A stretch of DNA of 64,000 nucleotides from assembly GCF_001433995.1 (NCBI RefSeq), contig NZ_AZCX01000003.1, positions 1-64,000 of the forward strand. Direction: 5' to 3'. Positions 1 to 64,000 of the stretch are shown in pieces. The stretch comes from Secundilactobacillus kimchicus JCM 15530. GTDB lineage: Bacteria > Bacillota > Bacilli > Lactobacillales > Lactobacillaceae. Below the pieces are notes generated by a model. That model made no database searches, had not been told where the DNA came from, and worked only from the letters and a program-made list of their open reading frames with translations. The position numbers and the translations under genes were made by a program. Each line of letters starts with the position of its first letter. The first letter of the stretch is position 1.

Positions 1-13
1 TTTAACTGCAATT

Positions 14-70
14 TAAAAAGGTATCGGACTTAAGCAAGGAATAACTCCCACTTATGTTCGATACCTTTTA
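14..70 (-). terminator. Probable terminator after the GH30 gene
   Basis: The arms AAAGGTATCG and CGATACCTTT pair. On the minus strand the stem is followed by TTTTTAAATT. The loop is long (about 33 nt) and can form a second, weaker stem. It begins just after the GH30 stop codon. Confidence 0.5.
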
Positions 71-78
71 TTGATGAA

Positions 79-1602
79 TCATTCAAAATTATTTGCGGGC
101 GTGGGATTCAACTTAAAAGAATCATCCGCTGGAACGTTTGATACATTAATATCACGATTTGATTTGTGGCAAGTCACCGTCCCCCACGCCGGTACCGTGA
201 CTGTTTGCCAACAATTTCCATTTCCTGCTAGCCCTATAGAAGCAGTCCTCGCATGAGCATTAGGGTTATACAACTGAATGGTGATATCACCATTAATGCC
301 TAAAAATGCAACCGATCCAATTCCTCCTTCAATACCGTTCTCAGTATAATCAGAGGATTGAATAACAGTAGCTCCCAAAGAAACGTCTTGTCCAAAGTTT
401 CTCAGCATAAAGTATTCAAGGTTTCTTTGCACTTTACCCGTATGATGATCAATCGTAACAACACCACGGCGACCAGTCGAATCAGCCGCATTAGGTAAAC
501 CACGTTCATCCAAAGCCAAGTTCCACAGCGTGGCAAAGTTCAAGCCGTTCCTAACAAGCCAATTGCCAATCGTTCCAAACATAATACGTGATGCGTCTTC
601 AACTGTTTCATTCATCATGCACCGTCGTTCAGTCATACCCAACTGCCAATGTGAATACGACCGAACCCCGTTAAACAGATTCTCATGTGGCACTTGGTAG
701 GTATGAATTGCCAAGCCATCTATTTTCATCGCCTGCTCATTAGAAACCGAAGAATCAATCGGCCTATCCAAGACATGTAAACTATCATCATTGATATAGA
801 TTTTAGTCTCCGGATAACTCGCATCCAGCGCTCTTCTAAGGTACTGGCTTACAAAGCTTGCCTGTTCCCTCAACGTCCATATCATTGCTGGCCAATGAGC
901 CGCATTTGAGGGCTCATTTTGAACCGTTATCCCGTAAATTGGGATACCGTACTGTGCGTATGCTTCAATATATTTAACAAAATAATTAGCATACACAGCC
1001 TCAAAAGAATCAACTGACGAATCGTACCCATTTCCTGTAAATTCACCAAACCTTAAATGCCCCCCAAACGTGAGGTGTCCGGTATTTTTCATCCAAGCAG
1101 GGGCCGACCATGGCGATGCAATAATCTTAACAGCTGGATTGATTGTGAGAATCTCCTGAACAACAGGTATGATGTTTTTTAAATCTTTAGTTGCCTGCGA
1201 GGCCCCAGGTTTACCCGTGCCAATACTAAAGTTCTCAAGTTTATAGTCTTGTTCCCCAAAAGGTAAGTCATCATACGTATAATACTTTTGGCTAGAGAAG
1301 TCACAAGAACCAAGTGGTAACCTGATAAAGTTGAACCCTGCTTGGTCCGGCGAAAATAATTCAGTTAGTAGTCTGTGTCGTTGCTTTGCGTCTTGACTCC
1401 GCCAAATCAAAGATGCGGCAGAATCTGTGATGGCAGCCCCAACACCCAACCAATCTTGCTTTCTCTGAGCAGGATCAACGATTATTTTATAGTCTCCATC
1501 CGCATTATTTGTTATTTTAGGAGAATTAATGACATTTCTTCGACTCATCAGGTTGCCGGCTGTTTCAGTCCAATATTCATGATCAAATTCAAAAACTCTC
1601 AT
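79..1602 (-). CDS. GH30-family glycosidase, cytosolic
   Basis: This 507-residue protein is a retaining glycoside hydrolase of family 30, the glucosylceramidase family. The acid/base is Glu230 in TVQNEPSN and the likely nucleophile is Glu325 in LGMTER. WNLALDERGLPN (360-371) matches the conserved WNLALNPEGGPN stretch of glucocerebrosidases. The first 380 residues form the TIM barrel and the rest a beta-sandwich. There is no signal peptide, so it should act on imported glycosides. GH30 covers beta-glucosidase, beta-xylosidase, beta-1,6-glucanase and beta-glucuronidase activities, and the sequence alone does not settle which. It is divergent from uxuA, which favours a uronate- or xylose-containing substrate. 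The start has GGAAAGGA 8 nt upstream. Confidence 0.88.
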   Translation of the reverse strand: MRVFEFDHEYWTETAGNLMSRRNVINSPKITNNADGDYKIIVDPAQRKQDWLGVGAAITDSAASLIWRSQDAKQRHRLLTELFSPDQAGFNFIRLPLGSCDFSSQKYYTYDDLPFGEQDYKLENFSIGTGKPGASQATKDLKNIIPVVQEILTINPAVKIIASPWSAPAWMKNTGHLTFGGHLRFGEFTGNGYDSSVDSFEAVYANYFVKYIEAYAQYGIPIYGITVQNEPSNAAHWPAMIWTLREQASFVSQYLRRALDASYPETKIYINDDSLHVLDRPIDSSVSNEQAMKIDGLAIHTYQVPHENLFNGVRSYSHWQLGMTERRCMMNETVEDASRIMFGTIGNWLVRNGLNFATLWNLALDERGLPNAADSTGRRGVVTIDHHTGKVQRNLEYFMLRNFGQDVSLGATVIQSSDYTENGIEGGIGSVAFLGINGDITIQLYNPNAHARTASIGLAGNGNCWQTVTVPAWGTVTCHKSNRDINVSNVPADDSFKLNPTPANNFE

Positions 1603-1698
1603 TTCAAATCATTCCTTTCCAAAATCAACTTAAAGTTTCGCTTACCGTGATGAATATAAAGTATGATGGGATTAATCATTAACAAAGGAGACTATAAA

Positions 1699-2772
1699 AT
1701 GTCTGAAATTAAAATGGGATTTCGCTGGTTCAATTCAGACGACAATATATCGCTGCAGCAAATTAGCCAAATTCCACAAGTTTCTCAAATCGTCAGCGCC
1801 CTTAACCTCAGTGCCGGAGACGTTTGGCCCTTAGATGCAATAAAACAGCTTAAAAAGAGTATTAACAGTCAGGGGTTTGAGTTTAAAGTAGTCGAATCTG
1901 TGAATGTTAATGATGATATCAAAGCTGGGCTACCTACCCGTGACGAATACATCGAAAATTACATTACCTCACTCAAAAACTTATCCCTAGCTGGTGTCGA
2001 GGTTGTCTGTTACAATTTCATGCCTGTGTTCGACTGGATTCGAACAAACCTTCGCGCACCAAGTAATGACGGCTCTTTTTCAATGCAGTTTAAAAAAGCT
2101 CAATTACCTCAATCCCCACTAAAACTCTCAGAGTCGGTTACCGAAACTATTAACTCGTATACTCTCCCTGGTTGGGAAGCAGACCGCTTAGCTGGCCTAA
2201 CACAAATCATGCACAAATACGATGGCGTCACAGAGACTCAGTTACGTGAAAATCTCGCCTATTTTCTAAAGGCTATTATCCCGGTTTGCGAACAAGAACA
2301 CATCACAATGGCTATTCACCCTGATGATCCGCCAATGTCCGTCTTCGAATTACCTCGAATCTATAAAAACATTGAAGATATGCGCCTTATCGAAAATATG
2401 GTGCCATCTCAGCAAAACGCCTTCACAATTTGCACTGGTAGCCTTGGCGAAAATCCGCAAAATGACGTACCTGCTATCATTACGGAAATGATGAGTCGAG
2501 GCAAGGTCCCATTCGTCCATCTTCGAAACGTCCGTCATTTAAATGCTCTTGGTGATTTTGAAGAATCCGCTCATGAATCAAGCACCGGGTCCCTTGATAT
2601 GTTCCAAATTATGAAGGCACTATCCGACTCTGGGTTCCACGGCTATGCTAGGCCTGATCACGGTCGAGATATTTGGGGAGAATCTGGTCGGCCAGGGTAC
2701 GGATTATTCGACCGTGCGTTAGGCATCTCTTACCTAAACGGACTTTGGGAAAGTCTCCAAAAAATGAGATAA
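1699..2772 (+). CDS. uxuA: Mannonate dehydratase
   Basis: The protein dehydrates D-mannonate to 2-keto-3-deoxygluconate in hexuronate breakdown. The N-terminus (MSEIKMGFRWF), the length of 357 residues and the histidine-rich metal site in AIHPDDPP fit the short Gram-positive UxuA form. An upstream in-frame ATG exists at 1663, but AAAGGAG lies at the right distance from the ATG at 1699. The reaction sits between fructuronate reductase (7409-9055) and KDG kinase (2776-3720). The gene is convergent with kdgK with only three bases between their stop codons, and no terminator hairpin is visible there. Confidence 0.92.
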   Translation: MSEIKMGFRWFNSDDNISLQQISQIPQVSQIVSALNLSAGDVWPLDAIKQLKKSINSQGFEFKVVESVNVNDDIKAGLPTRDEYIENYITSLKNLSLAGVEVVCYNFMPVFDWIRTNLRAPSNDGSFSMQFKKAQLPQSPLKLSESVTETINSYTLPGWEADRLAGLTQIMHKYDGVTETQLRENLAYFLKAIIPVCEQEHITMAIHPDDPPMSVFELPRIYKNIEDMRLIENMVPSQQNAFTICTGSLGENPQNDVPAIITEMMSRGKVPFVHLRNVRHLNALGDFEESAHESSTGSLDMFQIMKALSDSGFHGYARPDHGRDIWGESGRPGYGLFDRALGISYLNGLWESLQKMR

Positions 2773-2775
2773 GGG

Positions 2776-3720
2776 TCACATCAAGAAAGTCTCCAATTGC
2801 TGTTTATTGGGATAACCTTCATTGTCACCCTGTTTTTGAATGGCCATTGCGCCAATCGCATTACCACGAGTCACAGCATCTGGAAGCGATTTTCCAGCCA
2901 TCATCCCCATGAGCACACCAACATCGAACCCATCTCCAGCCCCCACTGTATCAATGACACGTGAAACGGTAAAACCAGGAATTACCGTACCAGATTTTTC
3001 TCTAAGCTTTAAATAGGCACCCTCTGGCCCTAACTTGATAATCACCGCCAGAATCGCCGGACATTGCTGTAGATAAAAATTAGCAATGTCATCAGGTTCT
3101 TGTTGTCCTGTTAGTAGTTGCCCCTCTTTCAGCCCTGGCATCACAATATTCGCTGCTAAAGCCAAACTATTTATGTTGGTAATCATTGTGTTTTCATCAG
3201 CCCATAACGAAGGCCTTAAATTAGGATCGAACGTGATAGTCGCCCCAGCACTACGGGCCTCATTAATCAGGTAGTCAGTTAACTGGCGAGCGCCGGTAGA
3301 GATTGCTGGAAAAATACCTGTGATATGCACAAAATCATTCGAATGAATTTTAACCGTTTCAAATGATTCAACCGTGACCCGAGTGGCCGCTGAATGACGA
3401 CGATAATAAATCGTGTTAGGGTCACCTTTTGTTACTAATTGTTTAAATTGAATACCCGTAGGGCCTGTTTTCGCCTGCCGCACGTACTTAGTACCGACCC
3501 CCGCTTTTTTCAACTCCGAGCGTAAAAATACACCAAATGGATCATCGCCAATCTGAGTAATATACTCACACTCATATCCTAGTTTTGCGATGCCAACAGC
3601 TACATTTAATTCTGCTCCTGCTGGATATTTTTTAAAAGTCTGCGCTTCAGAAAGCGTTGCATCCTGCTCTTGAGACGCAAAAACGACTAATGGTTCGCCT
3701 ACCGTCAAAACTTTAGGCAA
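2776..3720 (-). CDS. kdgK: 2-keto-3-deoxygluconate kinase (PfkB family)
   Basis: This 314-residue ribokinase-fold enzyme phosphorylates 2-keto-3-deoxygluconate to KDPG. The PfkB signature near the C-terminus, DTVGAGDGFDVG, carries the catalytic Asp. The N-terminal KVLTVGEPLVVF and the NPNLRPSLW stretch are typical of KdgK. The start codon is TTG at 3720, preceded by GGGAG. It lies downstream of gntK on the same strand, but a hairpin (3747-3786) sits between them, so it may depend on read-through or on a promoter inside the 110-bp gap. A role in uronate breakdown follows from the neighbouring uxuA and uxuB. Confidence 0.88.
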   Translation of the reverse strand: MPKVLTVGEPLVVFASQEQDATLSEAQTFKKYPAGAELNVAVGIAKLGYECEYITQIGDDPFGVFLRSELKKAGVGTKYVRQAKTGPTGIQFKQLVTKGDPNTIYYRRHSAATRVTVESFETVKIHSNDFVHITGIFPAISTGARQLTDYLINEARSAGATITFDPNLRPSLWADENTMITNINSLALAANIVMPGLKEGQLLTGQQEPDDIANFYLQQCPAILAVIIKLGPEGAYLKLREKSGTVIPGFTVSRVIDTVGAGDGFDVGVLMGMMAGKSLPDAVTRGNAIGAMAIQKQGDNEGYPNKQQLETFLM

Positions 3721-3746
3721 TGAACGTCATCTCCCTTCAACTTGCT

Positions 3747-3786
3747 AAAATACCACACGTTCCGGTCAGAACATGTGGTATTTTTG
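3747..3786 (-). terminator. Terminator after gntK, before kdgK
   Basis: The arms AAAATACCACA and TGTGGTATTTTT enclose CGTTC/GAAC pairing, with a T-run on both strands. It could end gntK transcription or attenuate expression of kdgK. Confidence 0.7.
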
Positions 3787-3830
3787 ATATCTATAACTTA
3801 CCAGTACCGGATGCAGAAAATTAACTGTCC

Positions 3831-5375
3831 TTAATTTTCTGCATCCGGAAATTCACGTTGATAGTCTGCAATACTCTTGTACTCAGTAGCCAATTCTCGA
3901 CTTAATCGAATATAAATTGGAATAAGTCGCCGATATCGTTCATAAGTTGCATCGTCCGGTTCGTACTTTTTCTCCGACCCAATATACTTTTTAATATCTT
4001 CAAGCTTATCCTCAAGCCCTAGGCTCATCTTGGCTAAAAACATTGCCGCTAAACTCCCGCTTTCATATGAATCAGGAATAACAACCTCATGTTCATACAC
4101 ATCCGCTAACATTTGCCGTCCAAGGGCTGATTGAACAAATCCACCAGCAGCAAGAATTGCTTTAGGCTCCCCCGTGACTTCTTTTAGCGCTAATGTCACT
4201 GAGTATAAGTTGTAAACGATGCCTTCTAAAACAGCACGAATCATGTGAGCACGCGTGTGACTACGATTAAGGCCAAAAAACGAACCACGAGCATTGGCAT
4301 CCCACAATGGTGCACGTTCTCCACCTAGATATGGATGAAAAATCAAGCCGTTTGATCCCGCTGGGACTTTTTCAGCAATTTCCGTCAACATATCGAACGA
4401 ATCCTTTTTCAGTAATTTAGCAGTTTCCTTTTCCGCTCCAAACAAGGCATCATGAGCCCAACTAAACACGATACCACCGTTGTTGATTGGTCCTCCGACG
4501 AGGTACTTTCCATTCATAATTGGATAGCAGTACAGCCGCGCTTTAGGATCTACCTGAGGCTCGTCTACAAATGATCGAACTGCAGCAGATGTTCCAATAT
4601 TAATGGCCAGTACGCCTGTTTCAATGGCCCCCACGCCAATGGTCGATAATGCACCATCGGTCGCTCCCATCACGAAATAGACATCCTCTCCAACGCCCAT
4701 AACCTTTGCGTACTCTGACTTAATTCCCTGAATTTTATATGTCGTCTCGACAAGTTCAGGTAGTTGATCCTGGGTAACTTCCGTTTCTTTGAGAGCTTCT
4801 TCATCCCATTCAGCTGTCTTCATGTTCAATAGCCCTGTAGCGGCTGCCATTGAAATTTCTTCTTTTAGAACGTTAGTGTACTTCCAAATTATATATTCCT
4901 TAATACCAACCCAATATGCCGCTTTATCAAAGACGTCTCGTTTCTCATTTTTCAACCAGAGAAGTTTATAAAAAGGCCCCATCGGATGAATCGGCAACCC
5001 AGTCCGTTTATACATTGCCAGTCCACGACCATTTTCTTTATATTCAGCAGCATATTTTTCCGCCCGATTGTCTGCCCAAGTAAGCGTTCGCGTTAACGGT
5101 TTAAAATCTTTATCAAGTGCAATCAAGCTATGCTGTTGTGCAGACCAAGAAATAGCAAGCACTTTTCCATTGTCCTTGATTCCCTTTGCTACAACCTCTT
5201 GAATCGCCTGCAAAGTTGCATTAAAAATATCCTCCGGGTCTTCTTCAGCCATATCCGGCACGTTCTGATATAGGGTATATCCTTTATTTGCTTTCGCATA
5301 AATTTTACCGTCTAAATCGTATAATAATGCTTTAGTACTTGTAGTCCCAACATCAATTCCAATAATATAATCCAT
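3831..5375 (-). CDS. gntK: Gluconate kinase (FGGY family)
   Basis: This 514-residue FGGY carbohydrate kinase makes 6-phosphogluconate from gluconate, feeding the phosphoketolase route of heterofermenters. The N-terminal phosphate loop is GIDVGTTSTKALLYD, the middle holds MGATDGALSTIG, and the C-terminal FGGY signature region is ILAAGGFVQSALGRQMLADV. It resembles Gram-positive gluconokinases more than xylulokinases. Its promoter region carries two palindromes like those of other uronate genes here and a cre site, so it is probably induced with the uronate set and repressed by glucose. The ATG at 5375 has AAGGA upstream. A different sugar-acid substrate cannot be excluded. Confidence 0.85.
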   Translation of the reverse strand: MDYIIGIDVGTTSTKALLYDLDGKIYAKANKGYTLYQNVPDMAEEDPEDIFNATLQAIQEVVAKGIKDNGKVLAISWSAQQHSLIALDKDFKPLTRTLTWADNRAEKYAAEYKENGRGLAMYKRTGLPIHPMGPFYKLLWLKNEKRDVFDKAAYWVGIKEYIIWKYTNVLKEEISMAAATGLLNMKTAEWDEEALKETEVTQDQLPELVETTYKIQGIKSEYAKVMGVGEDVYFVMGATDGALSTIGVGAIETGVLAINIGTSAAVRSFVDEPQVDPKARLYCYPIMNGKYLVGGPINNGGIVFSWAHDALFGAEKETAKLLKKDSFDMLTEIAEKVPAGSNGLIFHPYLGGERAPLWDANARGSFFGLNRSHTRAHMIRAVLEGIVYNLYSVTLALKEVTGEPKAILAAGGFVQSALGRQMLADVYEHEVVIPDSYESGSLAAMFLAKMSLGLEDKLEDIKKYIGSEKKYEPDDATYERYRRLIPIYIRLSRELATEYKSIADYQREFPDAEN

Positions 5376-5396
5376 CGCTATTCACGTCCTTGCAAA

Positions 5397-5434
5397 ACTA
5401 ATATGTTAGTATCATTTTACGTCTGGTATATCAG
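5397..5434. promoter_or_regulatory. Two putative GntR/UxuR-type operators
   Basis: ACTAATATGTTAGT (5397-5410) and CTGGTATATCAG (5423-5434) are near-perfect palindromes upstream of gntK. They resemble the E. coli UxuR/ExuR consensus around TTGGTATACCAA. The adjacent divergent gene encodes a FadR-type GntR regulator, which is the obvious candidate to bind them. Confidence 0.55.
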
Positions 5435-5437
5435 TTT

Positions 5438-5453
5438 GTCAATAGCGCTTTCA
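5438..5453 (-). promoter_or_regulatory. cre site (CcpA) upstream of gntK
   Basis: The minus strand reads TGAAAGCGCTATTGAC, close to the cre consensus TGWAARCGYTWNCW. It lies directly beside the operator-like palindrome at 5423-5434. Confidence 0.6.
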
Positions 5454-5548
5454 TTAGCGTGGTTATAGCTTTTCCCTCGTTAATCATCCACATTCCCCAG
5501 AGAAAAGTTTTCTTCTTAGTTGATCTAATTCGTTTACTAGTCGCAAAA

Positions 5549-5560
5549 CTAGCATATCTG
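5549..5560. promoter_or_regulatory. Putative autoregulatory GntR operator
   Basis: CTAGCATATCTG resembles the palindrome at 5423-5434 and lies 73 bases before the regulator start codon. Confidence 0.4.
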
Positions 5561-5633
5561 TTTGAATTCAAATCCACTAACCTCTATAATAACTAGGTGC
5601 CCACTATTCAGGAACAAGAAGGAGAAACCCCGT

Positions 5634-6308
5634 ATGGACAACATGCGAAACGATGCTTACAATCAAATCAAGTATAAAATCATCCATTTTGACTACGTAC
5701 CTGGTCAGAAAATTTCCGAAAAAACAATTTCCACTGAGTTAGACCTTGGTCGAACACCAGTGCGCGAAGCGCTGATCCGAATTGAAAGGGAAGGCCTAAT
5801 TGAAGTCATCCCCCAAAGTGGTACTTACATCACTAAAATTGACATGAAAGCGGCTGAGGAAGGCCGCTTTATACGAGAGTGCATCGAACCCAAAATTATG
5901 ACTGAGGCAGCTTTACGAATTGACGACGGAACAATGGAATTACTTCGTCAAAATCTGGACGAACAAGACCAAACTGCTAACAATCAAGAGCCGGATGCTT
6001 TCTTTGACCTTGATCAAACGTTTCACCATTCTTTTTATAATGTGGTCGGTAGAGATTCAGTCTGGCAATGGTTACAAATTAACAACACTCAACTCAACCG
6101 ATTCCGTCGCCTTCGTTTAAAACAGCTCACTCTAGACTGGGACATGTTAGCTACCCAACATAAACAGATATACACTGCTATTCAAAGTAAAAACGTGGAC
6201 GACTTATTATATCTAGTTGGCCAACATCTACACCTAATGCTTGACGAAAAACAACAAGTTCTAGACGCATATTCCGATTACTTCCAAAATATCGGCGAGA
6301 AAAATTAA
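5634..6308 (+). CDS. GntR-family regulator (FadR subfamily), probable uronate/gluconate regulator
   Basis: The 224-residue protein has an N-terminal winged helix (about residues 5-70; LGRTPVREALIRIEREGLI is the recognition part) and an all-helical FCD effector domain (about 78-215), the layout of UxuR and ExuR. The ATG at 5634 follows AGAAGGAG; a longer reading frame from 5562 has no such site. It is divergent from gntK and ends in a shared terminator with the uxuB operon. Palindromes near gntK, uxuB, the MATE gene and the GH31-uxaC operon suggest it controls these together. The effector is probably a hexuronate or a pathway intermediate, by analogy only. Confidence 0.85.
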   Translation: MDNMRNDAYNQIKYKIIHFDYVPGQKISEKTISTELDLGRTPVREALIRIEREGLIEVIPQSGTYITKIDMKAAEEGRFIRECIEPKIMTEAALRIDDGTMELLRQNLDEQDQTANNQEPDAFFDLDQTFHHSFYNVVGRDSVWQWLQINNTQLNRFRRLRLKQLTLDWDMLATQHKQIYTAIQSKNVDDLLYLVGQHLHLMLDEKQQVLDAYSDYFQNIGEKN

Positions 6309-6322
6309 TGCACCGCTTTCTT

Positions 6323-6382
6323 CTAAACACAATCAAAAAAAGCGAATCGCGCAATAGCGATCCGCTTTTTTGATTGTGTTTA
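6323..6382. terminator. Bidirectional terminator
   Basis: Long inverted repeat: CTAAACACAATCAAAAAA pairs with its complement at the other end, with GCGATTCGC-type inner pairing. It serves the GntR gene on the plus strand, and it overlaps the stop codon of the dehydrogenase gene on the minus strand. Confidence 0.88.
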
Positions 6383-7372
6383 GATAGTTTCAGTCAGCTC
6401 TCTTACCAAAGGTTTACCAGATACCAAATTTTTAACATCAGAAACACATTTTTCACCCATTCCATGCAGACACTCATAAGTGTAAGCAGACGTATGCGGA
6501 GTGATTAAGAAATGGTCATTTTTCAGGAACGGATGAGAAGCTCGAACGGGTTCAACTTCCATTGTATCAGCGGCGTAACCCGAAACCTTACCGTTTTCCA
6601 CAGCTGAAAGCATCGCATTCTCATCAATCAGTGCTCCACGGGCGTGGTTAACGAAATATACACCGTCTTTACACTTCTTCAAGGCTTCCGCGTTAATGAA
6701 GTGTAAATCCGTATCATTTAAAGATGCATTCAAAGAAATGTAGTCACTTTTTTCCAACAACTCATCAAACGTCACTTCTTTAACCTTGGAATTTTCGCTA
6801 AACCAGCCTTTAGGTGCGTGTGGTTCTGGATCATTAATCAACACTTCGCCACCAAAGACTTGAAAGAGTTCCGCAACCCGGCTACCAATATTACCGCATC
6901 CGATAACTCCAAATGTTTTACCAGAGAATTCATGCCCCATAAATTGTGCCCGATCTTCATATCGGTCTTCTTTAATTCTTTCCGAAGACGGCGCAGCCTG
7001 CCGCACAAGAGCCATTAGGTTAGCTAACGCATTTTCAGCAACAGCGTTGCGTTCAACTAAAGGCGGAACGATTGTAACTTTAGTTCCATGGGCTTTAGCA
7101 GCTTTTAGATCAACGTTATTATAGCCGATACCGTGACGTGAGATCAGTAACAGCTCGTCCTTATTGTCAAAAAATTCCTGCTTGAAAAATGGTGTCACGC
7201 TTGACACAATAACGTTATATCCTTTAAGTTTTTCAGCCAGTTCCTTACCAGGAATGTCCGGATCCACCATAAAACGGTCCACCGTCCCTACTTCTTCTAG
7301 CTCACTCCAGTGCTCTTTAAAAACCTGTCCGAAACTACTGGAATTAACAACCGCAATTTTATACTTTTCCAT
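6380..7372 (-). CDS. D-isomer-specific 2-hydroxyacid dehydrogenase
   Basis: The protein (330 residues) has the D-2-hydroxyacid dehydrogenase fold: a catalytic domain split around an NAD domain. The dinucleotide loop is VIGCGNIGS, the substrate Arg is in SRHGIGYNNVD, the Glu is probably in the stretch after HARGALIDE, and the catalytic His is in ITPHTSAYTYE. The family includes D-lactate, phosphoglycerate and hydroxypyruvate/glyoxylate reductases, and the substrate here is not clear. It follows the fructuronate reductase gene by about 35 bases and is probably cotranscribed, so a sugar-acid-derived 2-oxoacid is likely. An ATG at 7378 is the alternative start. The ATG at 7372 fits better with the weak AGAGA site. 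Confidence 0.82.
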   Translation of the reverse strand: MEKYKIAVVNSSSFGQVFKEHWSELEEVGTVDRFMVDPDIPGKELAEKLKGYNVIVSSVTPFFKQEFFDNKDELLLISRHGIGYNNVDLKAAKAHGTKVTIVPPLVERNAVAENALANLMALVRQAAPSSERIKEDRYEDRAQFMGHEFSGKTFGVIGCGNIGSRVAELFQVFGGEVLINDPEPHAPKGWFSENSKVKEVTFDELLEKSDYISLNASLNDTDLHFINAEALKKCKDGVYFVNHARGALIDENAMLSAVENGKVSGYAADTMEVEPVRASHPFLKNDHFLITPHTSAYTYECLHGMGEKCVSDVKNLVSGKPLVRELTETI

Positions 7373-7408
7373 GCCCATTTCTCTCTTTTCTTGATATATT
7401 TTTGATTG

Positions 7409-9055
7409 TTACTTAACTTCTTGTCCTTTTTCACTAAGCATTTCCTTCAGTGAGGATTCAATCGCGCCGGGACCAGCTAACATTGCTTTGAAATCATCTT
7501 CGATTTTTTCACCCAGGCCAACTTGGTAAAGGTTAGCGCCAAAGATGCCCTCATTGCTCAAAATACTTTCAACCGCCGAATGAACATCAACTGTACTGTC
7601 ACCCAATGAAAATTCAGCTACCTTAGCATGCAACTCATCAAACATCGGATCAGGACTTGGCTCGAATGTTTCTCCCTTATCATTAATGCCCATAAGGTAT
7701 CGTAACCAAGTGGCAATTACGAGTGGAATAAAGTTAAGTGTCTTAGGATCCCGGTTCACATCGTCAACGTAATGTTGGATTGTCACTCCATAACGAACGC
7801 CTAACTTTTGCGAAGTATCTGTTGCGATTCGCTGAGGGGTGTCTGGAATATAAGGATTAGGCAATCGCTTTGAAACAAGTTCATCAATGAACTGTTTGGG
7901 GTCAATAACCTTCGGATCTTGAACAACAGGAAGCCCCTCTACATAGCCAATTTGTTTAATAAGGTTAACTAAATCTAAATTCTGCATTTCTGAAGCAATT
8001 GAGTCGTATCCCAAGATACTGCCATAGACGGCCAATGCCGTATGAAGCGGATTCAAACAAGTTGTCACTTTCATTTCATCTGCGGCATTAACAGTATCGC
8101 GGTCTGTCATAATAACACCCGCATCTTCGAAGGCTGGTCGTCCGTTCGGAAAACTGTCCTCTACAACTAAATAATGGGCCTCTTCAGTATTAGTAAAGGC
8201 TGCAATATTAGTATGCTGCGGTGAATGAAGAATTTCTGAATCTTCGAATCCGTCATCTGCTAATGACTTTGAAATTGTTTCGGCTGGATTTGGCGTAATC
8301 CGATCAATCATCGAAAGTGGAAAGGCAACTTTCGACGCGTTAGATACGTAGTCAACGAAGTCTTGGCCGACAAATCCATTGTCTTTCCAAGCTTTGGCAA
8401 TTGTTATAACCGTATTTTTAAGACGATCGCCATTTTGAGAAAAGTTATCCGTACTCATCAAGGTAATTGGCTTAGCACCCTTGTTAAATCGAGCGACCAA
8501 GCATCCAACTAATTGCGCCATGTTGTTCTCTGGTTTAGCTGGGCCATTCTTCAAGTCATTAGCGACAGCTGAGAAATAATCTCCAGCACCATTGGTCAAG
8601 TGGTAGCCCTTTTCAGTAATCGAAAATGAAGCAACTTGAAGGCTATCTTTTTCAAAAATAGACTTTAAATTTTCATAACCTGTGCTATCACTAGTTGCAG
8701 GGCCAGCAAATAATGCTCTGCCAACAGATGCAAATAATTGCCGATCTTGAGAACCGTCTGCTTTTGTTATCACGCGAACAATTCGATTATTATATTTATC
8801 ATAGATCCCCGGGACAACGTCTTTATCGTGGGTTTCTGCAACAATCACGCCACTTTTGAGTTCTCCCTTTGCGATTAGCGTATCTGCGACGGCGGCGTGA
8901 AAAGCGCGGAATAAATTGCCACCGCCAAAGTGAATCCATTGCGGGTTTCTATCTGTCTCAGCTGCAAGTTGGCTAGCATCGTAAGTCGGAACCTGAATTC
9001 CAGCTTTTTTAAAAGCTGCTGAGTCAGTTAAATAATTGTCGGTAATTTTAACCAT
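7409..9055 (-). CDS. uxuB: Fructuronate reductase (mannitol dehydrogenase family)
   Basis: This 548-residue polyol dehydrogenase-family enzyme reduces D-fructuronate to D-mannonate with NADH. HFGGGNLFRAFHA near the N-terminus is the nucleotide-binding region, and FPLSMIDRITPNP is the family signature. GGAGG lies 8 bases before the ATG at 9055, and the upstream ATG at 9070 overlaps that site, so 9055 is chosen. The length suits the long Gram-positive form. It works between UxaC and UxuA. Tagaturonate reductase belongs to the same family, but the partners uxaC and uxuA without altronate dehydratase favour the glucuronate branch. Its promoter carries an operator-like palindrome and a cre site. 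Confidence 0.88.
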   Translation of the reverse strand: MVKITDNYLTDSAAFKKAGIQVPTYDASQLAAETDRNPQWIHFGGGNLFRAFHAAVADTLIAKGELKSGVIVAETHDKDVVPGIYDKYNNRIVRVITKADGSQDRQLFASVGRALFAGPATSDSTGYENLKSIFEKDSLQVASFSITEKGYHLTNGAGDYFSAVANDLKNGPAKPENNMAQLVGCLVARFNKGAKPITLMSTDNFSQNGDRLKNTVITIAKAWKDNGFVGQDFVDYVSNASKVAFPLSMIDRITPNPAETISKSLADDGFEDSEILHSPQHTNIAAFTNTEEAHYLVVEDSFPNGRPAFEDAGVIMTDRDTVNAADEMKVTTCLNPLHTALAVYGSILGYDSIASEMQNLDLVNLIKQIGYVEGLPVVQDPKVIDPKQFIDELVSKRLPNPYIPDTPQRIATDTSQKLGVRYGVTIQHYVDDVNRDPKTLNFIPLVIATWLRYLMGINDKGETFEPSPDPMFDELHAKVAEFSLGDSTVDVHSAVESILSNEGIFGANLYQVGLGEKIEDDFKAMLAGPGAIESSLKEMLSEKGQEVK

Positions 9056-9090
9056 AGAAGTTGCCTCCATTAATTTTGATCGTTTTATAA

Positions 9091-9108
9091 CTGGTATATT
9101 AGTATACC
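9091..9108. promoter_or_regulatory. Putative uronate operator before uxuB
   Basis: CTGGTATATTAG (9091-9102) matches 11 of 12 bases of the site at 5423-5434. It overlaps a second perfect inverted repeat, GGTATA-TTAG-TATACC (9093-9108). Confidence 0.6.
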
Positions 9109-9122
9109 TGAATACGCTTTCA
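9109..9122 (-). promoter_or_regulatory. cre site before uxuB
   Basis: The minus strand reads TGAAAGCGTATTCA, which matches 13 of 14 positions of the cre consensus. It abuts the operator-like repeat. Confidence 0.6.
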
Positions 9123-9305
9123 GTTTACCATAAAATTATAATCTGTCAAACCGTTTTTTCGCTATATATTCGGCTTTTTAACTATTCTCGTTAATGTCAT
9201 TTTCTTTTTTTGATATTTCATTTCTCTAAAATCCTTATATACAACGGTTATTGTGAATATAGCAGTACATAGCTTAAAATAAAAAACAGTGTTTTATACT
9301 AGTAA

Positions 9306-9317
9306 CTGATATACTTG
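9306..9317. promoter_or_regulatory. Putative uronate operator before the MATE gene
   Basis: CTGATATACTTG matches 10 of 12 bases of the reverse complement of the 5423-5434 palindrome. It lies about 40 bases before the MATE start codon. The rest of the 300-base divergent region (9123-9305) is AT-rich with no other clear element. Confidence 0.35.
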
Positions 9318-9355
9318 ATCTAGTGATGCTATATTTAGCACTAGGAGTGTTATCC

Positions 9356-10699
9356 ATGATTGAAAAGAACGATTTAACCTCGGGGTCACCACTTAAAAAA
9401 ATCATTACATTCTCTCTACCATTGGTCAGCGGCAATGTTTTTCAACAATTCTACACACTAATTGATAGCTTTATCATCAGTCACTTTTTGGGGATTAACG
9501 CTTTAGCCGCAGTAGGCGCATTCTATCCACTGAGCTTTCTGATTCTTGGATTTATTCAGGGTTGCTGCATTGGTTTTTCAATTCCATTAGCCCAAAGCAT
9601 CGGTCGGAAGGATAATGTCGCCACTAAGCAAGACCTTTTAAGCGGGACAATAATTTGCTGCGTGCTAATATGCATTATGACCCCGAGCATGATTTTTTCA
9701 GCTCAACCCCTACTAACACTCTTACATACGCCTGAAAGAATTTTAACTATCACAACAATTTTTACCATCATTTCGTTTGCGGGTATTCCGGCCAATATTT
9801 TATACAATTACTCAGCTAGCCTGTTACGTTCTTTCGGTGATTCAACGCACCCTTTCCATTTTCTTGTTTTTTCACTTTTTTTAAATATCGGGCTTGCCTT
9901 AACTTTCATTCTCCTATTTCACCTAGGCTTAAACGGCGTTGCTTTGGCTACCGTTATTAGCGAAACAGTTGCTGGTCTTCTGAATCTCTATTACTATATC
10001 CACCATACGACTTTCCCTAAAATTAAAATTTCAAGACAGTATCTTAATTACCAGTCACTGATCCACGTTAGTACCATTGGGTTCCCAATGGGTGCAGAAT
10101 ACTCAGTGTCCGCAATTGGTGCTATTCTGATGCAAAATGCAATTAATATCTTGGGAACAGATGCCATTGCCGCCCAGTCTGCTGGCGATAAAATTAGACA
10201 ATTTTTTACGCTACCAATGGAAAGTTTAGGTATGGGCATCGCAACCTATATGGCTCAAAACTTCGGTGCCCACGATAAAAAACGTATTTCTCAAGGGTTA
10301 CTGGATGGCTCATTAATCCAGTTATCATGGTCAATCGTTTCTCTTCTTCTTGTGTGGCTATTAAAAAAACCGTTAATAACTCTCGTTCTTGGTGTGAGTC
10401 ATGGACACGTCTACAATTTGGCCGAAAACTATCTTGTTACTATAAGTTTCTTCTTTATTATTCACGGACTATTAATGATTTTTAGAAATACACTACAAGG
10501 ACTAGGTCACAGTATGGTTGCAATTCTCTCAGGATTTGGTGAATTAATTGGACGACTATTCGCTAGTATTCTTGCAACACTCTCATTCGGTTATGTTGCT
10601 ATCTGTTACGCTAATCAATTAGCATGGGGGATTTCACTTGTTTACTGTTGTTATATGGTTTGGAAAATTCTATCAACAGACCACCAACTCAATAAATAG
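9356..10699 (+). CDS. MATE-family efflux transporter
   Basis: The 447-residue protein has about 12 hydrophobic segments in two MATE repeats (SLPLVSGNVFQQFYTLIDSF in the first; FPMGAEYSVSAIGAILMQNA in the second). These transporters expel drugs or organic cations in exchange for Na+ or H+. The ATG at 9356 has AGGAG upstream; the reading frame extends back to 9323 without a ribosome binding site. It is divergent from the uronate reductase operon and may share its operator region. This suggests that it exports something linked to glucuronide use, perhaps a freed aglycone. The link is inference; the family assignment is firm. Confidence 0.85.
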   Translation: MIEKNDLTSGSPLKKIITFSLPLVSGNVFQQFYTLIDSFIISHFLGINALAAVGAFYPLSFLILGFIQGCCIGFSIPLAQSIGRKDNVATKQDLLSGTIICCVLICIMTPSMIFSAQPLLTLLHTPERILTITTIFTIISFAGIPANILYNYSASLLRSFGDSTHPFHFLVFSLFLNIGLALTFILLFHLGLNGVALATVISETVAGLLNLYYYIHHTTFPKIKISRQYLNYQSLIHVSTIGFPMGAEYSVSAIGAILMQNAINILGTDAIAAQSAGDKIRQFFTLPMESLGMGIATYMAQNFGAHDKKRISQGLLDGSLIQLSWSIVSLLLVWLLKKPLITLVLGVSHGHVYNLAENYLVTISFFFIIHGLLMIFRNTLQGLGHSMVAILSGFGELIGRLFASILATLSFGYVAICYANQLAWGISLVYCCYMVWKILSTDHQLNK

Positions 10700-10707
10700 T
10701 GACACAA

Positions 10708-10766
10708 TAAAAAGCCCTTGCGGTGAGAAAAAGCCAGTAGCTTTTCTCACCGCAAGGGCTTTTTAA
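10708..10766. terminator. Bidirectional terminator
   Basis: AAAAAGCCCTTGCGGTGAGAAA pairs perfectly with its complement across a 10-nt loop, with T-runs on both strands. It lies between the convergent MATE and epimerase-like genes. Confidence 0.92.
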
Positions 10767-10776
10767 ATCTAGCTTT

Positions 10777-11658
10777 TCACTTTAATGTGATGTCATAACT
10801 AAATTCCCTTGTTTTGCCAGGATCTAAAATTGAATTAGCTTCCTTTTCAAGCAATTCAACTTCATGCCCAGCTACATCAGGTAGCCCTTGGAATGGCTCT
10901 ACGCACAAGAATTTTGCGTTAGCACCTTCCTTTGTCCAAAGGCAAACATACCTAAAATCATCTAGACTAACATGAATTTGATGTTTCGTTTTTGGAGACG
11001 AAATTAATACCCCTTTAATACCATCATTTTGAATGATAATCAGACCGTCATCAAACATCTCATAATTCAAAGCAATTTGACTACCTTTGGCAGCTTTTAA
11101 ATCAATCACATCACCGCTTCGATACGGATTAGGCGTCTTAACAATCTTATATTGCTTTAAATCAAGGTTTGAAGGTTCAAACGTCACCGTATAGTCTTCA
11201 AATTCCCCCTCACCATTAATCGGCAAGTTGAAGGCAGGATGGGACCCAATTGAAAAACTCAACTGTTCAGCTGTCTGATTTTCGATTTTAAAGCTTAATA
11301 CCAGCCCCTCATCAGTCAATTCAAAAGTCACGAACAACGTAAAATCAAACGGATAGAACCGCCGAGTTGCCTCGTTCGCATTCAACTTTAAAGTCAGTTT
11401 AATACCATCGTTATCTTCAATCTCAAATACTTGATCAGCAGCAAACCCATGTTGGGGCATTTCGTATTCTTTACCTTGATAATAATAAGCATCATTTTCA
11501 GACCGTCCGATGGCCGGGAAAAGTACTGGCGCATGCTTTGGCCACAAATCATCGTTCCAAATATAATCAAAGTTTCCTGACTTATTCACTAGATGTGTTA
11601 ACTCTGCACCACGTTCATTTATTTCAGCAATAAATCTTTCGTTCTCAATTTTTTGCAT
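10777..11658 (-). CDS. Aldose 1-epimerase family protein (LacX-like)
   Basis: The 293-residue protein has the galactose mutarotase-like beta-sandwich fold, with IWNDDLWPKHAPVLFPAIGR near the N-terminus and IGSHPAFNLP around the active-site His. It is closer to the LacX/YihR-like group than to GalM. It is the last gene of an operon with uxaC and GH31, separated by 67 bases from uxaC, so it probably interconverts anomers of the sugar or uronate released by the GH31 enzyme. The exact substrate is unknown. AAGGAG precedes the ATG. Confidence 0.82.
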   Translation of the reverse strand: MQKIENERFIAEINERGAELTHLVNKSGNFDYIWNDDLWPKHAPVLFPAIGRSENDAYYYQGKEYEMPQHGFAADQVFEIEDNDGIKLTLKLNANEATRRFYPFDFTLFVTFELTDEGLVLSFKIENQTAEQLSFSIGSHPAFNLPINGEGEFEDYTVTFEPSNLDLKQYKIVKTPNPYRSGDVIDLKAAKGSQIALNYEMFDDGLIIIQNDGIKGVLISSPKTKHQIHVSLDDFRYVCLWTKEGANAKFLCVEPFQGLPDVAGHEVELLEKEANSILDPGKTREFSYDITLK

Positions 11659-11725
11659 GATTTTCTCCTTCCAAAAACAGTTGCGATGAACTTTATGTCC
11701 TCACAACTGTTTTCTCAACTACCGA

Positions 11726-13156
11726 TTACTTGACATCTTCATAAAATCCAAAATAATCGTGAGCATTGTTATATGAAATATCTTCGATAATTTGACCTAA
11801 ATACTCATCATCGTCAGGAACTTGGCCGCGTTCCGCTAATTCACCGATATAGTCGCATAAAACACGCCGGAAGTATTCGTGTCGTGGGTACGACAAGAAA
11901 CTGCGAGAATCTGTTAACATACCAACAAAATTAGCAAGTAGACTTTGTTGCGCCATCACTCTCAATTGTTCTTGCATACCTTCTCTGGTGTCATTAAACC
12001 ACCATGCACAACCCAATTGCATCTTTTGCGTGATGCCATCGCCGTAAAAATCACCCATCCCGGTTGCTAATTGCATCCAGTCATTCGGATTAAGGGAGTA
12101 CAAGATTGTCTTCGGGATATTGTCATCATCCTGCATATCGGTAAATAAATTCATAATCTCATTTGCAATATCAGGCTGCGTTCCCATTGAATCAAACCCT
12201 GTATCAGCGCCAATCTTCTTAAACATTGGCTGATTGCGGTTTCGTAGTGCGTTCATATGATACTGCATTGTCCAACCAAATTTTTTATTTAACTTCATCA
12301 ACTCTTTGAGAAGAGCCGTAGCATAAATATCAACGTCTTTCGTTGTTAAAGGCTCATTGTGACGTCCGTTTTCAAACACAGTTTCGATTTGTTCAGCTGT
12401 CGCCGGAACATAATGGAAAGTATTTAAACCATGATCAGATAATCTTCCACCTAACCTGGTAAAGTATTCGAATCGTTGTTCAAATGCTTTAATAAAGGAT
12501 TTAAAATCGGTAATTTTAATACCAGAAACATCTTCGAACTCTTGTAAATATTGGTCAAATGTTAATGCTGAAATATTAAACGCTTTATCTGGACGCATTG
12601 CTGGCAGTACTTTAAACCCATTTTCCTTTTCTTCGGCCTTTAATAACTTATGATATTTAAGATCAGACGCTGGGTCATCCGTTGTACAAACAACTTCAAC
12701 ATTTGAATTCTTAATCAAATTGCGCGGTTTAAACTCGTCAGTGGCAAGCAGCTCATTAGCCTTATCCCAAATTCGCTTGACACTCTTTTTAGTAAACGGT
12801 TCCGTAATCCCGAAGAAGCGTTGTAACTCAAGGTGCGTCCACTCATACAATGGATTTCCAATTGCTTTTTCAATGGTACCGGCCCAGGCAACCAATTTCT
12901 CATATTCGTCACCGTCACCAGTAATCAACTCTTCTGGAACGCCATTTGCCCGCATCAAGCGCCACTTATAATGATCCCCGAATGTCCCATCATTAATCCA
13001 AATTCTCGTTAAATTAGGATAATTTTTATTCTCATAAATCTCCTGAGGATTCAAATGGCAATGAAAATCAATAATAGGCATTTTTTTGGCATGCTCATGG
13101 AATAATTTTTTCCCGGTTTCATTTGTCAAAAGGAAATCTTTGTCTAGTAAAGTCAT
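11726..13156 (-). CDS. uxaC: Glucuronate isomerase (uronate isomerase)
   Basis: The 476-residue enzyme converts D-glucuronate to D-fructuronate (or galacturonate to tagaturonate), the entry step of hexuronate use. [18 protein letters not shown] near residue 30 holds the metal-binding HxH pair of this amidohydrolase-superfamily protein, and the length is normal for UxaC. It sits between a GH31 gene and an epimerase-like gene in one operon and uses AAGGAG before the ATG. With uxuB, uxuA and kdgK nearby, the whole route from glucuronate to KDPG is encoded in the first 13 kb. Confidence 0.93.
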
Positions 13157-13194
13157 TTCTATCTCTCCTTATTTTTTACATGGTCAATGCTTTA

Positions 13195-15690
13195 TTAAAT
13201 TGAAATTAGGTCCTTCACATTAAAGTTAACTTGCACATCGAAGTTTTTTCCCTCAGGGTTAGCAAACCGGACCACAACTTGCCGCTTCTCACCATCAAAA
13301 TACCATCCTGAGGACGCTTGTGCGAACTTATCGGCACTTAAATACCGCTCCAACGTTTCCTGACCAACGGAAATTTCAATCGGCGCTATTGTCGGGCAAA
13401 TAACGTTCAACTCTAACACTTTAACTTTAGAGGCAAATGCACCTGTTTTTGAAAATTGAATCTGAACACCGTCCGCAGACTGATCCGTCGTAATATGGGT
13501 CAGTAAGTACTGACCATTTTTATAATCCGTTGATACACCGTCATCTTCATACAGACTAAATTGAGCTGAACGACTAGGCTCAATTAATAGCTGAAGTTTT
13601 TCAATTGCGTCATTATGGATATTCATTAGCCCTGGGCTTTGAGGAATAATACTCCCGTTTCTAATAAACATCGGAATACTGCCCAGATTTACCGGTAAAC
13701 TAATTGTTTGACCGCCATCGTAAACTTTTCTAGTACTCCAATCAGTCCATGTGGCACCAGATGGCAAATAGATGGCCTTAGTGGTCTCTCCCCTATCTAC
13801 AACATTGGCAACCAACAATGATGGTCCTAACATGAACTCAAAGCTTTCTTCGGCAACCTTCGGATCTTGTTGAAATTCATACACCAACGGCCTCATAATC
13901 GGTGATCCCTTCACCGAAGCCTCATAGAGTAATGAATAGAAATAGGGAATCAAAGAATATCTTAGCTGAATAGCCTCTCGAATATATTTAGTATACCCAG
14001 GATACGTCCACGGCTCCGTAACTGTATTGTCGTTATTAGACGAGTGAATTGAAAATCTGGGCTGGAAAATTCCGTTTTGGACCCAGCGTACGAACAGTTC
14101 TGGTTCCGGTAACGGCCCATCGAATCCGCCAATATCACAACCTTGATTAGCAACTCCTGAAAGGCCCATTCCTAAGATGGTGGGAATGTTATACTTTACA
14201 TTTGTCCAACTCGTATAATTATCACCTGCCCACGTCTGCGCGTACCGTTGAATACCAGCAAACCCGGCCCGGTTAACTAAGTATGGCCGAACGCCTGGTG
14301 CCGCTTTTGCTATTGCTTCTTGAGCAGCCTTTGCCATCATCGTGGGCATAACAGGCTTTAACTCTCCAATTCGGCGATTTTGCCCCTCTGCGTTAACTAA
14401 CGCATCGTTGTTGTTAATTTCGTATTCATTATTGTCATTCCAAATAGAAGTAATTCCAATAGAAATCAATTGCTGAATCATTCGTTTTTCCCAGGCATCA
14501 CGACCATGCGGATTTGTAAAGTCAACAAAATGTGCTGATCCGCCCCAATACTGATCAACCTCTGAAGATTGCCCATCGGCATTTTTTACATAAGCATCTT
14601 CTGCCTCGAATTCTTCGACTAATGGATGAGAGAGTAGCATCCCGGGTTTTATGTTGGGCGCTAAAAGAACACCACGTTTTCTTAGCTCAGCCACAAACTG
14701 TTCTGGATTCGGAAAGCGTTTCTTATTCCAATTGAATACATACCGCTTTCCATCTTCTCCAGAAGTATAACCAGACGACAAGAAAAACCCATCACACGGA
14801 ATATTGTTTTTCCGACAGGTATCCACAAAATCAAGAATGGCGACGTCAGCATCTTTGTCAAGCTCTGTGTAAAACATTGTGGAGCCCATATACCCCAATG
14901 AGGCCGCTGGCATCATAGCTGATTTACCCGTAAGATCCGTATAGTGTTCTACCACGTCTTTTATGGTTGGTCCGCCAATAAAGAAGAAATCAACATCCCC
15001 ACCATCACATTCAAAATAACTATACCGTAACCAATAATTACTATGTTCACAGTCCATATCGAATACTGAATCGTTTGCATTATTGTAGAATAATCCGCTT
15101 GCCACATCATTTTCTGAGTCAAAATCAATATAAAATGGAATCATTTTATACAACGGATCAGACTTCTTGGCATTCCAACCTAGGGAGTCTGTGTTATGCA
15201 TTCGCATACGCCGTTTAAATTTATTAAGCTCGCCGGATTTTTCACCAAAACCGTAGAATTTATTTGAGTTTCCCATACTACTGTAATGAAAGCGTCGGCC
15301 AAACTCATCCTTTAAGAAAGAACGTTTCGGTAGATCCCTATGGACAACCCGGCCAGACGAATCGACGATTTCAAAGTAGAAAGGTTCCTCAAAAATTTTG
15401 AGGGTGTAATTCCCAGTCGTTGTTGTGTACACTCCTGCTTCATGGTTCAATTCAATCGGAATCGGATCCACTCGAGTTCTTTCACCTCGAAAAAGATCAT
15501 CCGTTGCATCATCCCAAGCCGTTTTGACCAGTGCGTAAGATTCTTCTTCAGGAAATTCATCGTCAAACGTACTTCTAATTCGAATAATGTCTTCATTAAG
15601 CAAATAAACTTGAAACTGTGCGCCTTCTGTGCGAATTAGCAAGTAATTACCATAATTTTTAACTTCCTGCAGTTTATTACTAGTTTTCAT
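13195..15690 (-). CDS. GH31 alpha-glycosidase
   Basis: This 831-residue protein has the GH31 layout: an N-terminal beta-sandwich (about 20-245), a catalytic barrel (about 260-600) and C-terminal beta domains. The likely nucleophile is Asp419 in IWNDNNEYE, a variant of the usual WxDMNE, and the acid/base is Asp490 in WAGDNYTSW. Known activities include alpha-glucosidase, alpha-xylosidase and others. There is no signal peptide. It leads the operon with uxaC and the epimerase-like gene, 38 bases before uxaC, so a substrate that yields glucuronate is plausible. GGAGGTGG precedes the ATG. The specificity is not readable from sequence. Confidence 0.88.
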   Translation of the reverse strand: MKTSNKLQEVKNYGNYLLIRTEGAQFQVYLLNEDIIRIRSTFDDEFPEEESYALVKTAWDDATDDLFRGERTRVDPIPIELNHEAGVYTTTTGNYTLKIFEEPFYFEIVDSSGRVVHRDLPKRSFLKDEFGRRFHYSSMGNSNKFYGFGEKSGELNKFKRRMRMHNTDSLGWNAKKSDPLYKMIPFYIDFDSENDVASGLFYNNANDSVFDMDCEHSNYWLRYSYFECDGGDVDFFFIGGPTIKDVVEHYTDLTGKSAMMPAASLGYMGSTMFYTELDKDADVAILDFVDTCRKNNIPCDGFFLSSGYTSGEDGKRYVFNWNKKRFPNPEQFVAELRKRGVLLAPNIKPGMLLSHPLVEEFEAEDAYVKNADGQSSEVDQYWGGSAHFVDFTNPHGRDAWEKRMIQQLISIGITSIWNDNNEYEINNNDALVNAEGQNRRIGELKPVMPTMMAKAAQEAIAKAAPGVRPYLVNRAGFAGIQRYAQTWAGDNYTSWTNVKYNIPTILGMGLSGVANQGCDIGGFDGPLPEPELFVRWVQNGIFQPRFSIHSSNNDNTVTEPWTYPGYTKYIREAIQLRYSLIPYFYSLLYEASVKGSPIMRPLVYEFQQDPKVAEESFEFMLGPSLLVANVVDRGETTKAIYLPSGATWTDWSTRKVYDGGQTISLPVNLGSIPMFIRNGSIIPQSPGLMNIHNDAIEKLQLLIEPSRSAQFSLYEDDGVSTDYKNGQYLLTHITTDQSADGVQIQFSKTGAFASKVKVLELNVICPTIAPIEISVGQETLERYLSADKFAQASSGWYFDGEKRQVVVRFANPEGKNFDVQVNFNVKDLISI

Positions 15691-15762
15691 AACCCACCTC
15701 CGCTACAAGCTGATGTTCATGGAGTCACAATCTATCGTAAAATCCAGAAGATTTTGTTTTAA

Positions 15763-15774
15763 GTAATATACTAG
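15763..15774. promoter_or_regulatory. Putative uronate operator before GH31-uxaC
   Basis: The minus strand reads CTAGTATATTAC, similar to the sites before gntK and uxuB, and lies 72 bases from the GH31 start. The same 13-mer, AGTAATATACTAG, recurs at 38614-38626. Because it contains TATACT, it could instead be a -10 element on the plus strand. Confidence 0.45.
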
Positions 15775-15805
15775 ATAGTCACGATACTCATACTTTATAG
15801 CGAAA

Positions 15806-15819
15806 GGTAAGCGCTGTCA
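15806..15819. promoter_or_regulatory. cre-like site in the GH31/GPH divergent region
   Basis: GGTAAGCGCTGTCA matches 12 of 14 positions of the cre consensus. It lies just upstream of the operator-like palindrome. Confidence 0.5.
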
Positions 15820-15935
15820 ATGGTGATTCATCCATAATTCTAAAAAAGCTTCCTTCCTTAGGGATTCACCAACAAATCGCCATACAAAAAGTGTTTCACA
15901 TTAAATTCTTAATCACATATTTTCAAACGAGCTCT

Positions 15936-15949
15936 TGAAAGCGTTCTCT
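15936..15949 (+). promoter_or_regulatory. cre site before the GPH symporter
   Basis: TGAAAGCGTTCTCT matches 13 of 14 cre positions, in the direction of the transporter gene. The 399-base divergent region (15691-16089) otherwise shows no gene. Confidence 0.55.
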
Positions 15950-16089
15950 TTTGATGTTATTCTTTTGCTAAACTTATGTATCAGTTTTGGAAGGCTAGAC
16001 GGATGAATATGATGAACTTTAATGGTTTGCTATTATTCAATTCTATTTCGTCCTCTACTTTCAATCAAAATGGAAAGAAGTGAATAGAT

Positions 16090-17526
16090 TTGGACAAAAC
16101 GCAAAAAACTGTCACCGTGGCAGCTGCGCCGTTTAACATTAAGGATAAAGTTGGCTATATGTTTGGTGATATTGGAAACAATTTCTCCTTCAACGTTGTT
16201 AATTCATTCTTAATGATTTTTTATACCAATGTCTTAGGCTTAACAGGTGCCCAAGTTGGGGTTCTATTTTTACTTGCTCGGTTTATCGACGCTTTTGCCG
16301 ATATTACAGTTGGTCGACTAGTCGATAATAGTAAACTTCATAAGATTGGGCGATTCAAACCCTGGATTAATCGAATGAAGTACCCGCTACTCATTTTCTT
16401 GGTACTCTTATACGTCCCAGTCGTTAAAGATTGGGCGATGCCTGCACGTTTAGTTTACGTGTTCGTTACCTATCTGGGGTGGGGTATTTTCTACTCATCA
16501 GTTAACATTCCTTATGGGTCAATGGCCTCAGCCATTAGTAGCGATCCTAATGACAAAACATCACTCTCGACCTTCCGGGCACTAGGTTCAGCCTTGGGAA
16601 GTGCTATTACAAGTTATATTTTGCCAATGTTCATCTACATTGGGGCTACTCAAACCATCTCAGGATCTCGTTTCTTCTGGGTCGTCGTTGTGTGCGCCAT
16701 CTTAGGTTGGGGTTGCTATATGCTAACCACCAACTTAACAACTGAACGAGTACGGACCGAAAAAAGCGAAAAAGTTCCAATGAAAGCTTTAGTCAAGGGT
16801 TTGTTTGAAAACAAAGCATTAATCGTTCTCGTCTTAGTTGATATCATGATTGTTATTAATCAAAATCTCTCGGGGACCATGATTTCTTACCTGTTTAATG
16901 ATTACTTCAGAAATAAAGGTGCGATGTCAATTGCGTTAATTTTTAACTTTGCAACCGTTATTCTTTTGGCACCGTTCGGAAATTGGTTTACCCAAAAATT
17001 TGGTCGTAAAGAAACCTCCATTGTCGCTCTTTTATTCGGAGCTTTAATGTACGGCATTCTGTTTATAACACACACTCAAAGTGCCACTTTCTACCTTGTT
17101 ATGTTGTTCTTCGGTTCTCTGGGAGCCGGGATGTTTAACTTGATGGTATGGGCCTTTATCACTGATGTTATCGATAATCATGAAGTTCTAACTGGCACAC
17201 GTGAAGATGGTGTTGTTTACGGTGTTAACTCCTTTGCACGAAAAGTCGCTCAAGCGATTGCCGGCGGATTTGGTGGCTTTATGCTAACATTCATTGGTTA
17301 CCAATCTTCAACTGGTGGAGGTGCTATTCAATCAGACGCGGTTATTCACCGGATTTACAATCTAGCGACCCTGATTCCAACAGTCTGCCTCTTGGCTGCA
17401 GCTTTACTTCTCTTATTCTTCTACCCATTGGGAAAGAAACTGGTAAACAGTAACGCAGCGACTCTTGCTAAGATCCACGCCGAAAATACTGCTGAAGAAA
17501 AAGAAGATTCCGAAACAGATAAATAG
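16090..17526 (+). CDS. GPH-family sugar/uronide:cation symporter
   Basis: This 478-residue, 12-segment carrier belongs to the glycoside-pentoside-hexuronide family. KDKVGYMFGDIGNNFSF at the start and NIPYGSMASAISSDPNDKTS in the middle are typical. It reads from a TTG at 16090; later ATG codons would cut into the first membrane segment. It probably imports a glucuronide or an oligosaccharide for the divergent GH31-uxaC operon. A cre site lies upstream and a strong hairpin follows. The substrate is inferred from context only. Confidence 0.85.
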   Translation: MDKTQKTVTVAAAPFNIKDKVGYMFGDIGNNFSFNVVNSFLMIFYTNVLGLTGAQVGVLFLLARFIDAFADITVGRLVDNSKLHKIGRFKPWINRMKYPLLIFLVLLYVPVVKDWAMPARLVYVFVTYLGWGIFYSSVNIPYGSMASAISSDPNDKTSLSTFRALGSALGSAITSYILPMFIYIGATQTISGSRFFWVVVVCAILGWGCYMLTTNLTTERVRTEKSEKVPMKALVKGLFENKALIVLVLVDIMIVINQNLSGTMISYLFNDYFRNKGAMSIALIFNFATVILLAPFGNWFTQKFGRKETSIVALLFGALMYGILFITHTQSATFYLVMLFFGSLGAGMFNLMVWAFITDVIDNHEVLTGTREDGVVYGVNSFARKVAQAIAGGFGGFMLTFIGYQSSTGGGAIQSDAVIHRIYNLATLIPTVCLLAAALLLLFFYPLGKKLVNSNAATLAKIHAENTAEEKEDSETDK

Positions 17527-17544
17527 ATAATAAGCACCACATAC

Positions 17545-17598
17545 AAAAGGCCCAGCGAACATAGGATGTTTTAATATCCTATGTTCGCTGGGCCTTTT
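17545..17598. terminator. Bidirectional terminator
   Basis: AAAAGGCCCAGCGAACATAG and its complement pair across a short loop, with T/A runs on both sides, between convergent genes. Confidence 0.92.
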
Positions 17599-17637
17599 CA
17601 GCCTTCTACAGGCTATAAACTGACTAAAACCAACTTA

Positions 17638-17844
17638 CTATTTGGTTACCGTTGTAACTTGCACAAAAGCTTGACCAAGGGCGTTAGCATCGTTAGCGGC
17701 TGAAAAGCCACCCAACACCATGCTCCCAATGACAATGGCGCTCATTAATACAATATTGGCGTTTCGAACAAAATTACTCTTTTTAGTTACAGTCTCTTTT
17801 GCAAACGTTGTTTGTTCCGAAGTGTTAGTGTATGAATTCAACAT
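17638..17844 (-). CDS. Small single-pass membrane protein, unknown function
   Basis: The protein has 68 residues: a polar N-terminal 28 residues rich in Thr, Ser and Lys, one hydrophobic segment (NIVLMSAIVIGSMVLGGF, about 31-48) and a short hydrophilic tail. AGGAGG lies 10 bases before the ATG at 17844, which supports a real gene; the longer frame to 17868 starts ahead of that site. It stands alone between two terminators. I do not recognise its family. It has no cysteine or double-glycine leader, so a bacteriocin is not indicated. Confidence 0.6.
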   Translation of the reverse strand: MLNSYTNTSEQTTFAKETVTKKSNFVRNANIVLMSAIVIGSMVLGGFSAANDANALGQAFVQVTTVTK

Positions 17845-18133
17845 CAATAATAGTCCTCCTATTTGCAATTGTTCTCTCTTAGCAAATTCATATTACCATC
17901 TTCTTAATATTTTTCAATAGGTTTCAACCGATAAAACGTTTTCTTGAAAAGGAAAATTCACAATCTTTCATGACACTACAGAATTCATCGAATGATCAGT
18001 CAGCATCCGCACTTAATTTGGCCTAACGCCTCTACTTTAGCCTAAATTGGTCTGTTCTAATTAGCCTTACTTCTATGCTTTTTATCGTGTTATTTTGCAC
18101 GCATGTGAAAAACAAAAAACTATAGTCCTACTC
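17845..18133. other. Intergenic region with no gene seen
   Basis: AT-rich stretch of about 290 bases holding the small membrane protein promoter side. A weak cre-like AGAAAACGTTTTAT lies on the minus strand near 17930. No convincing ORF or RNA was seen. Confidence 0.4.
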
Positions 18134-18180
18134 AAAAGGACCCGGCATTCACATCCATAAATGTAAACACCGAGTCCTTC
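18134..18180 (-). terminator. Terminator of the galactitol-type PTS operon
   Basis: AAAAGGACCCGG and CCGAGTCCTT pair, with an inner ACAT/ATGT stem. On the minus strand a short T-run follows. It lies a few bases after the IIB stop. Confidence 0.75.
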
Positions 18181-18187
18181 AATTTGC

Positions 18188-18478
18188 CTACTTACCCAAA
18201 TCCAACTTATTCAATACCTGTTCAAACACTTTATCCTGCCCAACACCGGTCAGTAGCGGGACACCACTAATCACTTTATCTTTAACATTATCTGGAACCA
18301 CGGTCGTACTTACAAAGGCATCGTAATCATCAATTTTGTTGATGTATTCTGCAACGTTTCCTTTGTACGTTTTGACTTGGTCCAAAACACCTTGGGACTG
18401 CAGATAATCCCGAATTTTGCCTTCTGCTAACGTTGACGTTGCGATCCCACTACCACAAACTACCATTAATGTTTTCAT
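18188..18478 (-). CDS. PTS IIB component, galactitol family
   Basis: This 96-residue cytosolic protein carries phosphate from IIA to the incoming sugar. The phosphocysteine is Cys8 in MVVCGSGIATSTLAE, the GatB signature. AAGGAG precedes the ATG. It is the last gene of the operon regulator-IIA-IIA-IIC-IIB. The operon has no catabolic enzyme, so the substrate (galactitol, arabitol or another polyol or sugar) is unknown. Confidence 0.9.
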   Translation of the reverse strand: MKTLMVVCGSGIATSTLAEGKIRDYLQSQGVLDQVKTYKGNVAEYINKIDDYDAFVSTTVVPDNVKDKVISGVPLLTGVGQDKVFEQVLNKLDLGK

Positions 18479-18495
18479 ATTTATAATCTCCTTTT

Positions 18496-19860
18496 TTAGT
18501 TCGTCACACCGTCAGACGAAGCGGGTGTGGCTTTTTTCCTGAATTTGTTAAACCAAATCATAATTACTAACGTGACAATTCCGATAAGTCCAATACCACC
18601 CCACGACATGACTTTTCCAAGGCCGACAATCAACCACGTCGACCAGACACCACCGTCACTCAGAACTGAAATGGACGAATTACCCTGCATAGCAAAGTGG
18701 GCATCCTGTGCTGACTGAGTGACTAATGGTGCTACCCAAGACGCAATATATAGGCTCGCAACAACGTTAACAATCCCACCGACGATGGTTCGGAAAATAT
18801 CACCACGAAATACCGCAGCCATCACTGCAATCATATATGGTAATGTTGCGAGGTCTCCGAATGGCAAAACTGAGTTACCTGGAGTAATCACTGCAATTAG
18901 CAACGTCAGCGGTACTAAAAGCAAAGCTGATGATAACACCGTGGAGTTCCCAGCAGCCAATGCGCTGTCCATCCCAATGTACAAATCACGATTAGGGAAC
19001 CGTGACTTAACAAACGAATTAGCGCCCTCTGAAATCGGTGCAAGCCCCTCCATCAAGAGAGAAACCATCCGTGGCATCAAAACTAAAACAGCCGCCGTAG
19101 TAACACCTAATTGTAGTGTTTTCGTCACATCGTAGCGCGCTAATAATCCAATGATGATCCCAATAATGAGCCCCATAACGCCAGAATCACCAAAAATACC
19201 CATCCGTTTTTGAATTGTTTCCGGTGTTAGCTTAATTTTATTGATACCTGGAATACGGTCCATCACCCAATTAAGAGGTAACGCCAGCAAAAAGCCGGGA
19301 GCTGAAGCCCCTTGTGGGAACGAAATACCTTCCAACCCGTACGTTTTTTGAATGTAGGGTGCCGCCATATCAGCCAGTAAATAGATAATCATGACGTGGA
19401 CGACCATGGTAAACAGGCCCAATGCAAAGTCGTGTGAGACAACGTATACCAATGACCCAGTAAACGCAATATGCCAATAGTTCCATACGTCGACATCAAG
19501 AGTCTTAGTTAGCCCAAAGAACAGCAGGATGACATTTGCAATAACGCCCACCGGAATGGCCATACTACCTAAGACGGTCCCATAAGCAATCGCCGAAGCA
19601 GCTGGCCAACCAATATCAATTGTCCCTAAGTGTAACCCGAAATTTTTAACCATAGATTGTGCGGCTGGCCCTAAATTCTTAGTGAGTAACCCAATGACAA
19701 GATTCAAGCCAATAAACCCAATTCCGATGGTTAGCCCCGCCTTAAATGCTTTCCCCGGCTTAATTCTTAAAATCAAGGCAAAGATAAACAGTAATATTGG
19801 CAGCATGACACTGGCACCAAGATTCACGAACCATTGTAACGCATTAGTAACAGCATCCAT
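18496..19860 (-). CDS. PTS IIC permease, galactitol family
   Basis: The 454-residue membrane protein is the sugar-translocating unit of a Gat-type PTS. It has about ten hydrophobic segments, including LGASVMLPILLFIFALIL near the N-terminus and a long conserved central part around GDSGVMGLIIG. It lies 17 bases before the IIB gene and 14 after the IIA gene. GGGGG precedes the ATG. Family members carry galactitol and related polyols. Confidence 0.88.
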   Translation of the reverse strand: MDAVTNALQWFVNLGASVMLPILLFIFALILRIKPGKAFKAGLTIGIGFIGLNLVIGLLTKNLGPAAQSMVKNFGLHLGTIDIGWPAASAIAYGTVLGSMAIPVGVIANVILLFFGLTKTLDVDVWNYWHIAFTGSLVYVVSHDFALGLFTMVVHVMIIYLLADMAAPYIQKTYGLEGISFPQGASAPGFLLALPLNWVMDRIPGINKIKLTPETIQKRMGIFGDSGVMGLIIGIIIGLLARYDVTKTLQLGVTTAAVLVLMPRMVSLLMEGLAPISEGANSFVKSRFPNRDLYIGMDSALAAGNSTVLSSALLLVPLTLLIAVITPGNSVLPFGDLATLPYMIAVMAAVFRGDIFRTIVGGIVNVVASLYIASWVAPLVTQSAQDAHFAMQGNSSISVLSDGGVWSTWLIVGLGKVMSWGGIGLIGIVTLVIMIWFNKFRKKATPASSDGVTN

Positions 19861-19874
19861 TATTTTAATACCCC

Positions 19875-20330
19875 CTATTGATCAATATTAACTTCTTTCA
19901 TTAGTTTCAAAAAATCAGTTTTTGTCGTGATTTTTTCTAACTTATCGATTGCCTCTTGGTTTTGAAATAATGCCATTAACGTTTGCAGCATTTTCAACTG
20001 ATCATCTGAATGCTTCAACGCCAGCATAAAAATCAACTTTACCTGAATTTCGGCGTTGTCGCCCATTTGATGAAACATTACCGGTTGTTTGAGGCGCATA
20101 AAACCAATTTGAGGTGAGACAACCTTATCAGCGTCAGTATGTGGAATCGCCACACCGATTGTTGCCGTTTGAAGACCAGTGGGAAATTCTGACTCTCGTT
20201 TTAAAATCGCCACTTTAAAGGCATCTGTCACCAGGCCCTCATCATACAATCGATCTGCTAGCTTGGCTTCTGCTTCTTGCCTATCAGCAGCTTCCTCGTC
20301 TAACAGGATTACCTGTTTTTCAAATAACAT
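19875..20330 (-). CDS. PTS IIA component
   Basis: The 151-residue protein has the fructose/mannitol-type IIA fold. The phosphorylated His is in VAIPHTDADK, and the C-terminal helix holds KHSDDQLKMLQTLMALF. AGGGGAG precedes the ATG at 20330, two bases after the stop codon of the preceding IIA-like gene; an earlier in-frame start (20348) lies within that gene. It should pass phosphate to the IIB at 18188-18478. Confidence 0.87.
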   Translation of the reverse strand: MLFEKQVILLDEEAADRQEAEAKLADRLYDEGLVTDAFKVAILKRESEFPTGLQTATIGVAIPHTDADKVVSPQIGFMRLKQPVMFHQMGDNAEIQVKLIFMLALKHSDDQLKMLQTLMALFQNQEAIDKLEKITTKTDFLKLMKEVNIDQ

Positions 20331-20331
20331 G

Positions 20332-20754
20332 TTACTTTCTCCCCTCAATAACTAATTGTCGAATCGACTCTGGTGGTTGATTGAAATCAGCCAATTCGTC
20401 GATAAAATCTTCGTTTACCAACCGAATTATAAAATCTTCGAGAAATGGGTCCGGTTCCCGAACCAGTAAAATGATGAATACCCTGGCAGGTAATTGATCT
20501 TGCCAAGTCAATGGTTGCCGTACCCTAATAATAAGAACGGTGGGTTTGATCACGTACTCTGCTTTAACGTGTGGCATTACAGTGTCGACGCCTACTCGAG
20601 TATTTCCCATGGCTTCACGAGCTTTTATATCAACACGCAGATTATTACCCGCCTGGATCAGTTTTTTTCTGAGCGCTATCTCCTCAACTACCTGCATAAA
20701 GGTTTCGATATCAGTAATTTCTGGTTTATCCACAACAATCACAGTCTTAGTCAT
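20332..20754 (-). CDS. Stand-alone PTS IIA-like domain, translationally coupled to the regulator
   Basis: The 140-residue protein resembles a fructose/mannitol-type IIA domain: TVMPHVKAEYVIKP holds the active His, followed by the RVRQPLTW strand. In many MtlR/LicR-type regulators this domain is fused to the C-terminus. Here the ATG at 20754 overlaps the regulator stop codon by eight bases in another frame and has its own GAGGAGG 9 bases upstream, so it should be made separately. It may act on the regulator, signalling PTS status, rather than on transport. A frameshift split of a once fused protein is the other reading. Confidence 0.8.
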   Translation of the reverse strand: MTKTVIVVDKPEITDIETFMQVVEEIALRKKLIQAGNNLRVDIKAREAMGNTRVGVDTVMPHVKAEYVIKPTVLIIRVRQPLTWQDQLPARVFIILLVREPDPFLEDFIIRLVNEDFIDELADFNQPPESIRQLVIEGRK

Positions 20755-22222
20755 CAGCAATTGCCTCCTCGACCCGCTTCCGATCCGCTTTAGTGAACAT
20801 TGCACTAGATAGAATAAGTTGGGCATGATTGACTGGCTTGACCTTAACCGTCGAAATAATAAGATCTGCATCCGCATACTTTTCAGGATGACGTTCATAA
20901 TCAGCAAGTGAAATAACCGCCACAACCTGCAAATCAGGGAACGCTTTGCGTACTTTAACGTTGAGAAGTTTCGAGGTCCCGACACCACTAGCACACATAA
21001 TTAACGCCTTCTTCGTAGATGGGGCTTCTTCAAAATACTTTGCAAAGTACAAAGTGATGAAACCCGCTTCATCATCCGAAATTTGCCATGGTTCACCCAA
21101 TCTCTTCTCAAGTTGTCGCGATATCTCAATGACTCTTGAGAATAAATCGCCATATTCAACTTTTATATCTTGTAAAAGTTTATTGACGACCACAATGTGA
21201 TTTTTTAGCCGATTAAGCATCGGTTTTAAGTGTCCGATTAGGTCGTTTCTTAGCACCAATACCCGACTATTGGTGGCCTGCAGATCAAAACCGTCGATGT
21301 AGCCATCCGCCAGTTTTAAAACCACTTGCTCAACCTCACCATTAAAGGCCAAATCGTGATCATATCGCATTGAAATCAAGTATTGAAGCAAGTAAAAGCT
21401 CTCAATTTCAGGCAGTTTAGTTCCCAGATAATCACTTGTATTCTTAATAACATCGTTGGCCACTTTGAACATCCTGTCATTATGACGAATAATAGCTGTT
21501 TCTTCAGGACCCAGCGCTTCAATTTTTCCACTTTCCTGAACTTTACCGGTTCTAAATCGTTTAATTAGGATAAAGAGATGAGAAAAAATATTAACGTTAT
21601 ACGGATACGGGATTGTTGTTGATAATGACCGCTGGATCCAGTCCAACTGCGCCGTTAAGAATTGGTCATCATACACATTGATATCTGCAAACTCGCTAGC
21701 AAAGTCGCTTAAAATTTCTTGGTTCATTGCCCGGCTTTGAACCAACGCATCGTTAATCACTCGCCGAATTTCTTCTTCATCACCAGAAACCGAAATGGTG
21801 CCATGCTCTTGCTTAAGCTGTAAATGATGATTCGAAAGAAGTTGACCAATGACGCTAATATCTTGGCGGATTAGTTCATCGCTAACGTGATACGTCTGAT
21901 ATAACGTATTTAACTTGAGCGAAAATGGTGCGTTGAATAACACTTTTATCATCACCTGATTGCGACGTTCAACCGGCGAGAAGTCTGTAAACTGGGATTT
22001 AACCGATTGGTTAGTCGTATCAAGATAAGATCGGTAATTTAACGAATAGCCTAATCCTCTTTCTGACTCAATTAACGGTTGGGCAACGCTTTTGTTGATT
22101 TTTGTAATAGCTCGATAGACTGTCTTCTTCGAAACATGCAGTAACGTCGCTAATTCATCAGCTGTAACATAGCTATCGCCCTTAAGTAAAGCGCTTACTA
22201 TTTCCTCCTGATAATTGGTCAT
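20747..22222 (-). CDS. PRD-containing BglG/MtlR-type transcription activator
   Basis: The 491-residue protein has an N-terminal helix-turn-helix (VTADELATLLHVSKKTVYRA), a second DNA-binding part to about 170, two PTS regulation domains (about 185-290 and 295-400; His216 and His332 are candidate phosphosites), and a GatB-like IIB domain with Cys411 in IMCASGVGTSK (numbered from the upstream Met). ISDDEAGFITLYFAKYF is the conserved end of PRD2. The usual fused IIA domain is missing and is encoded by the overlapping next gene. It probably activates the downstream Gat operon, which it leads. ATG codons at 22225 and 22222 are both possible; spacing from GGAGGGG favours the second. Confidence 0.85.
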   Translation of the reverse strand: MTNYQEEIVSALLKGDSYVTADELATLLHVSKKTVYRAITKINKSVAQPLIESERGLGYSLNYRSYLDTTNQSVKSQFTDFSPVERRNQVMIKVLFNAPFSLKLNTLYQTYHVSDELIRQDISVIGQLLSNHHLQLKQEHGTISVSGDEEEIRRVINDALVQSRAMNQEILSDFASEFADINVYDDQFLTAQLDWIQRSLSTTIPYPYNVNIFSHLFILIKRFRTGKVQESGKIEALGPEETAIIRHNDRMFKVANDVIKNTSDYLGTKLPEIESFYLLQYLISMRYDHDLAFNGEVEQVVLKLADGYIDGFDLQATNSRVLVLRNDLIGHLKPMLNRLKNHIVVVNKLLQDIKVEYGDLFSRVIEISRQLEKRLGEPWQISDDEAGFITLYFAKYFEEAPSTKKALIMCASGVGTSKLLNVKVRKAFPDLQVVAVISLADYERHPEKYADADLIISTVKVKPVNHAQLILSSAMFTKADRKRVEEAIADD

Positions 22223-22332
22223 CATCTCCCCTCCTCTCCACTATAATAAAGCTTAAATTCTGCCATTTTCGTAAAAATGTGTCCGTTGCTATGGTCATGT
22301 TTTTGTTTTCTCTTAATATCGAAATATCCAGT

Positions 22333-22362
22333 AAAAAAGACCCGGAATATCCGAATCTTTTT
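22333..22362 (-). terminator. Terminator of the GH59-like gene
   Basis: AAAAAGATTCGGA pairs with TCCGGGTCTTTTTT on the minus strand, starting 12 bases after the stop codon. Confidence 0.75.
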
Positions 22363-22373
22363 AAATAACCTAG

Positions 22374-24917
22374 TTATTCTAACTGCTGGAAAACGCCTAT
22401 TGCATCCAGCATATATTCACCAGAAATAACGCTAACAAGTATTTCATGCTTTCCTTCCTCTAACCCTTTTAAGATTGTATTTTCAGTCTTATCAGCCGCT
22501 CTCTCGGGAACAACAACATCTTTCCAAACAGTACCATCTACTTCAATTCTTAATTGACTTGATTGTGCTTGTCTTCCAAATAGAGCAATACCTGTACCGT
22601 TAAAAGTGAACCTGAACTTAGATCTCTCCTTCTTATTGCCAGTTGATAACGTTCTATTCCAAAGTGTATTTTCCAACCCGCACTGGTGATTCCAAATACC
22701 TTCATATTCAATTAGCGAATCTAAATTATCAAATCTTAGGGGCATTATTTCGTTTCCTAGCTGATTGACTTGAATTTTGAGAACCTCTGTGTGAAAATAC
22801 CCGCTTCCAAGTTTAACTCGTCCACTATAAGATACGTCTATTAAGTCCTTATAACTGATAACTTTCTTTTGATCGACCTTAGCCCAAATGTGATTATCTA
22901 GAACTGACAAGATCACTTCATGGGGGGCGTTCAGATCCATCCCATCGATGTATCCTTGATTAATTAATTTGTCGTGTTTAAAGAATTCATAATGTCCATC
23001 TGTTGATAATTTGAAGCTATAGGCAGCACTATTTAGCCTACCTTTCACGTCTGTTACTTGATAAAGACCAATTCCAAAGTAGTTGCCGTTTGCTGAATTT
23101 TGTTGCGTTTTGACGTCAAATTTCATTTTCACGCATACTTCGTAATTATGCCACCGATCATCCCCAAAAGTTAAACTAGGCGCATACGAATATTCCCAGT
23201 CCAGTGCGCGCTTTCTTTCCGTAATTTGTTGAACAAGAGCCGATTGACCTTGTGTGACACGCTCAACTTCAAATGCGCCGCCTTGATCCGTCAGATAACG
23301 TGGTGTCCCACCCCTTTGCTGTAAAAACACCGTGGGGTAGTTAAAATCGTCGCTAAATAATACTCTTTTTTTAGGAGATTCATACAACATCATATTGTCG
23401 GGAATATCGTCAGCAAATGGTCGATATTGTTGGTCTCCCGTGTTTATTAGAGTTGTTGCGGTAACAATCGAATGCGGTAAAACTTCAATCATTACCTGCC
23501 CGTCACTTGGTTTTAACTGCTCACGTCGCTGCTTTAACTGAGAATCATAGGCGTCATCTTTAGATTTTGGCCCCATCGTCTGCCAGATATTGAGTAATTT
23601 TTGACTGGTGGATCCAAGATGTTTCAATTGTATCTGATAGCAATGCCGTACTGCACTATCATTAACAAAAATAACTGAATAGTCACGCTTATCAGGTGAA
23701 ACTAAGGTGATATAACTATCTTGTTCCGTATCAGTGTCTAGATTCTCAGTACCACCAACGCCGCTATTACAAGCGCTAGGTAAAAACCGCCATGCCCCAT
23801 TTTCATGCCATCCGGCTACCGTAAAATCTGTAAAATGCCGTATTACTTGAAGGCCAACCTCATCTGGTTCAAAGTACCCCGACCAAGGATAGCAAGCTCT
23901 CACCAATTCTTTATGACTATAATTCACACCTGGATAATAAGCAGAAATTGCCGGTTGAAATATATAATGGGTGCGTCTGGACATAACGTAACCTTTAATG
24001 ATCCGGTTTGCGATATCTAAACCACTTTGCCGACCACCAATTCCAGCCCCTCCGGTCGCCCTAACCCGATATTTGCCCATTGTCATGGGGGAAATTCCCT
24101 CACTATACCAAACTTCATGCTGATACTCATCTGCTAAACGTCGGTACGGGTGCCCTGTACCATCATTGGTGTTGTAATGATAACCTACGGCCGGCACAAG
24201 TTTTCGAAGCTCGGCATCTGATAGCATACCGTCGCCAAATTCTGTCTCATAATTTTGATCAGCCGCCATTACTTTAATCCGATGAAACTGATTAATCGGA
24301 AACCCTGTGGGAAAGTCCGCCTCATCCTTTTGAAGCCGCTTTGCAAACCATTTAATCCATCGATACATTGGATGTTTCGTTTCATTACGATCTGGATCCA
24401 CGTAGTCAAACATAAACCCATAGGCTTGATATGCCGCCACAATTGTTTGTTTGTATAACTGATACATTGACTCATATGCAGACTCTGGTACTTTTTGATC
24501 TGGGGCGCTAGATTTGACCTCCATCCATGTCGGCCGCAGATATCCTGGTTCTCCCCACCGGAGAAGACACGTTTTAATCGTTGGATTGATCTCCTTAGCA
24601 TCAGCAGCTAACTGATAGCCCATCCCTCGTCTAACATTGGCTTCTTCATGAGGCGCTCTTTTAGGTGCAGGTTCAGTTCCAGAAGACGTATTCGCATCAT
24701 TCCCAAGTTCAACTTTAACCATGTCAACCAACGGATGCTTGCCACCAAATAAACCCGTTAAAATTTTCCGGTAACTATCTGGATGCTCCCATTTATAGTC
24801 CATCAATAATCTTGACGAATTATTACAACTGAGTAAGCCGAATCCTTTAAATGTATTTGCGTCATGTTCGCCCACATCTAACTTGTCGCCATCAATCGTA
24901 AATGTTGTATGAATCAT
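22374..24917 (-). CDS. GH59-like beta-galactosidase (galactocerebrosidase family), cytosolic
   Basis: This 847-residue protein resembles galactosylceramidases. The start GFGLLSCNNSSRLL, then VDMVKVELGNDANTSSGTEP, matches the family's opening region. The acid/base is probably Glu179 in DPDRNETK and the nucleophile Glu273 in VWYSEGISP, comparable to LWSSED in mammalian GALC. After the barrel come beta-sandwich and lectin-like domains (about 500-720) and a C-terminal carbohydrate-binding-like part. The ATG at 24917 has AAAGGAGG; the longer frame to 25016 runs into the divergent LacI gene. There is no signal peptide, so it should hydrolyse imported beta-galactosides. It is single-gene and divergent from a LacI regulator. 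Confidence 0.82.
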   Translation of the reverse strand: MIHTTFTIDGDKLDVGEHDANTFKGFGLLSCNNSSRLLMDYKWEHPDSYRKILTGLFGGKHPLVDMVKVELGNDANTSSGTEPAPKRAPHEEANVRRGMGYQLAADAKEINPTIKTCLLRWGEPGYLRPTWMEVKSSAPDQKVPESAYESMYQLYKQTIVAAYQAYGFMFDYVDPDRNETKHPMYRWIKWFAKRLQKDEADFPTGFPINQFHRIKVMAADQNYETEFGDGMLSDAELRKLVPAVGYHYNTNDGTGHPYRRLADEYQHEVWYSEGISPMTMGKYRVRATGGAGIGGRQSGLDIANRIIKGYVMSRRTHYIFQPAISAYYPGVNYSHKELVRACYPWSGYFEPDEVGLQVIRHFTDFTVAGWHENGAWRFLPSACNSGVGGTENLDTDTEQDSYITLVSPDKRDYSVIFVNDSAVRHCYQIQLKHLGSTSQKLLNIWQTMGPKSKDDAYDSQLKQRREQLKPSDGQVMIEVLPHSIVTATTLINTGDQQYRPFADDIPDNMMLYESPKKRVLFSDDFNYPTVFLQQRGGTPRYLTDQGGAFEVERVTQGQSALVQQITERKRALDWEYSYAPSLTFGDDRWHNYEVCVKMKFDVKTQQNSANGNYFGIGLYQVTDVKGRLNSAAYSFKLSTDGHYEFFKHDKLINQGYIDGMDLNAPHEVILSVLDNHIWAKVDQKKVISYKDLIDVSYSGRVKLGSGYFHTEVLKIQVNQLGNEIMPLRFDNLDSLIEYEGIWNHQCGLENTLWNRTLSTGNKKERSKFRFTFNGTGIALFGRQAQSSQLRIEVDGTVWKDVVVPERAADKTENTILKGLEEGKHEILVSVISGEYMLDAIGVFQQLE

Positions 24918-27390
<2,473 letters not shown>

Positions 27391-27411
27391 TTTTATCTAG
27401 TCTCCCTTCAA

Positions 27412-27470
27412 ATAATGTCAAAGTAAGCACGTCCAGTCCATGAGGACACGCGTGCTTACTTTGACATTAT
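27412..27470. terminator. Long perfect hairpin between gusA and the MFS gene
   Basis: Twenty-base arms beginning ATAATGTCAAAGTAAGCACG pair perfectly around a 19-base loop that itself has GTCC/GGAC pairing. There is no real T-run on either side, so it may be a terminator, an mRNA end stabiliser or a remnant of a repeat. Confidence 0.55.
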
Positions 27471-27502
27471 GGCGTGGTGCTAGTTAGATAATAGCCTTTA
27501 AC

Positions 27503-29296
27503 TTACATATTCTGCCAACGTTGACGTAAACCAAAAGCCGCTTCTTTAGGCTGTCGGTCACGCGTAAATAGCCCTTTTTTATTACCGTTAACTCGCATAT
27601 TCCCCTCGACTGTTTGGAAATCGGCCAGATTCCACGGCTGCTCACCTTGAATAAAATCATAATCATCAAAGACTCGACCAAACATTTCTAGCAACTCAAC
27701 TTGATACTCTTCACTCCACATAACGGATGGCAGTTTATGCATCCCAGGCTCTGTATCAGCGCCGTATTCTGAAAAAACAATGGGCTTTTCAATATCTGAT
27801 GCCTGCCACTGATCCATTTCTTGACGTAAATCTGCTTCACCTTCAGAGATTTCATAACCCCACTTATGATACCAACCTGGATAACGATTTAATAAATAAA
27901 AATCCGGGAATTGCTTGCACTTAGACGTTTCAAAAGTATCGTCTTCGCTCAGTGTAAAAGTCCGAGGTCTCTTCTCTGGATCCAGGTTAGCTGTTGCGTT
28001 AAAGATTTTTTTGAAATATGGTACAGCAGAATCAGTAGAGGTATCTGGTTCATTGAACAGGCTCCAAGCCAGGACACTGGGATGATTTTTGTCACGTTTT
28101 ATCAGGTCAACGATTTGATCTAGATGCTTCTCGTATAACTGCTCAATCCAGTCGCCATCAAAAAACGATTGATCTAATCCGCCAAGAAAGCTAGCTGCAG
28201 CCATTTTAAACCCAACTGCCGGAACCTCGTCAATGATAAGGAACCCTTCCCGATCGGCGAAACGATAGGCTTCTTCGTCATAGGGATAGTGCGACGTTCT
28301 AAACGAATTAGCGCCCATCCACTTCATTAATTCGTAGTCTCGCTTCTCAACATTCCGATCGTAGGCGCGGCCCGCATAAATACTATCTTCATGACGACCA
28401 AATCCTTTAAGGTACACTGGCTTATCATTAACTAAGATTTGATGACCCTTAATCTCAATTGTTCTCAGTCCAATTAAATCAGAGTATTCATCAATCTCCT
28501 GGTCTTGCTTAAACAGTTTAATCGACATTCTATACAGGTGCGCATCACGTACTTGCCACAGGACTGGTTGATTAACCACTAACGTCCCCGTGTCCCCTTC
28601 TGATTTTGCGACAGTTTTCCCAGTATCATCGGCTAATTCCACTGAAATTTTTGTATCTGTTTGATTCAATAAAGCAACCGTGTAGTCAACGTATGCTTTA
28701 CCATTCTCCAGCTTTGTCACTGCCGTAAAATCTGTAATGCGCTGCGTAGGTAACGCTACCAAATGTACTGACCGATTTAAACCTGAATAGTTGTAAAAGT
28801 CAAAGAAAGGTTTGACCATTTTTTTACCGTTTTTCAATGTGATCGTATCACCCGCTGGTAAGGTTTCCCGCGATAACTCATTGTTTAATTTAAGGCTAAC
28901 GACATTTTCCTCGCCAAACCTAATAGCGTTTGTGACGTCCGCTTGAAACGGTAAGAATCCACCCTCATGTTGACGGATTTCAATGCCATTAACATACACC
29001 ACTACCCGGTGAGTTGCTGCGCCAAAGCGGATCGCAATCGTCCGATTTTCTAACATAGACGGAACAAAAAAGCGTTTCGAATACCAAAAATCCCCAGTAT
29101 ATTCACGTGAATCCTTATCCGTGAAAAAATCATTAAAACTAGCGGGTACTGGCATTTTAATCGAATTAGGTAAGCCATTTTGCCAACCTTCAACCAGCCC
29201 ATTTGCTCGTGAATCAAACTTAAAGTCCCACATTCCATCTAACGATTGATCAAATCGATAATCATTGGTAATTGGGTATAACAACTCTTTCTCCAT
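27503..29296 (-). CDS. gusA: Beta-glucuronidase (GH2)
   Basis: This 597-residue GH2 enzyme releases glucuronate from beta-glucuronides. Its N-terminal sugar-binding and immunoglobulin-like domains (to about 280) are followed by the catalytic barrel. The acid/base is Glu416 in WSLFNEPDTS and the nucleophile Glu510 in VFSEYGAD. NKKGLFTRDR (572-581) contains the NxK pair that binds the glucuronate carboxylate, so a galactosidase is unlikely. There is no signal peptide. AAAGGGG precedes the ATG. It is the third gene of an operon with an MFS carrier and a DUF2264 protein; the product can enter the UxaC-UxuB-UxuA route. Confidence 0.95.
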   Translation of the reverse strand: MEKELLYPITNDYRFDQSLDGMWDFKFDSRANGLVEGWQNGLPNSIKMPVPASFNDFFTDKDSREYTGDFWYSKRFFVPSMLENRTIAIRFGAATHRVVVYVNGIEIRQHEGGFLPFQADVTNAIRFGEENVVSLKLNNELSRETLPAGDTITLKNGKKMVKPFFDFYNYSGLNRSVHLVALPTQRITDFTAVTKLENGKAYVDYTVALLNQTDTKISVELADDTGKTVAKSEGDTGTLVVNQPVLWQVRDAHLYRMSIKLFKQDQEIDEYSDLIGLRTIEIKGHQILVNDKPVYLKGFGRHEDSIYAGRAYDRNVEKRDYELMKWMGANSFRTSHYPYDEEAYRFADREGFLIIDEVPAVGFKMAAASFLGGLDQSFFDGDWIEQLYEKHLDQIVDLIKRDKNHPSVLAWSLFNEPDTSTDSAVPYFKKIFNATANLDPEKRPRTFTLSEDDTFETSKCKQFPDFYLLNRYPGWYHKWGYEISEGEADLRQEMDQWQASDIEKPIVFSEYGADTEPGMHKLPSVMWSEEYQVELLEMFGRVFDDYDFIQGEQPWNLADFQTVEGNMRVNGNKKGLFTRDRQPKEAAFGLRQRWQNM

Positions 29297-29314
29297 CTCA
29301 TTTGCCCCTTTTAA

Positions 29315-31204
29315 TCATCTAAATTCTTCTAAAGTAATCTTCGTCGTGTTGCCGTCTAAAGTAAAGGACACTTGGTTGCCATTAAGAGAAATTTCAGGTA
29401 ACACTATTTGCTCTCGTTCATCTAAACTTTCTAGTTCACGATCACCTAGGTATAGTGAGATTAACGTATATTCCCCCGGCTTAAGTACACCGGTTTGCAA
29501 TGGAATTTTCGTTTTAGGAAAATACAAATTAGTGTTTGGTTCAGGCTCTGTCAACGCCACTTTCAATTCTTCAGATAACCCAACGAGCCCCGTAATGCCA
29601 ACTTCTGTCTGATAAAAAACAGCATTCTTTACATCCGTGTCTAATACCTGTTGTCCCGGAATCCCATAGTCTGGTGCAGCAAAGCCACCTTCTGCGACGT
29701 TAATTGTTCGTCTTGTATTAATTTGGTGGATTCGAATATGCCAAGGCATTTGAGGAATCACGTAATTTTTGATTTCAACATCCGACCACGGCTTCCAATC
29801 TGAGTACACATAGTCGTCATGAATCGCATAGTGCTCATACTTAAAAGCAGTCTGCCAGAAGTTCTCAGTCTCTGAAACTGCAAGTGTATTGTCAAAAGCG
29901 CCCTGCTTCAATAATACTGATCCTTTGGGGGTGCTGAAACCAAACGTCGATGAATACACGTACTTCTCATACTTTGCTTCACCATGCGCATGCTCATGAG
30001 AATGTTGTCCAGCTGTAAACGCTTGAACCTCTTGTCCCGTTTTACTGTGAACGACCAGCATCCGTGGCTCAGACTGCTTTTTTCGTGGTTCAAACTTTAA
30101 TTTCTCACTCTCTTTTACTTGCCAAAACGGATCATCATCTGGTAGCGCATAAAAAATGAATGTCTTTAAAGCCCAATAAGCAGAAGCTGGACCGTTATAA
30201 CCCTCTGCAAAATTCATATTAGGATAGGCGTATCCGATAGGAATTAATCCATCAGTCGTAAAAATGTTTTGGCGGAACCACCAACGCAAATTATTGAGTA
30301 ATAGGTGTTTAACGTCTCCCAGTTCATAACCTGACGGTAGCTCGATATGTGCATAGGCTGCTACCGCCCAAAAAGCGGCCTGTGCAAATCGATAATCCAG
30401 ACTTCGGCCATATGGTAACGCTGCACCATCCGCCGCAAACCAGTTAGCATAACTTGGAACAAAGGCTTGAGCGCGCTCCTTTAACAATTTCGCCTGATCG
30501 TCCTGCCAATCAGTTAAGCCAACCGTTAGTAATGTGAAGAACTGGTAAGCAAAAGGTATATAGTTATCAATTTGATTTTCATAGCCATCGTATGACCATC
30601 CATGATCTAAGTAATGTTTATTAGTGATGGCGTAGTCGTCTAAAACTAGCTGGTAATGATCATCAAATCCAGAATCCGTAATAAATTTATTTACCATTGC
30701 CTTAAAAAATAGCCAATTTGTTTTGGGAACAACATGATCATTAACCTGGTCCATCCACTCAACAATTTGCTTCTGCTTCACGTAGGAAAGATTATCCCAA
30801 AAATCTGTCTTAGTTTCGTATAGAAACGCTGTTAGAGCGCCCATTTCAACAAACATTTGATCATAGTCACCTAAATTACCGCCCCAGTAGCTCGGCGATC
30901 CTGGATCGACTCCCGCAATAATTGATTGGGTTGTCATTTCGTACCAGTCGGGATACTCGGAGATGTTTTCCCGGTTACTGAAGAATGGTCCAAGTCCCCA
31001 TAATAACCTCATGAAGCCTTCAATTTCCGTTTTATCCTGAACGTAGACGGCGCCGCTATCGCTTATTCGAAAGCGACCCTTTAGTTTTTGTTGGTCTAAA
31101 ACGTGCATTGCGGGCGCCAGAATATCCACAAGCGCACTTTTTATATCTGCCTTACTACGCAGCGGATTTTGTTTAATCTGTTCATTAAATAGTTTCCGTG
31201 CCAT
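29315..31204 (-). CDS. DUF2264 protein, probable glycoside hydrolase (GH154-type)
   Basis: The 629-residue protein matches the DUF2264 family: LLWGLGPFF, then SPSYWGGNLGDYDQMFVEM and NWLFFKAMVNKF in an (alpha/alpha) helical domain (about 1-370), followed by a beta-rich C-terminal domain. As I recall, this family is placed in CAZy GH154, where beta-glucuronidase activity has been reported. The gene is 18 bases upstream of gusA and would be cotranscribed with it, which supports a glucuronide substrate. There is no signal peptide. A catalytic residue cannot be named from the sequence alone. Confidence 0.8.
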   Translation of the reverse strand: MARKLFNEQIKQNPLRSKADIKSALVDILAPAMHVLDQQKLKGRFRISDSGAVYVQDKTEIEGFMRLLWGLGPFFSNRENISEYPDWYEMTTQSIIAGVDPGSPSYWGGNLGDYDQMFVEMGALTAFLYETKTDFWDNLSYVKQKQIVEWMDQVNDHVVPKTNWLFFKAMVNKFITDSGFDDHYQLVLDDYAITNKHYLDHGWSYDGYENQIDNYIPFAYQFFTLLTVGLTDWQDDQAKLLKERAQAFVPSYANWFAADGAALPYGRSLDYRFAQAAFWAVAAYAHIELPSGYELGDVKHLLLNNLRWWFRQNIFTTDGLIPIGYAYPNMNFAEGYNGPASAYWALKTFIFYALPDDDPFWQVKESEKLKFEPRKKQSEPRMLVVHSKTGQEVQAFTAGQHSHEHAHGEAKYEKYVYSSTFGFSTPKGSVLLKQGAFDNTLAVSETENFWQTAFKYEHYAIHDDYVYSDWKPWSDVEIKNYVIPQMPWHIRIHQINTRRTINVAEGGFAAPDYGIPGQQVLDTDVKNAVFYQTEVGITGLVGLSEELKVALTEPEPNTNLYFPKTKIPLQTGVLKPGEYTLISLYLGDRELESLDEREQIVLPEISLNGNQVSFTLDGNTTKITLEEFR

Positions 31205-31256
31205 TATCTTCGTCCTCTCTCCATTACCATTATCCTAATTGAATGACTACGAGCAA

Positions 31257-32552
31257 TCAGTGCACTCGCTTAATTAATAAAATACAAGTTCCGCCAACGA
31301 TTTCCATACAAATTGCAAAAATAAAAATAGCACCGTAACCAAACGCCTCCACAATAGCTGAAGCAACCATGGCTCCAAGCATCTGGCCTAACGTGTTAGC
31401 TAAATTAATGAGTCCCAAGTCTTTCCCAGCCGTATCTGAGGACGGTAACACGTCCATGTTCAACGCACCATCTACAGAATTGTAAAGGCCATTTCCAAAG
31501 GCGGCAATAACTGCATATACAAACATTGCCCATGGTTCTTTAACAAAAAGCGGGAAGAACGCTGCAAAGCCTAAAGCAAAAGTAGCGATTACGACAGGCG
31601 CCTTAACACGTTTCAACTTATCAGCGATTGGTCCCCCAAGTAACGCGAAGAATACACCGATAAATAACATAATAGATGAAAAGATCGATATTGATTTTCC
31701 TGCTTCACCAGTTGACTGCCCGATATAATCGGTAAAGAGGAACAACAAAAATGTTGTCACGATTGTAGACCCAACCACCATAAAAAACTTACCAACTAGA
31801 GCTAAGTAAAAATCGCGTGCGTCGTGCGTTGGGAAAAAGAAGTATTTCTTAAGCGTTTCCTTATTTAAGCTGACTTTCGGTTCGTCTAAATTGCTTCCTT
31901 CTTTAATCAACAGCACGTGGATAACAGCTAAAATAACCGTACATGCAGCCATTGTGTAGATCCCAAATTTAACATCGCCGAGAAATTGGGCTGCAAATAA
32001 TGCAAAACCTTGCTGGGCAATCGTAAAGCCGACCCCATAAAAAGTCGATACTGTGCCTCGCCACTTCGGGGCGACTCTATCTGATATTTGTGGATAAATA
32101 GCTGCAGCAATCGCATTTTCGGCGGCAGCCGCTATTATCCAGACAAATATAATAGCTGTAATTGATTTCATATTTGCAATAACAACCAATGAAATCGCTA
32201 CTGCTAAGGTCCCCACTAGAATATAAGGCTTACGCTTACCCAAACGGGTTCGAGTCACATCTGAAAAAGCGCCAAACAACAGATTAGAAATCGCGCCTAC
32301 GATGGAAGCGACCGTTGCTAAAATACCAACCGCCCAAACTTTGTGGACTGGATCAAGCTGTGCGAATAATTGCGGAATCAAAACGCTTCTTGTTGATCCA
32401 ATCGGGCCATACCAGCAAAGAGGTGCTAAAAACATAGCCGATGAAATCATCCAAGGTAACTTTGGCTGCTCTTCGTCTTTAATTTTTGCGTTGGTAATCT
32501 CACCGACGGCAGACTTAACAACTCGTTGGTCATCTTTCTTTTTTTCTGACAT
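31257..32552 (-). CDS. MFS carrier, probable glycoside/glucuronide importer
   Basis: The 431-residue protein has about 12 hydrophobic segments after a 35-residue charged cytosolic N-terminus. SDVTRTRLGKRKPYI between helices 2 and 3 is like the SLC45/GPH branch of sugar:proton symporters. It heads an operon with the DUF2264 protein and GusA, so it is the likely importer of the glucuronide. AGGGAG precedes the ATG, and two cre-like sites lie about 100-130 bases upstream. Confidence 0.82.
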   Translation of the reverse strand: MSEKKKDDQRVVKSAVGEITNAKIKDEEQPKLPWMISSAMFLAPLCWYGPIGSTRSVLIPQLFAQLDPVHKVWAVGILATVASIVGAISNLLFGAFSDVTRTRLGKRKPYILVGTLAVAISLVVIANMKSITAIIFVWIIAAAAENAIAAAIYPQISDRVAPKWRGTVSTFYGVGFTIAQQGFALFAAQFLGDVKFGIYTMAACTVILAVIHVLLIKEGSNLDEPKVSLNKETLKKYFFFPTHDARDFYLALVGKFFMVVGSTIVTTFLLFLFTDYIGQSTGEAGKSISIFSSIMLFIGVFFALLGGPIADKLKRVKAPVVIATFALGFAAFFPLFVKEPWAMFVYAVIAAFGNGLYNSVDGALNMDVLPSSDTAGKDLGLINLANTLGQMLGAMVASAIVEAFGYGAIFIFAICMEIVGGTCILLIKRVH

Positions 32553-32650
32553 TGATTTTCACTCCCTATTTTTGATGGTTATCCCCAAACCGCTATCCCT
32601 TTCATTTTATAAACCACTTTTAATTTAAAAAAGCACTTTTTCCGGTTTAA

Positions 32651-32686
32651 AGTAACCGCTTACAATTTTTGATTATAGCGCTTCCA
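32651..32686 (-). promoter_or_regulatory. Two cre-like sites before the glucuronidase operon
   Basis: The minus strand reads TGTAAGCGGTTACT (32651-32664, 13 of 14 consensus positions) and TGGAAGCGCTATAA (32673-32686, 12 of 14). The 322-base gap 32553-32874 holds these, AT-rich promoter sequence and the terminator at 32808, but no gene. Confidence 0.55.
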
Positions 32687-32807
32687 TTTCCTTTTGTATA
32701 TATTTTTTTACTAAATATTATTTATATTTTACTATTTTACTAAAAATAAATTAACCGCTATAACAATAAAAATTACCACATTTTCAATTTTCTTCGTTTG
32801 AAAGCGT

Positions 32808-32841
32808 AAAAAAGCCCGAAAGCTTTATTGCCTTCGAGCCC
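32808..32841 (-). terminator. Terminator of the rhamnosidase operon
   Basis: On the minus strand GGGCTCGAAGGC pairs (with G-U pairs) with GCTTTCGGGCTT, followed by TTTTTT. Confidence 0.7.
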
Positions 32842-32874
32842 TGCTCCGCGGATAGATAAGTCTAATACGACTTT

Positions 32875-34179
32875 CTAATTGGTAGTAACCTTAACATCAC
32901 TGGTGCTATCTTCTGATTCTTCTTCATCGAGTAAATTATATTTCTTTTCCAAATGAATCATTCTGAAACCGGACAAGCCAAAAATTAAAACAATGATGAC
33001 AAATCCCCACATCGTCGTTTTAATGGTCGTTGGGAGAACCAACAAGGGCGTAACCGTTGCCAGAAGTCCACAGAGAAAGCGAGAAGTTCCGTTAATGAAT
33101 CCTTGGATCGATGCTCTAACATCAGAAGGAAATGTTTCCTGAGTCCAAACTTTATAAATGGCTTCGCCGGAGAGCATACTACCGACACCCCAAATCAACA
33201 TAAATCCGACAATGAGTGCCACAGAGGTAGCCCCAAATATGGCTAATCCAGCCATGGCAATTACTGCAAAAATAACACCAATGGTAAACCAAGTATTTCT
33301 TTTGGCCGACCCCGCGATGGTAACATACACACCCAAGATGAACAACGCTGCAATATGCAACCCTAACCCAATCCCTGTTGACAGAGTCTGTGATGCTCCG
33401 GCCTTCACGAACATAAACGTTGTAAATTGTCCGAAAGTATTAGCAACAAAATTCCAAAAAATATAGTAAATCATAATTACAACAAATACATTCAAATACA
33501 TTTTGCTGTTTTTATCATGGAATAAAACATCCATAACTGAGCGTTTTGATTTTTTAATGATTGGGCCCTGAACACTGATGCGTTCACTTCCCTCAATATG
33601 CAACTTTTTGATTCCTGTTGAAAATGTTCGCCAAGCCCAAATTAATAATGAAACTGCCGCAAAAAACGCGAAGACAATTCGACCGCCTGTAACACTCATT
33701 GTCGAAACAACAAACGCAGCACCGGTGGACACAAATTGACCAGCCTGCCAAAAAATTTGAGTCGATGCCACCATTTCCGAAGACATTTTTTTCGACGGTG
33801 CATCTCTTGAAATAACCGCTAAGGAAACCGGTAAATCTGTTCCTGAAGCAATCCCGGCAATAATGACTCCTATCAGGAGTGAATAAAATCCCGTAGAGAA
33901 TACAACAACCAGTGACCCAATAGCGTATAAAAAATTGATCCAATTGAAAATCCGAATAATGCCAACTTTATCCGCAATTCGGCTCCCAAAGATTGAACCA
34001 AAAGCAATTGCAAACGTGAGTGCTCCAGAGACAATTCCAACCTGCCCATTTGTAAGATTCAGACCTGCCTGCCAAACAGTGATCGTGCTAGCTAGCCCCA
34101 CAATTATACCTGATCCTAACATTGAACCTAATCCTGCAGTAATGGATAGATTCCAATATTTTCCATACTTATTTTTCAT
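32875..34179 (-). CDS. MFS transporter in the rhamnosidase operon
   Basis: This 434-residue, 12-segment transporter has the MFS motif-A stretch FGSRIADKVGIIRIFNW between helices 2 and 3. The charged C-terminal tail ends in SEDSTSDVKVTTN. It follows the GH78 gene by 38 bases and precedes a terminator, so it is the third gene of the GPH-GH78-MFS operon. It may bring in rhamnosides or pass on rhamnose or the aglycone. The family does not fix the substrate or the direction. AGGAG precedes the ATG. Confidence 0.8.
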   Translation of the reverse strand: MKNKYGKYWNLSITAGLGSMLGSGIIVGLASTITVWQAGLNLTNGQVGIVSGALTFAIAFGSIFGSRIADKVGIIRIFNWINFLYAIGSLVVVFSTGFYSLLIGVIIAGIASGTDLPVSLAVISRDAPSKKMSSEMVASTQIFWQAGQFVSTGAAFVVSTMSVTGGRIVFAFFAAVSLLIWAWRTFSTGIKKLHIEGSERISVQGPIIKKSKRSVMDVLFHDKNSKMYLNVFVVIMIYYIFWNFVANTFGQFTTFMFVKAGASQTLSTGIGLGLHIAALFILGVYVTIAGSAKRNTWFTIGVIFAVIAMAGLAIFGATSVALIVGFMLIWGVGSMLSGEAIYKVWTQETFPSDVRASIQGFINGTSRFLCGLLATVTPLLVLPTTIKTTMWGFVIIVLIFGLSGFRMIHLEKKYNLLDEEESEDSTSDVKVTTN

Positions 34180-34217
34180 AACGTCTATCTCCTATATTTT
34201 ATAATATAATCATAAAT

Positions 34218-36917
34218 TTATTTTGAATATACAATTTTGTGTCGACCAGATTTGACAATTAATTCCTTCACAGATGATTTCTGAATAATACCGTCACATT
34301 TAATTTCCGTTGATTCGGTCGGTAAAATTAAATGCGCAGTCGTATTCATCGGAATATCAACAATGGTAGTCACGACACTTACGGCATTGTATGAAACTCG
34401 AATTATACCTTTAGCTGTGGGAACAACAGCTTTCAACGTGTTAACGGTTCCTGGACGAATTTTGATTTTAAAATCTTTAAACCCTGGCTTTAATGGTGTT
34501 ATCCCAAGAATTCCTTGAATGATAACAAGGCCCGGCGTTGCACCCCATGGGTGGGACAACGTTAAGTTGGGTTTGTAATAATTACTCCATGCTTCTGGCG
34601 CAATCGTTGCATGTAGGTTGTCTAAAATAGCTGCAAAAGTTTTTGCATTTTCTTGATTATTTGGATTAATCAGTAGATCGACTGCCTTGTCAGCATGTCC
34701 ACTATCAACAAGCCCCTTCAACATAAAATAGATAAAGTAAACACTTCCGATAAATTCACCATCATTGGCAACATATTCACTCAGTCTTGCAGCCATCTCT
34801 TCATCCTCATACACGCCATAACATAATGCATATGCAGAAGCATGATGAGACGTATGGAGATTTACCGACAGATCTTTCTTCAATGAGTCGTGGAATTTTC
34901 CAGACTGAGAATCATACAATCGTTTAATCATCTGATTTTTAATTTCAGCTGCACGATTTCTGAAAAAAGAAACGTCATCTTGATGCCCTGTTACTGCTGC
35001 AATTTTGCTCATAATCTGGTAATTTCCAAAAAAAACAGCATTAAATGGTGTATTGTATTCACCTGACACATAGCCATCCCGTTCTCTAATGGGCCAATCT
35101 ACTAAACCATCATTTGTGACTAATCCAACGCGATCATCGAAATTATCAACACCGTGCCCATTTCTTAAAGTTCCTACAAAATCGCTTGATGCACCATCAA
35201 AACTGTCCTTACCTTTTCCGCGGTTAAACTTAACACGTAAGTCATCATATCTGGCTGTTAATAAAGTCGCATCTCCCGTATACAGATAATCCATCCACGC
35301 CATCTCAACATTAAATAGTTTATAATCTTCTGGCCAAGTTGGATTATCAATACAATAGTCAATAGAATGTCTTGTCAGTGAATACTGCGACGAAATTGCA
35401 TAGCTTGTTAATCCATTAACAAGCAAATCTCCCTCGTAAGGACGGCGCTCACGAGCTTGTGAGTCAACGAATACATCTTGGTTTGTCGCTTTAATAGTGT
35501 ATTTAGACAACTCATACTCTTTATTGAGTAAGCTATTATCACTAGTAAATGAACCTTCAGACTCGTCAAATGGTTGTTCAATTGCCCATCCTTGTATGTC
35601 ATCAATAGTTAAATTACCTTTAAATCCCACTATTTCAACATATCTGAAATTTTTCATCTGAAATGTTGTAAAATTATTAGTCCCTTGTTTTAACTTCCAA
35701 TTTTCGACATAGTCAGGCCCACTCGCCATGTGATGGCGCACGTGCCCTTTGTCATCCAACTGTTCTCCCATCAGGATTGTTACCCTTTGGTTTATAGGAC
35801 TCTCAATTTCCGCCTTCAAACTGCCAATAATCTCTTTCCCTAAATCCAAAATAAAATGTTCGTCATCCAAACGCGTTATTTTCTTTGAAGGATTTGTCAC
35901 CAATTTTCTCAGCGTATTTTCGCTTCTATAAGGAACTAGAACTTCTTCATTATTAACCATCTCAGCTTCATTAATAGTTGCGGTTGGCCATGCTGAATCA
36001 TCAAACTCGGTCTGATCCCAGCCAGTTGGATAAAAATCCATATCTATATTGTCAGACGGCATACCAAAATATAAACTTCGGATTTTAACGCCATAATCTC
36101 CAAAAGCAGTGCTTCCGTCTAAGGCTTTCCAGTTGCTATTCGAAAGTTGAACAACTTCCTTTGAACCATCAATCTTATATACCTCAAGCTGGCCAAAAAA
36201 AGCTCTCCGTGGTGAGTCGCCACCAATTATTGCTGCGATAACATTTAGGCCGTTCTTTATAGATTGCGTGACGTCATATCGATTGTAATAGATCGCGGTT
36301 TCTTCTCCACCATCATAATATGCCTGCGGTCTAGCTGATCCTATAACCGCACCCTCTCCGTTTACTCGTAGTTCGAATCCCTGAACAAATTCAGGTTCAC
36401 TGCCTCTAGAAAAAGCCGTAATAATAGCGCTATCAATTTCCTGCGTATTTAACGAAAAGTTGGGACTTCTAATGAATGCCACATTCCCTAAATGAACCAA
36501 TTCATCGTCCTTTTTATGCAGGTTAGGGGACCATATGCCATATATTGGCTTCTTCAAGTATTGTATTGTAATAAACTTTTCCGGTTGAGAATAGTCGCTT
36601 ACATTTCCAAAATTATCTTTAATTCTTACTTGCCAGTAATAAACTTCATTTTCAACAAGATGTCCCTCGAGCTGAGGAATCATTACTGCTGAATTTTTAC
36701 TTGATTGAACCCAGCCTGTGTCAATCTGATAGTCATGATTTAAGAGTTGCACCGCCCGTTTAGATATAACAATCTGATACTCTACTTGGTAACAGTCATT
36801 ATCCTGGCTGTGATCCCACCAGCTAAATGTTGCACTTTCATCAACATTGTAGGCAAACGCCAATAGATTTACCCTCAGGTGACTAGGTGCCAGTAATCCA
36901 CTTACTTTAGATTCCAA
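34218..36917 (-). CDS. Alpha-L-rhamnosidase (GH78), cytosolic
   Basis: The 899-residue protein removes terminal alpha-L-rhamnose. It has an N-terminal fibronectin-like domain (about 10-118), beta-sandwich domains to about 450 with FGDYGVKIR and LDLGKEIIGSL, the (alpha/alpha)6 catalytic domain (about 450-800) and a C-terminal beta domain. DSQARERRPYEGD (485-497) corresponds to the GH78 acid motif DxxxRxER-x-GW-x-GD, with Glu490 the likely general acid. HPWGATPG late in the barrel is also typical. The start is TTG at 36917 with AAAGGGG. There is no signal peptide. Rhamnose catabolic genes are not in this window. Confidence 0.9.
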   Translation of the reverse strand: MESKVSGLLAPSHLRVNLLAFAYNVDESATFSWWDHSQDNDCYQVEYQIVISKRAVQLLNHDYQIDTGWVQSSKNSAVMIPQLEGHLVENEVYYWQVRIKDNFGNVSDYSQPEKFITIQYLKKPIYGIWSPNLHKKDDELVHLGNVAFIRSPNFSLNTQEIDSAIITAFSRGSEPEFVQGFELRVNGEGAVIGSARPQAYYDGGEETAIYYNRYDVTQSIKNGLNVIAAIIGGDSPRRAFFGQLEVYKIDGSKEVVQLSNSNWKALDGSTAFGDYGVKIRSLYFGMPSDNIDMDFYPTGWDQTEFDDSAWPTATINEAEMVNNEEVLVPYRSENTLRKLVTNPSKKITRLDDEHFILDLGKEIIGSLKAEIESPINQRVTILMGEQLDDKGHVRHHMASGPDYVENWKLKQGTNNFTTFQMKNFRYVEIVGFKGNLTIDDIQGWAIEQPFDESEGSFTSDNSLLNKEYELSKYTIKATNQDVFVDSQARERRPYEGDLLVNGLTSYAISSQYSLTRHSIDYCIDNPTWPEDYKLFNVEMAWMDYLYTGDATLLTARYDDLRVKFNRGKGKDSFDGASSDFVGTLRNGHGVDNFDDRVGLVTNDGLVDWPIRERDGYVSGEYNTPFNAVFFGNYQIMSKIAAVTGHQDDVSFFRNRAAEIKNQMIKRLYDSQSGKFHDSLKKDLSVNLHTSHHASAYALCYGVYEDEEMAARLSEYVANDGEFIGSVYFIYFMLKGLVDSGHADKAVDLLINPNNQENAKTFAAILDNLHATIAPEAWSNYYKPNLTLSHPWGATPGLVIIQGILGITPLKPGFKDFKIKIRPGTVNTLKAVVPTAKGIIRVSYNAVSVVTTIVDIPMNTTAHLILPTESTEIKCDGIIQKSSVKELIVKSGRHKIVYSK

Positions 36918-36935
36918 AATTCTATCCCCTTTTAA

Positions 36936-38450
36936 TTAACCATTTTCATCTTTCCAAACTTGATTATAGTTAAGACCTGTCAATTCTTTTACAACACGTT
37001 TTACCTCAGAAGTTGCGTCGTCTTTGCTACCGCCAGACCGTAGACGTTGAATTTCATTTAGCACGACTTGGTGTGACTGTTTGTTGAGTTTAAACCTTAA
37101 GGCTACAATTAAAGCCAATAATACTAATCCCCCAGTACCGATTAATAAGATCAAGGCAATGGCATGCTGGGCAATTATCGGTTCAGTAGTTGCATTTTTA
37201 ACAAATCCGCTACTGTCCAAAATGAATCCTACCGCCATAGTTGCGACTGCGACAGTTGATTTACGAGTAAAGCTCATTACTGCAGCATACACACCGGTTC
37301 GCCGACGTTTGGTTACAATTTCATCGATATCTGGTATAAATGGAAAGACGTTCCACGGAGTAAACTCTAAAATTGCACGTCCAACTTGATAAATTAAAGA
37401 AATAAAAAATAGTATCAAAATAACATGTTGCTTAACATGCAACGTAAACAAGGCGTAATATGCTACTAGCATGAGAAGCATCAGCCCATAACCAGTTATA
37501 TACAGAAATTTTGGTCCGTATTTAACCATTCCTATTCCCGCAAATACCGTGACCACCAGTCCTACCAGCGAAAGCGAGAGCATATTAGCTGCAACTGTTG
37601 CTGATAATCCGAGACAATAGATGCAAAAATAAGCAAATACCGTGTTAAACGTATCTTTACCCGTAAATGAAAATAAATAAATTAGTAAGTGTTGTCTGAA
37701 ACTTTTAAGCCGAATTGTCGACGCATAGTCCTTCAATAACCCGCTTAATCGGGCATAGATGTTTCCTGAATTTGCCTGATCTTTTTCTAATTCTGCTTTC
37801 ATTTCTTCAGTTACAGGTTTTTCCCAGGTTACCGAGTAACAAATAAACACGCCAATAGCAAAAATAAACGCAAACATGGTACCGTTTATCAAGAATGGAA
37901 TTGGACTATGTTGCCCTAAAATTGCAAATAACTGTCCTGGAATAAACGTAGCCAAAAATGTTGATCCTGCCGAAATGAACATTCTGGCAGACGATAACTT
38001 TGTTCTAGCATTAAAATCATCCGTCATTTCGTTCGGTAATGTCTCATACGGAATCATCATTGCACTTGAAATTACTTCAAATACCATGTACGTCGTAAAA
38101 TAATACCAATAATTCATCCCGGAAATCCACAAAGTGATATACAAGAACATCAGTGGTGAGCCAATGAGCAAAAAGAAGTGTCTTCGTCCATATTTTTGGC
38201 CTAGTCTAGTTTTATAGAAATTATCAGTTAAACTTCCCATTAACAAACTACATATTGCATCCGCTATTCGTGCTGCACCAATAATACTTGCACCTTCAAT
38301 CGCAGTTAAATTGCAATATGAAGTATAGAAAAACAACATCCAAGCGCCAATGATTGTCATTGACCCGCCACCAACAAAATCAACAATACCGTAACCCATG
38401 CCCCTCCATATTGTTATTTTCCGAGGGGTGTAAACTTTGTTTTGCTTCAT
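36936..38450 (-). CDS. GPH-family symporter, first gene of the rhamnosidase operon
   Basis: The 504-residue, 12-segment carrier resembles glycoside:cation symporters: WRGMGYGIVDFVGGGSMTI at the start and IPYETLPNEMTDDFNARTKL in the middle. The cytosolic tail is about 60 residues and does not contain a IIA-like domain. GGAGAGG lies 6 bases before the ATG at 38450. It is 18 bases upstream of the GH78 gene and is the best candidate for importing the rhamnoside. A cre site lies about 100 bases upstream. Confidence 0.85.
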   Translation of the reverse strand: MKQNKVYTPRKITIWRGMGYGIVDFVGGGSMTIIGAWMLFFYTSYCNLTAIEGASIIGAARIADAICSLLMGSLTDNFYKTRLGQKYGRRHFFLLIGSPLMFLYITLWISGMNYWYYFTTYMVFEVISSAMMIPYETLPNEMTDDFNARTKLSSARMFISAGSTFLATFIPGQLFAILGQHSPIPFLINGTMFAFIFAIGVFICYSVTWEKPVTEEMKAELEKDQANSGNIYARLSGLLKDYASTIRLKSFRQHLLIYLFSFTGKDTFNTVFAYFCIYCLGLSATVAANMLSLSLVGLVVTVFAGIGMVKYGPKFLYITGYGLMLLMLVAYYALFTLHVKQHVILILFFISLIYQVGRAILEFTPWNVFPFIPDIDEIVTKRRRTGVYAAVMSFTRKSTVAVATMAVGFILDSSGFVKNATTEPIIAQHAIALILLIGTGGLVLLALIVALRFKLNKQSHQVVLNEIQRLRSGGSKDDATSEVKRVVKELTGLNYNQVWKDENG

Positions 38451-38552
38451 CGTTAACCTCTCCATTTACTGTAAATGATTCAAGCTAATTCTTGCCTCCT
38501 CATTGCACCATTTTCACAATATGAATGTTATAATATCCTTTATTAGCCGTCA

Positions 38553-38566
38553 ATAAAACGCTTACA
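38553..38566 (-). promoter_or_regulatory. cre site before the rhamnosidase operon
   Basis: The minus strand reads TGTAAGCGTTTTAT, 13 of 14 cre positions, about 105 bases from the symporter start. Confidence 0.6.
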
Positions 38567-38614
38567 ATAATATTTAGGTAAGGATCGGGATTGGTTACGA
38601 ACCGCGGCATAATA

Positions 38615-38626
38615 GTAATATACTAG
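38615..38626. promoter_or_regulatory. Palindrome shared with the GH31-uxaC promoter
   Basis: AGTAATATACTAG (38614-38626) is identical to 15762-15774. It may be a uronate operator or a plus-strand -10 region (TATACT) for the AraC gene. It is about 90 bases from that gene's start. Confidence 0.35.
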
Positions 38627-38715
38627 TTTTTTAAAATAATTCCGTCATTTTTTAACCTGTATATTTGATACCTTTAGCCTAAATCTTTGGTATTTAAAAT
38701 TTGGGAGACCTCATT

Positions 38716-39681
38716 ATGAATGATAAAGTATTGAATCAACTAATGAAACTAACAGCCACAGAGAAAAAGCGGCTCAAGTATCAGGAATTTTATGATGATG
38801 TTCCGAAAAATGCTTACGCTGAAATGGGCCCGGACTCCATAATCAATAATTTCTTTTTCGAGCAGAAAAAAATTTATATTAGTCGTCACAATCGATTCTC
38901 TCCTTACCCCACTCACTCCCATACATTTTTGGAGATTAATTATATGTTGCGAGGAAGCTGTGATGAAATTGTGAATTCAACCTCAATTCATCTGAACCAA
39001 GGCGATATTTTATTGATCGATATTGGCTGCCCCCACTCCATTGATTATTTAGGAAGTGGTGACTTACTAATTAATATTTTATTTCAAGATACCGATATTA
39101 ATATCGATTTGTTAAGGGGAATGAAAAGTAGCAAAAGTGTCTTGTATAAGTTCATGTTAGACAGGAAAACTTCTCAGAAGACGCCTGAGCCTTTCTTACT
39201 TCTCTCACAATTAAATGACCCATCTATCATCGAAACTTTGGACAAGTTAATTGAAGAATATTATCTTCAGCGAGAGTTTTCTGAAACAATTATTTCTTCA
39301 TACCTCTCAATATTAATTGCTCAGATGACCAGAAGTTTTACTGTCCAGAGTTCGGCCGTACTCTCTAAATCCCAAGTTTTAATTTCCGATATACTACTGG
39401 ATATTGATAATAATTTCAAAACCATCACCTTGAAACAAACAGCGCAAAAATATGGCTATAATAAAAATTACCTTAGTAATTTATTCAAGATAACATTAGG
39501 AAACTCTTTTTCTGAAGTGTTAAATCAAAAAAGAATTATGCAGGCTCATAGTTTGCTTCAGATCTCGTCTGCGCCTATTTCTACAATAATTAAGGAAGTA
39601 GGCATTAGTAATAAGAGCTATTTTTATTCAAAGTACAAAAAAATGTTTAACCACACTCCTGGAACCGATCGGGACAATTAA
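38716..39681 (+). CDS. AraC-family regulator, cupin type
   Basis: The 321-residue protein has a cupin sensor (FSPYPTHSHTFLEINYMLRG, about 60-150) and two C-terminal AraC helix-turn-helix motifs (about 215-318; the second is around STIIKEVGISNKSYFYSKYK). It is divergent from the GPH-GH78-MFS operon, which it probably activates when the rhamnoside is present. GGGAG precedes the ATG at 38716; the TTG at 38701 is an alternative without a site. Confidence 0.85.
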   Translation: MNDKVLNQLMKLTATEKKRLKYQEFYDDVPKNAYAEMGPDSIINNFFFEQKKIYISRHNRFSPYPTHSHTFLEINYMLRGSCDEIVNSTSIHLNQGDILLIDIGCPHSIDYLGSGDLLINILFQDTDINIDLLRGMKSSKSVLYKFMLDRKTSQKTPEPFLLLSQLNDPSIIETLDKLIEEYYLQREFSETIISSYLSILIAQMTRSFTVQSSAVLSKSQVLISDILLDIDNNFKTITLKQTAQKYGYNKNYLSNLFKITLGNSFSEVLNQKRIMQAHSLLQISSAPISTIIKEVGISNKSYFYSKYKKMFNHTPGTDRDN

Positions 39682-39728
39682 CTTTCGGAACAATTCTGCT
39701 GTTAATACAAAAAAATGTTATTATCCAT

Positions 39729-39784
39729 AGTGAAGTGCCCCGTAATAGTCGGCCCAAAATCTGACTATTACGGGGCACTTCACT
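39729..39784. terminator. Bidirectional terminator
   Basis: AGTGAAGTGCCCCGTAATAG and its complement pair across a 12-base loop between the convergent AraC gene and the 39882-40466 gene. The T-run is short (CACTTAAAG) on the plus strand. Confidence 0.82.
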
Positions 39785-39881
39785 TAAAGATATGACACTT
39801 TTTATCAATGCTTTCCCACAGCCGGCAAATTATCATCTAACCAGCTCTCAACCTGTAAAATATGTCGTCCGCCAATTTCTC

Positions 39882-40466
39882 CTATGCGAGGGCTTCGGGC
39901 GCAGCAGGTTGGGGCGCTAGTCCCATGCGGGCCAACACCCAGTCGTCATAATTCCACTCTTCAGTTGCCCGGCGTGATTGCCAGTAGTCCCATTCGGATT
40001 CGCGTTCCATCTCAATGACTTGCCCGCCAGCACCGACGGAAACCCAGTTATAGGATCCGTTAGCGTGAGCGAATTTGACCCACATAATTGGAATCGCAAC
40101 TTGCCGGTTAGCATCGTCAACGAAGCTCCGAGACAGTTGGTCAACTCGCATGTAGGATAAGTCACGAGCATACTGCGGGTCTAATTTTTGAAATAACCGT
40201 TTAGCAATGGCGACTGCCTCGCGCTTTGACGGCATTTCGGTCGTCGAACGCTCAGCAAAGTTATTGTAGCTAATTAGCCGACCATCATCACCATAAACAA
40301 CCGTCACGTGAGGCCCGTTCATGACCACCGGCTCTGTCATCTGATACCGCTCAACAGTGACGGTCTCGTGGTTACGTGTCCGAGAATCACTGGCAATTAA
40401 CTTAAACTGATCCGGGAGTGTGAGTTCCGCTTGAAACTGACCGAAAACTTGAATAGATTGCGTCAT
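39882..40466 (-). CDS. Protein of unknown function next to a MarR regulator
   Basis: This soluble 194-residue protein has no signal peptide or membrane segment. Mixed alpha/beta sequence such as VTVVYGDDGRLISYNNF and VSVGAGGQVIEMERESEW suggests a PepSY/YcdB-like strand pattern, but I do not recognise the family with confidence. The C-terminus is rich in Trp and acidic residues. It starts 12 bases after the MarR stop and is probably cotranscribed. Its GC content is higher than that of the adjacent carbohydrate island, a possible boundary. Confidence 0.75.
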   Translation of the reverse strand: MTQSIQVFGQFQAELTLPDQFKLIASDSRTRNHETVTVERYQMTEPVVMNGPHVTVVYGDDGRLISYNNFAERSTTEMPSKREAVAIAKRLFQKLDPQYARDLSYMRVDQLSRSFVDDANRQVAIPIMWVKFAHANGSYNWVSVGAGGQVIEMERESEWDYWQSRRATEEWNYDDWVLARMGLAPQPAAPEALA

Positions 40467-40478
40467 TTGATGACCTCC

Positions 40479-40901
40479 TCAATCAAAGGTTGCGTCAATA
40501 TCCTGAAGTGTTTTTCGTAATAATTCTTGGTCCGCAGCTGGAAGTGCGCCAAAAGCCTGCTGATTAAGTTGCTCAATCGCCGCTTCAATCCGTGGCACGA
40601 GCGCCTTACCAGCCGGTGTCAGCGTGACTTGCCAGGTCCGCCCATCCGTCTTATCAGGCGTTTTTTGAACCAAGCCAAGTTGAATCAGTTGGTCAAGCCG
40701 CCGGGTGACGTTGCTGTGGCTTAGGTAAATCCGCTTATACAACTGGTCTTGTGTCAGCGGTTCTTTGGTGTCGATTTTTAAAATGAAGTAGTAGTTATTA
40801 GCTGTTAAATTAAGTGGTTTTAGTAACTCGTTTAGCCGGTTCTGCAGTTTTCTTGCGGTGATATTTAGTTGTGAAACGAGTGCGTCACTTTCTGTTGTCA
40901 T
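40479..40901 (-). CDS. MarR-family regulator
   Basis: The 140-residue winged-helix protein has LTQDQLYKRIYLSHSNVTRRLDQLIQLGLVQK as recognition helix and wing (split here: residues about 50-82) and DGRTWQVTLTPAGKAL as the wing. It probably represses itself and the next gene. The ATG at 40901 follows an AAAGGGGGGGG run. A 26-base inverted repeat is found upstream. The ligand is unknown. Confidence 0.85.
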   Translation of the reverse strand: MTTESDALVSQLNITARKLQNRLNELLKPLNLTANNYYFILKIDTKEPLTQDQLYKRIYLSHSNVTRRLDQLIQLGLVQKTPDKTDGRTWQVTLTPAGKALVPRIEAAIEQLNQQAFGALPAADQELLRKTLQDIDATFD

Positions 40902-40942
40902 CAAAATATCCCCCCCCTTTCAATGCTTCGTTAGTTTATCGT

Positions 40943-40968
40943 ATTTTATTTGCTTTCGCAAACAAAAT
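40943..40968. promoter_or_regulatory. Putative MarR operator
   Basis: ATTTTATTTGC and GCAAACAAAAT form an 11-base inverted repeat with one mismatch and a TTTC spacer, 42 bases before the MarR start. Such AT-rich palindromes are typical of MarR autoregulatory sites. Confidence 0.55.
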
Positions 40969-41029
40969 AACTTCAAAAAAGAACAGACAAGCAAGCCCAT
41001 TCCTTTTGAGATTTTAAAACATTCTTCAC

Positions 41030-41860
41030 CTATTTAAGTTCCCGATTCCGTCGAATCTCCATTGGCGTACTATCATATAACTTTTTAAAAAGCTGAATTC
41101 CTAACCGCCTATTATTTAAACCATGCTTCTTAAATAAATCGTTTACTGGAATATTAGTATTCAATACATCTTGATGGATATGTTCAAGCCTCAATTGACG
41201 AATGTATCGTGTTAACGTCAGTCCCGTATCAATTTTAAATTTTCTGCTCAAGTAATCTGGATGATAATGAAACCTATTAGCAATCCCATTTACAGATAAT
41301 GGTTCTTGGTAATGCTTGTACACATAACTCAAAATATCCTTAATTTGACTTTTTTCGCTTAATTTTTTGGGTGCTAAACTCACGCTATATTTTGTAATTA
41401 ATCGATATAACGCATCTAGCATTTTGCTATTAAAAAGTAAAAGATATCCCATTTCTTTCTGAGCATATATTTTTGTCATCTCTTTGAGCAAACTCGCAAT
41501 GGCCTGATAGTCGTATGACCATTTGTCTCTTTCAGAGGTCGGCAATGAGAATAACAGGAGCTCGCTATGTGGCCAATAGTGATTCAAATAATCCACGGGA
41601 ATTTGTAATACCAAGGAAACGTTCGCCAAGTTAGATGTCGCATGAAGTATTTCTGATCCCACAACTACAAATTCATTTGGCTTGAGCACTACTTCTTGGT
41701 GGTTAAAATGAAAAGTGACCTCACCCTCTAAAACAAGCACAATTTCAATGTGAGAGTGCCAATGCAGTGATTTAAATCCAGCCGCTTCCTTTGACAGGAA
41801 AATTCGCACCCCGACATCAACATTGTCATTGATAATTTCATGCCTTGAATCTGAAACCAT
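41030..41860 (-). CDS. AraC-family regulator, probable controller of the xylQP-type genes
   Basis: The 276-residue protein has an N-terminal cupin sensor (SLHWHSHIEIVLVLEGEVTFHF, split at about 34-60) and a C-terminal AraC DNA-binding domain (about 175-272, with NRFHYHPDYLSRKFKIDTG). The ATG at 41860 follows GGGTGG; the GTG at 41872 lies inside that site. It is downstream of the symporter/alpha-xylosidase pair on the same strand, separated by a terminator, so it probably senses the isoprimeverose-like substrate of that pair. The specific ligand is not shown by sequence. Confidence 0.82.
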   Translation of the reverse strand: MVSDSRHEIINDNVDVGVRIFLSKEAAGFKSLHWHSHIEIVLVLEGEVTFHFNHQEVVLKPNEFVVVGSEILHATSNLANVSLVLQIPVDYLNHYWPHSELLLFSLPTSERDKWSYDYQAIASLLKEMTKIYAQKEMGYLLLFNSKMLDALYRLITKYSVSLAPKKLSEKSQIKDILSYVYKHYQEPLSVNGIANRFHYHPDYLSRKFKIDTGLTLTRYIRQLRLEHIHQDVLNTNIPVNDLFKKHGLNNRRLGIQLFKKLYDSTPMEIRRNRELK

Positions 41861-41892
41861 TAATATCACCACCCTTAACGGTTAAATAGATT

Positions 41893-41920
41893 AAAAAAGA
41901 AGCAGCCTGTTCACTGCTTC
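41893..41920 (-). terminator. Terminator of the alpha-xylosidase gene
   Basis: GAAGCAG and CTGCTTC pair, followed on the minus strand by TTTTTT. Confidence 0.8.
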
Positions 41921-41950
41921 TTAGTATACCATTGCCATATTTACACGGAA

Positions 41951-44080
41951 TTAGAGCCTCTTCCAAAGCGGTAAACTAAGGAAATCATAGTTTTCTGCCA
42001 TCCATTTACCATTTTCGGGTACTTCAATAACGCGCCCATCCAGAATATGTTCCCATTTACCCTCTGGCAAGTAGTAATCCACATCTCCAGACTCCGTCAT
42101 CACTGGTGCAACCAACCAATCGCTTCCAAGCATGTACTGCCGATCAAGCGTCGCCGTATTAGCATCCTCTGGAAATTCCATATACATTGGTCGCATAAGC
42201 GGAATTCCCTGCTTGACTGCTTCCCGGGCCTGTCCATAAATATAATCCATATTGTCCATCTTGAGTTGCGTAAACTTGCGCGTCACTTCGACGGCTTCTT
42301 CGTCAAACAACCAAGGGACCCGATACTGAATATTCCCGTGGTATCGGGAGTGAGAGGACAGTAGCCCAAACTGCGTCCAACGTTTGTAAATTGCTGGACT
42401 CGCATTTTCTTCAAACCCACCAATATCATGACTCCAAAAAGTGAAGCCAGAAGACAGAAAACTTAATCCGCCTCGAAGACTATCAGCCATTGAATGGAAT
42501 TGGCTCAAATTGTCGCCACCCCAATGGATAGGAAATTGTTGGCCTCCGACCGTTGCGGACCGAGCAAACACAACGGCCTCATCTTCGCCCTTCATTTCTT
42601 TCAATAGATCAAATACTGCTTTGTTGTACCGATGCGTGTAATAGTTGTGCTCCCCTTGCGCATTGTTTCCATTGGCAAAAACGGCGTCGTGCATCGGAAT
42701 TCTTTCCCCGAAATCGGTCTTGAAGCAATCCACACCCATCTCAACCAGGTTTCTTAACAATCCTTTATACCAATCCACTGCCTCTGGGTTAGTAAAGTCA
42801 ACGTACGCTAAGCCTGGTTGCCATAAATCCCATTGCCAAACGTTCCCGTCCCCTTGTTTAACGAAGTAACCTTTTTCCTGACCAACCTTAAACAGCGGAG
42901 ACTTTTGCGAGATATATGGATTGATCCACACACAAACCTTCAGTCCTTTATCATGAAGCCGTTTGAGCATTCCTTTTGGATCTGGGAATTGTTCCTTATC
43001 CCATTCAAAGTTGCACCATTCAAAGCCCTTCATCCAGAAACAATCAAAATGAAATACGGATAGTGGAATGTGACGCTCAGCCATACCATCAATAAACTTC
43101 ATAACCGTTTCCTCAGAATAATCCGTGGTGAATGAAGTGGAGAGCCATAATCCAAATGTCCATTCTGGCGGTAGGACTGATCCCCCCGTTAACTTGTTAT
43201 ACTTACCCACAACATCTTTCGGCGAATCGCCTGCAATAATATAGTACTCTAGCGATTCTCCCCGAGTAGAAAAGCTGACGCGATCAACCACTTCGTTAGC
43301 AACTTCAAAGCTAGTTGGTTGACTCTCATTGACAAATACACCGTAGTAAACGCCAGGTTTGCCAGCCACCCCGGACTTACCAGCGAGATAGAATGGAATG
43401 GACTTATATGATTGCTCAGAACCAGTACCGCCATCCATGTTAACGGTATTAATGGTTTGGCCATTTTTGACGAAGTTACCAAACCGCTCGCCAAATCCGT
43501 AGACGTTTGTCCCAGGTAGCAAACTAAGTTGTTCACGCATAAAGTGATCAGCTCGTTTTACACTACCAGGAGTGGCTAAGCTCTGAGCGCCCGCAACAGT
43601 GTTGGGATGCATGACTTTTCCTAGTTCCTGCCCACTCAAATCTGCAATTGACGCCTGAGCTTTATACTCTGAACCCGTAATTCGTGAGCCATTGTAGTTA
43701 AAGTCAATATGGAAGCGGTCATGCAATGACGCAACGAATTCCAAATTGCCACTCTTTAGCATCGCTGTATTGTCATCCACGTTAATTGTTGGCTGGACCT
43801 TTTCAGGATAAAGTTTGAACAGTGGATTATGGTCATCCTGATCAAAATGCTTAATCTCAACACCAATCACATCCTCGGCTGGTGTTGAAACAGTGATAGT
43901 GGACATACCGACATCCAACATTTGACTTCTCGAGTCAATCGATTGGTACGCGGCAAAAACTCGGAGGGCCTCGGTCCCGTTTTCAGTTTCTCCTGAAACT
44001 TTTGAGGCATCAAAAGCTTCGAGCGGCGAATTAATTAAATATTCGTCTTTCGCTAGCCAATACCCATTACTAAATTTCAT
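41951..44080 (-). CDS. xylQ: GH31 alpha-xylosidase (XylQ/YicI type), C-terminally short
   Basis: The 709-residue GH31 enzyme cleaves alpha-1,6-xylosides such as isoprimeverose. DCFKTDFGERIP holds the nucleophile Asp and WGGDNLSQF the acid/base Asp; the FDCFWMKGFEWCNFEW stretch is typical of alpha-xylosidases. YicI-type proteins have about 770 residues. Here the chain ends at FLSLPLWKRL, where relatives continue with a VRxxxxLP-type segment and a small C-terminal domain, so about 50 residues appear missing. ATG 44080 is used; a GTG nine bases earlier is possible. It lies 23 bases after the GPH symporter, as in xylPQ of L. pentosus. Confidence 0.85.
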   Translation of the reverse strand: MKFSNGYWLAKDEYLINSPLEAFDASKVSGETENGTEALRVFAAYQSIDSRSQMLDVGMSTITVSTPAEDVIGVEIKHFDQDDHNPLFKLYPEKVQPTINVDDNTAMLKSGNLEFVASLHDRFHIDFNYNGSRITGSEYKAQASIADLSGQELGKVMHPNTVAGAQSLATPGSVKRADHFMREQLSLLPGTNVYGFGERFGNFVKNGQTINTVNMDGGTGSEQSYKSIPFYLAGKSGVAGKPGVYYGVFVNESQPTSFEVANEVVDRVSFSTRGESLEYYIIAGDSPKDVVGKYNKLTGGSVLPPEWTFGLWLSTSFTTDYSEETVMKFIDGMAERHIPLSVFHFDCFWMKGFEWCNFEWDKEQFPDPKGMLKRLHDKGLKVCVWINPYISQKSPLFKVGQEKGYFVKQGDGNVWQWDLWQPGLAYVDFTNPEAVDWYKGLLRNLVEMGVDCFKTDFGERIPMHDAVFANGNNAQGEHNYYTHRYNKAVFDLLKEMKGEDEAVVFARSATVGGQQFPIHWGGDNLSQFHSMADSLRGGLSFLSSGFTFWSHDIGGFEENASPAIYKRWTQFGLLSSHSRYHGNIQYRVPWLFDEEAVEVTRKFTQLKMDNMDYIYGQAREAVKQGIPLMRPMYMEFPEDANTATLDRQYMLGSDWLVAPVMTESGDVDYYLPEGKWEHILDGRVIEVPENGKWMAENYDFLSLPLWKRL

Positions 44081-44103
44081 CTTTTTCACCCATATTCTTA
44101 ATT

Positions 44104-45555
44104 TTAATTTTTAACACTAGCCATTTCAGCTGCATGCTTTTTATCCAAGTCTGCAATCATCTGTGGTTCTAGTTTATCAATGTTGTTAAACATCAAGGCT
44201 ACAGCTGAAGCGGCGTAACCAATGAATGGAATCCAGATGAAGGAGAAACTGATCGCAGTTAAAGCGGTAGAAGGTTGTTGTCCTGCATAATTAGCGGCTG
44301 AAATATAGTGCCCACTGGCCAGAACCATGGCCATCAGCATCCCACCAATTCCCATTCCTAACTTAGCTGAAAATGAAGAGAACGATGTCACAAAACCTTC
44401 CGCACGAATACCATTTTTCCATTCGCCGAAATCAACAGCATCTGACAGCATAACCGCAATTAGCGCACCTGTAAGGCCATACGAGATATAGTAAAGAACA
44501 ATCCCGATTAAAATAACAGCAACGTTACCGTTCATTTTGTCGGCAACAAATAGGATAAGTTGAGAAACAGCCGTTCCGACCATCCCAAGCATCATACAAT
44601 TTCGCTTACCAATTTTCCCAGAAATCAATGGCACTAATGCTGTTGAAGCAAGCGTAATAAAAGTTGCTGCTAAGGTTAATGATCCCAATGCTTCGTTGTG
44701 TAAAACGTACTTAAAGTAATAGGGAAGTGAACCAGATCTAACAGAGAAGCCACCCCAGTAAATAAAGTTAATGAAGATGATGATCAGCCATGGATAATTT
44801 CCCTTAAGCGCTTTGACTGACTCGCGCATCGGAATCGACCGCAATGAGTCTTTAGTCACGACCCGTTCCCGAGTCCCTGCAAATGCGATTAGAAGGCACG
44901 CAGCTGTGATAACTGCTAAAATAATCGCCCAAATGAACCAACCTAAAGCAGAAGAAGTTGATTTCCCATTCGAATCGCCGAAAAGACCACCCAGAAATGC
45001 AACAGCAGGCAAGGTCAACGGGAGAAATATAGCGCTTCCACTATTCCCGAAAAATTGGCGAATCGTTGACAGCGTCACCCGCTCTTGGGGATTACTGGTC
45101 AAAGACGGTAAGATCGACGTAACTGGAATGTTAATTCCCGAATACAAAACCTTGGCACCAATATAGGCGACATAAACCCAGATTACTTTACCAGTTTCAG
45201 AGAGACCAGGTAGGTCAGTGAAACACATCACACAGAAAATAGCGAATGGAATTGAAAACCACAGCCAGTAAGGACGTGATTTACCCCAACGAGTTCGTGT
45301 TCGATCAATAAACTGTCCCCAAACCAACCCATCAACTGAATCAATAATAGCTGTAATTGCAAAAAGACCAGCAACAGCGGCAGCTCTGACGCCCATTGTG
45401 TCCGTACAGAACACCATGAAATACGTTCCGACAATCTGAAAAATCGTGTTACATCCGAAATCTGACATTGCATAGGCAATTCGTTCCTTAATCCCGACCT
45501 CGTTTGGCCGTTCTTTGACCGACGAGACCGGTTTAGTTTGTGCGCTTGTGTCCAT
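44104..45555 (-). CDS. xylP: GPH-family xyloside symporter (XylP type)
   Basis: This 483-residue, 12-segment symporter resembles XylP: KERIAYAMSDFGCNTIF at the start, DRTRTRWGKSRPYWLWF between helices, and GKRNCMMLGMVGTAVS later. In L. pentosus XylP imports isoprimeverose, which XylQ splits into glucose and xylose. The pair is in the same order here. The cytosolic tail is short and has no IIA domain. A cre site overlaps the promoter region, indicating carbon catabolite repression. AGGAG precedes the ATG. Confidence 0.85.
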   Translation of the reverse strand: MDTSAQTKPVSSVKERPNEVGIKERIAYAMSDFGCNTIFQIVGTYFMVFCTDTMGVRAAAVAGLFAITAIIDSVDGLVWGQFIDRTRTRWGKSRPYWLWFSIPFAIFCVMCFTDLPGLSETGKVIWVYVAYIGAKVLYSGINIPVTSILPSLTSNPQERVTLSTIRQFFGNSGSAIFLPLTLPAVAFLGGLFGDSNGKSTSSALGWFIWAIILAVITAACLLIAFAGTRERVVTKDSLRSIPMRESVKALKGNYPWLIIIFINFIYWGGFSVRSGSLPYYFKYVLHNEALGSLTLAATFITLASTALVPLISGKIGKRNCMMLGMVGTAVSQLILFVADKMNGNVAVILIGIVLYYISYGLTGALIAVMLSDAVDFGEWKNGIRAEGFVTSFSSFSAKLGMGIGGMLMAMVLASGHYISAANYAGQQPSTALTAISFSFIWIPFIGYAASAVALMFNNIDKLEPQMIADLDKKHAAEMASVKN

Positions 45556-45621
45556 ATTTCTATCTCCTCAATACATCAGATTTTGTGAGTTGTGAGTATT
45601 GTGTGAACGCATTTCAGTATA

Positions 45622-45635
45622 TTAAAGCGCTTTCA
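45622..45635 (-). promoter_or_regulatory. cre site before xylP-type gene
   Basis: The minus strand reads TGAAAGCGCTTTAA, 13 of 14 cre positions, next to the possible -10 sequence TATACT. It is about 70 bases from the start codon. The gap 45556-45943 otherwise has only the terminator at 45807. Confidence 0.65.
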
Positions 45636-45806
45636 TAACAACAATATTTTCGTAACGACACGTCAGGATACTGTCGTCATGATGTCAGATTTGGGTATTT
45701 ATGTTGTTCTTTCTAATCTTTTTTTAATTTTGTTGTTTTTAGAATCTACGCCAAGCACCTCTCTACTCTGTTTTTTAAAGACAATTTTAAAATATATTTT
45801 GATCGC

Positions 45807-45847
45807 AAAAATGGCCCCGCTACTGTTAACAACAGAAACGGGGTCAT
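45807..45847 (-). terminator. Terminator of the peroxiredoxin gene
   Basis: ATGACCCCG/CGGGGCCAT arms with an inner CTGTT/AACAG stem, followed on the minus strand by TTTTT. Confidence 0.85.
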
Positions 45848-45943
45848 TACTAATCAAACCGTATTTATTTGCTGAATCTCTGTTACATTTTAACTTTTTA
45901 CTGAGACCTTTATCACTAGCTGCTCAGTTGCATTTCAATTTTT

Positions 45944-46507
45944 TTAAATCTTACCCACCAACTCAACGCCAGGTGTCAGCGTCTTCTCACCCGGTTTCCA
46001 GTTAGCCGGGCAAACTTGGTCGCCGTGTTCGGCCACAAATTGTGCCGCTTGGAGGGTCCGCAGAATCTCCTCAGCATTGCGCCCAATTCCCATATTGTTA
46101 ATGGTGTAAGATTGAATCTTGCCTTCTGGGTCTAAAATGAAGACACCACGGTAAGCTTGACCGGCTTCCTCGTCTAAAACACCGAAGTACCGAGCCAACA
46201 CACCGGCTGGGTCGGCAATCATTGGATATTCCGTCTTCCCCACTTCCGGGCTTTCAAGATGCCAAGCTTGGTGCACGAATTCGGTATCTTCTGATACTGA
46301 ATAGATCTCAGCGTTAATGTCCTTAAATTCCTGATAATGGTCCGCCAAATCACCTAATTCAGTCGGACAAACAAACGAGAAATCAGCCGGATAGAAGAAC
46401 AATACTGACCAATGACCCAAAAGGTCCTTTTTCGTCACTTCCCGAATACTCAAATCCTGATAAGCATTTACCTTAAAGTCATCAATTTCTTGTCCAATCA
46501 TCGTCAT
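45944..46507 (-). CDS. ahpC: AhpC-type 2-Cys peroxiredoxin
   Basis: The 187-residue cytosolic enzyme reduces hydrogen peroxide and organic peroxides. The peroxidatic Cys47 is in FSFVCPTELGDL and the resolving Cys166 in DQVCPANWKPGEKT, both in the normal places. GGAGG is 8 bases before the ATG at 46507. No ahpF is next to it, so reduction must come from a partner elsewhere. The gene stands alone between a terminator and the TetR gene. Confidence 0.93.
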   Translation of the reverse strand: MTMIGQEIDDFKVNAYQDLSIREVTKKDLLGHWSVLFFYPADFSFVCPTELGDLADHYQEFKDINAEIYSVSEDTEFVHQAWHLESPEVGKTEYPMIADPAGVLARYFGVLDEEAGQAYRGVFILDPEGKIQSYTINNMGIGRNAEEILRTLQAAQFVAEHGDQVCPANWKPGEKTLTPGVELVGKI

Positions 46508-46671
46508 ATGCGTGGCCTCCAGAATGTTTTTGATTACTTATAGCGTACCGCAACTCGATGAGCTATTCAATAATAATTCTAAAGTGGAGAATAAATTGGT
46601 TAATTTCCTTACGCCCGTTCGATGTGAACATGCTATCATTTGAACAGACATAAAATGATCGAGGTATTGCG

Positions 46672-47214
46672 ATGACTCAAAGATCAAACAAGGATAAGAG
46701 TACGGATAAGCTCTATCAAGCACTGATTCAGATTAAGGCTGATCAAATTGATTATCGAACTGTTACCGTTCAACAAGTGACCTCCTATGCCAATTTATCA
46801 CGTCAGACTTTCTACCGTCATTATCGCTCTAAGGATGAAATCATTACCTCTCGCATTCATGAGTTTAAGCTGAGCGCCCTGCATCGCTTCAGTCAATTAT
46901 CTACGCTGGATGCAGAAACAATGATCAGTTACTTGATCACCTATTGGAACGATAACCGTTCCTTTTTTGCGTTAATTGAATGGGCCGGTTTAAGATATGT
47001 CTTAATTGATAACATCGCCTTTATGAATCAGGAAATCATGAAGCAAAATAACGTGGTTCACTTAGACGAGAACTACATCTCAAACACATATGCAGGAGCC
47101 ACTTACATGTTCTTAAAAACCTTTCTCGAAGGTAGTGAAAAAAACGTTAACCTGCCTGGCGTCATTCAGTTGTTCTTAACCCTAATTAACCACTACGAAC
47201 TACTATTTAAATAG
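46672..47214 (+). CDS. TetR-family regulator
   Basis: The 180-residue protein has an N-terminal TetR helix-turn-helix (VQQVTSYANLSRQTFYRHY, about 38-57) and a helical ligand domain that resembles the dihydroxyacetone-kinase-regulator-like group in length. GAGG precedes the ATG. It precedes the alcohol dehydrogenase by 101 bases, with a perfect 14-base inverted repeat between them, and could control that gene. It is divergent from ahpC, so peroxide-related control is another possibility. Confidence 0.83.
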   Translation: MTQRSNKDKSTDKLYQALIQIKADQIDYRTVTVQQVTSYANLSRQTFYRHYRSKDEIITSRIHEFKLSALHRFSQLSTLDAETMISYLITYWNDNRSFFALIEWAGLRYVLIDNIAFMNQEIMKQNNVVHLDENYISNTYAGATYMFLKTFLEGSEKNVNLPGVIQLFLTLINHYELLFK

Positions 47215-47250
47215 TGACACTTTTATGGAATTTGGTACAGGCGAGCCCTC

Positions 47251-47298
47251 AAAAGTTTGATATTCTAAGATCAAATGTGAAATTAATATCAAACTTTT
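47251..47298 (+). repeat. Perfect 14-bp inverted repeat before the alcohol dehydrogenase
   Basis: AAAAGTTTGATATT (47251-47264) and AATATCAAACTTTT (47285-47298) are exact complements 20 bases apart. The repeat ends a few bases before AGGAGG of the dehydrogenase gene. It could be two operator half-sites or an mRNA hairpin near the ribosome binding site. Confidence 0.6.
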
Positions 47299-47315
47299 CT
47301 CAGGAGGGGTTCCAA

Positions 47316-48422
47316 ATGAAAATTACCGCAGCAGTTGCTCTTAAACAGGGCGACCCTTTAGTTATTAAAAACGTTAACTTAAATCGTGACCTCAAGTCAG
47401 ATGAACTATTAGTTAAGACCGTGGCCAGTGGTATTTGCGGCGCTGATATCCAAGAAATCAACGGTGGGCCGACTGGCTTCGCACCAATTCCAATGATTAT
47501 GGGCCATGAAGGCGCTGGCATTGTAGAATCCGTTGGATCGAGTGTGACTGAATTTCAACCGGGGGACCACGTTACTGTGTCTTACGCCAGTTGTGGGACC
47601 TGCAAACAATGCGTGGCTGGGCGGCCATACGCGTGCGAGCGAATGAATGAATTGAATTTTGGTGGCAAAGATATCGATGGCGGGACGCGCTACGAACTTG
47701 ACGGTCAACCACTTAGTTCATTTTTCCAACAGAGCTCCTTTGGTAACTACATGAAAGTCCAAGCCCGCAATGTTGCAAAAGTAACTAAGGATGTCGACTT
47801 AAAGCTACTCGGACCACTTGGATGTGGCCTCCAAACTGGTGCTGGTACAGTGCTTAATGACCTGAAGCCTCAACCCGGTGACGGCATCGTGATCTTCGGA
47901 ACTGGTACCGTTGGGCTCGCCGCTATCATGGCAGCGAAGGTCGCTCACTGTGACCCAATCATCGCAGTCGATATTGTTGATAGTCGGCTCGATCTAGCTC
48001 TCGAACTTGGTGCCACCAACGTCATTAATAGCCAAAATACCCCTGATGTTCCCGCAGAAGTGAATAAAATTAGTGCAGGCGGCGTTGAATTTGGTGTTGT
48101 GTCCGCTGGCATTAATGGTTTGGCTGAAAATGCCGTTCGTTCTACTAGCATTTACGGAACTGTTGCCATTGTCGGGGGTGCTTTTGAAGGAAAATTCAAT
48201 CTTGCCCAAGATGTCTTAATCCCAGCGCGGACAATTCGTGGTGTTCTTCAAGGATCATCATTACCAAAACTATTTATCCCCAAACTAATTAACCTATATC
48301 AGACTGGACAATTTCCGTTCGACAAGTTAGTGAAATTCTACGATTTGGCTGATATCAACCAGGCCATCGCTGATTCAAAGTCAGGAAAGGTCATCAAGCC
48401 GATTCTCATTATGCCTGAATAA
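47316..48422 (+). CDS. Zinc-dependent NAD(P) alcohol dehydrogenase (MDR family)
   Basis: The 368-residue enzyme has the class III-like zinc alcohol dehydrogenase layout: catalytic zinc ligands Cys41 (ICGADIQE) and His64-Glu65 (MGHEGAG), four structural-zinc cysteines (93, 96, 99, 107) in CGTCKQCVAGRPYAC, and the cofactor loop FGTGTVGLAA. It resembles aryl/benzyl alcohol dehydrogenases. The ATG at 47316 has AGGAGG; the reading frame open from 47214 overlaps the TetR stop and includes the inverted repeat, so the longer start is rejected. The substrate is unknown. Confidence 0.88.
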   Translation: MKITAAVALKQGDPLVIKNVNLNRDLKSDELLVKTVASGICGADIQEINGGPTGFAPIPMIMGHEGAGIVESVGSSVTEFQPGDHVTVSYASCGTCKQCVAGRPYACERMNELNFGGKDIDGGTRYELDGQPLSSFFQQSSFGNYMKVQARNVAKVTKDVDLKLLGPLGCGLQTGAGTVLNDLKPQPGDGIVIFGTGTVGLAAIMAAKVAHCDPIIAVDIVDSRLDLALELGATNVINSQNTPDVPAEVNKISAGGVEFGVVSAGINGLAENAVRSTSIYGTVAIVGGAFEGKFNLAQDVLIPARTIRGVLQGSSLPKLFIPKLINLYQTGQFPFDKLVKFYDLADINQAIADSKSGKVIKPILIMPE

Positions 48423-48427
48423 CCGCT

Positions 48428-48462
48428 AACACCCATAAATCCAATGGATTTATGGGTGTTTT
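48428..48462. terminator. Bidirectional terminator
   Basis: AACACCCATAAATCC and GGATTTATGGGTGTT pair across a 3-base loop, followed by TTTG. It lies between the convergent dehydrogenase and small secreted protein genes. Confidence 0.92.
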
Positions 48463-48502
48463 GTCGTTCGTATGACAGTTGGCCTAAAGCTGGTATTTTA
48501 GC

Positions 48503-48751
48503 TTATTTTTCCCACCCACAAAGTGTGTAATGGTGCGCTCTTGCCCACTTCAAAGTGTGCTTGGTAATCTTACCAGCATTATTTAACCCACGGCAGTGCC
48601 TTGAGAAATGGTACTTCTTACCATGGTGTGGTGCAATGTACACAACTCTGGTTCTAGCTTGAACATCAGTTGGAACCGTGGGAATGGCGCCACCCATGGC
48701 TAAGGTAAATGAAAGCACAATGGTACTGGCAATCTTTGTGAAAGTCTTCAT
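48503..48751 (-). CDS. Small secreted Cys/His protein
   Basis: The 82-residue product has a signal peptide (MKTFTKIASTIVLSFTLAMG, then a likely cleavage after VQA at about residue 32) and a short mature part with YHFSRHCRGL and a second Cys near the end (TLCGWEK). This CRGL pattern with paired Cys and His is found in small exported lactobacillus and phage-like proteins and might bind a metal. GGAGGAG precedes the ATG. I cannot name its function. Confidence 0.75.
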   Translation of the reverse strand: MKTFTKIASTIVLSFTLAMGGAIPTVPTDVQARTRVVYIAPHHGKKYHFSRHCRGLNNAGKITKHTLKWARAHHYTLCGWEK

Positions 48752-48871
48752 GTTACTCCTCCGAATAAATAAGTATAATGGCATGATACACATATTAGAT
48801 TACCATAAATTTTCAAACCAAAAAAATTTAAAACCAATTTTTTGCGTACGAAACCCAATTAACGTTTTCAC

Positions 48872-48900
48872 TTGACACATATCTAATCATGTTCTAATAT
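48872..48900 (+). promoter_or_regulatory. Promoter of the methionine T-box operon
   Basis: TTGACA (48872-48877) and TAATAT (48895-48900) are separated by 17 bases, a good sigma-70 type promoter, a short distance before the T-box leader. Confidence 0.6.
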
Positions 48901-48919
48901 AATCACATTGAATCTTACG

Positions 48920-49197
48920 AAATTAACAGACAAACCTCATACTACGTTGAGGGGAAGAGTAGACAACTGTTAGTCACACAGAGAGTGCCACTTGTTGAGA
49001 AGGCGCGTTTAACCGTTGTTGAAGATGAGCCCTGAGTATGGCCGTGGTGAAAGCCGCTGTCACGTTTGACCCCGTTAGCGGTCCTGGCTTCGCCGATTGG
49101 CCGAGCTTTTAAGTCAGTAATTGTGAGATTACTGAGAACAGTGGTGGTACCACGTCTTGTTTGACGTCCCTGTAGCTTATAGCTGCAGGGATTTTTT
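48920..49197 (+). ncRNA. T-box leader, probably methionine-specific
   Basis: The leader has AGAGAGTG (48981-48988) in stem I, the T-box core TGGTACCACG (49145-49154) preceded by GAGAACAGTGG, and a terminator TCCCTGTAGC/GCTGCAGGGA followed by TTTTTT (about 49167-49197). Uncharged tRNA binding should stabilise the antiterminator. An ATG at 49025-49027 in GAAGATGAGC is a likely specifier, and the downstream methionine ABC transporter fits. Specifier placement needs a folded model. Confidence 0.88.
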
Positions 49198-49246
49198 GTT
49201 GGTTAATTTCGGAAGATATCGCACACAATTTTAGGGGGATTTTATC

Positions 49247-50101
49247 ATGAAGAGAAGTACGAAGTGGATTTTATGGATTATCGTTGCAGTGGTTATCATC
49301 GGAATTGGTTGGTTAAGCTTTGGCCGCGGCAGTGCCTCGAAATCTAAGACCGTCACTATTGGTGTTATCACACCAAGTAAACAGGAAAATGCTGTTTGGA
49401 ATACCGTTAAGAAAACAGCTAAAGACAAGTATGGCATCACCATTAACTTGAAAGAATTCACCGATTACTCACAGCCTAACAAGGCTTTAGCAAGTCACAA
49501 CATTGACCTGAACTCTTTTCAAACAGTTGGTTTTCTAGATCAATCAAATGATGCCAACCACCAAACATTAACCCGAATTGGTGACACCATTATCACACCA
49601 ATGAGATTGTACTCCGACAAGTACAAGAAGCCTTCTCAAATTCCAGCAGGTAGCACAATTGCCGTTCCTAATGATACTGCAAACGAAGACCGTGGGATTC
49701 GCCTTTTGGCTAGTGCTGGCTTGATCAAGTTGGATCCCAAGATTCGTTTTACAACGCCAAAGGCCATCACTAGCAACCCAAAGCATTTGAAGATCAAGGC
49801 CGTTGATGCCAACTCAACCGCCCGCGCTCTACCAGACGTTGCCGCCTCGTCAATCAACGGTGGTTTCGCTAAGAACGCCGGTGTTCCACTGAGTAAGACC
49901 ATTTTCACAGAACCATTGACCTCCTACTCTAAGCAATACGTCAACGTTATCGTTGCTAACAAAAAGGACGTCAACAACAAGATCTACAAGCAAGTTGTTA
50001 AGGCTTATCAGACCGCTGAAAACAAAAAGCAAATTGAAAAGCAATTCGGTCAGTTGGAACGGCCAGCCTGGACCATTGATTGGAGCAAAATTAGCGACTA
50101 A
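49247..50101 (+). CDS. metQ: Methionine ABC transporter substrate-binding protein (NLPA family)
   Basis: This 284-residue protein binds D/L-methionine for the MetNI importer. TVTIGVITPSKQENAVWNTV, KEFTDYSQPNKALAS and LNSFQTVGFLDQ correspond to the NLPA-family binding lobes. The N-terminus is one hydrophobic helix (WILWIIVAVVIIGIGWLSF) with no lipobox cysteine, so it seems tethered by an uncleaved anchor rather than by lipid. It starts 50 bases after the T-box terminator. Confidence 0.9.
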   Translation: MKRSTKWILWIIVAVVIIGIGWLSFGRGSASKSKTVTIGVITPSKQENAVWNTVKKTAKDKYGITINLKEFTDYSQPNKALASHNIDLNSFQTVGFLDQSNDANHQTLTRIGDTIITPMRLYSDKYKKPSQIPAGSTIAVPNDTANEDRGIRLLASAGLIKLDPKIRFTTPKAITSNPKHLKIKAVDANSTARALPDVAASSINGGFAKNAGVPLSKTIFTEPLTSYSKQYVNVIVANKKDVNNKIYKQVVKAYQTAENKKQIEKQFGQLERPAWTIDWSKISD

Positions 50102-50113
50102 CGGAGGTACACT

Positions 50114-51196
50114 ATGACGGAACCCATTATTAAATTAGAAGACGTCAACGTGACGTTCCAGCAAAAAAACCAGACATTGCCAGCCGTTCAACATGTCAAC
50201 CTTGATATTAATCAAGGCGATATTTACGGCATCGTGGGCTATTCAGGTGCCGGCAAATCCACGTTATCGCGGACCATCAATTTGCTGCAGAACCCCACTA
50301 GCGGGAAAGTGACCGTCAACGGGCGCGTCTTCTTCGACCAAAAAGTCACGATTAAAGCGAAAGAACTACGCCAGGAACGCCAAAAAATTGGCATGATTTT
50401 CCAGCATTTTAACTTGCTCAATGAACAAACCGTTATTCAAAACGTGGCCTTTGCGTTAAAGCACAGCAAACTCAAGGAAAAGGAAATCACGGCCAAAGCT
50501 AAAGAACTATTGGACCTAGTCGGCTTAGGCGAATACGCGAACTCGTATGCCGCACAACTTTCTGGTGGACAACAACAACGAGTGGCCATCGCTCGGGCAT
50601 TGGCCAACGACCCCAAGATTTTGATTTCTGATGAGTCCACCTCCGCGCTGGACCCGCAAAACACTAACCAGATACTGGACTTATTGAAGGATCTCAATAA
50701 GCGGTTGAACCTTACCGTTATCTTGATCACTCACGAAATCGACGCTGTTAAGCGAATTGCCAATAAAGTGGCCGTGATGGATCATGGCCAAATCATCGAA
50801 AAAGGCAGCTTAATCGACGTGTTCATTCACCCTAAACAAGAACTCACGCAAAAGCTAATTGGCTTCAACGACGGTCCTTTGAAGGCTATTGGCCTGCTAA
50901 CCAAGAGCGGTGAGCGAACGCAGGACGAAACCTTCGTGAAGCTGACCTATACCGGTGGCGAAGTCAATGAACCAATCGTTGTGAAGTTGTACAAGGACTT
51001 CAGTGTCGCTGCAAATATCATTTACAGTAACGTGGACTTCTTAGGTGACCAACTTATCGGGACACTGTTTATTAGCTTACAGGGTGACGATGCTAACATC
51101 CGATCATCCATCGCGTACTTGAACAGTCACAACGTCACGGTCGAAGAGATTCAACAGGGAAAAAAACAAAACGAAAGTGAGGCTGAAGCCGTATGA
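50114..51196 (+). CDS. metN: Methionine ABC transporter ATP-binding protein
   Basis: The 360-residue ATPase drives methionine import. Walker A is GYSGAGKST, the signature LSGGQQQR, Walker B ILISDEST, and the switch His is in ILITHEID. The C-terminal NIL domain (about 280-350) is the methionine-sensing region of MetN proteins, which allows product inhibition. It overlaps metI by four bases (ATGA) and lies 12 bases after metQ. Confidence 0.94.
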
Positions 51197-51894
51197 CAAC
51201 ATGGTTTGCACACACATTTCCAAACGTCGTTTACCTCGGTTGGGGCGGATCAGATGGCTGGGAAACCGCCATCATTCAAACCCTTTATATGACCTTTTGG
51301 CCCGCTATCTTCGGCGGTATCCTAGGCCTACTATTCGGGCTTGGACTTGTTCTCACTGAGGACGGCGGCGTCCTTGAAAATCACGCATCATTTACGTTCT
51401 TTGATAAGGTTGTTTCGCTTTTTCGAGCGGTTCCATTCATTATTTTGCTGGCGTTTATTGCCCCAGTGACTCAAAAGATTGTCGGCACTCAAATTGGAAC
51501 CACAGCCGCATTAGTCCCACTTTCACTAGGGGTCTTCCCCTTCTTCGCGCGTCAGGTGCAAGTTGCCCTGAAGGGTGTCGATAAGGGTGTGATTGAAGCC
51601 GCCCAATCAGTTGGCGCAACGTTATCTGACCTCATCTTTACCGTATATTTGCGGGAGGCGCGATCAGAGTTAATCCGGGTATCAACGGTGACGCTGATTA
51701 GCTTAGTTGGTCTGACTGCGATGGCTGGTGCGATTGGCGCCGGTGGCCTCGGAAACATGGCGATCGCTTACGGGTACAACCGGTTTGCCAACGATACGAC
51801 GCTTATCGCAACCCTACTTGTTTTAGTGTTAGTTCTAATCATCCAATTTTCGGGTGACTTCCTTGCGAAAGTATTCAATCATAAAGCCGCCTAA
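51193..51894 (+). CDS. metI: Methionine ABC transporter permease
   Basis: This 233-residue membrane protein has five or six hydrophobic helices and the permease motif region EAAQSVGATLSDLIFTVYL (about 133-151), which docks to MetN. VSLFRAVPFIILLAFIAPV is the typical MetI region. It overlaps metN by four bases. Its partner genes and T-box control establish methionine transport. Confidence 0.93.
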   Translation: MTTWFAHTFPNVVYLGWGGSDGWETAIIQTLYMTFWPAIFGGILGLLFGLGLVLTEDGGVLENHASFTFFDKVVSLFRAVPFIILLAFIAPVTQKIVGTQIGTTAALVPLSLGVFPFFARQVQVALKGVDKGVIEAAQSVGATLSDLIFTVYLREARSELIRVSTVTLISLVGLTAMAGAIGAGGLGNMAIAYGYNRFANDTTLIATLLVLVLVLIIQFSGDFLAKVFNHKAA

Positions 51895-51942
51895 ATCGGC
51901 CACTTCCACAAGAAACTGTTGAATGAGGAGGCCTTTAAGGCT

Positions 51943-53118
51943 ATGGAAAAAGAAGCAGAACTCAATATTTTAAGGGATTTAATCAAGATTCAGACGCCTA
52001 ATAGCAACGAACTCCGAGTTGCCGAATACATTGGCAAGTTGTTCGATGCTCACGGTATCAGCTATTACATCGACAAATTCGATGATGACCCGACTCGCGC
52101 CAACTTGGTGGCCGAAATTGGTGAAAAGGAAACGGACGACGTGCTGGCATTTGCTGGTCACCAAGATACCGTCGCCATCACCGACCCAGACGACTGGACT
52201 CACGATCCGTTCGATCCCGTCATCGAAGGCGATAAGTTGTACGGTCGCGGCGCCGCCGATATGAAGAGTGGTCTAGCAGCGCAAATTATCGCGTTGATCG
52301 ACCTCGCCGATAGTGGCGTTAAAATTCCAGGCACGCTGCGCTTCATCGCAACAGCGGGCGAAGAATACGGGACCCCGGGTGCTTGGAAGCTGAACGCAGC
52401 TGGTGTCGTAAAAGACGTCAGCGCTCTGGTCATCGGCGAACCAACGAGTGGCGACGTGATCTACGCCCATTCCGGCAGCATGAACTACAAGGTGGTCAGT
52501 CACGGCACTGCCGTTCATAGCTCGACACCGGAGCTTGGAGTTAATGCCATCAAGGGATTGAATGCCTTCATCAACGCTGAGGATACGCTCTTCGACGATG
52601 CCGGTGAAGACCCCTACCTTGGCCACGTTAAGCACAGCATCACGCTGATTAGCGGTGGCGATCAGGTCAACATCATTCCCGATCACGCCGAACTTTGGGG
52701 CAACATCCGCCCCACTGAAACGTTTAACAATGACCAAGTCATTGAGCATCTCGAAAGTGCGATTCGCCAACTCAACGATTCAACGCCGTTCAATCTAGAA
52801 CTGACAATTACCCATAACTTCTTGCCAGTTGAGACCGAACCGGACAACGAATTCGTTCAATTGGTAAAAACCGCTTCTGACAATGCGTATGCAGCTGATG
52901 ACCGCACACCGAAACTGGACACAATTAATGGCGCGACGGATGCTAGTGTCTTTGTCACGACTAACGATCAGATGCCAGTTGTGATTTTTGGTGCTGACCA
53001 GTGGGACAAGGCGCATCAGGTTAATGAATATACAACCTTGAGTAGTTTTTATGCGACGATTGATGGCTATGAAGAAATTGCTAAGAAGTATTTTGAGGTT
53101 AAGGTTGCAGCTAAATAG
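51943..53118 (+). CDS. M20 family metallopeptidase / deacylase (ArgE/DapE group)
   Basis: The 391-residue enzyme has the M20 two-zinc core: the metal site in FAGHQDTVA, the bridging Asp in LYGRGAADMKSG and the catalytic Glu in ATAGEEYGTPG, with a dimerisation domain (about 180-290). Members hydrolyse N-acyl amino acids or dipeptides. It is 48 bases after metI with only GAGGAGG between and is followed by a terminator, so it is part of the methionine T-box operon. A role in releasing methionine from N-acyl or peptide forms is likely. ATG 51943 is chosen by the GAGGAGG spacing of 11. Confidence 0.85.
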   Translation: MEKEAELNILRDLIKIQTPNSNELRVAEYIGKLFDAHGISYYIDKFDDDPTRANLVAEIGEKETDDVLAFAGHQDTVAITDPDDWTHDPFDPVIEGDKLYGRGAADMKSGLAAQIIALIDLADSGVKIPGTLRFIATAGEEYGTPGAWKLNAAGVVKDVSALVIGEPTSGDVIYAHSGSMNYKVVSHGTAVHSSTPELGVNAIKGLNAFINAEDTLFDDAGEDPYLGHVKHSITLISGGDQVNIIPDHAELWGNIRPTETFNNDQVIEHLESAIRQLNDSTPFNLELTITHNFLPVETEPDNEFVQLVKTASDNAYAADDRTPKLDTINGATDASVFVTTNDQMPVVIFGADQWDKAHQVNEYTTLSSFYATIDGYEEIAKKYFEVKVAAK

Positions 53119-53126
53119 TTTGTCAT

Positions 53127-53171
53127 ACAAAGGACCACTGACGGTTGAGATCATCGTCAGTGGTCCTTTGT
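53127..53171. terminator. Bidirectional terminator
   Basis: ACAAAGGACCACTGACG and its complement pair across an 11-base loop between the convergent M20 and RpiR genes. Confidence 0.92.
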
Positions 53172-53189
53172 TTGTGCTTATATTCTTCA

Positions 53190-54002
53190 CTAATTCTTGC
53201 CACTCAATTTAACAAAGTTAAAATCCCGGCCACCGTAATCCTCAATGTATTGATACAGAATCAACTCCATGACGGCGATCGTCGAAATTCTCGAACTAAT
53301 TTCAGTGTTGTACACCGAAACATCATCCGCAAAAATATACAGGTTCAAATCACTCAAATTTTGAATCGTATTGTTATCGGGTTCGGTCACTGAAATAATT
53401 AGCGGTTTCTCACCATTTTCGACAAATTCATTGATCATCTGCAAGTATTCTGCATCTTGACCGTCGTAGGTTAAGAAAAAAACGACATCATTCTTTTTTA
53501 CCTGGTGGCAAGCAACAGCCCTGAAGTCGTGGTCACGTGGGTACTCCACCTCAAATCCAGCCATTGTGTACAGATAATGAATGTACTCAGTTGCGTACTT
53601 GTCTACCCCCTTTGAAAAAAAGAATAACCGGGGATGTTCAGCTAATTTGGATGTGATTTGGTGAAGCTTTTCCGTCGAAATGACCCGAACGGACTCTGTA
53701 ATGTTTTTTAAATACTCTTCTCGATAATCCGTCTGAGAAACGGTAAACGGTGATGGCTTTTCTTCGTCTTTGTTATTGAGCACCGTGAACTTTATCACCG
53801 TGGTAAATTCGCTGAAACCAGAAAACCCAATTTTTTTGACAAAACGCAAAAAAGTGGCAGTTGATACAAACGTTTCTGCCGCCACTTCGCGAATACTTTG
53901 GGTTTTAATATGATCCATGTTTTTAATGACGTAGTCAAATAAGGACTGCTCACTCTTGGTTAATGAACTTAAGTGGGCGTTGACGATCTCGAAGAAGTTC
54001 AT
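53190..54002 (-). CDS. RpiR-family regulator of the agmatine cluster
   Basis: The 270-residue protein has an N-terminal RpiR helix-turn-helix (about 1-77; VAAETFVSTATFLRFVKKIG is the recognition part) and a SIS sugar-phosphate-binding domain (about 120-250). It overlaps the second agmatine deiminase by four bases and is the last gene of the agu operon. In L. brevis an RpiR-type gene lies at the same place. It may sense a sugar phosphate and adjust agmatine use to carbon supply. A TTTCAT-rich palindrome before ptcA is a candidate site. Confidence 0.83.
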   Translation of the reverse strand: MNFFEIVNAHLSSLTKSEQSLFDYVIKNMDHIKTQSIREVAAETFVSTATFLRFVKKIGFSGFSEFTTVIKFTVLNNKDEEKPSPFTVSQTDYREEYLKNITESVRVISTEKLHQITSKLAEHPRLFFFSKGVDKYATEYIHYLYTMAGFEVEYPRDHDFRAVACHQVKKNDVVFFLTYDGQDAEYLQMINEFVENGEKPLIISVTEPDNNTIQNLSDLNLYIFADDVSVYNTEISSRISTIAVMELILYQYIEDYGGRDFNFVKLSGKN

Positions 54003-55108
54003 CGGCTGTCACCTCCAAGATGATGAGTCGGAACACTTAGCACAAGAGTATGGAGGCCCCCTCCACCTGTTAAAAATTCTCTAGCGGGGAAACCAACGAC
54101 TTCACGACTAGGAAAAAATGAAGCAAATTGTTGTTTTGCGACTTCGTCTTGAGGGTCATCAAACTCTGGTACTACCACTGCCTCATTCAGCAATATGGCA
54201 TTAACGTAGGTTGCCGTTAGTCGCTGGCCTGCATTCCTTGGCAACATCCCATTAATCGGATCAACCCCATTAGCCTCTTCTTGAGACAGCCATTGGGGCT
54301 TAGGCCCGATGACCTTATGAATTTTCAGTTTTCGTCCTCTCGCATCAGTTTCATTTTCCAATATCCGAAGCGCCTCATGGCTAGAACCATACTGGTCGTC
54401 CGTCTCATCATCAGTCCATGTCAGCAAAATTTCTCCCGGTTCAACGAAGCTCACCATATTGTCAGCATCTCCCCCGGTCTCATCCATGAAAAATCCCTGT
54501 TTAAGCCAAATGACCTTCGTAATCCCTAGATAGTCATGAAAGATCTGTTCAGCATCCGTCTTCGTAATTTGACCGTTTCTGCCCTCAGATAAAATAACAT
54601 CCTCGGTGGTAATCAGTGTTCCCTCGCCATCCACTGCAACCGAGCAGCCTTCCAACACGAAATCTGATTGATAGCTATCAAAACGGTCCAAATCCGCAAG
54701 TTTCAGCCCTAGTTCATCGTCCTTATCCCACGGAAAGTACAGACCATCTAGAAGCCCGCCCCAGGCGTTAAACGAAAAGTCGACACACCTGACCTGCTGG
54801 TTGGCATCAACCACATAAAACGGTCCTGTATCCTTAACGAAAGCATCATTACTGCTCATTTCAATCACCCGAATTTCATCAGGTAACGCGCCTCGAGCAT
54901 TCTTGTACTGATTTTCGTTCACTAGAACCGTGATTGCCTGATACTGCGACAATAGTTTCGCAAGCTGCACAAACTTCTTTTGAGCTGGCTTGCCACCATC
55001 CCGCCAATTATCTGGGCGCTGCGGCCATATCATATAACCAGATTCAAAGTCTTCAAACTCTCCCGGCAACCTAAAACCGTCTTGAATTGGTGTTGATTCT
55101 TGGATCAT
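53999..55108 (-). CDS. aguA2: Agmatine deiminase paralogue lacking the catalytic Cys and His
   Basis: This 369-residue protein is a full-length agmatine deiminase homologue ([33 protein letters not shown]). In the active enzyme the C-terminal GGGNIHCIT carries the nucleophilic Cys; here the segment is GGGGLHTLV, with Thr354 in its place. The catalytic His of ETNGHVDN is Asp214 (ETGGDADN), and the Arg of WVRDCG is Lys in FVKDTG. The chain is intact and translated from a good start (AAAGGGG), and the gene overlaps rpiR. It is probably an inactive or changed-function protein. Hydrolysis of agmatine is not expected. Confidence 0.85.
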   Translation of the reverse strand: MIQESTPIQDGFRLPGEFEDFESGYMIWPQRPDNWRDGGKPAQKKFVQLAKLLSQYQAITVLVNENQYKNARGALPDEIRVIEMSSNDAFVKDTGPFYVVDANQQVRCVDFSFNAWGGLLDGLYFPWDKDDELGLKLADLDRFDSYQSDFVLEGCSVAVDGEGTLITTEDVILSEGRNGQITKTDAEQIFHDYLGITKVIWLKQGFFMDETGGDADNMVSFVEPGEILLTWTDDETDDQYGSSHEALRILENETDARGRKLKIHKVIGPKPQWLSQEEANGVDPINGMLPRNAGQRLTATYVNAILLNEAVVVPEFDDPQDEVAKQQFASFFPSREVVGFPAREFLTGGGGLHTLVLSVPTHHLGGDSR

Positions 55109-55138
55109 CTACGAAACAGCCCCTTTGACTGGTCAAAA

Positions 55139-56104
55139 TTAGATTAACGTACTCGCTGGCACCTTAGAGATGACGGTGCCGTCTCCATTTTCCAAGAAGT
55201 TCGCAATATTATCTAGCGATGTGATGACAGCTCGTCCGTTATCTGAATTTTCAACAAAATCGATAGCCGCTTGCACTTTGGGTAGCATGCTCCCTTTGGC
55301 AAATTGATTTTCGTCTACATATTTTTTTAACTCGTTTATTGTAACATCTTCAAGTGCTTTTTGATTTGGCGTATTGAAATTCACAAATACGTGATCGACG
55401 GCTGTCAAAATGATCAGCAAATCTGCACGAACTTGTTCGGCCAATTTCTCAGAAGCAAAATCCTTATCGATAACCGCCTCTCTACCGACCAAACGATTCC
55501 CTTCACGAACAACCGGGACGCCACCGCCACCAACTGAAATGGGGACCACACCGCTCTTAACCAATTTCTCAACAACGAGCGCTTCGTGGACATCAATCGG
55601 CTTGGGTGACGGTACGACTCGCCGATAGCCACGCCCTGCATCTTCAACGAACTTAAAGTCTGGGTGGGTAGCAGATTGAACTTTCGCTTCTTCTTCAGAA
55701 TAAAATGGTCCAATCGGCTTAGAAGGATCGCTGAACGCTTGATCATCAGGACTAACCTCTACCTGCGTCACAACGGTAGCAACAGAGACGTCCAACCCAG
55801 CCGCTGTGATGACTTCGTCTAAGGCATTTTGTAGCCAATACCCAATGCTGCCTTGGGTCATTGCGACGGCAGTGTCGATTGGCATTGCTGGGTTTGTCTC
55901 AGTACTACCAGCAGCTTGCTGTAATAACAAATTACCCACCTGTGGTCCGTTACCATGAGAGACGATTAATTCATCGCCATTTTTGATGAACTTGACCAAC
56001 GATTTGGCGGTTTCTCTTAATGCATTTTGCTGTGCTTCAGCTGACGCATCCTTGGATAAGATGGCGTTGCCCCCAAGAGCCACGACGATTCGACGTTTTG
56101 ACAT
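55139..56104 (-). CDS. arcC: Carbamate kinase
   Basis: The 321-residue kinase makes ATP from carbamoyl phosphate and ADP, the energy-yielding end of the agmatine deiminase pathway. [10 protein letters not shown] at the N-terminus, [14 protein letters not shown] and [11 protein letters not shown] are the family motifs. TGGAGG lies before the ATG at 56104; the longer frame (to 56137) is not needed. It lies between the two deiminase copies. Confidence 0.94.
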
Positions 56105-56131
56105 GTTATAACCTCCATTTTTAAAGAAATA

Positions 56132-56157
56132 GAGCAAAACATTTTAACGTTTTGCTC
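56132..56157 (-). other. Intercistronic hairpin between aguA1 and arcC
   Basis: GAGCAAAAC pairs with GTTTTGCTC across an 8-base loop, with no strong T-run after it. It may tune stability or partially terminate the operon transcript. Confidence 0.5.
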
Positions 56158-56174
56158 CTTTCTCACAGAAAATT

Positions 56175-57269
56175 CTAGTTTTGTGGCACTTGTTGGGTGA
56201 TGCAGTGAATATTACCGCCACCTAACAAGATTTCACGTGCAGGAACACCAACGATTTTACGATCTGGGTAGAGCTTTGATAGTGTTTCTTTAGCTTTTTC
56301 ATCGTTTGGATCTCCAAATGTTGGGAAAACGATCCCGCCATTCGCAGTGTAGTAGTTAACGTAGCTAGCTGCTAACCGTTCGCCTTCGGTCCGTGGTAAT
56401 GTTCCGTCAACCGCGTCCACACCTTCAGATTCTTCTTTAGTGATGGTCACCGGCTTTGGGACATATAGTTTTTCGACTTGAATCTTACGACCCTTAGCAT
56501 CAGTGGCATTCTCCAAAATCTCAAAGTTTTCCTTTGAAATTTCGTATTGAGGATCACTCTGATCGTCAGTCCAAGCTAATGCGACCACGCCCGGCTTAAC
56601 GAAGTTGGCAATATTATCAACGTGACCATTAGTTTCATCGAGATAGATCCCACGCTTCAACCAGATGATTTTTTCCAAGTTCAGGTGTTCTTTCAGAACT
56701 TCTTCAATCTGCTCTTTAGAAAGCTGGGAGTTCCGTCCTTGCGACAAAAGGCATTCCTCAGTCGTAATCAAGGTTCCTTCACCATCAACATGAATTGAAC
56801 CACCTTCAAGAATGAAGTCATCAAGACGGTAACGGTCAACATGTTCCAATTCGGCCATTTTTGAAGCCACACGATCATCTTTGTCCCATGGGAAGTACAA
56901 GCCATCTACTAATCCGCCCCATGCGTTAAAGGTCCAATCTACAGCTCGCAAGTCGCCCTGATCGTTTTTTACGAAGGTCGCCCCACAGTCACGAACCCAT
57001 GAATCATCATTGGAGATTTCAACAACTTCAACATCGTCAGGTAACATGTTTAAGGCATTTTCATATTGAGCGTCACTAACGCCAACTGTGACGTGTTCGA
57101 ATTGAGAGATTGCCTTGGCAACTTCAACAAATGTCTTTTGAGCTGGTTTTCCACCATTACGCCAGTTGTCAGGCCGCTCTGGCCAAAGAATGTAAACACC
57201 TTTGTGAGGTTCAAATTCCCCGGGCATTCTGTAACCGTCTTTTTTAGGGGTGCTATCTAAAGTCTTCAT
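56175..57269 (-). CDS. aguA1: Agmatine deiminase
   Basis: The 364-residue enzyme converts agmatine to N-carbamoylputrescine and ammonia. All expected catalytic residues are visible: His216 in DETNGHVDN, the Asp/Arg pair in WVRDCGATF (92-94), and the nucleophile Cys356 in [10 protein letters not shown]. It lies 20 bases after the antiporter gene. Together with ptcA and arcC it yields one ATP per agmatine and raises cytoplasmic pH. Confidence 0.96.
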
Positions 57270-57289
57270 GTTCGTTTCTCCTTTTTAAA

Positions 57290-58681
57290 TTAATGAGTGG
57301 CAGTCGAATGGGCTTTCTTCGCCGCATTTTCACTGTGATTAGCATATCGGACGACAATCTCTCCAACCGCTAAGGTGATAATCGTCCCGATCAAAATCGG
57401 CATTTTACTGGAAATTTCAGCGTGAGTACCATTCAATGGAATGATAGTGAAGATAATCGTCACAACAAGGAGAACCTCAGGAACCCAAGTCATCAGTTGA
57501 ATCATAAACTGATTACCTGGCACCTTGAATGGACGCTCACGGTTAGGATCCATTTTACGTAGCTTCAAGAACGCTGGGAACATCATCATATAAGACATCA
57601 GCAGTGCGACAACGTTGAGGGAGAAGAATGCCCAGAAAATATCTTGATTAGGAATGAACGGAGCAGCGATCACTAGAACGGATGCCACGATTCCGTTAAG
57701 GTAACCCGTCCCAACAGGCATGTCGTTCTTATCTTCCTTGCCAAACACTGCTGGTAGAACGTGGTCCTTGGCCGCATAATCAGCAACGTAGTTCACACCC
57801 AGTGCCCAAGAAATCATCTCAGAAGCCAGAATGTACAGGAAGAGAATACCAATAATAACAACGAACCAATTCATGTGCCCAAGCATTAGAATGAAACTGT
57901 CGAGCAAGCCACTTGAAGCTGAGAGCTTGCTTGTTGGTACGGCAACACTCATCCCAAAGGCTGAAAGCAGGTAGAAGAAAGCAATCAGAATACCGCCATA
58001 AATGATGGCTTGTGGAATCTGCTTCTTGGGATTGTCCATATCATCAGCCATTGTGGCAACCACTTCAAATCCAAGGAAGTTGAAGATAATAACTGACAAG
58101 TTACTGAAACTGTTAACGTTCATTTGAGGTAACAGGTTGTGTGGTGCAAAACTATTGGCGACACCTTTAGTGACCGCCACATAGACACCTAAAACAAATA
58201 GCGACAGGATTGTAAAGATTTTCGCAAAAGCAGCTAAGTTCAGTATCCATTTGCTTTCTGACACTGGCTTGTTTCCTAAAACGACAACGAACCAAACAAA
58301 CACTAATTCGATCAAAATTGAAGCGAAGGTACTGAGATGCAATCCAAATATTGTACCGGCAACCTGCGAGAATAAAACGGCTAGGCTAGCCATCCAAATC
58401 GGATAGTTAATCCAGTAAACCCACGCGAGTCGGCCACCCCAACGAGAGCCAAAAGCTTGTTTAACCCAGTCGTACAGACCACCGTCCCCAGTATAAGCCG
58501 TGCCAAGTTCTGATGAAATAAGTCCGTATGGCAAGAAGAACAGGATCAGTAAGAAAATCCACCAGAAGAATTGTGACGTCCCAATTGCCGCTGCTGGTGC
58601 GGCTGACTCAACAACCAAGATCACTACAACCGACATGAGGACCGCATCAAACAATCTAAATTTCTTTTTACCGTTTTCCAT
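57290..58681 (-). CDS. aguD: Agmatine/putrescine antiporter (APC family)
   Basis: The 463-residue transporter has about 12 hydrophobic segments and belongs to the amino acid-polyamine-organocation family: MSVVVILVVESAAPAAAIG at the first helix and GDGGLYDWVKQAFGSRWGG after it. It should exchange external agmatine for putrescine. GGAG lies 10 bases before the ATG at 58681; the ATG at 58690 is too near that site. It is in the canonical place between ptcA and aguA1. Confidence 0.92.
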   Translation of the reverse strand: MENGKKKFRLFDAVLMSVVVILVVESAAPAAAIGTSQFFWWIFLLILFFLPYGLISSELGTAYTGDGGLYDWVKQAFGSRWGGRLAWVYWINYPIWMASLAVLFSQVAGTIFGLHLSTFASILIELVFVWFVVVLGNKPVSESKWILNLAAFAKIFTILSLFVLGVYVAVTKGVANSFAPHNLLPQMNVNSFSNLSVIIFNFLGFEVVATMADDMDNPKKQIPQAIIYGGILIAFFYLLSAFGMSVAVPTSKLSASSGLLDSFILMLGHMNWFVVIIGILFLYILASEMISWALGVNYVADYAAKDHVLPAVFGKEDKNDMPVGTGYLNGIVASVLVIAAPFIPNQDIFWAFFSLNVVALLMSYMMMFPAFLKLRKMDPNRERPFKVPGNQFMIQLMTWVPEVLLVVTIIFTIIPLNGTHAEISSKMPILIGTIITLAVGEIVVRYANHSENAAKKAHSTATH

Positions 58682-58728
58682 GATGTTCATTCTCCAATCT
58701 TAAGTGCGAATCGCACCGTTTCCGGAGC

Positions 58729-59763
58729 TTATTTTTCGTTCCTTGAATCAACGGCGTTGCGAAGCATCAATTCGAATTCGGCATCATACTTTTCTGCAAC
58801 ATTCTTTGAAGCGTATTTCAATTCTGGATTCAACAGGTAAACGAAGATTGCCCGCATGGCCGTCTTACGGTTTTCGGCTTCGTCCCAAACAATCGAGTAG
58901 TCTGAATCAAGCACTTCATCAGTAACTTCCTCACCACGGGTTGCTGGCAAACAATGCATGAAGCGAACGTGATCTGAGGCTTTAGCAATCAGGTCTGCGT
59001 TAACTTGGTACTTAGGGAAGAAGATCTTCATCCGTTCGTCCTTAGGCATTTCATCATCGTACAAACCATACCAAACATCAGTGTAAACAAAGTCGGCGTC
59101 TTTCAAGGCTTCGTCGGCATCTTCAGTAATTGTGACACTGCCACCATACTTCTTGGCGTTTTCCTTACCGATCTTAACGACGTCATCCTTCATCTGAAAG
59201 CCTTTAGGGCCAAATTGAACGAAGTCCATGCCCATCTTAGTCGTCATAAACATCGTCGAAACACAAACTTGGGTTGCGTCACCAACGAAAACAATCTTGC
59301 AATCGCTAAGCTTCTTACCCTCTGGCAAGTGTTCCGTCATGGTGATAATGTCACCGAGTTCTTGGGTTGGGTGATTGTAATCACTCATGAAGTTAACGAC
59401 TGGAACCTTGGCATACTTAGCAACATCAGCAACTGACTTGTGGCGATCAACCCGGGCGCCAATGATATCCAAAATCCGGCCAAGAACTTGTGAAGTATCC
59501 TCAATGGTTTCGTGGCCACCCAGTTGAATTTGACCAGGTGCCAAGTATTGAGCGTGACCACCGAGTTCGGTCATCGCTGCTTCAGCGGAAGTCCGGGTCC
59601 GAGTTGAGCTTTGTTCGAAGATCATACCAAGCGTCTTGTTTTTCAACAGCGGAGGATAATAACCGTTCTTGATTGATTCTTTAATCTTGATTCCGAGATC
59701 AATCATGTATTGAATTTCTTCCTGAGTGTAAGTATTAGTGTCAACAAAATCACGTTTAGCCAT
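58729..59763 (-). CDS. ptcA: Putrescine carbamoyltransferase
   Basis: This 344-residue transcarbamylase splits carbamoylputrescine with phosphate into putrescine and carbamoyl phosphate. [10 protein letters not shown] (52-61) is the carbamoyl phosphate site and [10 protein letters not shown] the second motif. The C-terminus has the extra helix seen in putrescine rather than ornithine enzymes. It leads the agu cluster; AAAGGGG precedes the ATG. Ornithine transcarbamylase is the sequence relative, but the cluster fixes the substrate. Confidence 0.95.
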
Positions 59764-59831
59764 TATAAGTACCCCTTTTCTAAGTTTGTTCGTTTGATTA
59801 CATGCTTAGCATACGGGGTCTCGAATAATTA

Positions 59832-59845
59832 ATAAAGCGTTTTCA
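59832..59845 (-). promoter_or_regulatory. cre site before ptcA
   Basis: The minus strand reads TGAAAACGCTTTAT, 13 of 14 cre positions, about 70 bases from ptcA. Carbon catabolite control of agmatine clusters is known from other lactic acid bacteria. Confidence 0.6.
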
Positions 59846-59880
59846 TAGCTGTTGATATCGCAGTTCGTGAGGTGTGACGT

Positions 59881-59904
59881 GTTTCATTTTATGAAACATG
59901 TTTC
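59881..59904. promoter_or_regulatory. Tandem GTTTCAT palindromes upstream of ptcA
   Basis: GTTTCAT-TTT-ATGAAAC (59881-59897) overlaps GAAACATGTTTC (59893-59904), both perfect. GAAA/TTTC palindromes are common RpiR targets, so the operon's own RpiR gene is a candidate binder. The gap 59764-60101 holds no gene. Confidence 0.5.
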
Positions 59905-59913
59905 GTTAGAAAA

Positions 59914-59940
59914 AGACTCCGAGGAAGGTCCTCGAAGTCT
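59914..59940 (-). terminator. Terminator of the amidohydrolase gene
   Basis: AAGACTTCGAGGA pairs with TCCTCGGAGTCTT on the minus strand, followed by TTTCT. It lies about 160 bases after the stop codon. Confidence 0.65.
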
Positions 59941-60101
59941 TGGGAAATGGGGTTATTTTTTCTCAACCACACCGTGTTTAATGGTGATATTTAGTCCACT
60001 TATAGGTTACACGTTTTATTTTATTTCATTGCTCAATCCTCGGTCTATAAACTCCGAGTTTGTCTATTTTTTAACATACCATGAGCCTTACTCTAACGCT
60101 C

Positions 60102-61292
60102 TTAATACATCCGAACGCCCTTTTTATAAACAGCTTTGTCCTTTTGCTGAACCGCCTTAATATCCTCCAACGGATTACTATCCAACACAAGAAAATCGGC
60201 AAATTTACCAGCTTCCAATGTTCCATATTCATCTTGAATACCCATTAGAGTAGCAGCATTTTGACTTGACGTTTGCATTGCTTCAAATGGTGTTGCCCCC
60301 TGTTGCACCATAAGTTCGAGTTCGACCGGTGTCATAGTAAAATCGTTGAAAGGCGTTCCAGCATCAGTACCTAGCGTTACTTTAACGCCACGTTTCCACG
60401 CTTGCATAATGTTGGCATATAGATCATCAAGAGCATCCGCCGCTTTCTTAATCTCCCAGTCAGGCATGCTGCCTCGCCCGTATTCCGGAATAGCCCAATC
60501 GGCTACAAATGTTGGTGTGAGATAGGTTCCTTGCTCAATCATCAGATCCGCTTCTTCATCAGTAACATAAAAGCCGTGTTCAATTGAGTCGACGCCCGCT
60601 TTAATGGCGTTCATAATGCCTGGATTACCCTCTGCATGAGCTGCAATAATTCGGCCTTTATGATGTGCTTCTATTACCGCCGTTTGCATTTCCTCAACGC
60701 TTAACTGTGGATCTGTCATGAAATCTCCTGGTGTCATAACGCCCCCAGTTGCCATTACTTTGACCGATTGAGTACCTTTCTTTAATCCCGTGCGGACCGC
60801 CTTACGCATTTCATCAGGTGAATCAACCAGATGAGCAAAATGGCCTAAATCACCATGGCCCCCTGTCATAGAATATGGACGCCCAGACGTCATAATTTCG
60901 GGAGTATGATCAATTTTCCCTTCTTTTCTTAGTTCATTTAACCGGATATCAATATCAAAAGCTGAACCACACTCACGTATGTATGTCACACCAGAAGCTA
61001 GTAAATCGTGAAGATTGTCTACAGCCCGAACCGTCAATTCGATCTCATCTGTGCCAAGACCACCATCTCCTGATTGAGGGTCCATCGTAATATGAGTATG
61101 GCAGTTAATCAAGCCTGGCATAACGTATTGACCCTTCAAATCCACAATTTGTTGACTATCAGTAGGTGCCTGATTACTTCCAACCTCAGTCAATTTTCCA
61201 GTTTCATTCTCAACAACGAACCAAGCATCTGTCGTAACAGTGTTATTCTTACCATCAAACAACTTGGCGTTAGTGTAAACCGTAGTACTCAT
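60102..61292 (-). CDS. Amidohydrolase, imidazolonepropionase/prolidase-like
   Basis: The 396-residue metalloenzyme of the amidohydrolase superfamily has the HxH metal pair (His65, His67 in LINCHTHITMD), a likely carbamylated Lys in SVKVMATGGV, further ligands in AAHAEGNPG and SIEHGFY, and the final Asp in LGTDAGTPF. Relatives in the 'imidazolonepropionase-like' group hydrolyse cyclic amides or Xaa-Pro-type dipeptides. GGAG lies 8 bases before the ATG at 61292. It is divergent from a membrane transporter gene, which may supply its substrate; that substrate is unknown. Confidence 0.85.
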   Translation of the reverse strand: MSTTVYTNAKLFDGKNNTVTTDAWFVVENETGKLTEVGSNQAPTDSQQIVDLKGQYVMPGLINCHTHITMDPQSGDGGLGTDEIELTVRAVDNLHDLLASGVTYIRECGSAFDIDIRLNELRKEGKIDHTPEIMTSGRPYSMTGGHGDLGHFAHLVDSPDEMRKAVRTGLKKGTQSVKVMATGGVMTPGDFMTDPQLSVEEMQTAVIEAHHKGRIIAAHAEGNPGIMNAIKAGVDSIEHGFYVTDEEADLMIEQGTYLTPTFVADWAIPEYGRGSMPDWEIKKAADALDDLYANIMQAWKRGVKVTLGTDAGTPFNDFTMTPVELELMVQQGATPFEAMQTSSQNAATLMGIQDEYGTLEAGKFADFLVLDSNPLEDIKAVQQKDKAVYKKGVRMY

Positions 61293-61517
61293 AAAATTCA
61301 CTCCATTTTTCTAATTTTAAATTAATCTTTATAACTTAAATTCCACTCTAATCCGCTTCAAAAATTTAGTCAAGTTCCAAAATTCTTTTATCACTGCGTG
61401 TAATCACGAATGAATAAGTTTCTTGCAAGTTAACTCAATATTAAATTTGACTGTGATTAAGATTAGAGTTACGGTGTTGTTTGTATTGATTTTACATATT
61501 TTTTGAGGTGATTACAT

Positions 61518-62705
61518 ATGGATTTTATTTTTGCATTTATGATTGTCATGGTTTTCATGGTTATTGGCGAATGGGTATCAACACTAAGCCATGCTTTCAT
61601 TCCTTCGGTGTTCGTCACGGCCGTCGTATTCGTTATTGGTTTTTGGACTGTTTTACCAAAAAATATCGTAACCACTGCCTCGTTTAACACTAATTTTATT
61701 ACCATCTGCATCTCGCTACTACTTGTCCATCTCGGGACACTCATGAACCTTCGAGAATTAGTTGCTCAATGGAGAGCTGTTTGTATTGCACTCTTAGGTG
61801 TTGCCGGAACATTGTTGCTAACGCTTGTGATTGGCACATTTATCTTTGATTGGCACACTGTAGTTGCCGCAGTTCCACCATTAACCGGTGGATTAGTTTC
61901 GGCACTGTTAATGACAAATGGACTCAAAGCTCAAGGTATAACAGCCTTAGTAGCCCTACCAGTTTCGATGTTCGTGATTCATTCTGTTATTGGGTATCCA
62001 TTGACTGCCGTTATGCTTAAACAGGAAGGAAAACGTCTCGTCACTCAATTCCATAATAATGGGGAACAACTCAATCCAAACTTACCCAAGTTTAAAGAGT
62101 CAAACAAACCACAAAAGATCGAAAAACAAATTTTCAATTTACCAGCAGAATATCAAACATCCGCATTTATTATGGCTCGGGTCGCAATTGTGGCATTGCT
62201 AAGTAATTGGGTATCTGGTCTTATGGGAAACATCATCAACGCCAACGTAATTTGCTTAATTTTAGGTGTTATTGCTCACCAAATCGGGTTTCTTGAAGAT
62301 AATGCCCTAAATAAAGCGGGCGTCTTTAATTGGTTAATGTATGGACTGCTTGCTTACATTTTCGCTCAATTAAGTGTCACGACCCCCGCTGAAATGGGTA
62401 CAATCATCTTCCAAATTATCGTTCTTATCTTCCTTGGTCTTGTCGGCATGTTCCTTGCTTCTCGCTTATTGGCAAAACCATTTGGCATGTCCTGGCAAAT
62501 GGCCTATGCCTGCTCATTAACCTCTCTCTTTGGCTTTCCAGCCGATTATATCTTGACGTCTGAAGTTGCCCACACAGTTGCCGATTCGGACGATTCGGAA
62601 GAATATTTACTTCAAAACATGATGCCTAAAATGTTGGTTGGCGGATTTGCCACGGTCTCTGTAGCTTCGGTTATTATTGCTTCCATTTTCTTGAAATTAT
62701 TATAG
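61518..62705 (+). CDS. Membrane transporter, GltS-like
   Basis: The 395-residue protein has about 11 hydrophobic segments in two halves separated by a charged cytosolic stretch (about 175-215). VPPLTGGLVSALLMTNGLKA in the first half and FGFPADYILTSEVAH in the second resemble reentrant segments of sodium/glutamate symporters, but the match is loose. It is divergent from the amidohydrolase and probably works with it. GAGGTGA precedes the ATG. The direction and substrate are not clear. Confidence 0.7.
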   Translation: MDFIFAFMIVMVFMVIGEWVSTLSHAFIPSVFVTAVVFVIGFWTVLPKNIVTTASFNTNFITICISLLLVHLGTLMNLRELVAQWRAVCIALLGVAGTLLLTLVIGTFIFDWHTVVAAVPPLTGGLVSALLMTNGLKAQGITALVALPVSMFVIHSVIGYPLTAVMLKQEGKRLVTQFHNNGEQLNPNLPKFKESNKPQKIEKQIFNLPAEYQTSAFIMARVAIVALLSNWVSGLMGNIINANVICLILGVIAHQIGFLEDNALNKAGVFNWLMYGLLAYIFAQLSVTTPAEMGTIIFQIIVLIFLGLVGMFLASRLLAKPFGMSWQMAYACSLTSLFGFPADYILTSEVAHTVADSDDSEEYLLQNMMPKMLVGGFATVSVASVIIASIFLKLL

Positions 62706-62754
62706 GGATTTAGAAAATGGATTCCGTCGTCTATATTCCTCAATCTTTCTCAAC

Positions 62755-62807
62755 AAAATAGGTGTGGACCAGAATCTTACCACGATTCTGATCCACACCT
62801 ATTTTTT
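62755..62807. terminator. Bidirectional terminator
   Basis: AAAATAGGTGTGGA and its complement plus an inner CAGAATC/GATTCTG stem, with TTTTTT, lie between the convergent transporter and nucleoside hydrolase genes. Confidence 0.92.
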
Positions 62808-62846
62808 GTCCCATTGAAAAGTTTAATTCACATTGATCACCATACT

Positions 62847-63797
62847 TTATGCATAGTTAAAAAATTCGAGAGTTTCATAAATCAACTTTCTAAAACGATC
62901 TAAATCAATGTCGAATCCAACTTCAACATTCTTTTCTTTCTGCAAGACCTCATCATAATCAACAACCGTACTTCCTACCGAGATAGAATCGCTAGTATCA
63001 ATCTCTACATGCTTGTTCAACATCGTAAACAATGATGGATCAATTACATAGGCCATGGCACAGGGATCGTGCATATGAATGCCTTCGACATGTCCCTCTT
63101 CAGCTAGGAAAGGTTGAGTCGTGGTTAGACTAAAGAAGTGCAACAAACCAGCCATAACGTCAGCCACAGGATTCCCAATTTTAGCAATGTAATCGACGTC
63201 GTCGTCATACAACTGCGCTTTTAATGTAACATCTAGTCCAAACATTTTTACCGGAACGCCTGAATCCATTACAACTTGTGCAGCTTCCGGATCTACGTAA
63301 ATATTAAACTCAGCCTGAGGGGTAATATTACCTCCAAAGCATGCACCTCCCATAAATGAAATTGCTTCAATTTTCGATTTCAATTCTGGATGTGAGAGCA
63401 AAAATATCGCCATATTAGTCATCGGTCCCGTTACAACAAACGTCACCTTTTCCTCGCTATTTCGTAGAATATCGGCCATCAATTCATTAGCGGATATTTT
63501 TAAAGGAGGCATTGTAGGTTGCGGCAATTCGGCGCCATCTAATCCGGTTTCTCCGTGGACATCATTAGCAATGATTAAATCCCTTAATATTGGTTTTGCA
63601 GCCCCCATTGCAACTGGTACATCCTCACGATGTGCCAATGACAATAACTTTCTAGCATTAACAAATGTTTTTTCTGGTAATTGGTTACCCGCTGAAGTAG
63701 TGACTGCTTGCAAGTCAATTCTATTTGAAGCTAAGGCCATCAACAATGCTAACGCATCGTCATGTCCCGGATCACAATCTAAAATTACTTTCTTCAT
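62847..63797 (-). CDS. Inosine-uridine-preferring nucleoside hydrolase
   Basis: This 316-residue enzyme splits ribonucleosides into base and ribose. LDCDPGHDDALAL at the N-terminus binds the calcium ion, FVVTGPMTNMAIFLLSHPEL is the mid-protein signature, and GIHMHDPCAMAYVIDPSLF holds the second Asp. GGGAG lies before the ATG, next to the stop of the upstream gene. A membrane protein gene immediately upstream may be a nucleoside transporter of the same operon. Confidence 0.92.
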   Translation of the reverse strand: MKKVILDCDPGHDDALALLMALASNRIDLQAVTTSAGNQLPEKTFVNARKLLSLAHREDVPVAMGAAKPILRDLIIANDVHGETGLDGAELPQPTMPPLKISANELMADILRNSEEKVTFVVTGPMTNMAIFLLSHPELKSKIEAISFMGGACFGGNITPQAEFNIYVDPEAAQVVMDSGVPVKMFGLDVTLKAQLYDDDVDYIAKIGNPVADVMAGLLHFFSLTTTQPFLAEEGHVEGIHMHDPCAMAYVIDPSLFTMLNKHVEIDTSDSISVGSTVVDYDEVLQKEKNVEVGFDIDLDRFRKLIYETLEFFNYA

Positions 63798-64000
63798 CTA
63801 ATTAACACTCCCGTTTTTCTTTTCATTATTGACCCTTGAGTAAATCACTTTATGAAATACCAGATAAATAACCAATGCTGCTAAAACAACGATACCCCCA
63901 ACAATAAATACGTTGGCATACGTAGAGGCACTACCTGCACTAATACCTGCCACACTTCCTCCAGACATAAATCCAGACGACATCATGCCACTAAACACTG
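63798..64000 (-). CDS. C-terminal end of a membrane protein (cut by the window edge)
   Basis: Only the last 67 residues or so are seen. They hold a glycine/serine-rich stretch, one membrane helix (VFIVGGIVVLAALVIYLVF) and a basic cytosolic tail (YSRVNNEKKNGSVN). The stop codon directly adjoins the nucleoside hydrolase start, so the two are cotranscribed. A nucleoside or purine transporter is a guess from context. Confidence 0.65.
   Translation of the reverse strand, partial: VFSGMMSSGFMSGGSVAGISAGSASTYANVFIVGGIVVLAALVIYLVFHKVIYSRVNNEKKNGSVN

What the first reader, a model, noticed from the sequence alone, without database searches (positions are those of the whole stretch)
53999..55108. Second agmatine deiminase is a probable pseudoenzyme kept in the operon
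The nucleophilic Cys is Thr354, the catalytic His is Asp214 and the Arg of WVRD is Lys, yet the rest of the fold is intact, translated and overlapped with rpiR. That suggests selection for a non-catalytic job (binding agmatine, regulating, or pairing with AguA1) or a new activity.
Basis: seen in the sequence. Interest (0 to 1): 0.72.

Follow-up and report, generated by a model that had tools for sequence, protein, structure and literature searches.

The report
Dead agmatine deiminase paired with regulator
The second agmatine deiminase gene in this lactobacillus operon has lost its catalytic residues, and so have its relatives in dozens of lactobacilli and enterococci, yet it is kept intact and tightly coupled to the operon's regulator gene, which suggests a worn-out enzyme reused as part of a gene switch.

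Summary
AguA2 (53999-55108, -) lacks the AgDI nucleophile (C357 to T354), the catalytic His (H218 to D214) and the Arg of WVRD. It keeps D96, E157 and D220, the residues that hold the guanidinium.

I found 77 distinct relatives in Lactobacillaceae, enterococci, Listeria and a few others. All carry Cys or Ser at G159 and all keep D96/E157/D220. All but ten (mostly Listeria) have lost H218, and many have lost C357 too. The inferred order is G159C, then H218D, then C357S/T. Selection is purifying (dN/dS 0.015-0.125). Listeria AguA2 is reported inactive by others.

The new point is the partner. In 76 of 77 loci rpiR starts within about 20 nt of the aguA2 stop. AguA2 evolves in step with RpiR (partial r 0.61-0.71), not with AguA1 (0-0.24). 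A palindromic operator precedes the operon where RpiR is present.

Best explanation: a non-catalytic, probably agmatine-binding co-regulator of RpiR. Non-catalytic and selected: about 0.9; full mechanism: about 0.45. Main caveat: five Listeria genomes have RpiR without AguA2. Activity, binding and complex formation were not tested.

The parts
53999..55108 (-). aguA2: non-catalytic agmatine deiminase paralogue (pseudo-AgDI), 369 aa; C155 (=G159), K92 (=R95), D214 (=H218), T354 (=C357); E153, D93 and D216 kept
53190..54002 (-). rpiR-type regulator (RpiR-like regulators of agmatine genes in Lactobacillaceae are called AguR in PMC3616900): HTH_6 plus SIS domain; starts inside the aguA2 stop (ATGA)
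55139..56137 (-). arcC/aguC, carbamate kinase (profile match starts at residue 15; the true start is probably the in-frame ATG near 56104)
56175..57269 (-). aguA1: agmatine deiminase with the full catalytic set (G157, H216, C356, D94, E155, D218)
57290..58690 (-). aguD: APC-family antiporter, presumed agmatine/putrescine exchanger
58729..59763 (-). ptcA/aguB: putrescine carbamoyltransferase (TIGR04384, 576 bits, cut-off 500)
59880..59898 (-). predicted RpiR operator TGTTTCATAAAATGAAACA, about 117-135 nt upstream of ptcA; the only perfect copy in the genome; family form TGTTWC-N7-GWAACA

Best explanation
AguA2 is an ancient duplicate of agmatine deiminase that no longer deiminates agmatine and has become a partner of the operon's RpiR-type regulator. 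Shown by sequence: the nucleophile and catalytic His are gone, the fold and the guanidinium-holding carboxylates are kept, selection is purifying, the gene is almost always immediately upstream of rpiR, and its rate of change follows RpiR and not AguA1. Inferred: AguA2 binds agmatine (or N-carbamoylputrescine/putrescine) without turning it over, is made together with RpiR, contacts it, and modulates its hold on the TGTTWC-N7-GWAACA operator upstream of ptcA, so that the operon responds to the substrate pool without the sensor consuming it. Because RpiR also occurs without AguA2 in one Listeria group, AguA2 is more likely a modulator that tunes RpiR than the sole sensor.
For: Catalytic loss across the clade: of 77 distinct AguA2, states at 159/218/357 are CDC 23, CDT 22, CDS 10, CHC 10, SDS 5, CAT 4, CNC 2, CD- 1; D96, E157 and D220 are 77/77. 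The tree places all H218-lost proteins on one side of a 99* branch and separates the C/S159 proteins from the catalytic ones (support 92). dN/dS 0.015-0.125. Gene coupling: rpiR starts within about 20 nt of the aguA2 stop in 76/77. Where the cluster is rearranged (G226/L041), aguA2-rpiR moved together and stand divergent to ptcA with the single operator between them; inserts sit between arcC and aguA2 in L082/L098 and in two plasmids, and none was seen between aguA2 and rpiR. Partial correlation of evolutionary distances: AguA2-RpiR 0.61 (all), 0.68 and 0.71 (subsets), p about 0.001; AguA2-AguA1 0.00-0.24; AguA2-arcC, its other neighbour, -0.14 to 0.36. Shared lineage accelerations: G106 branch lengths AguA2 0.51, RpiR 0.68, AguA1 0.025; G226 0.96, 1.32, 0.19. 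Operator within 2 mismatches in 47/63 RpiR loci against about 0.5 in shuffles and 1/27 RpiR-less loci. Agmatine induces aguA1 transcription in Lb. brevis (PMC3499163). A Cys-to-Ser AgDI mutant (C. jejuni C315S, PDB 6B2W, title) was crystallised with substrate bound, so loss of the nucleophile can leave a binder.
Against: Five Listeria genomes have the operon and RpiR but no AguA2 beside it, and their RpiRs keep all 77 highly conserved positions, so RpiR does not strictly need AguA2. RpiR's own SIS domain looks changed away from phosphosugar binding in clusters with and without AguA2, so RpiR may sense the ligand itself. Co-evolution and adjacency can also arise from shared inheritance of neighbouring, fast-evolving genes; gaps of only a few nt leave little room for insertions. 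No binding, complex or regulatory experiment was possible; the predictor used takes single proteins only.
Confidence: 0.45

Rival explanations
1. Prozyme-type partner: AguA2 joins AguA1 in hetero-oligomers and activates, stabilises or tunes it, as the catalytically dead paralogues of AdoMetDC and deoxyhypusine synthase do in the trypanosome polyamine pathway.
For: Same operon; dead paralogues that activate their living partner are documented in polyamine metabolism (PMC5201418, PMC3663545; abstracts); the shared fold makes mixed oligomers possible.
Against: AguA2 distances do not follow AguA1 once the other genes are accounted for (r 0.00-0.24). AguA1 of Lb. brevis is reported active (PMC3499163), and many operons have AguA1 alone. 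In G226 aguA2 has left the aguA1 transcript but not rpiR.
Confidence: 0.18
2. RpiR alone senses the inducer. AguA2 only buffers or competes for agmatine, or affects rpiR output through translational coupling, without touching RpiR.
For: RpiR occurs without AguA2 in one Listeria group. The SIS motif is altered in agmatine-linked RpiRs with and without AguA2. The aguA2-rpiR ATGA overlap or very short gap is typical of translational coupling.
Against: Does not by itself explain why the AguA2 protein sequence changes in step with RpiR, or why three acidic residues are invariant.
Confidence: 0.17
3. AguA2 has a different catalytic activity, for example with C159 or D218 as new catalytic groups, or on another guanidine or ureido compound.
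For: The pocket is largely kept (64 of 119 AguA1-invariant columns unchanged), and C159 is new and nearly constant.
Against: C159 becomes Ser in the five 'SDS' proteins, D218 becomes Ala in four and Asn in two, and residue 357 is C, S or T. No new invariant nucleophile or general base appears in the clade comparison.
Confidence: 0.1
4. AguA2 is on a slow way out: redundant, relaxed, with no function.
For: It evolves about 2.8 times faster than AguA1 by distance; broken copies exist in G009, G387 and G261; Listeria aguA2 deletion had no acid-survival phenotype (my recollection of Cheng 2013; the full text was not held).
Against: dN/dS far below 1 in every pair that could be measured, long retention from Listeria to Lactobacillaceae implied by the tree, intact copies on mobilizable plasmids in two genera, and 77/77 retention of D96/E157/D220.
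Confidence: 0.05

Closest known systems
Listeria monocytogenes AguA2 (lmo0040)
   Same: Second AgDI-like gene between carbamate kinase and an RpiR gene (lmo0039-0041, PMC2996996). Reported not to be a functional agmatine deiminase (Cheng 2013 as cited in PMC7698193). The Listeria relatives found here share G159C and the same gene order.
   Different: The Listeria AguA2 relatives read here keep H218 and C357; the window protein has lost both. No link to RpiR function was found in the papers held.
Levilactobacillus brevis agmatine cluster, second putative AgDI (Lucas 2007)
   Same: Same gene order and same clade (L095/L076, state CDT); only aguA1 is named as catalytically active (PMC3499163).
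   Different: The paper is known here through later citations; no statement about lost catalytic residues or a regulatory role was found in held papers.
Agmatine deiminase, TIGR03380 / PF04371 (E. faecalis 2JER)
   Same: Fold (TM 0.93), profile score above the TIGR03380 cut-off, substrate carboxylates D96/E157/D220.
   Different: No Cys nucleophile and no catalytic His.
Catalytically dead paralogues in polyamine pathways (trypanosome AdoMetDC prozyme, DHS dead paralogue)
   Same: An inactive duplicate of a polyamine-pathway enzyme that has been kept.
   Different: Those act on the sister enzyme; here the evolutionary partner appears to be the transcription regulator.

Membership tests
Agmatine deiminase enzyme (EC 3.5.3.12) | PAD_porph / AgDI fold and profile match | tested here: met
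   TIGR03380 526.9 bits (cut-off 381.8); PF04371 320 bits; TM 0.93 to 2JER
Agmatine deiminase enzyme (EC 3.5.3.12) | Cys nucleophile (C357) | tested here: not met
   T354
Agmatine deiminase enzyme (EC 3.5.3.12) | Catalytic His (H218) | tested here: not met
   D214
Agmatine deiminase enzyme (EC 3.5.3.12) | Guanidinium-binding Asp/Glu (D96, E157, D220) | tested here: met
   all kept, 77/77 in the clade
Agmatine deiminase enzyme (EC 3.5.3.12) | Subfamily model NF010070 (PRK13551) above cut-off | tested here: not met
   466.9 bits, cut-off 483; AguA1 scores 623.6
Agmatine deiminase enzyme (EC 3.5.3.12) | Hydrolysis of agmatine to N-carbamoylputrescine | not testable with these tools
   needs an enzyme assay
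AguA2 clade (second AgDI of Listeria, Enterococcus, Lactobacillaceae) | Groups apart from catalytic AguA, with C or S at position 159 | tested here: met
   branch support 92 for C/S159 against G159, 99* for the H218-lost group; clade status assumes the root lies among catalytic enzymes
AguA2 clade (second AgDI of Listeria, Enterococcus, Lactobacillaceae) | Immediately upstream of rpiR | tested here: met
   4-nt overlap in the window; 76/77 in the clade
Prozyme-type activator of the sister enzyme | Physical complex with, and activation of, AguA1 | not testable with these tools
   indirect evidence against: no AguA1-AguA2 rate coupling
Ligand-sensing co-regulator | Binds ligand and contacts or modulates the transcription factor | not testable with these tools
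   indirect support only: coupling, co-evolution, retained carboxylates

The most novel reading that the evidence does not exclude
A metabolic enzyme duplicate in the agmatine operons of Bacilli was turned, through a visible series of active-site losses (G159C, then H218D, then C357S/T), into a dedicated substrate-sensing subunit of an RpiR regulator: a two-part switch in which the sensor is a dead copy of the pathway's own enzyme.
Probability: 0.4. Interest if true: 0.68.

Novelty: new variant of a known kind. Interest (0 to 1): 0.55.

Why it matters
Two genes in these operons are labelled 'agmatine deiminase' by the standard equivalog model (TIGR03380), yet one of them lacks the catalytic machinery in dozens of species; predictions of putrescine production in food bacteria from gene presence should use AguA1 only. 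If the coupling to RpiR is functional, it is a clean case of an enzyme becoming a sensor, with intermediate stages still alive in Listeria, enterococci and lactobacilli, and it offers a route to how these operons sense agmatine, for which no mechanism was found in the held papers.

Tried and rejected
Neutral decay was rejected by dN/dS and clade-wide retention. Partner of AguA1 was disfavoured by lack of rate coupling. A relocated nucleophile at C159 was considered and disfavoured because the residue becomes Ser in one group and no new invariant catalytic residue appears. I looked for RpiR positions that differ where AguA2 is absent, hoping to find a contact surface: none of 77 conserved positions differ, which is evidence against an AguA2-dependent core of RpiR. 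A second operator inside the operon was sought and not found: only one match in the window. Papers on the Listeria AguA2 experiments (PMC3772207, PMC4888459) and on the E. faecalis enzyme (PMC1797358) are not held, so their details are not used beyond citations in other papers; I recall that the Listeria work concerned Cys-157 (= G159C) but could not check it. Co-folding of AguA2 with RpiR was not possible with the predictor offered.

Full report
WHAT WAS CLAIMED AND WHAT IS THERE. The ORF at 53999-55108 (-) is a complete 369-aa agmatine-deiminase-like protein. In E. faecalis AgDI numbering (PDB 2JER, aligned) its catalytic Cys357 is Thr354, His218 is Asp214, Arg95 is Lys92, Trp93 is Phe90 and Gly159 is Cys155. 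The guanidinium-holding Asp96, Glu157 and Asp220 are present. AguA1 at 56175-57269 has the whole catalytic set. The roles of these residues are established knowledge of the family, not tested here. The AF2 model has pLDDT 86 and pTM 0.87 and matches 2JER at TM 0.93. The stop codon overlaps the rpiR start by four bases (ATGA).

IT IS A CLADE, NOT A QUIRK. Searches of 398 Lactobacillaceae genomes, the GTDB contig collection, plasmids and 395 genomes of the order gave 77 distinct AguA2 proteins. States at positions 159/218/357: CDC 23, CDT 22, CDS 10, CHC 10, SDS 5, CAT 4, CNC 2, one truncated; D96, E157 and D220 are invariant, 77/77. Catalytic AguA proteins in the same genomes read GHC. The maximum-likelihood tree, built without those three columns, puts all H218-lost proteins on one side of a 99* branch, with Listeria CHC proteins between them and the catalytic enzymes; the branch uniting the C/S159 proteins has support 92. 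Rooted among catalytic enzymes this reads as G159C first, H218 lost next, C357 lost last and more than once. The rooting is an assumption, and several branches are long.

SELECTION. Against plasmid copies from Secundilactobacillus paracollinoides and Loigolactobacillus backii (96% DNA identity over the cluster), dN/dS of aguA2 is 0.081 and 0.075. Seven other species pairs give 0.015-0.125; aguA1 in six of those pairs gives 0-0.044 (Nei-Gojobori, with dS near or beyond saturation in two of the seven). aguA2 is therefore less constrained than aguA1 but far from neutral. Broken copies are few: a frameshift in G009, and truncations in G387 and the incomplete G261.

THE PARTNER. In 76 of 77 loci rpiR starts within about 20 nt of the aguA2 stop; the exception is the truncated copy, where rpiR still follows. 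In G226 the catabolic genes point one way and aguA2-rpiR the other, with the single operator between them. Distances of AguA2 follow RpiR after accounting for the other genes: partial r 0.61 over 42 loci, 0.68 and 0.71 in subsets, p about 0.001; AguA2-AguA1 is 0.00-0.24 and AguA2-arcC -0.14 to 0.36. AguA2 and RpiR speed up in the same lineages. Linked inheritance can produce part of this, so it is support and not proof.

THE SWITCH. Upstream of ptcA lies TGTTTCATAAAATGAAACA (59880-59898 on the - strand), the only perfect match in this genome. The form TGTTWC-N7-GWAACA is within two mismatches in 47 of 63 RpiR loci, against about 0.5 expected in shuffles and 1 of 27 loci without RpiR. An RpiR-like AguR regulon for agmatine use in Lactobacillaceae was inferred earlier (PMC3616900), and others noted RpiR near agu genes with no function known (PMC3796520). 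Agmatine induces aguA1 in Lb. brevis (PMC3499163). The SIS domain of these RpiRs reads AKGxSK and xYxGxD/E where phosphosugar-binding relatives have GTGSS and SLSGST, so the ligand is probably not a phosphosugar; this holds with or without AguA2.

HOW IT MOST LIKELY WORKS. AguA2 has stopped deiminating, is still shaped to hold a guanidinium compound, and works with RpiR to set the operon's response to agmatine. Shown: residue loss, retention, selection, coupling, co-evolution, operator. Inferred: ligand binding, contact with RpiR, effect on the operator. Evidence against a strict requirement: five Listeria genomes have RpiR and the operon without AguA2, and their RpiRs keep every conserved position. 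My estimates: non-catalytic and under selection about 0.9; the full co-regulator mechanism 0.45; prozyme for AguA1 0.18; indirect effect on RpiR 0.17; other activity 0.1; decay 0.05.

KNOWN AND NEW. Two AgDI genes in the Lb. brevis cluster, with aguA1 the active one, were known (PMC3499163), as was the inactivity of Listeria AguA2 (PMC7698193). I found no held paper that describes the clade-wide loss of catalytic residues, its order, or the coupling with RpiR; absence from an open-licence library is weak evidence of novelty.

Noticed in passing
L164 (NZ_CP014914) 5075-5862 and L162 (NZ_CP014916) 4058-4945: Brewery plasmids of Secundilactobacillus paracollinoides carry the agmatine cluster; in one an IS5 transposase is annotated between arcC and aguA2, in the other the same gap is about 0.9 kb long. 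aguA2 and rpiR remain intact. A Loigolactobacillus backii plasmid has the uninterrupted cluster.
   Followed up: partly
window 53190-54002: The SIS domain of this RpiR lacks the usual phosphosugar-binding Ser/Thr motifs, in clusters with and without AguA2; its ligand may be agmatine or another amine.
   Followed up: partly
window 59880-59898; L041, L069, L117, L086 and others: Palindromic operator whose half-site changes between lineages (TGTTTC in many Lactobacillaceae, TGTTAC in Enterococcus/Listeria, TGTTCC in some Lentilactobacillus) while staying palindromic.
   Followed up: yes
L054/L213 (G180): An intact aguA1 sits beside a C-terminal fragment of rpiR; arcC, aguA2 and the front of rpiR are gone, as if removed together.
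   Followed up: no
L055/L152 (Lentilactobacillus kefiri), L056-L058: AguA1-type genes without ptcA, aguD or arcC nearby; the pathway context there is unclear.
   Followed up: no
L212 (G675:C13:76868-77959): The aguA1 match lies in an 847-aa open frame, apparently fused with aguD; could be real or an assembly error.
   Followed up: no
window 60102-61301 (-): An amidohydrolase-like ORF lies directly upstream of the agmatine cluster on the same strand.
   Followed up: no
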